From Pleodorina starrii (taxonomy: Eukaryota > Chlorophyta > Chlorophyceae > Chlamydomonadales > Volvocaceae), in contig BRXU01000028.1 in assembly GCA_030267565.1 (NCBI GenBank), positions 955,001 through 1,019,000 on the forward strand: DNA of 64,000 nucleotides, read 5' to 3'. How positions within the stretch are numbered: the first letter of the stretch is position 1; each line of letters begins with the position of its first letter. The notes below the pieces were generated by a model. The model did no database searches. It was not told the origin of the DNA and worked only from the letters and a program-made list of their open reading frames with translations. The translations under genes were made by a program, and so were the position numbers. Below are positions 1-64,000 of this stretch, in pieces.

Positions 1-3000
1 GACATAGTGCCCCGCACGGTGGAGAACTTCCGTGCACTCTGCACCGGCGAAAAGGGTATCGGGAAATCTGGGAAGCGGCTGCACTTCAAAGGCTGCGTCT
101 TCCACCGAATCATTCCCGAGTTTATGTGCCAGGTGAGGTCTTTGCGCAGTGATTACAGGTCATCGGAATACGTACGTCATTTTCCAAATGCTAGGGTCCA
201 ATGGTCTCACGACCGGTGTGCCAACTGGGGGATCTGCCGACATCCAGGGGGGCGACTTCACAGCTGGCGATGGCACGGGCGGCGAGTCAATTTACGGCGA
301 ACGCTTTGAGGACGAGAAGCCGGGGCTTGCGGTAAAGCACGACAAGCCCGGCATCCTGTCCATGGCGAACGCCGGTCCCAACACCAACGGGTACGTTCCC
401 GTCCGGCCCTTACCCGCCCCCCCCCCGCCGCTTCCTTCAGTGCATGAACTCCATGGCCCCCATCACCCCCCTGACCAAACCCCCTGCCCCCTGACCGCTG
501 CCCTGCAGATCGCAATTTTTCATCTGCACAGTCCCGTGCCCCTGGCTGAACGGGAAACACGGTGGGTGACAAGTTGACCCACATCGCCTGCTAGTTCGGC
601 CGCCCAGGGGAGGCTTCTGGGTTCACCCTCCTTGGCGCCGCACGGTCTGCTTACACCCCGCTGCCGCCGTCCTCGTTCGCAGTCGTCTTTGGTCGCGTGG
701 TGGAGGGGATGACGACCGTGAAACGCATGGAGGTGGTGGGGCAGCGGAGTGGCAAGCCCAGCCGACGCGTCATGATCACGGACTGCGGCCAGGTGAGCGC
801 CGCTGCCGCCCGCCATTGCCGCCGCTGCCGTTGCCGGGTGCACAGTAGGGTTCACTTGGGCCGCGTGTTGCCTGATGAAAGATGACAGAGCATGTCAAAT
901 TGTCAATCGGCAACCCCCCACGCTTGGCAGTTGCGGCTGTTTTCGTTGCCGATTGCTGCGGTGGTGCGTGGTTGACTGCAGCCTAAAGCTTGGTTACGGC
1001 GTCTTGGCTTCGCGGTCGCCTGGTAGCGCGGAGGAGTCGATGATGAAGAGTTATGCCGTCAGGGCGCACATACTCAATTTTACCACCTATAGCCGCTCGG
1101 GGACCCGGCTGTGCACTCCTCGGGGCCGTCTCCGCCGCGCGGTGCGAGATGCACGCTCTCCGTACCTCCTCCTCTTCCTCCTCCTCCTCCGCTGCTGCCC
1201 GTCTGCCTGCCTGAGCAAGAGCTCCTTTTCCTCGCGCGCGCAGCACCACCATCGTTGCATGCCATCGTCGCAATCTTAACCCCCACCCACCCCCCTTTTT
1301 CCTCGCCGCTCCGGCTCCGCTCCGCTCTCCACTCTCCCCTCTCTCCACCAGCTCCCCAGCAAGCTGCAGATGATGCTGAAGCTCAAGGCGGAGAAGGAGG
1401 AGGCCGCCAAACTGCGCTCCGACCCAAATGAGGTCAACCCGGACCAGGACTCGCTGCAGCGCCTCAAGGCCCTGAAGCAGCAGCAGCAGGAACAGCAGCA
1501 GCAGCAGCAGAAGGCTAGGAAGCCGCCGGCCTCCGCGCTCGGGACGGTCGCCGCGGCGCTGGGCTTTGGCAAGCCAGCAGGAACAGCGGGATCAGCGGAA
1601 CAGGAACAGCGGGGGCAGCTGGAGGAGGAGGCAGAGGCGGGGGGTCGCCGGGGGAGGAGTCCGGAGGCGCGTCAGGAGCGGGAGGAGGGTGATGAAGGCG
1701 AGGCGGGGCGGGGCCCGGGGTCGGCGGGCCCGGGCCCGGGCACGGAGGAGGGCGATGAGGAGCCGGGGAGCGGGCCGGGCGAGGACGGCGGCGGCGTGGA
1801 GGGCGCGGACCCGTACGCGGGCTTGTCGGCCAAGCAGCGGAAGCTTCTGGAGCTGCGGCAGCGGCTGCAGCAGTGCCGCAAGCAGAATCAGAACGCGGTC
1901 ATTGCTGAGAAGAAGCGGCAAAAGGTAGGTGGCGAAGGGAAAGGGCGGGCTGGGGTAGGGGAAGGGCGGGGGTGAAGGGAGGCAGGAAAGGAGGGCTTGG
2001 CGCACGGGGCGTGGCGATGGGATGGGTTGGGTTGTGAGCGCGCTGCTGGGGGTGGGGTGGAGTGGAGCGTCGGTACCAAGGTGGGGGTGTGACCGTGGCT
2101 CCCTGGGAAAGTGGGAAGGTTCCTGCGTTTCGCGCATCATCATCATGGCGTTCCCTGGAAACATCTCGCCTAATGCCTGGTGCAAAGGCACCGCCCGCGC
2201 AGCAGGCGATGGTGGGGGCGCACATATCCATGGGGGAGGGAGGGTCGGGGGTCGGGATGAGGCCGAGATGATGCGGGGACGGGCGGGCGGGCAGCCGGGC
2301 GCCGCTGAGAGGGGAATCCAGCGCTCCTCGCCGGCCCCCAACGGCGCGGCGCGGCGCGGCCGGAACCTCTCCCCTACGATGGCTTGGGTGGCGTCCTGAT
2401 CCGGTCGGCGTTGGCTTTTGCCCGCAGAGCCCCGGCGCGGAGACGCGTGGGGGCGGGGACGACAAGAAACGCTGGTACGAGGAGAAACAGAAGCGCCGCG
2501 CTGAGGAGCTGGAGCGGCTGGGGCTGGACCCCACGCAGGCCCACAGGTGAGGGGGTGGGGGTGTGGCTGTTGCAGGTAGCTCCCCTGGGAGTGACTGCCG
2601 CGCTGTGTGGGTTTGGTTCACAAGGGGGCGGGAGCCCAGGCCGGATTGCTGGCAGGGACGAAGGCGTCTGGTGCCCTCCCTGCGTGCGCTGCAGTCACAT
2701 GACCCCGCAACGTGCCCCCTCGCCAGTCGCTACCTGTCGCCCGTCCCCACCGACTACATCTCCTCGTAACTCCCCGCTTCCTCTCCCTCCGTCGCCCCCG
2801 TGGTCAACGTCGCCACTGCTCCATCGCTGCAGTTTCGTCTTCATCACCCCCTCCCCCGTCAGGGATACAGTCCATCTTCAGACTACAACGCAGGGCTTCT
2901 TGCTTCATTATTGCAAATTCACTCTTCAAACCCTCACCGTCGTCGCCCCCTGAAAACCCCTGCCCAACCCCCCAGGCTGGAGACCGCCGAGGCGGCCGCG

Positions 3001-4183
3001 CTCAAGTACGACAAGCGCGAGAAGAAAGGCGGCCCCACGGGCTGGGGCGTCTTTGCCAGCGAGAACCTGTACCAGGCGTACCTCAAGCGCGCGGAGAATG
3101 TGCCGTACAGCCAGGAGGACTACGAGAAGGCCAAGGCGGCAGACCCGGAGTTCTACAGGTGGGGGCCCCGGGGCGGTCGGCGGCGGGTGGGGGTGGGGGT
3201 GGGGGTGCGGCGGGTGGGGCTCGCGCGGGGGGAAATGCTGCCTGCGCGCACCGGGGCACCGTCCCGGCAGCGTCCGCTGTGCACCACTACAGGCCGTGGT
3301 GTGACCGTGCGATGTCGTTGCTGCTGCTGCTGCTGCTTCATGCCTGGAGCCTGGTTTGGCCCGCTGCACGTGCACGAGAGCAGCGGCGTAGCCCCGCACA
3401 GACGGTGTAGCCCGCATGCTGCCCGTCTGCGCGGGGAGGTGTCGGTGGCACTCACCACGACACGACCGCGCATCCGGCATCCCGTGCTTCCCGACCCGAC
3501 CCGACCCAACCCCTGACGTATCGCAGGGACGCGGACAGTCTGCAGTACGGACAGAACCCGAAGCTGCCGGCGGAGAATGTGGACAAGATGGTGGCGGAGC
3601 TGGTGGACCGGTGGGTGGAGGAGCGGGGACAGCGGGAGGGGTTATCCACGTATAGGCCGGAGCCGGGGGGGCAGCGGGCTGGCAGCAGGGAGGGAGGGAG
3701 GGAGGGAGGTAATGAAGATGACACCCCAGCGATGGGACGGAGGCGACGTGGGCGAGTCCCCGGACCCGGGGGCGGGCGGCAGGGAGGGAGGGAGGAAGGG
3801 TGCTGATGGGGCCAAGGGCCACGAGGTCGGAACGGGGCGGGACACCAAACGGTGCTGCAGCTGCAACGGCCGCCCTCGTTCCTCACACTACCCTTGTCCT
3901 CGTCCTCGTCCCGCGCCGCCCCCCCCCCCGCCAATGGAGCATATCACTCCCTGACCCCCGCCACCCCCCCCACACCCCGCCACACCTGCTGCGACTGCTG
4001 CTGCGCAGCGACCGCAAGAAGGACGAGTACAGCCGGCGGCGGCGCTACAACGACGGCGCCGACGTGGACTTCATCAACGACCGCAACGCGCACTTCAACA
4101 AGAAGATCCAGCGCGCCTTCGGGCAGTTCACCTCGGAGATCAAGGCCAACCTGGAGAGGGGGACGGCGCTGCCAGACCGCTAG
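1..4183 (+). CDS. Cyclophilin (peptidyl-prolyl isomerase) fused to SYF2 pre-mRNA splicing factor, 5' partial
   Basis: Nine exons join in phase with no stop: 1-132, 248-390, 509-561, 683-792, 1352-1924, 2428-2546, 2976-3158, 3527-3610, 4009-4183. They give 523 residues; the first exons lie before the window. Residues 1-146 are a cyclophilin: [48 protein letters not shown] and a terminal DCGQL. The catalytic Arg, Phe, Trp and His equivalents are all visible, and the [10 protein letters not shown] loop is the plant-type divergent loop. Where cyclophilins normally stop, the frame runs on into a Gln/Glu/Gly-rich linker and then a full SYF2 domain (about residues 306-523), ending KFN-like [23 protein letters not shown]2 belongs to the Prp19/NTC spliceosome complex, and several cyclophilins also act in spliceosomes, so the inferred role is a nuclear splicing-linked isomerase. 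The SYF2 half has no obvious start codon of its own at the exon border; the first ATG is 18 bases in, at 1370. Confidence 0.85.
3644..3664 (+). repeat. Short dispersed repeat with GTATAGGCCGGAG core
   Basis: A 21-base block in an intron of the cyclophilin-SYF2 gene, found exactly in reverse complement at 26607-26627 in GCN2 intron DNA. Partial copies lie at about 5817-5830 and 53471-53487. Confidence 0.75.
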
Positions 4184-4384
4184 CGGGAGGACCGGTGGCC
4201 AGGCGGGCGGCCCCATGGGTCGGCTGCGGCGGGGCCGGGCCCGGGGCCCCCGTCGGTCTGGAGTCCCCGGCAGCGGCGCGTTGAGGGGCCCTGCTGGGGC
4301 AGCAGGGAGGGGTGAGTACCGTATTTGGGCGGGTGAACTGGGGCGGGGGAGGGGGCGAGGCTTGCGGGGGAAGCTTTCTTGTTT

Positions 4385-4418
<34 letters not shown>
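4385..4418. repeat. GCTG tetranucleotide microsatellite
   Basis: About eight tandem units of GCTG/CTGG in the 3' flank of the cyclophilin-SYF2 gene. Confidence 0.9.
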
Positions 4419-4419
<1 letters not shown>

Positions 4420-4532
4420 TCTCTCTCTGCCCACGGTGTTGGTTCGGGGGGCCGGGCAGGGCGCTGCACCGCACTGCACTGCGCCGCACCACATACCGGT
4501 ATCACGGCAGTGGTGCGGATTGCCTTGTTCTG

Positions 4533-4562
4533 AGGGGAGGGGAGGGGAGGGGAGGGGAGGGG
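4533..4562. repeat. GGGGA pentanucleotide microsatellite
   Basis: About five to six tandem purine units in the 3' flank of the cyclophilin-SYF2 gene. Confidence 0.85.
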
Positions 4563-7023
4563 TTGAGGGCTCCAGGCAGGGGCATGGCGTGGTGTACTGC
4601 CGCTGCGCGCACACACACTTGCGGCGCTGTCCAAGGGGCAGGGTCTTCTTGATGGTGCGGCCGGCTGTTGCTGTGTGCACGTGTTGGCACGCACGCAATG
4701 GCGCACATACCGCACGACGCACCGCAACGGCATCCATGCATCCATCCATCCATGCATCCGCCAGTGGCCGAGTCCCCAAGCCGAAAGCCAAGGCTGGGGG
4801 TGGTATACGGAGAGAAGGTATTTACCGGCGCACTTTCGTGCGTTTGGCGGACAGTAGAGCGGAGAATCCTCCGGGGCCTGCCGCTTTGAGGACCAAGCGT
4901 GCACGGTTCGGAAGCTTCTCCCACATGCACACATGCACAAGGGGGGGAGGGGGGCGCTCATTCATGTGGGGGTCTCCCCCCGCATGCAGCTATTCGATAT
5001 GCATGATGGTTGCAGTTCGGTGCGTATGCACTCATCCCCACATGCATATGACGGCCGCATTTGGCACTGCACGGCATTTGGCACGGCCACAATGCGCGCG
5101 AGTTACTGTCGTGGCGCTTTTCGTTTCGTTGTCACAGCGCCACGCTAGACACTAGAAGGAGGACACTAGAAGTTTGCGACGCTGCCACGCCATGACCCTC
5201 TTATTGTATGTTCGCCGCTTCCCTCGCTCATTCCCAGTCCCCGTGTTGGTGGTCTTCTACCTCCCCCCCACCCCCGCAGGCTCCTGTGTGGAGCGTGGGC
5301 GACCGGCGGCGTTGGGTTGGGGCCGGGTTGCCGCTTGGCGGTTGCTGTTGGTCGGCAGCAACTGTTATGTACATAAAAGTGTCGCACTTGCCGTATTACA
5401 AAAAGTCCTGGGCCCTCGTCCGTCAGTCTCCAATGGGCTGGTAGAACTGTGTGGGGGGCTGTGAAGCCGGCGCAGCCGACGAGCGCGCCGGGTATTTTCT
5501 ACGTCCATTTCCCAGGTTGCACAGCCACCACAACCTGCCACCACAACCCCATTATTGAACGTTGTACAGTAAAGCACTTGCAAGGCCGGCGTCATCGACG
5601 TGGCAAGTTGGCAACCTGACACGAGACTTCTCAAATATGCGGTTATAGCCACTTGACCAGTAGCGGCCCCGGCGGTGGGCGCGCAGTCTTTTTAAATGCA
5701 AGCAGGAAGGGTGGCGGGTTCGTTTCGGCCTTCTGGTAGGACGCAGCTCGCGCTTGGTTTGGGCACACAGGCCGTGGCAAGCTGCGCGGCAACGTACGGG
5801 GCCCTCCCTCCCACTGCACGTATAGGCCGAATGGGGGAGGCAGCCTGACATGTCCCTGAGCGGACGCAAATCATTAATCCGGCAAAACCACCACACGGTT
5901 GCCCAGCCCCCCGACGCCTGCCACCTTTCCTGGCTCCTGGCATAGTACCCCAACAAAAGCACGCTGGTGCAGTTGGCAAGTCGTGAATGCGGGTTAGCGG
6001 GTAGCCTACATCTTCCAACACCTCGTTTGTCTTCTCCGCGCCTATCTGGTCGTTTTCGCAACGGCATATCCCCCCGCCTCAGCCCGACACACCCACACCC
6101 GCCTCCGTTCCATCGCTGCGGTCTCTCATCTAAGTTGCCCACACCCCTCAGCCGCGCTTGCACTCCGCCTTATGCCCCTCCCGCCGGTGCTGCAGCTGGC
6201 ACTCGGCCCCCCAGTAGCCGGCACCGCCTCGCAGCACGCGCACCGCCGCAGCCTCAGCTCCCCCTCCCGCTCTCCGACAGCGCTGCCGCAGCGCGGTTTG
6301 CCACACGCCTTGGGCAGCACCACGGCCGCCGCCTGCCCCTCCCCTGCCGGTTCCCCCCTTCTGGGTCCGTTCGCTAACGCCGTCTCCTTCTCCGCTGCGA
6401 AATTCTCTTTATACCCCCCCTCAGCCCCCCTCAGCCGACTTCGGGCCCATCCTCCTGCCCGCCTCCCCACCGCACGCCAGCAGCCAGGCGCGCACCTCCC
6501 CGCTGGCGCCCTCGTGCGCCACCGAGCGCCAGCGCCGCCTCAACCGTTGCGCGTGCGGGAGTCCTGGCGTCGTATAGGTGTGAACCGACGCAAAAGTGCG
6601 CCTCCGAGAAGTCCCGGTCGCGGACCGCGCGCCGCAGCCAGGCCGTGCCCGCGGACTGCAGCCACTCGCAGCTGCTGGTGTCATGAAGAGGAGAGACGGT
6701 AAATGGCCTACACAATTTTTAGGCTTGCTGCCGGCGACTGGGAAAGTGGGAATAGCTACTTCGGTTAGCCCGACGATTAACGGAAAACGAACAGCTCATG
6801 TTCCAACTTCCCTGACGCACTTCAGCTGTAACGCTTAATTCTAGCCAGCGGAAGGATCCCACTGGCTGTTGTTTCGACCACCTTTTCGCCCATGCCTGCC
6901 CTAACCACGTTCAGGAAGTGACAGCTGCCTTTATCAAGGACCAAAGAGCAAGATGCAGTCAGGAATTACACACATTGCGGCATGACCTTGTAATACTGGA
7001 TGGGAATCTGACTGTCTTGAGTG

Positions 7024-8187
7024 ATGGCGCTCGCGCGGACAGTGCTGTCGTCTCGACGCTTGTCAGAGGTTTCGCCGCGAGCGCTATGCCACACGCTAGT
7101 TGCCCGAAGGCTACGAACTCATCCTTTGTGCCCTGGGGTTCGGAGCCGTGAACGCGGCCTGCGGTGTTCCCCAGCGAGCAACGAACTTGCCCAGCTGGGG
7201 TTGTCCTCCGAGGACCTCGCGCGCGTAAAGGACGTGATCGCAAAGACCGAGGCAACCGGCATCTCAGAATCCATCCGAGTGCTTGTAACCTACTCGGGGT
7301 CGGCGAGCGCCGCGAGCAAGCTGGTCCGAAACTGGCCAAACCTCCTAACCTGCCAACTCCCGAGCTGGATTGAATTTTTAACTGCTTTCGGCCTGAATAA
7401 GGTAAGGCACGCCCCCACCCGCCGCTGTGGTTGCCCGCTGCTTCGCCAGCTCTCTGCCTGCCTGCCGCCTGCCGACCCTTCACGCGTGTATGTGCCCCAC
7501 TTCTTGCCTCCGCGAGAAGTGATCGAACCCCCCGCCGCGCCCTCGCATCCCGCACCCCGCAGGCGCAGGTGCAGCACGTGCTGTGCCAAACGCCCGAAGC
7601 TCTGATTGAGGGCGACCTGGTACGCGCCGGCGAGTCCTTGCTGGTGTTCCGCCGACTAGGAATGGATAACTACCAGGCGGCTCAGCTGGTCACATACTAC
7701 CCACAGGTGCGCCAGGCCCACCCGTACGTGCGGTGCCGACTAAGGAGACGAGTGCCCCATCACAGTGCCATTCATTTGATGGGCCGTTGACGCGGTGATG
7801 GCACGTCTTGTTGCCTGGGCAGGGGGCTTGGGCAGGGGGCTTGGGCGCCGGGAGGGTCAGGACCGCGTGCAGCTGCGGGGAACGAAAAGCTTGTGAAGAG
7901 CGGGCTCGGTGCCCTTGAGCGGGAGATAAACCTACCGTCGCGAGCTTCTGGAAACAGAGATACGCCGAGGATGCGGCTCATTCAAGGCCTCCAGGCTCCA
8001 GCACCGCTGACCATCAATCTTGATGCCGCCCTTCGAACAATAATGTCGATCATTGCCCATGCGGGCCATGCGGGAACCTCCCACCTGCGTGCAGCTGCTG
8101 GGCAAGGAGGAGCGGGAGCTCCGGGAGCTGCTGAGCCTGCTGAGCCGCTACCAAACGGGCGTCGACGCCGTTGAGTCGCTCACCGAC
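7024..8187 (+). CDS. mTERF-like organelle protein, 3' end unresolved
   Basis: Three phase-0 exons are supported: 7024-7401, 7563-7706 and 8095-8187. The ATG at 7024 opens a Ser/Arg-rich N-terminus (MALARTVLSSRRLSEVSPRA), typical of a mitochondrial or plastid targeting peptide. Two to three mTERF-style helical repeats follow, with the pattern of a Gly-containing helix then P-x-L: NWPNLLTCQLPSWIEFL, FGLNKAQVQHVLCQTPEALI, FRRLGMDNYQAAQLVTYYPQ, joined directly to LLGKEERELRELLSLL. mTERF proteins bind organelle DNA or RNA and control transcription termination or RNA processing. About 205 residues are accounted for, shorter than most family members, so more exons should follow 8187 before the convergent decarboxylase. 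A splice-acceptor-like site at 9196 is one candidate but its phase does not match. The family call rests on the repeat pattern only. Confidence 0.55.
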
Positions 8188-9974
8188 GTACGTCAGGGCT
8201 GAGGCTGTCGGCCGGTTGCGTTGCGCCACGCACACGCACACGCATGCCGCTGGGCACGTGCACATGCACACCGCCCATGCATGCACCGCTCATGCATAGC
8301 TCCGCCGGCTTGCGGCTGTGTGCTTGGCCTTCGTTCCGCCTGGGCGCCCGTGCCCGGTCGATGGGGCGTGCAGTCAGGTCGCATGGCGCGTTGTCCTGTG
8401 CGGAGGCGGAATCAGAGGGCTGTGGAGGGCTGTTCGGTCAACTTCCAAGGTCCGGTAACGAGAGGCCGCCTCGGAAACTCGAATACTGGGTCGGAGCTAC
8501 CCTGCGCATCTCATTGCACCTTACGACCATATCGCCTCTGCTTCAGCCAATATCGCAGCAGGCCATGGGCTCTTCCGAGCACGGGGCGCCTGTTGCGGGG
8601 TCTCCAATGGACGCGGAGTAAAGGCGGTGTGCGTTTGTACCGTGACGTAAGCCAGATAAGTATTGTCGACCGTCGTACGGAGGAGTCTGCTGAGGTCTGC
8701 TGTAGCAGCGCCGCCCTTACCTTGACTTTGCGTGGTGTCCCAGGACATCGAACGCTAGGGTGTGGTTCCTGGTGACCCACAATTTCAGATTCTTGGACCG
8801 TGTCTGCGTCGGTACACGTGCCACGTACGTGTACTCAAGACGTTTTGTCATTGGCTCGCTTTCGGTGACGTGCCTTTTAGCTAGAGGACACCGTAGCCGC
8901 CTGAGAGATCGGCATGCATGCCACGCCACGAAGCTGGTGCATTTGCAGTATGAACGCGTCGGCAAGGCTGCGCGCCAGGGCGTTTGGGTATGACTGTTTC
9001 CTGCACGGCACCCTCTCTCCCTATTAAGTACATCGGTATGACATTCCAATGGGGACCCCGGCGCCTTCAGCATGTGCAATAGGGTGTAGCGCCTCTCGTT
9101 GGCACGTGGCCATGTGTGAAATAGTGCGCGCCACTCCACGTCAACCCAAGCCAGGATAGGCCGCAGCGACCGCAGCTCAATTACACCTCACGCAGGTTTT
9201 TCCATGCCATAAAGCACATGGTCAAGGAGAAGTATGTGAACTCGACACCGAACGCATTAAAGCTTCGTGCCGGTGCTGCTGTCATGTGGCGGCGTCCAAA
9301 CCCGCCCACCACGGCGTACGATCCAGTCCACCGCGAATATGACCAGTGGCTGCTCTGTCACAGCCATCCATCAGTGGCGACAACGGCGAAGCGAAGCCCA
9401 CAGCGTACCCTGGTCGCATCAGAAATAGTACACGCCCGATCACCAGGGGCCAAACCGTCCATACCAACATCCGGGAATGAGGTGAAGGGAAGGGAAAGAG
9501 GGAAGGAGGCAATGCGCCCCCGAAAAATATCAAGTCAGGCCGTCGAAGCCCTTTCCGATGTCAGCCGTTTCACATGCACACGGGTCAATAACAGAGTTGG
9601 CGGCATGATCATCGTTCCCTTCCCCTTCCCTTCCTCCTGCAATTCTCTCTATGAAACAGACTCCACCGCACTCATGCCGCTAACCGCCCGGCATCCTTTC
9701 GAAGACGGCATGCCGTCTCGTCCATTTGGGCGTCTGGTGCCATCCCCAAACTACCAGCCGTCCATACCAAAGCTGTCCTGCCAAAGGTCAATAATGCGCA
9801 GTGTGGTCAACCATACAATGCGTCTTCGCGTGAGAAGAGGTAGAAGGAAGCAAAAACGCCCGCCCGTGGGCTTACAAAGCAACCGCCCACTTTGCGATGA
9901 ACAAAACCGCCCCCTGCTGTGCAAATTACTATTCACGGCCCCTTCTATGCGAACAACTGGAACTCCGTGCTCCC
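8188..9974. other. Region between the mTERF-like and serine decarboxylase genes
   Basis: The two flanking genes converge here. The region probably holds the missing last exon(s) and 3' UTR of the mTERF-like gene plus the short 3' UTR of the decarboxylase. An open frame from 9218 to 10099 (+) has no recognisable domain and its end overlaps the decarboxylase last exon on the other strand, so I do not call it a gene. No RNA gene was seen. Confidence 0.4.
9872..9876 (-). promoter_or_regulatory. Candidate poly(A) signal (TGTAA) of the serine decarboxylase
   Basis: TGTAA on the minus strand, about 100 bases after the stop codon at 9975. TGTAA is the usual polyadenylation motif of chlamydomonadalean algae. 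The link is by position only. Confidence 0.5.
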
Positions 9975-12900
9975 TCACGCCTCCAGCTCCTCCTCGGCCG
10001 CCTTGGCCTCGCAGGCGACCCGCTTGGCGGCCGCAATGGAGACACGCGCCCTGCTCTGGACATAGTCGGCCACAAACTCCTCCAGCTTCTCCACCGTGAT
10101 GTTCGGCATCACCACCACGTGCGCAATGTCACCCTCGCATGCCAGCTGCCACTTGCGCACGAAGGCCTCTTCCTTAGGCCGCTCAAACACGACCGTGTTC
10201 GAGAGCTCGTTGAGCATGGTCTTGATGCCCGCGCTCTCCAGCATCTGTGTTGAGGTCAAGATTAGATCAAGATTTGATCAAGATTAGAGTGGGCATCCTC
10301 ACCGCCATGCCAAAACGCGAAAGGCATGTCTACGATGGGTTTGGCAAAGGGACCCAGCGTAAAACCCTGCCTGCGTTCAAGAGGATTCCCGGTTCCTTCC
10401 TAAAGGGGTGACCCACCTGCTTGAGCACATGCGCGTTGCGCATGCAGCGCTCCACGTCGCGGCGCATGCCCTCGTAACCCTTGCGCGTAAGCGTGTACCA
10501 CAGGTAGATGGGCGCGTGGCCGTTGCGGCTGCCCATAATGGTGGCGTCCCGGCTGTTGAGGTACTCCACGTCCGACGACAGCGCCATGACGTGCTTGAAC
10601 CTGGAGGTGGGAGTAAAACACAGCCGTGGGCAAAAGCCGAGAAAATTGAGCGAGGCGCAAGGCAAACCACCCTTATGGGAGCGTCGTCACAGGTGCCCAG
10701 GGGATGATGTGAAAATAGGGTCTGTTGCAAGGCCTGCACCAACCTACAGCCCAGCTAAGGATACAACTCGTGAGCTACCGTTGCAGCTGCAGACAAGTTG
10801 CTGCCTCGTGCAGAGTTCATATCTTTTCATCCGGCTGTGGGGCTTCTCTCGGGCGTGAAAGGCCCGGCCCCGGGCCCTTGGCCGGGCATCTAACGGGGCT
10901 TTTGTAATGCACTGTCGATTTCGCTTTCCCTCTCGTCGTAACGTCAACTGTCATATACCCGTCCCGCTCGGCACTGAAGCACCTTCGGCGTCGCGTGCAC
11001 GGGTGTGTTTGCTTCCCCCGAAAAGTAACGCGACAACAGCACACAGCACACATCCCAGCGCAAGCGAATCTTTATTCCTTGTATTAACCCCGGCACCGCG
11101 TCCTCACCTGGTGATAACGACACCGCAGGGCACGGGCGCGCCCACGAACTTGTGGCCCGACACGGACACGGAGCCAATGGGCTTCCTGAACGTCACCATG
11201 GGCGCGTCGCGACTGAGGAAGGGCATCATCATCCCAAACAGCGCCCCGTCGCAGTGGATGAAGAAGCGGTCCTCGCTGTAGCCCGCCTCCTACACACCGG
11301 AATCAGGACAAGAATGGATGGCAATATCGGATCAAACTTGAAATGCAGATTACGGAAAGCTGTTGCCTAAGCAAGTTAGGTGGGAAGGCGGGTGCGAGTT
11401 CATGCGTACGGCAGTCCTCCCACGCTACTGCAGTAATAAGACGCACTTGAGGATCTGCATGTCCCGTACCGGCGGGATGTGGGTAGCGCAGCATGACGCG
11501 ACCGGCCCCTCACTCCCGCCCGCTTTAGGTCCTCGCCACACGTTCCGGCCCTCCTTTACTAGCCATTTCACTCTCAAGGCCCCTTCCATGCCTTGCACCT
11601 CATCCGAGCAGCGACCATTCCCTCACAGCACGCTTCACAAACCGTGAAGGGCATGGCGGGGACGTGGAATATCATCGGTCATGCCCGGACCCATCCGCTT
11701 GCCAGGCAAACACTGCGAGACTAGTCATGATCCGTTTCCGCAAAGCAAACGGTTGGTTCAATCACATTCGCCAATGCCCCTACGTGTAGGCCTTCAGGCG
11801 CAAAGCCCGTGCTAAATGAAGCCCCTTGCCGAGCCGTCTATGTGCCTTTCCCCAACCTTGACAATTCCCCCCTCAGGCGAACACTTCTCATGCTGTTGAC
11901 CACGTCCAACGCAGGATGGACCGGCGTGAGTAGGCCCGATCCGCGTATGTTTGCTCAAATGACCCATAATCCTTTAGGACGAAAGCCTGGTATGGATCCT
12001 TGTCCGCGCTGCTCGCGTTACCCCACGGACACGACTCCACCAACTGGTCTCCAGAACGCTGCGGGGGCCGCGCCTTACCTTCAGCACCTCCAGCACGCGG
12101 TCCAGATCGTCCACAGCGCCCTTCACCGTCGTCCCAATGTTCAGGTTAAGCACGGCAGGCTTGCCGCTGTTGGCAATGAGCGCTGCCTTCAGCTCGTCGT
12201 AGTTGATTTCGCCGCTCTCCAGCGTCGAGATCTGTGTGCGCAATCGTATGCGTGGGTGCAATCGTATGAAGACACACGCAACCGACTAAAAGTGTCAAGC
12301 TGCTCTGCTCGTGGGCATTACAGCTCTTCAGCGCTTGACGCCACCCGGCGATAAATTTCCCCTTCACAGCTCCCGGGGTGGCTTTCCCCTCAACCCCGGC
12401 ACGACCCAAGGGGGGGGCCCACAGGGAGAATGTTCACACGCCACTCAGGCCCATGGAAAGGACGCCACACGCACCTTCTCCGCTTGCATGCGGTACATGC
12501 GGGCCGCTTTGAAGACTGAGTAGTGCGACTCCGCCGACGCATACATGATGCCATCCGGGAAGTTCTCCCGGCCAACCAGGATGCCGTGCAGGTTACCCTC
12601 CGTGCCGCAGGTGGTGATGTAACCCCAGTACTCCTCCTCGTCGATCTCCCACAGCCGCGCAAACCAGTTGAGGACGCCGACCTGCGGGGATCGCAGGGCA
12701 GACACCGCTGCTCGACACGGGCGCCTTTGGTCGCCAACCCCGCTCGACGCAACAGTACCAACACGCCAGTTCGCTGCCAACGATACATAGTCACTGACAT
12801 CACTGCTGCGAGTCCGTACCTCGAACTCGCGTGAATGGACACCGTAATTGCTCTCGATGAACGGGTCGCCGAGGTTGTTGATGCTGTACTTGGTGAGGCC

Positions 12901-13395
12901 CTCCAGCAGTCCGTAGTCGAAATCCAGGTTGTAAGGATACCTACGGTTGGACAAGTAACCGGCGCCCATTGAGGCTTTCAAAATTGCAAAGCGCCCGCGG
13001 CAACTGTTGGAACCCACCCCATATGATGGTGCGTTCGCTCTGCCAGCTTCTTCATGTAGTTGCCAATCATCTCCGCAACACGCGCCTCACGCTCCTGTGC
13101 GGGCGCCGCGCTGTGTTATCTCCATCAGCGACCGAGAACCACGGCGGGAAGCGCGGGCGCCGCCTACCTCCTCGGTCAGCTCCGGGTGGGGCTCCACGAC
13201 TGGTAACGCAGTGGATTTGTGGTGCGTGATAACCGGCCCGGCAACTGGCATCGCCTGGTAGGGGGCCACCGCCGTGACATTGAAGGTGTCCGTCTTAAGA
13301 TGAGCGGAGCGAAGGCAGCGAGGCTGCTCCGCCACGGCAGACCGAGACAAAACCGGGGGCATAGCGCAGGAAGTAGCTAGCTCGACTGGGTCCAT
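9975..13395 (-). CDS. SDC1: Serine decarboxylase (PLP-dependent, group II decarboxylase family)
   Basis: Eight exons join perfectly in phase: 13395-13168, 13094-13018, 12940-12820, 12681-12475, 12231-12079, 11289-11108, 10600-10417, 10244-9975, giving 473 residues, close to the plant enzyme length. The enzyme converts serine to ethanolamine with pyridoxal phosphate, feeding phosphatidylethanolamine and choline lipids; related enzymes were once annotated as histidine decarboxylases. Family blocks are all present: [105 protein letters not shown] and a C-terminal VVVMPNIT. The PLP lysine is about residue 309 in SGHK, and the cofactor Asp is about residue 276 in HCDG. No clear transit peptide is seen, and the first 50 residues are unconserved. 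The start is the first in-frame ATG. It is transcribed away from the GCN2 gene. Confidence 0.93.
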
Positions 13396-14651
13396 TTTCG
13401 AGGTGGGCGGGGCCCTTCAGGTCAAAGTGCTCGATCGTAGGACGTGCTTGAAAATTCAAGTCCCGTAAATTGCAATTTCAGGGGTCACCTCAAGAAGCTG
13501 ACGACGCACGTATATACGGGTTACCTCTGTCAGCATCAAGAAGATAATCCGAGGTGATGGTAATTACGAGTACGGCATTTTAGCAGAGCGAACGAAAGAA
13601 CAGGAGACGGTTTTTAAGTTAATGTCACACGCCTCATTTAACAATTTGTTCGGGACCTGAATTTTTTGCGCATATTCCGTCGGGGCACAAATTCGTTTTA
13701 AACAGGTGCGGTCCTCGTAAGTTTGAAGTAATCGAAACAAATTGTGCAAATTTCTACTGTTACCATTTTTGACAATGTGTTTCGTTGTGGCATGATAGAA
13801 CCACGGGTCACCTTGGCGGACACGTAGGGACATTGTGCCTGACAAGGACAGGTAAAGCCCATTCTGAGGCGCGGGCGGGTTGCTTGCACGCGTGTGTAAA
13901 GGAGGTGACTGAAATATGGGGCCCCTGTCGCGAAGCGGGTTTTCGAAAAAAATTGCAGCGTTAGCAACTCTTTCGCCACCAAGGGAGGGGGGTGTTTAAC
14001 CCCTGTTTTCCAGGTTTGCCCTGCCACCTGGCAACACACGCGCGTGCGACATGGCTCCAAGAACACCGTTACTCATGCTAGAATATGGGCGTTTGGATTT
14101 GCTGTAAGCAGTATGCGCCATAACCGGCATGGACCATATCCTGCCCTTTGAAGCCTTCTGTGCTCCTGTCTCCCTTAACCTGTAATCTCGTGGCTTTTGC
14201 CGAAGCTGTCGAGCCGAATGACAGTGCAGTCAAGCTCGTTCGCTGCCAATACTTTACCCCATGGGTTGTTCACAAGGGTGTCGACCATTCAGGGCCTGTG
14301 ACTTGCTGTGACACGGATTGCTAATGGACGAGTCACATCGTTGTTCTTCCGGGATGAAAGCCCTAAGCTCCTGGGGTAACTCAAGAGCAACCTTATGACG
14401 GGCAGCACACGCTGCCGGACATGCCATGGCCAGATTTAAAACTGTGTGCCGAGCTGCGCAACCCCCGACACCACTTTCCAACTTACAACACCATTCATCT
14501 GATCCTGTTCAGGGTACGGCATGCTCGCAGTTGGTTGGTTTTCGGAGTCGCGAGGACCAGCTTTCAGCCAGCTTGCGTGCGCGTTTCTATTTCGTTATAT
14601 ATTGTCCATTCTATCTTTAATCTGGCGACATTCAATTAATGGGCGGAAGCC
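13396..14651. other. Divergent promoter region between serine decarboxylase and GCN2
   Basis: This 1.26 kb lies between two start codons pointing outward, so it must hold both promoters and 5' UTRs. It is clearly more AT-rich than the flanking coding DNA. I could not pick out a convincing TATA box or named operator. Small open frames here show no family features. Confidence 0.6.
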
Positions 14652-31867
<17,216 letters not shown>

Positions 31868-33614
31868 GGAAGCGGTGGGGTCCATCAGAGCGGCAGGAGA
31901 GGGCTGGGCGGCCCCAGCCCGTGCGCGTGGTTGGAGGAACATTGCGAGGGATCAGCACGCAGGGATTGCCAATTCCTGGGAGGAGCTTGCGGGCCCCTGG
32001 GGCTCCCTGCAGAAGGCAGAGCGTTTTTCATGCACGGTGGAGGCGTCATAGAGTCGACTGAGCTGCCGGGACGCCATACGTTCAGGTTCGTTACCAGCAG
32101 TTACTGTATGAAGATATCGGTGCGGTTCATCTACGTTCATTGTATTGGTATAGAGCCCTTGGTCGTTTCCAAGACAGGTTGGTACCACACGGGTAGGTTT
32201 GGGCAACCTTTGGCGGCCGTACAGTATACTTTTGACACTTGGCAACTGCTTTTGTTCTTCACGTGCATATCCCTATAATAGGCATTGCGGGTGGTAAACG
32301 CCTGTAGCTCGATACTAGCACCCGGGCAAGTTCAGGAAAATGTGGTAGTTTGGGGGACCAAGACCTGGCCAGCGGCCGCACACAGTGGTCGGTGTATGGG
32401 TGTAGACCTTTTCCTACGGTTGGGACGGCCTTTACGCGAAAGTGCCAAGTTTTGTCGACCACAGTACGACAGTTAGGACACTGTCGCAAAACAGGACGGC
32501 TCAGTTCCTCTTGCGAAGCCCCAGAAGATTTCGGCCATGAGCATTTTCAAGCAAATTGTTTCGTGTTATAGCAGGCTGTGGTTGCGGTCTTGCAGGGGGG
32601 TTGGGGGTAGTCACGTTGAGCAAGTGGCTAGATTGGTGAGCATGGCTAGCCCTGCGCAGTCAGTGGTGAAGCCGTGTCCTCTGTTTGCGGTGTCGAGGTG
32701 CCCTTGCGGTTGCAGGGGTGCCCTGCCTAGACATGTTCCAAGAGGCCATTGCCAAATGTACGGGCAAACCCGAAAAGGACTAGCAGTGATAACACACTGC
32801 ACGTGCCAGCGGGTAAGAGGACTGCAGTATTGCAGCATTTCACCTCCAGTTGCGTCATTAATCACTACCTACAATAACGGCGCGGTTGGGAACGGCCATA
32901 ACTATCTCGGTGCCCATAGCAGCGAAGTCAAAACCGCCGTACTGAATAGCATTCTGGCCTATTTAGGCGATTCACCGAGAGCTCATCGTAGCATGGCGCC
33001 AAGGAGGCCGCCACACCACACAAAAAAGGGGGGTTACGAAAACGTTTCAGGCCATTCGACATTTCGCGCACGAACCTTCCAACCTAAGCTCCCATAGGCC
33101 ACCGCGCACCCCTGCGCGGCGACACATCACGTTTATTAGCACCCGTGGCATCCGGACTCTACAGTGGAAACGCATCGAGCATGGCACCCAACTTGCAGAG
33201 CCCTTACGAAGTCGCACTGCCACGAAACCAGAGCCGGGCCTACGACACGTAATGCTTAGCTGAAACACCGGTCCTGACGACAGCACCCGCCGCTCCGCTA
33301 TTTCGGTCCTTTAAATACAGTCCGTATAAAATTTCACCAGTAACACTACGGTATATATTTATGTAGCGAATTGCAGGCACACAGGGTGTGGCAAGGTGTT
33401 CAGTGGCCCTTACGACCGACGATGACATGCACTCGCCCGCGTCCGTCAGCACAAGCGGGTCGCTGCTAGAGCTGAGCAGTCCACCTGCGCCATATCCAAA
33501 TGCTACTCCCCGGCATACTCTTACATAATGACATCATGCGCACGCCCGGTGAACCGCTAGTACGGTATCCCATTAATCCAAACCTGGTCCCGCCGTCGCG
33601 AGCAGTGAACTTGT
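31868..33614. other. Convergent intergenic region after GCN2
   Basis: GCN2 ends on the left and the PARP-like gene ends on the right, so this 1.7 kb holds two 3' UTRs. Base composition falls toward AT-rich after about 32050. No coding exon, RNA gene or repeat array was recognised. Confidence 0.5.
33531..33535 (-). promoter_or_regulatory. Candidate poly(A) signal (TGTAA) of the PARP-like gene
   Basis: TGTAA on the minus strand about 80 bases after the stop codon at 33615. Assigned by motif and distance only. Confidence 0.45.
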
Positions 33615-36600
33615 TCAATCGAAGTGCACGATGTACTCCGGGTAGGCCTGCATCGCGGCGCACCGCAGCGAGACCGCCAGGTCGTCTGCGTACACCTTGC
33701 ACACGTCCCAGGCGGGGTCCGCCGCGGCCGCCGGAACGGCCCGCGGCACGCGCGCAGGCCCGGCCGCGGCCCTGCGCTCCATCGACGCGGCCACAACGGC
33801 CGTGTCCAGCACTGAGTCCGCGTTGTCATCACTGCCGCCAATCGCCATATTGCCGAGCATTACGCGGCACAGCAGCAGCGCGCCGCCTTTGCCAGGGAAG
33901 TCCGGCGAAGTGCGCCTGCCGGGTGCCTCCATGGCGGCGGGCTGGGATGAACCCGAAGCTGAGCGGTCCGGAAGCGGCGCCGCCGGCACCTGCGCGCTGG
34001 CCGCCGACGCTACCGCCGAGCTGGTGGCCGGTTCCTCGCCCGTGCCTTCGCTGAGGCTCTGCTGAGCGCGAACTGCAGCGTGGGCAAAGTGACGGCGATA
34101 TGCCATGAGCGACTTTAGGGGTCATGTCACAAGGGCTTGCGGTCAGGTGGATACCGTACTAGCTACCGAGAGGACCCAGATCCCGGATAGGGTCCTGCAA
34201 AGCTGCAATGTGAGCAACACTAAATAGCATGAACCAGCAAGCACACCGCTCGTCACAGGCACACCAGACTCGCAGAGTGGGTTTCCTTCGTCAGTCAGCG
34301 CACCAGAGCCGAAGAGCCGCGGGAACATGGACCACATGCGCAGGGGCCTGTCGCCGACGCCCGCGGCGTGCCGGGCCTGCCCGACTACCGGCGCTGGCGC
34401 CGTTTCGGCCTGCCCGCCCTCCGCCGCCGCTACAGCTGCTTCCGGATGCGTCGGGTCAACCGCTTGGTGGACCTCCTGCCCCTGCATCTCCCGGCGCGCC
34501 TCCACTGCTTGGTCGACAGCCACAGCAGCGTTCGCCACGAAAACCGTGGTACCCTTCCTGGAAAACGGGATTGCTACGACGCCTGAATCAGTTGAGGAGG
34601 CCAAGACCACCAAGGTCTTATTCCAGTACTGCTTATGAGATCATGTCGCCAACGCGTGGCTTGGTGCACAGTGCTCACTGCCTTGGGTCCGCCGGGAACG
34701 CATCGTACGGTGGCCCAATCTATCAATACTCACATCAGGGGCACACGCTGCCTTGCGTGTCACACCCCGCTTTGGCCTCTATCGATTCCCTTATCCTCAC
34801 CCGCTGGACGCCAGTGCGCTGAAACCCTTCACGATGACCTTGTCGAGGTCATGCGTGGAGAGACCACACCAGAGGTACCGCTCCTCGGGCGCCAGGTTCT
34901 CGGCCCTCCTGGGGAAGAGCGCGGGGGGTGGGATGCCGCAGAAGTTTGCTCACACTGTTCAGCAGTAGGCAGACAAGCAGCCCTTCGGTAAGCGATTGAG
35001 ACTATGCATCGACAGATATGTTACATCCGCTGTGGCAATTTCAATCCATCCAACGCCTGTATGCCTGTTAAGTGTCACGGTACCTGCGCGTGCTGTTTCC
35101 TAGGCGCTGCTCCCATTGCTTTCCCGACAGGTAGCCCGCAGCACAGCACTGACCGAACGCCCAAGATTTCCGTCCGGACTTGCCTGTCGACGTAACGGGT
35201 CCACAGCCGCCAGTTCTGGACTCGCTCCACGCGGACCAGGCGCTCTAGGGGAATGCCGCCGTCCTGCGGTATGGTAAGGGCAGTGCACAATCATCGTAAC
35301 CGTAGATCAATCAAGCTGCCAAGACAAGAGCGGTCCACTCGGGTCAGACTACGGCTTGTTGCCGGTCTAGCGCGCTTTGGGGAATGCAGCGACAGGTTGC
35401 CACCAGAACGGCCGCACTGGCAGCACTGGCGTATCTACGCTGGCACGGGGTGCTGTCGCGGTACGGGGAAACCCAGATGGTAGCAGACCCACCTACCTCG
35501 AACCGCGTGCACACGCGCTCCAGCTCCTCCACCCCGTGGGCAGCCTTGTTCGCGGCTGCGACATCCGTGCTGCCGGAGGCTCCGGGCGCCGCTGCAACCT
35601 CCGGCTGGCTGGCAGAACAGAGGAGCGCGTCGATGTACTTCTTAGCCTGTTGCAGCGAAGTTGCACAGGCGGTGGCGTTACGGTAGCCGCTATGCATAGC
35701 CTGGGCGCTCATAAAGCTCATGCAATGCTCCCGCCTGACAGCATTGGATGAGCAAGTGCGGCACGCCCAAAGACGCAGGTAACCCTGCTCTGCAATGAGC
35801 GCCAGAACTGCCCCTGATTGACCGACTCGGTGCATGATCGATGCTTGGCTGCAGCAACGGGCCCGCATGAGGTGCATACCCACCTTCGGGGCCAGGTTGC
35901 ACGCGTCCTCCACGTCACCGTTGCAAAAGCACAGCAGCGCCTTGGCAACGCTTGGGCTTATGTCGCCTTGGACCAGCTTCCTGATGTCCGCCCGGCGCAG
36001 GCTGGGGGCCGCAGCGCTGACGGTGCCAGCCATTGGGTCGCCTGCGCAAGGAGTCAGAGCGGCTAGTAGCTTTGGATAAGGGCTAGTACAATGCAGCCCA
36101 AGCATAGGATACGAGTTTTGGGCTGTCCACGATGAAACCCTCAGTGCAAAGTGCAGCGCCATGCCATCCAACCGAAACCGTGCACTGACCCATGTACACC
36201 GTGTTGGCACGCAGCACGAAAACAGCGCTGCAAGCAATGAAGGCGTGCACTAGTTATCTGGCAAAGCGGCAACCCACATAGATTGTACTGATGTTGATCA
36301 AGTCACGTGGCACGTAACCTCATCCCGCTAGCTGGGAGTCCCCCAAGCGCGTACGCCAGCACAGCAAACACGTCAGGTACCTTTGCGACGACAAAACTGG
36401 ATTCGTCGATGCATTACCTGCCGGCCTCGACTTACCTTCCAGCGGCAACACATACTTCTTGACGCCGACCCCTTCAGAAGCGCTGAAAGGCTCCCAGTAC
36501 GGTGGGGGCCCGGCGATCAGCGGCCTATGATAAACGAGAACGCCGCGTGGGGTTCCGGCGCAGTCCTCCGTCCTCTGGTTCTCCCGGTCTGCTGTTTCGG

Positions 36601-37111
36601 GATCGGTTGCGGCTTGTCGGTTGGACTGAAGCTCTGCTTGCAAGTTCAATTGGGCAACGCACCCTCTTCTTCATCTGACGAGAAGTCAATAAGGACAGCG
36701 CGGCGTGGGCGATGAGACTGCGCAATAACCAGGTCATCCTCCTGCGAAATGACCTGCTCCTCCTCGCAGTTGCCAAACTGGTCAGTCTCCACATCTGAGT
36801 CGTCCACGCGAGGTTGGAAGCGCCATGAGGGCGTCTTGGCTGTTACGACGGCACTGAGACTGGGCCGCGCTTTCTGGCGTGCGTTGCATGCTGCCCTGGT
36901 GGTTGAAGAGGGCGTGGCCTGCAAATATCAGCAGAGATAATTGAAGAGGTCCTGGTGGTTGGCTGAAAATCAATAGCATGTCGAGAGGTGTCGAGACCCC
37001 ATCAAGCAGAACCATCGGACATCAGCATAAGTCAGCAGGGTGCGAATCCCCTTGCAAACTTCCTGAGAAGTATCCAGCTACTGACACAACCATATTTTCC
37101 CAGCTCACCAT
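33615..37111 (-). CDS. PARP-like ADP-ribosyltransferase fold protein with degenerate active site
   Basis: Proposed exons: 37111-37109 (ATG only), 36918-36663, 36591-36436, 36041-35884, 35700-35497, 35263-35154, 34908-34801, 34557-34257, 34112-33615; about 597 residues, all in phase. The N-terminus is acidic and low in complexity. Residues of about 140-191 (ISPSVAKALLCFCNGDVEDA) resemble a UBA or CUE helical bundle. The C-terminal half follows the PARP catalytic order: RLVRVERVQNWRLWTRY, EERYLWCGLSTHDLDKVI, VKGFSALASSGKGT, GALLLCRVMLGN and a final AYPEYIVHFD. Known PARPs use a His-Tyr-Glu triad. Here HGT is replaced by WCGL and neither candidate for the YFA block (TVFVANA or RRHFAHA) has Tyr, while the final Glu in PEYIV is kept. 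It may therefore be inactive, or a mono-ADP-ribose binder or reader. The junction 34257/34112, the first intron and the ATG-only exon are the weakest parts. Confidence 0.65.
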
Positions 37112-37880
37112 TTTGTGCGCCCGTTAGCAAGTCGGTCTCGTGTGTATACAATTTATTACGGATAAGCTGCTATCTATGAGCGAAATGTCCAAAGTTGGTA
37201 TTGAATTTATGAGGTAAATGTTTATCATAAAGGCGGATGAATGCGGAAAGAAGAGTCCAAGTAGGGACAAAGGGAAATTTTGGATCCATGCTGAGGCAGT
37301 CGTGCTGCGCCATTGCATAACTTCAATGAGTCGGGCCCCGCCACAACGGGTATTTCCGGAAAGACCAAGCATTGTATTTAGTTTTCACAGTGCCATATGG
37401 GTTCACGGACGGACGCGGAGTTCACGAGTCCTGCAGTTGATGGAAATGCCGCATTTGCACCCTGCCATGGATGCTCCCTCGTTATGGTCGTCGCCACCTG
37501 CAGCAACACACGAGATGCTCGACACTCATTCAGGACCAGTGTCAAGCGGGGGCCGATCGGGAGCGGAGGCGAGCTCAGCGAGGGCCGCAGCACCGACAGT
37601 GAGGGGCGGGGAGTGAGGAGGAGGAGGAGGACGGCGACCGGGGCAGCGAGGGCGGAGGGGATAGCAGCAAAGTGGCGGTACGGTTGCGCGACTCCACAAA
37701 ATAGTTTCGTCCAAGGCGCTTGACTTACAAAGTATGGGACTGCACGACGATTGCCCCTTGGTACGGTACTTCAAACAACAATAAATCCAACCATCCTCGC
37801 GGAGAACGATGTATATACATATTTGCGGGCTTAAAAAATGGAAGCCGGTAGCATTACATAGCCCGACGGATAGGGCAGGC
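37112..37880. other. Divergent promoter region between the PARP-like and F-box-like genes
   Basis: AT-richer DNA between two outward start codons. A TATATA-containing stretch lies at about 37811-37822, overlapping an upstream in-frame ATG at 37809. This may be a core promoter element for the plus-strand gene, which is one reason for preferring the start at 37881. Confidence 0.45.
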
Positions 37881-40837
37881 ATGTTGTCCCTGCTCGACGT
37901 TCTCGGGAAGCTCAGCGTCCCCGAGCAAGAGTGCTTCCTTGACGAGCTGGGAAGGGACGGAGCAGCTGCCCTCGGGCGAGCCCGCCTTGTCTGCAGGGCA
38001 TTTAAAGAGCTTGTGGATGGCAGCGTCCGGCAAATGGAGCTGCGCTTGGCACCGAAGCACAAGGCGCTGTTGGAGGCCGGGCGGGCGCCTCCGGCCCTTC
38101 CCCGCTGCAACACGCTGAAGCTAACCCTGCTTGTGATGGAAGGATGGGAGGCTGAGACGAATGCGGCCTTGCTGCGGCTGTTCGTCCTAAGGCTGCGACA
38201 GGACGTTCGAGAGCGCATCACGTGTCTGGTGGTGTACCCGGACCGTCGCTTCAAGGGCGTGTGCCTTGCCATCTCCGACGTCCTCACCTACCTGCCGGCC
38301 CTCACCAACGTCCAGCTTCGCCTGTACGAAATCGGCCAGCTCGAGCCCCTACAGTGGCAGGTGCTGCATGAGACGCTGGCGACGCTTCCCCGCCTGGAGT
38401 CCCTGTCGGTGACGAGCCTGCCGGACGGTGCCTTGGCTGGGGTGGCGCGCGGTGCCCTCGGGAAGCGCTTGAAGTACTTGGCCTTCTTGCCTGACCCAAG
38501 CACGCCCGAGGGGGACTTCCGCAGCCTGGCAGAGATGGAGCAGCTAACGGAGCTCAAGGTTGACTGGCTTTTGTGGGGACACGATCTCGACATGCTGCTA
38601 GAGAGCCTTCCACCCCAGCTGCAGAAGCTTGAATTGCCGTACTTATTCATGACCCTGAACGCTGGCACCATCTCAACAGTGGAGGCATTCAAGTACTGTT
38701 GGGACGACGACCAAACGGCGCGGCTGCTGCGCTGCCGGGCGATGGACCGCCGTCTGGACCGCCTTAAACTAAAGAAAATTTCCGTTTCACAGGCGGGGCG
38801 GCCCGCCTTGGCAGAGTTGGTCCGTCGCTGCGACGTGGTAGAGGTGGACGAGGTGCACATCGAGCCGGGAGTTACTGAGGACGCCATCCGCGCGACCTTG
38901 CAGGTATTTTGGGCATTTTCATTCGCGTTTTTATAGGGAATTTATTCGTTCACAAAACGATAAGTCGTCGGCAATTCGGGGGTTTCGGCTCCGGAAATAA
39001 AATGGAATTTGCTTTAGGAGCTACATCCATACATTTAGATTCCTGGGCATAAGCGGATAACATAAGACCGGCTCACTTGTTCGGCATGTCCAATCAAGCT
39101 ATTGGGCTCTAACGCTACCAGGATCAATGTATCCTGTACATCCAGCATCGATCTATCCAGCACATACCGGTTGACGTCGGGTTTTAAATTCCCTGCTCGT
39201 GACCATTTCTTTCTCGGCATGCTATTGAAGCACTAAAGTGACTCCTAATATTTCACCAGTGATGGCATCCTGAATAGCGCTGAGGGCAATGGCGGCATAA
39301 CAACACACAGCCATTCTTGAAGCTGCGACCGCAACTTGTGACAGCCCACAGCAATGTCATGTCGCCAGCATGCGTGCTCACAATAATGCGCGATGTGCGC
39401 AAACATCAGTGATCGTGGCATCGACGGTGGCCGACGACGGCGGGCGATTCCATCGCGTTCCCAGATGGTCGGCGGCGCGACCCAGCTAGACGTCAGGGTT
39501 TGAAATCCCTAGTTTTCCGCGACCCGTCAGTGCGAGGGATTTTGTAGTTCGTTAATTGCGGGTGTTTAGAGTAGGTGCAAGAATAAAATTTCGCTGCGCC
39601 ATGGGTGATAAGACACATACACGGCAAACCGTTTGGAGACACGAACTACCGACGACGAAATGTCCTCGCTCCCCTTACCCCTCACATGCATAACCCCTTT
39701 GCCCCGCAGCTACTACAGCGCTGGCCACGGCGGTTCGGAGTCTTCTTACAGTATAACAAGCACGACAAGTATGCCTATCTCGCGGTGCCATGGCGAGGCG
39801 AGCCACTCGCACAGCCTGCTGCAAGCCGGCTGCTGCCACAGCTACACCGACAGCACGGGGAGGGGCAGGAGCTCCAGGACGAGCGGGTCCTGAAGTCCCG
39901 GATGTGGTTCGCAATCGGGTGCCGCATCAATGCGATACCCAATACTTGGTACAGTGGGATCCAGCAGGCTCCATGCAACACGAATGCCAGCGAAGGCAGA
40001 AAGAGCAGCGGCATCAGCAGCACCGATGCCAGCAGTTATGACACCAAGGTGGTGCTGCTGCGCGGCCCACGGGTCGCACAGCTGGTTTCGGAGCCTGAGC
40101 TTCTGGACGCCTGGCTGCGGAACCAGTGGGGAGATGCCCTGGCGGCTGCGCGCTGGGAGGGCTACCGAGACACGACGCCGTACGCATCTCTAGTAGATTA
40201 TACGGACTCTGATGGGAGATACCTCACCCTCCCCGAGCTGCAGGCGGTGCTTGTGTGCTTTCCCCACCCCATGCTGGTTCGGTGCTTTAGGGACGTGGCG
40301 GCTTCTTCTTCACCCTATGAACAGCCCGCCATCCAGGTGGTTCCCGTGCCCAAGGAGCAGTACGAAGGGAGCTACCTCGGCGAGTACGAGGCGCCCGATG
40401 CATACCTTGCATTGGTGCGCGCTGTGGGCGAGGTGGGTGAGACTGGACCAAGTGCACTTGTGTGGGATGCCTAAGGGCTGTAGGTGGGACAATGGCAGGG
40501 TGAAATGCGGGGGAGACAATCAAAGGGTCGGGTTCATTACAGAAAGTGTGAAGGCTACCATATGAGCGCGCGTGGAATTGAAGCCGCTGATGAGCAAAGG
40601 ATCACAAAGCATTTGAAGGCGACATGCATGACCCATGAACTTCCCGGGGTCCTCTTGGGGGGTACCATCCGCGTACAGGTGATCGACAGGCTGTGGGCCG
40701 AGGTCTGCAGCGAGGCAGCGGCGGCCCCCGGCGGCACTCGTGACAGGATCGCAGCGCAGCTCCACCGGATAAGCCGTGTGAGCAGCCACTTTACGGATCT
40801 GCTTGGCAAACAGACCGACATCCACATGTTTCTATGA
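37881..40837 (+). CDS. F-box/leucine-rich-like protein of unknown function
   Basis: Proposed exons 37881-38903, 39710-40432 and 40547-40837, all phase 0, giving 678 residues. An in-frame ATG at 37809 would add 24 residues, but that stretch has intergenic base composition. Near the start, RLVCRAFKELVDGSVRQMEL resembles the end of an F-box as seen in expanded volvocine families. Weak leucine-rich units follow (LTNVQLRLYEI, LPRLESLSVTSLP, LTELKVDWLLW, LQKLELPYLF). F-box proteins normally link substrates to an SCF ubiquitin ligase, but the first half of the box is not clear, so this role is only a guess. Exon 2 encodes a mixed globular segment (WPRRFGVFLQYN, WLRNQWGDALAAARWEGY). If the donor at 40433 is not used, the frame stops at 40474 and the third exon drops out. 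I do not recognise a specific family. Confidence 0.6.
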
Positions 40838-42421
40838 GGCACTGCTCCTGGGTACCGCGCTACCGCCGTATCCGACCGCGTCCGCGTCGGGACATATGGG
40901 TAGGAAACCAGGTATGTAGCAGTCTGGACGTGAAAGCACGCCTAGCCCGTGGGCGTCTGGAGTGCCCGCCCGATTCATGACAACACGCATGGATTAGACA
41001 GCATGTACGGACAACGGTGAAGCAGCGACCTGGTTCAGATGGAGAGTGTTCCGGGGCGGCTGTTATACCTGCGCGGCTGTTACATAGGGGTGCAGGGCGC
41101 TTGGGTTCTCCTGCTTGCCCAAGAGAACAAATGGGACCAGGTACGCACCACGCACGACCGACAGGGTCGGTCGGCAAGCTAGCAAGGCGCGGGCTGCACT
41201 GCTGGTTGCTCAGCGTCGCGCTCGTGGGGTGGGGTTATACTGTCATAACTCTTTTGGGCTAGATCAAGGGTGGTGGTGGTGCGGTGCCGTGTGTAGCATC
41301 CTGGGCAGCATCCGAGGTGTCGAATGACTGGGTGGGCATCTGCCGATCGGGCCTTTGCTGAACACGTGGATACAAGCATACAACATCGTGTTGTGCCATG
41401 CTTACGGAGTTGGGTTCCGATATACGGTGGCGTGTCGCTCTTGGTCTGTAACCCGGGCGCATGTGCTGCAGAGTGTTAGTCGGGGTGTTAGTCGGGGTTG
41501 AGGCGCACACGCACAAAGTGTTCGCTCGAGGTCTCGAACTGGAGCACTTGTTCGGTCTGTGGGGAGCGAGCCCCTGGGGGGAGTGTTTGTGCTGACATGC
41601 GGCCATCTGTGTCCGTCTTGGATGGGAAGAGAATCAAGACACGCTCGGAGGAAAGTGCAACAAGACCAGACACACCGAGTCATCCGCACAGGTTGGTGTG
41701 TCGGGTGGCGGGTGCACTCAGCATACATGGCTCTGCGTCAGCAGTTCGGTGAAGGCGTCCATTCAGGGGCGGTTACCTCGTTGCGTGAAATGGGATTCAT
41801 GAAATTGGTGATGGTCGATTGTGATTGTAGGGATTTGCTGGATAGGCCGCGACGGATCCCGAAAGATATCTGCTTGTGGGGGGCCCGACCCATGGGGCTC
41901 GGAACAGAACAGCTCGTTTCTTCTCGGATACCAGACCGTGAGTCTGCTAGAATTCATGATTTCTAAAACGAGCTTCTCATTCGGGTTATTTTAACCCAGC
42001 AACCGCGAAACTGTACGAATATCTGTTGTAGATAACCAAACTTCTCCAGTACGCAGCACCGGATAGTTTAGATACGCGCTGAAGTTACATCATACGTGTA
42101 AGATGTGCATGTGAAGAAATCCCTCCTACGCGACCTGCGTGAAGCCACGCCACCCACGCCTACCCCAAACCCGACAGACGCCCCGTACTGCCACCTGGCA
42201 AATGAATTGCTCCCGATGCTCTTAAAGGAAGCTTGATGACGTTCTGATAGGGTGTACAGTGAATTTAAGCCTGTGCCTCGGTTGTCTTTTAAACGTTGTG
42301 ACAGCCGTTTCATGCTTGAGGACGTGCCATCATATATGCAGTCAGCTGACTTGTTATAGGATACGAAGGTGGAGCCGGTGGACAAGGGGTGCTCGCTTGG
42401 GCTGAACGCTTGGCGGACAAG
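40838..42421. other. Intergenic region before the bestrophin gene
   Basis: No exon could be supported. It contains one copy of a dispersed element at about 40939-40985 that recurs at about 49176-49222. A TGTAA at 41447-41451 could serve the upstream gene but is 600 bases away. An open frame at 41559-41966 has no recognisable domain. Confidence 0.45.
40939..40985 (+). repeat. Dispersed intergenic element, copy 1
   Basis: About 45 bases matching 49176-49222 in the same orientation with roughly six substitutions. The shared core ends in TCATGACAACAC. Confidence 0.7.
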
Positions 42422-45400
42422 ATGTCGGCTTTCTTGCACTTTCCGTTGAAACTTCAGCTCGGTTGCGGGCGTGCCAGAGCCTCTGCGCGTGCCATCCCAT
42501 CAAAATTTGTGGGGCGTGGCTTCTTCCGAGTCCGTGCGGAATCGCCCATTATTGAGGAAGTGGCCGGCCGTCGCATCAACGCGCCGGTGTTCAATCGGAC
42601 GCGATGGCTGTACCACCAAGACACGGGGCGATATACTCGGCACCTGAACTCCATTTTTCGGTGAGCGCTCCAGCCCACGGCGCTCCAACTCCACGCCAAC
42701 TGCCGGACGGCAAGCGTTCGCCGAGGGGCTGGGTGTGGGGCCCAGAACGGTCCCCCCAAATGCGCAAGCGCGAGGCACATGCAGCCAGGCGCCGACGCAC
42801 ATCTGAGCTTCCCTTCCGCTCTGACTTTACCACATCTCTCCCAAGACCCAATTCTCCCTCCCGCTCCTCGCAATTAGCTCCTGTCTGGCGTCGCCTTACG
42901 CCCCTGCTCCTGACACCCCTGCTGGACACCCCTTCTTGGCACCCCTGCCCGACGTCCCTGCCGCCGCGGTCGCAGGTCCGTCACGTTCCGCAACCTGCAG
43001 GGCCCCCTTAGCGCGCTGTCGCTGGTGTCCTGCCTGGTGGTCCTCTACCGCACCTCGGTGGAGCTGGACATGCTGCCCGATCTGTTCGAGGTGTGTGTGG
43101 GGGGTAATTAGAACGGCCCGGGACGAGGGAACGTGTGGGGTGTTCGGGGTCGGAAGCAACGCAGCGCTGCGCAGGGCCGGCGTTCCTCGAGAGCGAAGCC
43201 GCAAAACGGGGGGTTTACAATGAATGCAGGACGGGAGGGTGCACGCATAGGTCCTTGGCCAGCTTCCGCGCCGCGTCGGGAGGGCCCCGTCGGGATCGTC
43301 TCATCAGCCATCTGAAGCTGCCGCCAAACCTGCAGGCGCCCGGCCTCGATCGGCTGCAGCCTAGCTGGGCCCCAGCACGCCGCGTTGAGCGGGCCGAGGG
43401 ATCTATACGAATAGCACGGGCGCCTGGGTGCTTGCGGCCCGCCGCTGCGGGCTAGGCAGAGGACCGGCAATCCGTATGGACGCTGCGAGGCAGCTCTGTT
43501 GCCGCCACAGGGGCCTTTGGACTGGCTCTGTGCTTAGGGGTCGCGGCACAGCCCCTTGAGCACTTCCCGCGCCACCAGTCTCACGGTGTACGCCGGCCTC
43601 TGCTGCCTCTCCTGCCCCCTTGTCCGCCCTACTGCCCTCAGGGTGTGCGGTTCACGGACACGCCCTTCCAGCTGACCTCCTTTGCGCTGTCGCTGCTGCT
43701 GGTGTTCCGAACGGACGCGAGCTACAGCCGATGGTGGGTGCGTGGGCGGGCGGGCGGGCGGGTGGGTGCCGGGGTGCACGGTCATCTCACCGCACCGAAC
43801 CGGACCGCACGACGCCGCGGCTCTCATCCCCTCTCGCTCTTCCTCTCTCCCGCTTTCACGCTCCCTACTTCCCGGCGCTCATGCTGCAATACCCGCGACT
43901 CACTCTTCCGTAAACAATCGAAACTCCGCCGCCGCCTGCACCTCACCGTCGGCTGCGCCTCCCCCGCCCCTTGCCTCCCTCGGCCCCCGTCCTTCCCCGC
44001 CGCCAGGTGCGCCGCCATGGACGCCTGGGGCACGCTGCGAAACTCCTCCGCGCACCTGACCCGCAAGGCGGCCGCCTGGGTGGGCAACACGGCGGCTCTG
44101 CAGCGGCTGGTTCGCTGGGTGGGCGCCTTCCCGCTGTGCCTCATGGTGGAGCTGCGGCACGACCAGGGGGACCCGGAGCTGGAGGCGGCCATTCGGAGGG
44201 AGCTGAGGGAGGTGCTGAGGCCGTACGAGGTGGACCAGGTGGGTGCGGAACTGCGGATGGTGGTGTGTGTGTTTGTGTGGGGGGGGGGGCGGGGTGCGGC
44301 GGGGCGGGTTGTGGGGTTAGGAGCGGGAACCGCAGTGCAGTAGCTGGGGCGAGGCGACCTGGGTGGGCGGCGCGAGCGATGCTTACCGAACATGCATATA
44401 ACCTTACCGAGGCCGAGAAGGTTGGGGTTCGGAAAGAAAGTGAGGATGGGTGAAGGATAAAGTCCCCGATAGGGACGGAACGGGGGCGGGCCGGGAGGGG
44501 AGGGGAGGGGAGGGGATGAAGGGCGGGAGGCGCAATAGAGAAGAGGGCAGGGAGCGGAAGGTTGACGAGGAGGAAGAGGAGGATGCAGAAGAGCATGAAA
44601 GTTGTATAGCAGCAGCAGCAGTGACTCTGGGCCCACCACACCCATATCTGATTATTTCCTGCACCGTTCATGGCTGGCATAACTCAAGCAAGAAGCCTAG
44701 TGGGCCTGTCGTGTCTGCGTGTGTGTGCCGTTTGTGTGCCGTCGCTTGGCGCTTGTCATCACGGTCTGACCCACCCCACCCAACCCGCCGGCCTGCAGGT
44801 GGTCGCCTCGGGTCCCTACTACCACCAGTTCTGTCTGAGCGTGTTGACGGCGCTGGTGGAGGCGGCCCAGCTGGGGGAGAGCCGCGAGGCCACCATGCTG
44901 GACGACCTGCACGGATTCAACGAGGCGGCTTGCGAGTGCGAGAAGGCAAGTGGGGGGAGGGGGGTGAAGGTGACTGGTAGCGGGGGGAGGGGGGGTGCAG
45001 GCGGTGGCGGAGCACGGGAAGGGAGCAGATGGCTTGAGGCAGAGGGCGCGATCCAAGAGAGCCGGGGCCTCTCGGGGATGGGTTGCAGAAGCGGTTGTGA
45101 CTCGTGGATCGCGCACCAGCGCCTTGCGCCTCACTAACTCAACTGCCCACCCGCCCACCGCCCTGCAGATCCTGCGCTTCCCCATCCCGCTGACCTACAC
45201 GCGCCACACCTCCCGCTTCATGCTCATCTACCTGGGCGCCCTGCCGCTGGCGCTGTACGAGTCGTGCGACTGGGCCGTCGTGATCGTCGTCCTGGTCATC
45301 GCCTTTCTGCTGCTCGGCATCGAGGTGCGTGTGCGTGCGTGCGTGCGTGCGTGCGTGTATTCTGCGATGTGCGATGTAACGGCTTGCGTGTTACCGTCAC

Positions 45401-46642
45401 TGCGCTGAACAGACTGCGCTCTTGGCAATTCCGCACCGCTTTGAAGTGCGGTCAAGGGTGCGACTGCTGCGATACCTGCCGTACCTTTTCGAAGGAGCGC
45501 TGCTAGAGCAGTGGTGGTGTGCGTGCGCCGAAGATTGGCAGAATGTGACGTGCGGGCGGGGCGCCCGGGAAAGGGTCGCGCAGCCGCGATCCCAAAGGGG
45601 GGGGGGCAGACTGAATGGTGCCCCAGGGACGGGCGAGTCGGCAGCAGGCCCACTTCATCTGCGCCTGTCCGTTGGGCTGTCTGTCCGTTGGACTGTCTGG
45701 CACGGCTTGGCTTGTCTCTCGAGGCAGGTTGCTACCACGGGCCCATAAGGGCTGCTTTGCGTTGCATATCAGCGGTCCCCAAAGGCCGTCAGCCTACGGC
45801 CTACGGCTGGCTCGGTGGGGCGAGGGAAAGGGCGCAAGCGGCGGGGGGAGGCATGCCACCGCAATGCCCTCCCGTCCTCCCTCTCCCTCTCCCGCTCGCG
45901 CACGCCTGCCTGCTTCACTCAGCCCGGCCCCGATCCCCACTCCAAACGACCTACCCTAGCCATCGCCGATCTTCTGCCTTCAACCACCAACTACCAACCG
46001 ACGCAGGACATTGGCGTCCAGATCGAGGAGCCCTTCTCCATCCTGCCGCTACCCGACATCTGCAAAGACCTGCGGGTCACAGCCCAGCGGGCCATCGCTC
46101 AGCGCGACATGGTGAGTATCGGGTGCGGACTGCACCGGCGGGTGATCCCTCCCGGGTACATTGTTAAAACTGTTGTAGTCATTGGTGAGGGGGCCAACTA
46201 GCAACTGGCAAGCCGGGAAGAGGAGAGCAAAGCGCAGTATCGGGCTCACTGCGTGGGCGACGCTGCGTGGACGACGTCTGTTTCGTTCCCAGGATTATTT
46301 TTTGAAGCGTAGAGCGGTGCCAGCGACCTAACCTTGCTTGCTGTCCGCGCAAACACGACTTCACGCGGGTCCGTTGGGCCACCCACCCGCTGCCAGGTGC
46401 GCTGCCTGGCGGATCCCGACACCTGCAAGTTTGAGCCGGATGAGCTGGAGACCACCGCTCGCCTCCGCGCCCGCGCGGCCAGCGGCAGCAGCGAGTCGCG
46501 CAGCTCCGCAGAGGCTGTGGCTAACGCAATAAATGGAAGCGGCAACGGTAAGGGCAACGGCAGGGGCCCCCACAAGCAAGGCGAAGGGGAGACGGATCTC
46601 GTCGCGGCCCTGGCGTCGGAACAGGGGAACGGGAACGGGTGA
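42422..46642 (+). CDS. Bestrophin-family anion channel, probably plastid-targeted
   Basis: Eight exons join in phase: 42422-42660, 42976-43090, 43642-43733, 44007-44238, 44799-44945, 45169-45324, 46007-46111, 46397-46642, giving 443 residues. The first 45 residues are Arg/Ala/Ser-rich with few acids, like a chloroplast transit peptide. Bestrophin-type blocks follow: NLQGPLSALSLVSCLVVLY, TPFQLTSFALSLLLVFRT, ASYSRWCAAMDAWG, RFPIPLTYTRHTSRFMLIYL, WAVVIVVLVIAFLLLGIE and IEEPFSILPLPDIC, the last being the conserved Glu/Pro-rich gate and cytosolic block. Chlamydomonas BST1-3 are thylakoid bestrophins thought to pass bicarbonate in the CO2-concentrating mechanism, while plant VCCN1 passes chloride; this sequence alone does not say which applies. 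The C-terminal 60 residues are Gly/Asn-rich and unstructured. The intron after 44945 has a GC donor. The first ATG is at 42422; codons upstream in frame include no ATG. Confidence 0.9.
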
Positions 46643-46907
46643 GGCGGCGGGGACGGCAGGGGCGCGCTGGGGGAGCAAGCGCCTTGCCTCAGCGCAGCCA
46701 CCTCGTGACGTGTCGGGCGAGGACTCCGCATGAAGCTGTGAGGGGAGTGGAGTTTTGGGCAGAAATGAAGAAAGCCAAGGCTCGAAATTGAGGGGCGACA
46801 AGAGGCAGACGAGCATTTTGGTGCAGCGTTGCAGTGAACTGGAGTGGTTGAGCGTGAAAGACAAAGAGAGGATAAGGAGCTCGAACTGGCACAGCAACTT
46901 GATGCGC

Positions 46908-47161
46908 CAGGTGGGTTACCTGCCTGGTGCGCACCCAACAGGGCAGGGTTTGCATGTGCGCAAGGCAGGATTGAATTTGCTCGACCTGGGCTCGTCGTCG
47001 TTGCTGCGGCTGTGACCGCAAGTTGCGCTAGCGTCAGGTGGGTTACCTGCCTGGTGCGCACCCAACAGGGCAGGGTTTGCATGTGCGCAAGGCAGGATTG
47101 AATTTGCTCGACCTGGGCTCGTCGTCGTTGCTGCGGCTGTGACCGCAAGTTGCGCTAGCGT
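46908..47161. repeat. Exact 127-bp tandem duplication
   Basis: Copy 1 is 46908-47034 and copy 2 is 47035-47161. Reading both side by side I find no differences. It lies about 270 bases after the bestrophin stop codon, probably in or just after the 3' UTR. Identity implies a recent duplication or an assembly artefact. Confidence 0.93.
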
Positions 47162-49175
47162 CGGTACAGCATTGGATACCGATTCAAATTACAAAACTTT
47201 AAATTACTGGCTTTATGCACTCGGGGGTGCCTTCTCCCGCCGTTGGTGTCAAGTTGTTGTTGCTGTGGGTTTTACAGAGAGCTCCAGACTCGAGGAGAGT
47301 ACAGGCCGGGGGCCAGCTGTGTGTCTAGTGTCACTCTGGTCTGTGCCTGAGTACAGTATGCGCTTTGGGGCTAATGCTGTTGATATGCTCGCGTCACCCG
47401 TGTGAGCGATGCAAGCTTTGATGTCGGTTTGATGTCGGTTTTCGCGGGTGGGTGGGCGAGCGGGGCAAAGGCGGCACTCTTTGCACAGGAGTTGCCACTT
47501 TCTTTGGTCGCTGCTTTCATGGCGCGTGTGTCAAAGTGCGAGGGGCATCATATTGTAGCCCCGGCTTGAAGGCGCCTTGAGGCCCGACGACCATAATCGC
47601 GTTAGAAGAGCCTTTCCGTGTCACCAATCGTGATTTGGCGTTGTAGACAACTCCCGCGCGCGTTTGTCGTTGGAGGGAGTAGCTTACGGCAGCTATACAT
47701 ATCCAGAGATGATCGGCGCTGTAGGTTGCTGGGAGTATGAGGCTCTTCGATGATTTTCACCGCATTCGTGACAGCTGGTCTCACCCCAGACTGGACGTTT
47801 TGTGACGTTTCTCCAAGTTCCGTTCAGGCACACTTGCTCAGCGGTGGTGTTCGCTCCCAAAAGTTGTTGGGGGTGAGTGGCTGTTGGTCGAGCTCCACTG
47901 CAATCACTGCAAACGAAGCTTCAACTATTCCGGACGAGGCTGTCGAGAGGGGTGAGGAGGGTGAGCACGCACCCTGCTGGTGCAAAGGAGCCGAGAAGAC
48001 CTCTGTACACGGACACCGGGCTGTGTGGCAAGCTACTACACCGGAAGGCTGCGCACTAGACACGCCCACGAAATTACGGATTCGCAGTTAGCAACCTTGC
48101 TTACAGGTGTGAAATATATACTTCGCGGTTAGCAACCTTATAGGTGTTAGAATAATACTATCATGAGTTCTGTCCCTGTTGCAACATGACATCACGCGAG
48201 CATTGCACAACCTTGTAATCTCCTGTGAGACGACGACAACAACGGCACAAGAGGAGTCACTTCGCCGTCGCACGTAGATAGACACCGGAAAACCGCACTT
48301 TCGCAAACCTTGCCGCCATGAAATGGAAATGAAATATGCACGGGCCAAGACTGCATGTGGCTTTGTCAGTATCAGTGCCGTACCGTCATCAGCCGGTCCC
48401 GCCGAACTAATTGACGAGCGAAATCTTGCGCAAACACTTATGCCCCCAATTCCTCACGCCTCTACCACTGATCGCCCCGCCCGGCCGCCACCCCAAAAAC
48501 ATGTGAGGCCGCCTGCAACAAAATACGAACACTCGGTCATGCCCCGCTTGCCTGGACAGGGGTATTGTTCGATGACTTGTACGCCATTGCGCGCTCCAAG
48601 GCAGTACCAAACCAGCGACTACCGCGGATTCAGAAGCAGGGAAAACACAATTCAGACGCGTAGACGAAGACAGTACAAGGCCTGGTGAGGACTGCCCCGC
48701 CCCCGGTAACGGCAGTGACGCGAGTGTCCCGGGCGCAATCGACCAACCACGGCTTTAAGCCACCGGCCCTAATCGGTCGGATAGACATGCCACACGACGG
48801 CGCCCTGTTGCTGCTCGGGGCCTTTTGGTTCGCCCCAAGCCCTAGTAGCTAGTACACACTGATCGCAGCCCGGCCGCCGCCTGTCCATCCGTGAAAACCC
48901 CATAACCCTCATCATATTGCACTTGATGCCTCAGATGCATCTTGACTTGTTACTTTTCTCTCGTTCCTCCTAGAGTCACCGGTCGCGGGCAGCCGCGAAC
49001 AACCGAGGAGGGCGGCGCGCTCCCGCGAGAAGGGCATACAGACAAGGGCAGCAGCGGAGACGGGAGACATAGCGGACACGCAACACCTACCAGAACGTAC
49101 CGGTATGCAAACGTACGTCACAGCCAGTAAACCACCATCCAGCAATCGGCGTTCCTTTTATCGCGTGTAGTACAG

Positions 49176-49222
49176 TGCCTAGCTCGTGGGCTTCTAGAGC
49201 GCCCGCCCGGCTCATGACAACA
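49176..49222 (+). repeat. Dispersed intergenic element, copy 2
   Basis: Counterpart of the element at 40939-40985. The shared blocks include CCTAGC, CGTGGGC, GCCCGCCCG and TCATGACAACAC. No terminal inverted repeats or target duplications are obvious, so the type of element is unknown. Confidence 0.7.
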
Positions 49223-50529
49223 CATCTGAACCAGAACAGAAGTCCGACGGAGCCGATAAAAGGAGACGAAATGCTCAGACCTCTCGCGGGGAAGGGGAGG
49301 GGAAGGCAGGCTGAGCACAGAACGACAAAGCGGACAGACAGACTCGACCAGCAACAAATGTCCCCTCCAGACACCAGGCGCCAGTTCGCTTCTGGCCCCG
49401 CTCTGAACAGCGGCGCAACAGCACGGCCAAACTGCGCAACGGTCACCTGAGGTGAGGAGGGCCAAGCCCAACTCCACGCAACTAAAACTACGCACAGGCA
49501 AAAACACCCAGACATGTATGCAGCTCCCCGCTCTATATCTGTTTTTATTAATGGCGCTGCCGTCGCTGGATCCCAAGGCAAATCTCCGCCTGGGCACCGC
49601 CCCCAGACAACACATGCGCATGACGAGCAAGGGATATGAGAATTGCGAAGGCGTGCCTCTTGGCTGTCACGGCTTCCGGGGCCCCGCGCGCAGGCCAGCC
49701 AGGGAAACGTCCAACCAGTGCCACAAACGCACGTATAAAATTGGCAGGTTTGAACTGACCACAATCCGCAATCCTTGACCGCTCTCAGTCCGCCGCTAAG
49801 TGCCAGCGCTCTCGCAGGCACACGCAGGCACACGCAGAGACCAATCGCCGGGCAGCGCCGGGCAGGGCATGTGGTGCTGTCATGCCGCAGCAATCACACC
49901 CGCCGCAACGTCCGTCCCTCAGCCCTGTCCCCATCCACCAGCCTGTCTCCCGTTCGCGCTTGTTGCATGGCCCGCCATTTCCGCTGCAAGGACAGCACGA
50001 CAACGGCGCAACGCGCGATGGGCGAAGCGCCGGTGGGCATTACCGGCATTCCCAGGGGCACGGCTCCAACAAGCGCCTCCCCCGAGCCCTCGGCGCTGTC
50101 GTGCCCGCGCGTCTAGCGATCACGCGCTTATCACGCCCCTGTGCCCGCCCTCGCAGACACCTGCATCGCCGACTCCAGCCCCCGACGCCCTCAGCGTCGC
50201 GCCGGACCAGGGAATGGCTTGCTGCAGCAGCCAGCGCACCTAACGACGTGGCCAACTGCCGCCCCGGACAGGCACATCTCCACGGCACAGCCAACCCCAG
50301 GGGCCCCGACCCCGCAGCACCTGAACAGCCCCTGCGTTTTATAATCTATGGCTTTAGTATTTCTGGCATCCTACGGATTCTAAAACAAAACGGCCACATA
50401 TGCTTTATGGCGTTCATCGCCGCCACCAGCACCCGCTGCTGGGTCATGCCGATTGTCTGGATTGCAACCACTGTTGTTGCTCCTTGCTGTTGCTTGCCTC
50501 TGCTCAGCGGTTGTTCATTGCGGGTGGTT

Positions 50530-53500
50530 CTACGGTTGCTGCTGCGATGGGCGCCTAGGCGGGCTGCTGGAGGCCGACCCAGACGGCACCGCGCCCTTGC
50601 TGCAGAGCAGGCGCAGGATGCCGGCGGTCCCGCCTCCGCCGCTGCCGCCGGTTGCTCCGGCGCCGCCGCCCCTGGCGCGGGATCCCCGAGCCGACGGCGC
50701 CACCCCGGACGCCCTCCCGGCGCTGCTCGGTTGCGACATCTCCTCCTCTACACTCGACCGGTGGCCGCCGTTGCTGGCAGCGCTGCTGCCGCGAAGCTCC
50801 CCGAGAATCGGCGGCTGTGGTTCCGCCGTCTTGCAAGGCGGAGGTGGCGACGGCGCCGCCGCCGGCGCTGGCAACGAGATTTCGGCAACGCCGCAGACGA
50901 CGGCGCTTCCAAAGGCAGCCAGAGATGGCGGCGGCGGCAATGGCGCGTCCGCGCCGACACCGCCGACGCCGTTCGCCTGTTTAGCTGCTGCAGAGCGCTC
51001 GGGGATAGTCGGAGCGGGCCTGGGCCCTGGTGCAGCGGCGGCAGCGGCGGCCGCCGCCCCCATGGCAGCTCGCCCGAGAAGCCTCTTTTGCTTACAGCTA
51101 GCAGAGCTGCCATCTGCGCCAGGGCTAGGGTGCGAGAACGACGGCGCAATCTTGGCGGCGCCGCCGTCGCCGCTGGCACGACCGCCGGGGCCGCTGCCGG
51201 CCGAGAGTCCGCTTGTCTCTGTGGTCAGAAACATGTCCGGCGGGGCGAATGACGGGTTGGGGTATACGGATACGCCCCACGTCGGCGGACCATCTCCAGC
51301 GCCGCCGCCAGAGCGCTCGGCCTCGCCGGCGCCGGCACCTTCGCCGGGCATGGCCGCCGAGTGCGGCGAATCGCACATGCGCGGCGCCGGCAGCAGCGAG
51401 CGCTGCGGCCGCACGACCGGAGGCGCGCCGCTGCAGGCCAGGCCAAACGTGCGGCTTCCGCCAGTGTCCCCCTGCCCCAGCGCAAGGCTACCATTACAGA
51501 TGCTGCCCTGGCCGACGCTTGCGAGCGCCAGGCTCAGCTGCTGCCGCAGAAGCGCCGCTTCCTTCTTCAGGTCCTCGAGCTGCGCCGCCACCGCGCCACC
51601 CGGCGCGCCCTGCGCTGCACCGCCGCCGCCGCCAGCGCCGCCAATGTTGATGCCCAAGCTGTCGGCGCTGGAGCGGCTGCCGTGCGCCGCCACCAGCGCC
51701 TCCGTCAGGGTCAGGTGCAGCGATGTGCCCTTGGCCGACAGTGCCGCTGCCCCAGGGGTCGGCGGCGCGGCAGCGCCCGCCGCCAGCGCCTCGGCGGCGG
51801 CGGCGCCGCCGCTGATGCCCGCCGCCAGCAGCGCCCGGAGGTCGCGCGCCTGGCGCCGCCAGCCGTCGCGCTCGGCCGCGAGTGTACAGCATGCCGTACG
51901 GAGCGCCGCCACGCGCGAGGTGAGCTTCTCGATGTCCGCCTCGACGGCGCGGCTCCGGCGGACCTCCGTCAGCACCTCGCGCATCAGCGCCGTCGCCGCC
52001 GCCGGCTCGCTGCCGTTGGCGTCGCCGCCAGCGCTGCTGCCGTCAGCCGCCGCGGGCGCCGAGCCAGCAGCCACAACCGCGGGGCTCTCGGTGCTGGACG
52101 CTACCGTTCTCACCGGCGTCTCCGCGGTAGCTGCGAGGGCGCCGGCGCTCAGCACGACCATTGGCGGCATCGCCCCAGGGGCGGCCGCCGCCGCTGCGTC
52201 GATCTCCGTCGATGGAGCACTAACGGTGCCTTCGGGCAGGGCTCGTAGGGGCCTGCTCGTGATCATCACCGCATCGGCTGTCAGCGCCCGCCTCCGGTTG
52301 AGGACACCTGACGAGTCACTCGACTGCGGCGCCGCCGTCGCCGACGCAATGGCGGCAGCAGCGGTTGCGTCAGTTGAGCCAGCGTCACCCTGCGCTTGAC
52401 CACCACAGGGCGAGGCCAGGAGCGCCAAAGGCGCCGTCGCCGGATCGTTTGTCGGCCCAGGCCGTGCGGCACCTTCACATGTCGACGTCGGCGCTGCCGC
52501 CGGCTCCGGCGCGGCCCCGGTGCGGCTGAGGGTGCCCTCCCGCTTGTACAGACCCACCTTCCCCCAGCTTCCGTCTAGGCCACCGCGGTTCGCCTCCATG
52601 CGCAACTTGATCAAGTCGGGGGTGGTCTGCTGCAGCAGCAACGCGTCAACCGACGTCTGGCGGCTGTCCTGCGAGAGCGGCGGCGGCGGCGGCAGCGGCG
52701 ACGCCAGGTCCGAGCCGCCGCCAACGCCACCGCCAAGCAGCGCCCGCGCCGTCAACACCGACGACGCCGCGCGCGAAGCTCCGCCCGCCGCTACCGCTCC
52801 CAATGACAACGACGACGCCTGAGGCGGCAGCTCCGCCGCTGCTGCCGCGGCTCCCGGCGGCGGCGCCGAACACACTGCCGCCGCCGCCATCCCTGGCTGC
52901 GGCGGCGCCGGAGGCGCCGCCGCCGCTGCCGCCGCCGCCGCGGCGGCCTCCAGCAGGCTGTCGCGGGTGCGAATCTGCGCCTTGATGCGCGCCACCATCT
53001 CCGCGCGCTTGTACGGCTTGGTCATGTAGTCGTCGGCGCCCGACTCGAAGGCCTCGTCCACCGCCGCCGAGTCGCCCTTGGCCGACACTATGATGATGGG
53101 CAGCTGCGCGGAGGTAAAGTGCTCCCGCAGCTTGCGGCACACCTCAAAGCCGCTCATGCCGGGCATCATGACGTCCAGCAGCACGCAGTCGGGCAGCACG
53201 GCGGGCAGCAGCAGCGCCTGCGCGGCCGCGGCGGCGGCCGCCGCCAGCGAGGCCGTCGGCGACGGCGCGCCGGCCGCCGCGGCGGCGGCGGTGGCGGTGC
53301 CGGGCCGGGGAATGAGCTGCAGGTGCGCCAGCGCCTCGGGTCCGTTCATGCACTTGACGACCTTCCAGGACTGGCTGTTAAGCATTTGGCCAGCGACCAG
53401 CTGGTTGATCGGGTCGTCATCCACTGATACGACCTGAGGACAGAGCGGCACAGGAGTAATAAGGGGGACTATCCACGTAAAGGCCGGGGGGGAGGCGGGT

Positions 53501-56500
53501 TCACAGTGCTGTGGATTGGTGGATCTGGTTGCAATAACCAGCCCCCTCGCCCCTACATAACCATCTAGTCCAATCTAGGTTAAGTGCGGTGTTCAGCGAA
53601 GGGTGCGGGCCCAATCTCGGCACGGCCGCACTTGGCCGCTAGCGCCGATGCTGTGTCCAGGGCAACCGTCCCCTCTTCCCGAGTTTTCCAACCCAACCTG
53701 GCCGCCCCAACAAGGCCTCCACAACACACACACACTCCGGGATCCGGGTCGTGACGACTTGCGCACCTGCAGCACGCCGTTGTTCCGGTGCCGGAAATTC
53801 GGCCGCAGCCCGCCCCGCGCCAGCGCCCGCCCCTCCTCAATCGCCTGAGCAACGTCGAAGGGCGTCGCCGTCGATATGCGACCGGCCGCGGCGGCAGTGG
53901 GGGTCTGGGTGGGCGTGGGCGCCAGGGCCGGCGTCCCCAGGCGCGCCGGCGTCGACAACGACGTCGCAGTCCCCAGGGGGGCCAGCGGCGCCCCGCCTGC
54001 GACCCCGCTACCACCGCCGCTGGCGGCCGCGGTGGCGTCTGCGCTGGTGGGAGCTGGCGCTGCATCCGCCGCATCCCCGGATCCAGATCCAGATCCGAGT
54101 TCCGCAGCCCCGCCGGCGCTGCCCGCGGCGGCACGACCCACGGGCGACGGCTCGGCAGCCATCGTGCAGCACCCATCGGCGCATGCGAACCGACATCGCC
54201 CCCCGCCCACCGGCGGCTGTGGCGGCAGCGGCGGGCAGCTCGCCGGCGGCCTGCTGTGCGACTCGTCCAGACTCATGCGCAACATCCGGCTGTTGGCGGG
54301 ACGAAAGACCCCCTGCAGCGGAAACGTGCCGGTGCGCGCCCGCTGCGGCTCCGCCGGGCCCGCGGCGGAGGCGCCGCCGCTGCTCCCACCCACGCGGCCG
54401 GCGCTGAGCCTCACTAGCCGGGCCGTGGCAGAGGCGATCCAGGGCTTTGGGGAGGCAGGCGCGCACGGCGTGGGCTTGGGGGAGGAGAGCAGCGTCAGCT
54501 TGGGCGACGAGGAGCCACCGCCGCCGCAATCCGCCACCCCGAAGCCCTCGCTGGCAATGGTGGCGCCCGACAGGGTGCGACTGGATCGCGCCTCGCCGCC
54601 TCCACAATCGCAGGCCGAGCCGGACAGCGGAGCCTGAGAGCCCGACAGCGCATCGTTCACGCGCCGCCTTTCGTCCAGCGAGCTCCCCCGCCGCTGCTGC
54701 TGCTGTTGCTGCGTCAGCCCCGCGTGCCTTCCGCTCGGATGGCGCTCCGGGTGCTGCGAGGGTTGCGATTGCAGTGCCACGGGCAGCCGGAAGCGAAAGA
54801 CCGAGCCGATGCCGGGCGCCGACTCGGCGGTAATGTCGGAGCCCTGAGCCCGCAGCGCCAGACGCACTAGGTACAGCCCAAGGCCGGTGCCGCCAATGGA
54901 TTTGGATGCCCTGCCAGTGTAGCCCTCGCCGGGTGCGGTGTCTGTGCCCTGCGCTTGTCCCGTACGGTATGGCAAAAACAGCTCGTCCAGAAGCTCTTGC
55001 GCGATGCCCACGCCCGTGTCCTCCACCGAAATCTCGACCTTGGCCCCCGGAGGGAGGCTGGCCACGTAGTGGCTGGAGCATGACGACGCGGACGAACCTG
55101 AGAGTCGCGGCCTGGCGTAGCGCCAAATGCTGCTGGCGCCGCCACCGCCGCTGCTGCTGATGCTGTTGACGCTAGCGGCGGCCGCGGCAGCGCTGGCGGC
55201 GAGGTCGCCAGCGGCGCCGTCGGCGCAGCGGGTCGACGGAGCCGATGCTGGCGGCGCCGAGAGCGGCGCCGCCGGGGCCGCCCCGTCCGAGGGCTCCGGC
55301 AGCACAATCCTCGCCGCGATGCGCACCTCGCCCTGGGTGGTGAAGCGCATGGCGTTACCGACCAGGTTGTACAGCACCTGCAACGGTTGCGTTCGAGGGC
55401 GGCAGTGTGGTGCAGCAGTCAAGCGTAGCGTCGTCGGGCAAAGTGGACGTCGCCCGTGCCTCTGCATTTTGGAAGGATCAACGGCAGTCACTGGTATCGG
55501 TCGCGGCAGGAGGGCAACCCGAGTCCGCATAAAACACAGGCCAAACAAATGAGCATCGCACAACACAGCGCAACCCCAAACTCGTCCGGCCTATCCAAAG
55601 CACAAAACCCGTCCGGGTGCGGCGCCCTGTTGCACAGCACCCCCTCATCCGCGCCGCAGATCCGGCCCCCAACCCTCCTGCCCATCTCCTTCCACACGCT
55701 CCCCCTCCAACCACCACACACTCCTCACCTGGCTCAGCCGCGTCACGTCGGCGACCACCTGCGGTAGGTTGGCCGGCAGGTCGCTGACAATCGCCACGCC
55801 ATCGTGCGCCAGCGGCCGCAGCACCGTCATCACCGTCTCCACCAGCGGCCGAAGGTCCAGTGGGAACAGCGGCACCGACGGCGCCACCGGGCCGGCGTCG
55901 TCGTGGGGGTGGTGGTACGGCAGCAGAGCCGCCGCCCCCGGCGCCGCCGGCTCGCCACCTCGCCTCGCCGCGAATGAGTCCAAGGTCGACGTGACGATGC
56001 TGAGCATGCAGGTGGCGGTCGCTCTCACGGTGGCCAGGTTCTGGGCGCTGCTGGGCAGGGCTGCAGAGACCTCCTGGCAGAGGCCCTCGGACAGCGCTGC
56101 GCAGGCGGACAGCGACGTCGGGTCGGGGGGCGGACGGACAGCGTGGGGCAGAGGACCCGGGAGGCGGGGAGCGTGGGGAGGACACCAGCGCCGCGGGGCA
56201 GAGGACACAAGGGAGACCGAACGGAGGGACGACAGCGCAGCGCGAGCAGACAGCAGCGTCGTTGTGGGAAGTGGACCACCGGCCGGCGGTGGACCACCGG
56301 GGAGAACGACGGGAAGGGGCTTGACGGCCCGGGGGCGTCTGGTCTCAATGGTATTGCCGCAACCGACGGTGGCGCTGAAGAGCTTCGCCGACGCCGCTAC
56401 CAGCACGTGGCGTTCCAAATGGGTCTGTGTGGGTCCAGCTACCAGCGAGCCGCGCCGGACCTCACGCCTGCTCGACGTCGGACGTGGACAAGCCACCAGC

Positions 56501-58838
56501 GGCAATGGCGCCCAGCCTCAGGCCTAGCTCCCCCGCCCGCCCACCCACTCACTCAATCCCAGCTCACCCACTATGCCCGCCAGCGGCGTCCGCAGCTCGT
56601 GACTGAGCGTGCTGAGCAGGTCGTCCCGCTGCTTGAGCAGCGCCGTGAGCCGCGTCACCGCCTCCACCCGGTTGCTGGCCTCCCACACCTCCAGCGCGCG
56701 GTCGCGTCTCAGCTGCACCTCCGTGAGGTTGCTCTGCCACAGCTGGCTGCTGAACACCACCTTGGCCAGGTAGTCGCACACACCCCAGGCCACAGCCTCC
56801 GCCTGCGGACCCATCAGCTGCAACTCAGCAGCCAGCCACACCACAGGGAAGGCGCTCCACAGCGCCAGTAGCAGCGCTAGGACGGTGCGCAGCGTGCAGC
56901 GCTGCTCGGGGGATATGTCGCCGGAGAGGGTCCTGGAGCGGGGGCAGGGAGCGTGAAAGAGAGGGAGTGGGGAGGTCAGGGAATGATATGCTTCTTTATA
57001 TAACAATGGGAGTGGGGAGGGAGGGGCCAGGATGGACGGGGTGAGGGCGGAACGAGTTGTCGCGAGGGCGGAAAGGGTCGTCGCGAGGTGGAACGAGCCA
57101 GTCAGAGGACAAGACCCAGGGCGCGCTAGGACCAACCAAGGGACAAGCCCTGATCGAGATGACAACAAGGTGGTGTATACGCGGCTGGCCGCAAGGCGAC
57201 AGGGCGATACGAAAGCGCGATACTAGCGTGCCAGCCTGGCATCGTACGCTGAGTACCCCCGGCCCCTCCAGGTGCCGTACTCACCCTTGGAACATGCCGT
57301 ACACATAGAACAGCACCACCGCGAAGGTCCCGAACGACAGCAGTGTCGCCACCAGCTTCAGCAGGCCCGCTGTGTAGCAGGCCGCCAGGCCGGTCAACAC
57401 CATGACCACGTCGCTAAGCAGCGGAATCGTCAGCTGCGAACACGGAAGAGGCAGCGCAGCACAGCGCAGCGGAAGCCGGCGAGGGCTTGGAAAATCGTCG
57501 CTCACGCGCACGGGCAGGGAGGGGCAACGAACCGTTGGGACGCATGACATCGACCAGATCGCTTCCGCATCCACCCACCCGGCACCTGATCGTCGTGCCC
57601 GCGACATCTCACCGCGCATCAGCCGACTTTGCCGACCCCCTAACCACGCACACGGGGTAAGAAAAACGATTCACGCACGGCGGTACGGGGTACCCCGTAA
57701 CGTGTCCCGACGCCGCCCTGCGCATATACCAGGGATCAACCCGCTTTCCGTCAGCCCTCCTGAACTCCTACAAGGCGGTAGCCCTGGAGGAGCAGTGGGC
57801 CCCAACCCCAGTAAGTCCCCCATGCCCTCGTTGCTCCTTTTGCCGGGGCCCGCCGGCCCACAGCCCAGCCCACAGCCAGGCGCAGCTGGCCGCACCTGCC
57901 ATCCGCTGCAGTCCGCCAGCAGCGCCAGCATGTAAATCATGGTGGGCGTGGAGTGGCACCACTGCACGTAGCGCAGCGGCGCGAAGGGCCGCCCCGAGGA
58001 CGACATGAGCACCGTGGTCGCGCCGCGCCACAGCAGCAGGTCCGTCACGAAGGCCACTCCGTTGATGTACAGCAACAAAAGATTGCACTGCGGGGGCCAT
58101 GTGGGCCAAGTGGGTCAAGACCCGATTCGACACGGTCTGGTGCATGGTGGCTCATGACTGTGAGATTAAAGGCGCAGGCAAGGTCCCCGGGCGGTATTTG
58201 AGGGACCGGGTGCGGCGCCAGGCAGTGGACAGTGCGTGTTGGCTATCAGCGCACTGGAAGGTGATCAGCAGCGGCAGCCTTGCCAAGCGCGCCCATGAAC
58301 GAGCGATGTTGACACGCCCCGGACCCCGAGCCTACGGCAATGCTCTGTAGGTCACCACCTTACTTTGAAAGGTAGCAAATGCTGCCGCATGCCCAGGTTG
58401 AGCAGGTTGAGCAGTAGTACAGCGCCAAAGGCCGCCTGCACGGCGGCAGCACGGAGATGCCAGGCACGTTAGGTGGGGCGAGGTGAGGTGAGGTTAGGGC
58501 ATGCGGGTTATTATCCAGCACGGAGTAGAGCATGTCGTCGAAATCTGGGGTCAGCGTGAGTATGAAGGGCACCTTTTTTGCGGTGGTGGTCTGGTCGCAC
58601 GGCCGGTCGCCGCTCCCTTCGGCCGACACCAGTGCCAGACCCGCCCCACCCACCCATCCCGCTGCCACTGAGCCCGCGCCCTGTCTAAGCAATCGTCTCC
58701 GAGGCCACCACCGGAGGACTGTGCGGCTTCCCCCGCGACGATGCGGTTGCATAGTGCGCATAGCGAGGAGGGCGCCAGCTCACCGTTTGGACCTGGAACG
58801 TCCATGCCACCGATGACACCTGTAATCAGCGCGTTCAT
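50530..58838 (-). CDS. Histidine kinase rhodopsin (microbial-type opsin, HisKA, HATPase, receiver)
   Basis: Exons: 58838-58784, 58667-58522 (alternative start of this exon 58718), 58435-58364, 58087-57896, 57433-57285, 56932-56568, 56096-55729, 55377-53767, 53433-50530; all phases agree, about 1953 residues. The N-terminus is a microbial-type rhodopsin. Helix A is DDMLYSAAFGAVLLLNLL, helix B LLLLYINGVAFVTDLLLW, helix C RYVQWCHSTPTMIY, helix F ALWSAFPVVWLAAE and helix G WGVCDYLAKVVF. The retinal Lys is about 262 (codon 56763-56761) and the helix-G Asp about 258. Helix G leads straight into HisKA (STLSHELRTPLAGIVALSEG; His about 316, codon 56601-56599), then HATPase (YNLVGNAMRFT, EDTGVGIAQE, GGTGLGLYL) and a receiver (VSVDDDP, LLDVMMPGMSG, IIIVSAKG, DYMTKPYKRAE). 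The kinase and receiver look catalytically intact. An Ala/Pro/Gly-rich tail of about 800 residues with two short coiled coils follows. No cyclase domain is seen, unlike Chlamydomonas COP5-type proteins. The exon 2 borders are the least certain. Confidence 0.9.
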
Positions 58839-60447
58839 TTACCACAGATCTTGACTCTTTCCAAGACACTCCCGGCCGGGTACACAGCAAGCAGGACTAG
58901 TTATCCGACCAGGAAAACGTAACGAACAGCAACGCCTGGACTGCTCGACTGTTCGATCCAAAATAATCCCAGGAATTCCGTCGCAATGTCATTAAGCGGT
59001 ATCCCGCTGCCTACAGCTAAGCGCACGCGGGAAAACTGTCGAGTTGGTTCCGCTCCCATCCTCATAGCCGCCTCACAGGGCAAAATACGTATCTCTTCCC
59101 CAAAGACCATGCAAAACCATGCCTCGGTGGACGTTAATGTCGCCCCACCTGCTCATCCAAGTTGGCTGAAAAGCTCTGGGTGTCCTGCCTCTCCAAGTAA
59201 AACGCGCACGCTACATATGATAGGCTTCCCAAGCTGCGACGCGAATAGACGACGACTCAGGAACGCTGTGCTGACACAAGCAACTTCTGTTCGGTTCCTT
59301 GGCGCTTTACCTGACCCAAGCCGTGACAGGTGTGTCGACCCAATACAGCTGGTTAATGAACGTTCTCGGCATCCGGCTTACGGTCTTCAGGACCCGTCCG
59401 CGGCCATGACCAAGCCCCGAAACGCCCGTGAGGTCTGTCTCCATTTTCAGTGCACTCCTGTCTTCTCCTGGCGGGAGCCATCAACCAGCTGTCCTATAAT
59501 CCTAAGGTTCAACCACAGCTATCCAAGTTTGACATTCTTCAAGGCAGGCGGCTGAGCGCATAGATAGAAAAGTTATTCTCACGACGCCGTAAAGTTATTA
59601 GAATAAAATACAGAAGGACTGATTTTGCTTACAGCTCTGAACACAAAAGACGTCAGGGCTGGCACTGCCAGGTTAAGGATGCCCTTGTACTGCAAATCTT
59701 AACGACTTATTCACCCTGCCGTAGCTTTCCCGAAGAGCAAAATTTCTCGAGCGCTCCAATTACCGCTGTTTTGGATGTAACTATACTAGTGTATTTACGC
59801 TGTTTGCTGTCGCTGTGCCGCAATCGCCCAGCCGCCAAGACAAGTGAACGCTATTCAGGTCAGGAATCAACCCAAGATCGGGAGTCCACCCAATAACCCG
59901 TTCTAGGCAAATCAGTCACGAATGTCTCAAAACGCAACACACCTGAGTCATGAACCGTACACGTACTGCGGTGCTGCGATACGCACCAGGCACCACGGAA
60001 AACGAATGGCACTCCGAGATACGTTTGGAATCCCCGCATCCTACGAACCAACCCACGACAGTTGCATTTATAATGCCTTGCCCAATGAGCAAGATTCTTG
60101 GCCACGACGGTACGGGTGACGACAACTGCAGCGCTACTCCCGGCGATCAGCAGATTTCCACAAACATATCCATAGGACTGGTGCGCAGCTACTTCATACG
60201 CCCACGGCCCGTGCGTTTGTCGCTGGTGAAGTCCAAACACCAAGTCGAGGTCTGCCTAGGAACTTGAACAGACGGTTTCGATCCTACCCTGCAACGCCTA
60301 GCAAAGTAGCTTGGGATGTCCCGGTCCATGCAGCGCAAAAGCAACGCCGGTTGACCCCACAACCACCAAACTACCTGCTGTTCATCCATGGGATTGGCCA
60401 ATACCGTACAGGCGTGACCGCCTCGTATTCGGTCATCGCCTATGCCC

Positions 60448-60498
60448 ACCGCGGCTACACCGCAGCTACACCGCGGCTACACCACCGCGGCTACACGG
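60448..60498. repeat. CCGCGGCTACA tandem repeat
   Basis: Four units of about 11 bases, one with A for G and one separated by an extra three bases. Confidence 0.85.
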
Positions 60499-60577
60499 AA
60501 CACGCTGTTACCCTTGTCACCTGCTACTACTACTAGTTCTAACCAATCACAAACTGACATTGGCAAACGCCCTTCTG

Positions 60578-60582
60578 TTACA
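60578..60582 (-). promoter_or_regulatory. Candidate poly(A) signal (TGTAA) of the ATAD2-like gene
   Basis: TGTAA on the minus strand about 310 bases after the stop codon at 60894. Assigned by motif and distance. Confidence 0.4.
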
Positions 60583-60893
60583 CACACTATCGCACATGCG
60601 CCGACTGCACCTCAGCCGCACCTCAGATCCGTCCCCGCCACTGCGGTAGCAACGCAGCGAAACCACCCTGTAGTACGTACCCATACACATGAACGTACAT
60701 ATGATCGTACCCATACATATGAACGCGCCACGTCCACGCCACTTCCCACCATCACCAAGAGAACAATCACATCAAACCCCCATCGTCCCTCACATTTTCC
60801 TTCTACCAATACCCTGTGACGAAAGGTACACGCTGCACGGCCTGCCGCCAACTGCCAAAACCCCAGACGCGCGCACAAGCACATGCACCACCA

Positions 60894-63800
60894 TCATTGC
60901 TGCGCACGCGTGACGAAGCCGGAGCCCCCTGCCGCGCCGCTGCCTCCGTCACCGCCTTCGCTTCCGCCTGCAGCCACGGCGCCGCCCAGGCTCTCCTTCA
61001 GCGACGCCAACACCTGCCGCCGGTCCCGCGTGCGCGCGTGCTCCAGAACCACCGCCGCCGCGCGCGTGTACAGCAGCTCCAGAGCCTCCAGCGACCAGCC
61101 GGCAGTGCCCGCCACCGCCCGATCCAGAAGCGCCTTCGCCCGTTCCAACGCTACTGGGTCCTGTGGGTCGCGCTCCGCCGTCGGCGCGGCCTCCGCCGCC
61201 GCAGCGCCGTGGCTGTCCGCCTCCGGCGGCTCTAGCCCCCGCTGCCTCGGCCGCCCTTGCAACGCGTCTCGATCGGCGTCCGGCGCTGCTGTCCCCACGA
61301 ACGTGTGCGTCTCGGACCGCGCAACACCGGGTTGTCGAAGCCGGCCCTGCTGCTGCTGGCGTCGGCCCGGGCTGTCTTCAGCTGCGCCCGCAAGCGCATG
61401 CGCCGCGCCAACATCCACGTCCATGGCATCGTCGCCATCCTGCTCTGCACCCGCATGCCCCTCCCGTCCCTTGCCCTCCGACGCCGGCCCGTCGGCCGCT
61501 GCCAACGGCCCTCCTGACCCACTCGGCCCAGCCTGGCCCCCCTCCGCCGCCCCTCCGTCCGCCAGCTGCGCCTCCGGGTGCGGCTCCTTGCCGGGCGGAG
61601 ACGTCGCCTCCTTGCCGTCGTCGCCCGCGTGCGCCTGCGACCGGCCTGCGTGCGCCGCAGCCCCCGCCGCCGACACCTGCTGCTCCCGCTCGCGCTGCTG
61701 CTGCTGCTGCTGCTGCTGCTGGAGCCGCGTCTTGCGCAGCAACGCCTCCGGGTCGTCAAACATGGGGATACGCGGCCCGTCCGAGTGGCCGCCGGCCTGC
61801 CCGCCCGCGCGCTGCCGCGTCACGTAGCCCCCCGTGCCGGGGCCGGCGCCTCCGGCGCTGCCCGTCCCGCCGGCGCCGGCTCCGCCGCCGGTGCGCGCCG
61901 CCGCCGCTGCCTTAGCCCGCGCCGCCGCCAGCTCCTCCGGCAGCTCCAGCCCCGGCGGCGGCGGCGCTGGGCCGCCCCTGGCCTTCATGTCCTCGCAGCG
62001 CTTGGCCAGCTCCAGGGACACGCGGGCCTTGACCAGGTGCTCCGCCTCATCCGCCAGGGAGGTGGCCCGGCTGACCTCGCGGGCAGAGTCCTCAAAGTAC
62101 TCGCGGGCGCCCTGCACAAAGTACACGCGGCGGAGTACAGTACAGATGTACAGTACAGTCGGCGGAATGGAGCGGAAAAGTGGAGCGGAGCGGAGAGGAG
62201 CGACCGTTGCGTGCCGTGTTGCTCCGCGAGTGGCCGTGTTGCCGTGCCATTTGGGCTCTCATCTACCTCCTATCGCATGTTTCAGAGCTAAACCGCGGAG
62301 CTGTGCTACCGTTCCAAGTTACAGACAAGCCGCCCTTGACAGCTATCAAGGTGCCCGCTCCCTCTCCTGCCTCTCAAGCGGAACTGCTCACGCGACATCC
62401 GACATGGGCACTGCCTTCATTCCTTCATTCCCCCGCCCCAAGCCTCATTCCCCCGCCACCCCACTCCTTTTGCATTGCAAACCGGAAACCAACCACACGC
62501 CAGCGACCCACCCACCCACCCGCCCCACCCGCCCACCTGCACGATGAGCGCCATGTCCGCCAGGTACTGTCCGATGGTGCCGTACTGCCGCCCGTCCACC
62601 CGGGCCAAGATGGTGGCCAGGTCCATGGGGCAGCTCACCTGCACCCCAGGGAGGGAGCCAGGTGGAGGCAGGTGGGGGCAGGTGGGGGCAGGTAGGCCTA
62701 GGTTATGTACAGGGCCTCGTTCCCGTTTCAAGCCAGCCCTTCGACCCTAGCATTCCTTTAGCCCTTTCCCTTCCCCGAACCCAGGCACGCTCCCCAGTTC
62801 CTCCACCCCAGGCGTTCAGCGTTGTGGGGCAACACATGTTCCTGGCGGCCCAGCCAGTAAAACATGTTACAGCCTCACGTCCACGTTCGCCGGACCACGT
62901 CTACCGGGCGTTCTGCGCCTGGCTTCGCAGCTCTCGCCCACCACAACTAACAACCACACCCTTTCCTCGGGACATTCCACTCACCACCTCCCAGTATCTG
63001 GGGTCCTCCTCGGGGCTCACGGGCGCCCAAAACTGCTTCCAGCGCCGCTCATTCAGCAGCGTCAGCGTCACGCCGCGGAGGGCCATCCGCAGCGCCCGCA
63101 GCGCCGCCTGGTCCTCCTCGAACGCCCGCCGCGCCGCCAGCTCCTCAGCGCTGCGAGCAGCCGCCTCGCGGGCCGCCGCCACCGCCGGGTCCTTGGGCAG
63201 CGGCTCCGCCGCGGCGGCGGCGGCAACCGACGGCGACGCGTCGGCTCCGGCGGCGAGGATGGCCGGGTCGACCGGCTCCGCGGCGGCCATGATGGGCTCC
63301 TGCGGGCGGGTGAGGCAGAAGCACGGGTGCGAGGAAATGTAGCCGATGCTGCCTCTATGCCGATGCGCCCTCTCATCGCACCACAGGCCGAGGGGCACGT
63401 AAGGCGCTGCTGGTCCCTGCTCCTGCCCACTGCCCCCGCATCCCTCCCACTCACTCACCCCGGCGCCCCTGCAAATTTCCCTACATTACGGCACCGTGCA
63501 CCGTGCTCCCCTCGCAGCTCAGCCCACATCCCCCAAACTACCCTGCTTCCCTCCCATCTTTCCTAAAAATACCAAGTCAGGATAACAAGCCAGGACAACG
63601 AATCAGGATGACGAACCAGGAAAACGAATCAGGACAACGAACCAGAAGTAAGCGATCCACCCGGTCCGCGTCCCTTCAGCTTCCGCGCTCCCCTCCCCTC
63701 CCCGCCCCGCCCCTCCCCGCCATACGTTCCCCCTTGTGCACCTGCAGCAAGTCCCTCCGCTGCTGCTCCGTGGGCGGCTGCAGCCCCACCACGTCCCCGG

Positions 63801-63991
63801 AGCCCCCGAAGATGGCGGTCCGCGCCTCCCGGTCCAGCGCCGCAAACGGCACATCGGCGGTTGCCAGCAGCAGCAGCGGCAGCTCCGGCGGCAGGTCGCG
63901 CAGCAGCATCACCAGCGTGGCGCGCAGCTGCGGCGGCGCCGTCTGCCACCACAGCTGCAGGTGCGGCAGGAACAGGATGGCCGGGGCGGAC
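60894..63991 (-). CDS. ATAD2/Yta7-like AAA-ATPase with bromodomain, 5' partial
   Basis: Four exons join in phase: 63991-63742, 63299-62985, 62638-62537, 62111-60894; about 627 residues before the stop, with the 5' part beyond the window. The first exon is the end of a second AAA module: PAILFLPHLQLWWQTA (Walker-B-like strand with no acidic pair), LLLLATADVPFAAL (sensor 1) and DVVGLQPPTEQQRRDLL. The second and third exons carry a bromodomain: ALRMALRGVTLTLLNE, CPMDLATILARVDGRQYG and YLADMALIVQ, continuing as GAREYFEDSAREVSRAT in the last exon. ATAD2 and Yta7 act on chromatin, removing or loading histones near acetylated nucleosomes. The Asn that contacts acetyl-lysine, expected just after the LIVQ helix, is Gly here. 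The last 350 residues are Gly/Gln/Ala-rich, with a predicted helical end (ALERAKALLDRAVAG, LEALELLYTRAAAVVL) reminiscent of the ATAD2 C-terminal helices. Confidence 0.85.
63563..63651. repeat. Imperfect AGGACAACGAA(T/C)C repeat in an ATAD2-like intron
   Basis: About six degenerate units of 13-15 bases (GAATCAGGACAAC, GAACCAGGAAAAC and variants), in the intron between exons 63742 and 63299. Confidence 0.75.
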
Positions 63992-64000
63992 CTGCGGAAG

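What the first reader, a model, noticed from the sequence alone, without database searches (positions are those of the whole stretch)
50530..58838. Complete histidine kinase rhodopsin gene
Seven microbial-rhodopsin helices run without a linker domain into HisKA, HATPase and receiver modules. Seen directly: retinal Lys in CDYLAK, helix F WSAFPVVW, phospho-His in SHELRTPL, N, G1 and G2 boxes, and receiver Asp and Lys. From family knowledge, Chlamydomonas HKR1 is a UV/blue photoswitch, so this is a likely light-gated phosphorelay. The family is known, but this member appears intact and unusually long.
Basis: partly seen in the sequence, partly recalled or inferred. Interest (0 to 1): 0.75.

Follow-up and report, generated by a model that had tools for sequence, protein, structure and literature searches.

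The report
Alga's Cop7-type light-sensing histidine kinase

Summary
A microbial-opsin, HisKA, HATPase and receiver gene lies on the minus strand with the named motifs present. The 5' end is wrong: the start codon at 58838 is an out-of-frame reading, and three true exons lie at 59444-58784. The corrected gene is 50530..59444, 10 exons, 1971 aa, 96% identical end to end to a deposited Pleodorina starrii protein. The new exons add a hydrophobic stretch before helix A, so eight helices are predicted, not seven. Assembly statistics match P. starrii NIES-4479. The Volvox carteri counterpart carries exactly the residues and numbers published for Vop7, so this is the P. starrii Cop7/Vop7 ortholog. HKR1/Cop5 has its own locus here, so the 'UV/blue switch' inference does not carry over. 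Unlike Cop6 (2c-Cyclop), no cyclase was found. After the receiver comes a ~790-aa tail holding a heptad-patterned coiled coil conserved in the five orthologs found. I infer a light-modulated hybrid kinase whose signal leaves through the one HPt protein detected in the genome, or through the tail; neither is tested. Its length is ordinary. New member of a known, functionally uncharacterised kind.

The parts
59311..59444 (-). Exon 1, start codon at 59444; N-terminus and first part of the extra hydrophobic stretch (residues 1-44)
   Evidence: tblastn of P0001 44 of 44 identical; GT donor, frame
59149..59233 (-). Exon 2, rest of the extra hydrophobic stretch
   Evidence: tblastn of P0001 29 of 30 identical; AG/GT borders
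58784..58819 (-).
58364..58435 (-). Exon 4, helix A
57896..58087 (-). Exon 5, helices B and C; RYVQW with Gln151 at bacteriorhodopsin position 85
57285..57433 (-). Exon 6, helices D and E
56568..56932 (-). Exon 7, helices F and G (retinal Lys280 at 56763-56761), connecting helix, phospho-accepting His334 (56601-56599)
   Evidence: codon coordinates worked out from exon table
55729..56096 (-). Exon 8, rest of HisKA and start of the ATP-binding region
53767..55377 (-). Exon 9, HATPase with N box, low-complexity insert, G1 (DTGVGI 587-592) and G2 (GGTGLGL 629-635), then linker
   Evidence: Pfam HATPase_c 2.3e-17; positions; borders
50530..53433 (-). Exon 10, receiver (Asp1091, Ser1121, Lys1143) with Ala-rich insert, ~790-aa tail, stop codon
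   Evidence: Pfam Response_reg 3.6e-23; positions; border
51817..51990 (-). Conserved coiled coil of the tail (residues 1486-1543)
   Evidence: heptad test and conservation; single match in the genome; coordinates worked out from the exon table

Best explanation
The gene is the Pleodorina starrii ortholog of Cop7/Vop7. It encodes a retinal protein with eight predicted helices that runs on through one helix into a hybrid histidine kinase. Retinal on Lys280, with Asp276 as the only carboxylate at the two classical counter-ion positions (Gln151 replaces the other), absorbs light. The movement of helix G is passed along a fixed 54-residue stretch to His334. Light thereby changes, most likely lowers, autophosphorylation from ATP and transfer to Asp1091 of the receiver in the same chain. 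No cyclase was found in the chain, so the signal leaves either by transfer to the one detected HPt protein and on to separate receivers, or by a change in what the conserved C-terminal coiled coil binds. Shown here: gene model, domains, intact catalytic residues, class, no cyclase match, conserved coil and spacing. Inferred: retinal binding, direction of the light effect, both output routes.
For: Spliced model 96.1% identical to a deposited P. starrii protein. Opsin, HisKA, HATPase and receiver matches. V. carteri P0002 has Q147, S151, T152, M158, D272, K276, the numbers published for Vop7 (PMC7693036 table); the window has the same residues at Q151...K280. Lys-to-His spacing is 54 in 7 of 7 database and window sequences and 3 of 3 joined paralogs, as in Cr2c-Cyclop1 (K298, H352; PMC6284317). 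Counterparts of K298, H352 and D1092, whose mutation removed light control or activity there, are intact. 0 of 106 cyclase matches in the genome lie on this contig and 0 of 5 orthologs have one. One HPt match in the genome. Tail coil: 12 of 17 a/d positions hydrophobic or Cys in the best register, 0 of 20,000 shuffles as good.
Against: No light response, phosphotransfer or expression was measured. The hydropathy scan at threshold 1.3 missed helices C and G and flagged one stretch inside HisKA (340-358, 1.31), so the extra helix (1.46) rests on a modest signal. The cyclase search scored 150 of 169 candidates and works exon by exon. The HPt count is a lower bound for the same reason. PMC7693036 lists SAM for Cop5-8 but Pfam shows none in the 5 orthologs at E<=1. 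Strain differences are not confined to the tail: 10 of 100 residues differ in 606-705 and only 4 of 299 in the linker 706-1004.
Confidence: 0.6

Rival explanations
1. It works: a UV/blue bistable photoswitch like Chlamydomonas HKR1 (Cop5) driving a phosphorelay.
For: Same overall plan of opsin, kinase and receiver; Asp kept at position 212 as in Cop5 (table in PMC7693036).
Against: Gln instead of Met at position 85, the Cop7/Vop7 residue set; a separate Cop5-like gene is present on C14. Cop6, which also has Gln at 85, peaks near 540 nm (PMC8006352 background), though it has Asn at 212.
Confidence: 0.15
2. The chain has no output of its own and acts by pairing with a cyclase-bearing opsin kinase such as the Cop6-like protein, changing its cGMP output.
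For: Cr2c-Cyclop1 works as a dimer and mixed dimers with a mutant are inactive (PMC6284317); heterodimers were suggested for Cop5 (PMC8006352); a Cop6-like locus with cyclase matches exists on C5.
Against: The tail coil is found once in the genome, so the Cop6-like gene shows no matching coil at that sensitivity. No direct evidence.
Confidence: 0.12
3. The opsin and kinase exons are two genes, or the locus is decaying, and the joined reading is an artefact.
For: Introns and low-complexity stretches make such genes hard to model; the nine-exon model had two false exons, and the deposited V. carteri model reaches only E 0.0037 for HATPase.
Against: Five deposited models in five species put opsin, HisKA and receiver in one chain. 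The frame is open over 1971 codons. Residues 1-500 differ from another strain's protein at 2 of 500 positions.
Confidence: 0.03

Closest known systems
Vop7 (Volvox carteri, VOLCADRAFT_106206, P0002) and Cop7 (Chlamydomonas reinhardtii)
   Same: Same residues at six tabulated opsin positions; 82% identity to P0002 over the opsin region; opsin, kinase and receiver without a listed cyclase.
   Different: Cop7 compared only through the published table. That table also lists Trp at position 194 for Cop7 and Vop7, where the window has Leu by my reading, and SAM for Cop7, of which Pfam finds none in the five orthologs.
2c-Cyclop (Cop6/Vop6)
   Same: Opsin directly joined to kinase and receiver; Gln at position 85; 54 residues from retinal Lys to phospho-His; key residues intact.
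   Different: No cyclase; Asp, not Asn, at position 212. The Cop6-like gene of this genome is a separate locus on C5.
HKR1 (Cop5)
   Same: Opsin, kinase and receiver; Asp at position 212.
   Different: Met at position 85; spectrum of this protein unknown; own locus on C14.
Ostreococcus tauri rhodopsin kinase (Ot-HKR / Rhod-HK)
   Same: A rhodopsin kinase hypothesised to feed an HPt and a receiver (passages of PMC4343026).
   Different: Glu at position 85; its sequence was not compared here.

Membership tests
Cop7/Vop7 class | Residues Q, S, T, M, D, K at positions 85, 89, 90, 96, 212, 216 | tested here: met
   Window and 5 of 5 orthologs; P0002 matches the published Vop7 numbers
Cop7/Vop7 class | Closer to Vop7 than to the other opsin kinases of the same genome | tested here: met
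   65 of 66 residues shared with P0002 against 27 of 66 with each of three paralogs; the C19 paralog was not joined. No tree was built
Cop7/Vop7 class | Kinase and receiver present, no cyclase | tested here: met
   published table agrees
Cop7/Vop7 class | SAM domain (listed for Cop5-8, not for Vop7, in PMC7693036) | tested here: not met
   No SAM match at E<=1 in 5 of 5 orthologs, nor in the window frames scanned
2c-Cyclop (Cop6) | Guanylyl cyclase domain after the receiver | tested here: not met
   0 of 106 genome matches on contig C28; 0 of 5 orthologs
HKR1 (Cop5) | Met at position 85 | tested here: not met
   Gln151
HKR1 (Cop5) | UV/blue bistable absorption | not testable with these tools
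   Needs expressed protein
Type Ib opsin (eight helices, cytosolic N-terminus) | Extra hydrophobic helix before helix A | tested here: met
   Residues 40-58, mean hydropathy 1.46. Weak method: helices C and G fell below 1.3 and a HisKA stretch rose to 1.31
Type Ib opsin (eight helices, cytosolic N-terminus) | N- and C-terminus on the same side | not testable with these tools
   Charges (+2 before, -3 after the extra helix, +2 in the A-B loop) fit a cytosolic N-terminus but do not show it
Working hybrid histidine kinase | Phospho-His, N, G1 and G2 boxes, receiver Asp, Ser/Thr and Lys | tested here: met
   His334, Asn475, DTGVGI 587-592, GGTGLGL 629-635, Asp1091, Ser1121, Lys1143. Activity itself not tested

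The most novel reading that the evidence does not exclude
The Cop7 class is a cyclase-free branch of algal opsin kinases that has given up the built-in cGMP output for a plant-type phosphorelay: light on an eight-helix opsin controls how much phosphate reaches the one HPt protein found in the genome, with the conserved C-terminal coil as the docking or dimerising element. Retinal would then act on the kind of relay that cytokinin receptors use in land plants.
Probability: 0.25. Interest if true: 0.6.

Novelty: new member of a known kind. Interest (0 to 1): 0.33.

Why it matters
Cop7/Vop7 is a named opsin class for which I found no functional test; anyone expressing it needs the right N-terminus, and a model starting at 58838 lacks the first hydrophobic helix. 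Gln at position 85 with Asp at 212 is a natural third case beside Cop5 (Met/Asp, UV-absorbing) and Cop6 (Gln/Asn, green), so its spectrum would help to show which residue sets the state of the Schiff base. The 54-residue spacing from Lys to His gives a simple rule for building opsin-kinase chimeras. The neighbouring ATAD2-like gene offers a plain explanation for a published 'RPT1-bromodomain-rhodopsin' in Gonium.

Tried and rejected
Rejected: (a) a start at 58838 and the first two exons of my nine-exon rebuild, because the deposited orthologs place the N-terminus upstream. (b) A cyclase elsewhere on the contig: no match (150 of 169 candidates scored). (c) The coil as a repeat shared with other genes: one match in the genome; no solved structure at E<=0.1. 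(d) A TGTAA poly-A signal within 1200 bases after the stop codon: none; I draw nothing from this. (e) DNA-binding (Myb/GARP) response regulators near three separate receiver matches, by a motif scan only: none seen; one receiver with a C-terminal stretch that looks SAM-like to me (recalled, not scanned) is on C5. (f) The helix-G identity column printed 0.00 for three paralogs because my typed blocks were out of register; it is void and was redone. (g) Structure prediction was not run: the spliced opsin is not one contiguous translation and P0001 (1964 aa) exceeds the size limit. (h) No tree was built; the class rests on residue signature and identities. (i) Proteins labelled C. reinhardtii Cop7, Gonium GpRh5 or Dunaliella DsRh1 did not appear in the lists, which are limited by length and by shared words, so they are compared only through the published table. 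P0047 (1339 aa, HATPase and receiver only) may be a fragment of a sixth ortholog and was not used. (j) The Luck 2012 HKR1 paper is not held; HKR1 facts come from PMC8006352 and PMC7693036.
Full report
What is there. The stretch holds a gene on the minus strand with a microbial opsin followed by a histidine kinase and a receiver. Single open frames match Bac_rhodopsin, HisKA, HATPase_c and Response_reg. Spliced, the opsin reaches E 2.7e-21 and HisKA 2.6e-9.

Correcting the gene model. The finding gives its end points and speaks of nine exons but does not list them. I rebuilt nine exons between 58838 and 50530. The best database match, a Pleodorina starrii protein of 1964 aa (P0001), does not share the first 67 residues of that model. 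tblastn of P0001 against the window finds its N-terminus at 59444-59313 (44 of 44 identical), at 59235-59146 (29 of 30), and in another frame of the 58838 reading, ending at 58784. The V. carteri and V. africanus proteins support the first two exons at 55-64% identity. The Edaphochlamys and C. schloesseri models begin further in and say nothing, so support comes from 3 of 5 orthologs, one of them the same species. The corrected gene has 10 exons and 9 of 9 GT-AG introns, runs from 59444 to 50530, and encodes 1971 aa, 96.1% identical to P0001 from end to end. The two false exons also had GT-AG borders and consistent phase, so such agreement was not evidence enough.

Species. The genome is 136,057,477 bases in 95 contigs. 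PMC10256686 (passages) gives 95 contigs and 136.1 Mbp for P. starrii NIES-4479, the bisexual strain. With the protein match I infer that source. The same passages say that the gene numbers were supported by RNA sequencing; I saw nothing specific to this gene.

Eight helices. The new exons carry a hydrophobic stretch (residues 40-58, mean hydropathy 1.46) ahead of helix A. The first 39 residues have net charge +2, the next loop -3 and the A-B loop +2, as expected for a cytosolic N-terminus. Against this, the same simple scan at threshold 1.3 missed helices C and G, known by homology, and flagged a stretch of HisKA at 1.31. Tian et al. (PMC6284317; background and results part 1 of 4 read) showed same-side termini for Cop5, Cr2c-Cyclop1 and Vc2c-Cyclop1 and named this arrangement type Ib. 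Eight helices is thus the better prediction, not a demonstrated fact.

Which opsin it is. A table in PMC7693036 (figures and tables section read) lists for Vop7 Q147, S151, T152, M158, D272 and K276, and for Cop7 the same residues at other numbers. V. carteri P0002 has exactly these residues at these numbers; the window protein has Q151, S155, T156, M162, D276 and K280. One tabulated position differs: Trp at position 194 in Cop7 and Vop7 appears as Leu in the window protein by my reading. The genome holds separate opsin-kinase loci: Cop5-like (Met at position 85, C14), Cop6-like (Gln, with Asn at 212, C5), Cop8-like (Leu, C10) and Cop11/12-like (Cys, C19). Over 66 residues from the retinal Lys past the His box the window shares 65 with P0002 and 27 with each of the three paralogs compared; C19 was not joined. 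The window gene is therefore the Cop7/Vop7 ortholog, and the UV/blue property of HKR1 (Cop5) does not carry over.

How it may work. In Cr2c-Cyclop1, mutation of K298 removed light control and mutation of H352 or D1092 lowered activity to the light level (PMC6284317, mechanism section read). The window has K280, H334 and D1091. The spacing from Lys to His is 54 residues in the window, in P0001-P0005 and in Myrmecia P0006 (7 of 7), in 3 of 3 joined paralogs, and in Cr2c-Cyclop1 by its published numbers. A fixed length in such divergent proteins argues for one rigid helix from helix G into the kinase; that is inference. In Cop6, light lowers phosphoryl transfer; I expect the same direction here but could not test it. 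Against the other strain's protein, 2 of 300 residues differ in 1-300, 0 of 200 in 301-500 and 0 of 90 in the receiver end 1086-1175, against 34 of 796 in the tail. The contrast is not uniform: 10 of 100 differ in 606-705 and only 4 of 299 in the linker 706-1004.

Output. Cop6 carries a cyclase after the receiver. Here none is found: 0 of 106 Guanylate_cyc matches in the genome lie on this contig (150 of 169 candidates scored), and 0 of 5 orthologs have one. The published table lists cyclase for Cop5, 6, 8, 9 and 10, Vop6 and Vop8, not for Cop7 or Vop7. It lists SAM for Cop5-8, but Pfam shows no SAM in the five orthologs. In an alignment of the five orthologs the tail has two islands in which at least 40% of columns are invariant (27 of 60 and 12 of 31 columns). 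The first holds a coiled coil (window residues 1486-1543): 12 of 17 a/d positions are I, L, V, M, F, W or C in the best register, and 0 of 20,000 shuffles reach that. It has no second match in the genome and none among solved structures at E<=0.1. The genome shows one HPt match, a protein with HQFKGSS, on the same contig about 314 kb away. Of 14 HisKA matches, 7 lie on the large contigs C1-C28 and 7 on the small contigs C56-C79; 5 of the first 7 are opsin kinases. These searches work exon by exon, so counts are lower bounds. Two output routes remain: relay by HPt, or the tail. A route from a rhodopsin kinase through HPt has been proposed for Ostreococcus (PMC4343026, passages), so the idea is not new.

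A neighbour that may explain a published oddity. Upstream on the same strand are a bromodomain exon and AAA exons of what I take for an ATAD2/Yta7-like gene (name recalled). A long frame ending at 60894 may be its last exon, about 1.45 kb before the Cop7 start codon; the gene end is inferred. PMC7693036 reports a Gonium opsin, GpRh5, with the Cop7 residues (Q1412, S, T, M, D, K) behind an RPT1 ATPase and a bromodomain. The extra length, 1412 minus 151, is 1261 residues. The simplest reading is an annotation that fused these two adjacent genes. I could not inspect the Gonium locus.

Verdict. The gene is real, has an open frame, and was correctly recognised as a histidine-kinase rhodopsin, but with the wrong 5' end, probably the wrong helix count, and the wrong closest relative. 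It is a further member of a named class; the searches I made for Cop7, Vop7 and histidine kinase rhodopsin in open papers (listings, with passages of some papers) showed no functional test of it.

Noticed in passing
window 60894-64000 (-), continuing in L031 2871-4508 (-): Bromodomain and AAA exons of an ATAD2/Yta7-like gene directly upstream of the opsin kinase, same strand; may explain the published Gonium GpRh5 'RPT1-bromodomain-rhodopsin' as a fusion of two neighbouring gene models.
   Followed up: partly
L028 4560-5057 (+), contig C28 near 1328761: The only HPt match in the genome (HQFKGSS), on the same contig as the opsin kinase, about 314 kb away.
   Followed up: partly
L034 2731-3465 (+), contig C5 near 1157785: A separate receiver protein (245-aa frame) with a C-terminal stretch that looks SAM-like; possible relay partner. 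The SAM call is by eye.
   Followed up: no
P0002 (VOLCADRAFT_106206), residues near 474: The deposited V. carteri model loses most of the ATP-binding domain (HATPase E 0.0037, below cut-off) where the other four orthologs have it; likely a splicing error in the model.
   Followed up: no
P0004 and P0005: The deposited Edaphochlamys and C. schloesseri models start late and lack the extra N-terminal stretch and part or all of helix A.
   Followed up: no
G000 contigs C56-C79: Small contigs carry full-length receivers and HisKA domains in single open frames, which looks like bacterial DNA left in the algal assembly.
   Followed up: no
G000: C1 near 7479280, C31 near 1181850, C3 near 5406120: Three channelrhodopsin-like helix C exons (RYxEWLLTCP) in the same genome.
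   Followed up: no
L029 (contig C19 near 2516500-2522700): A fifth opsin-kinase locus with Cys at position 85, as tabulated for Cop11/12; exons not joined.
   Followed up: partly
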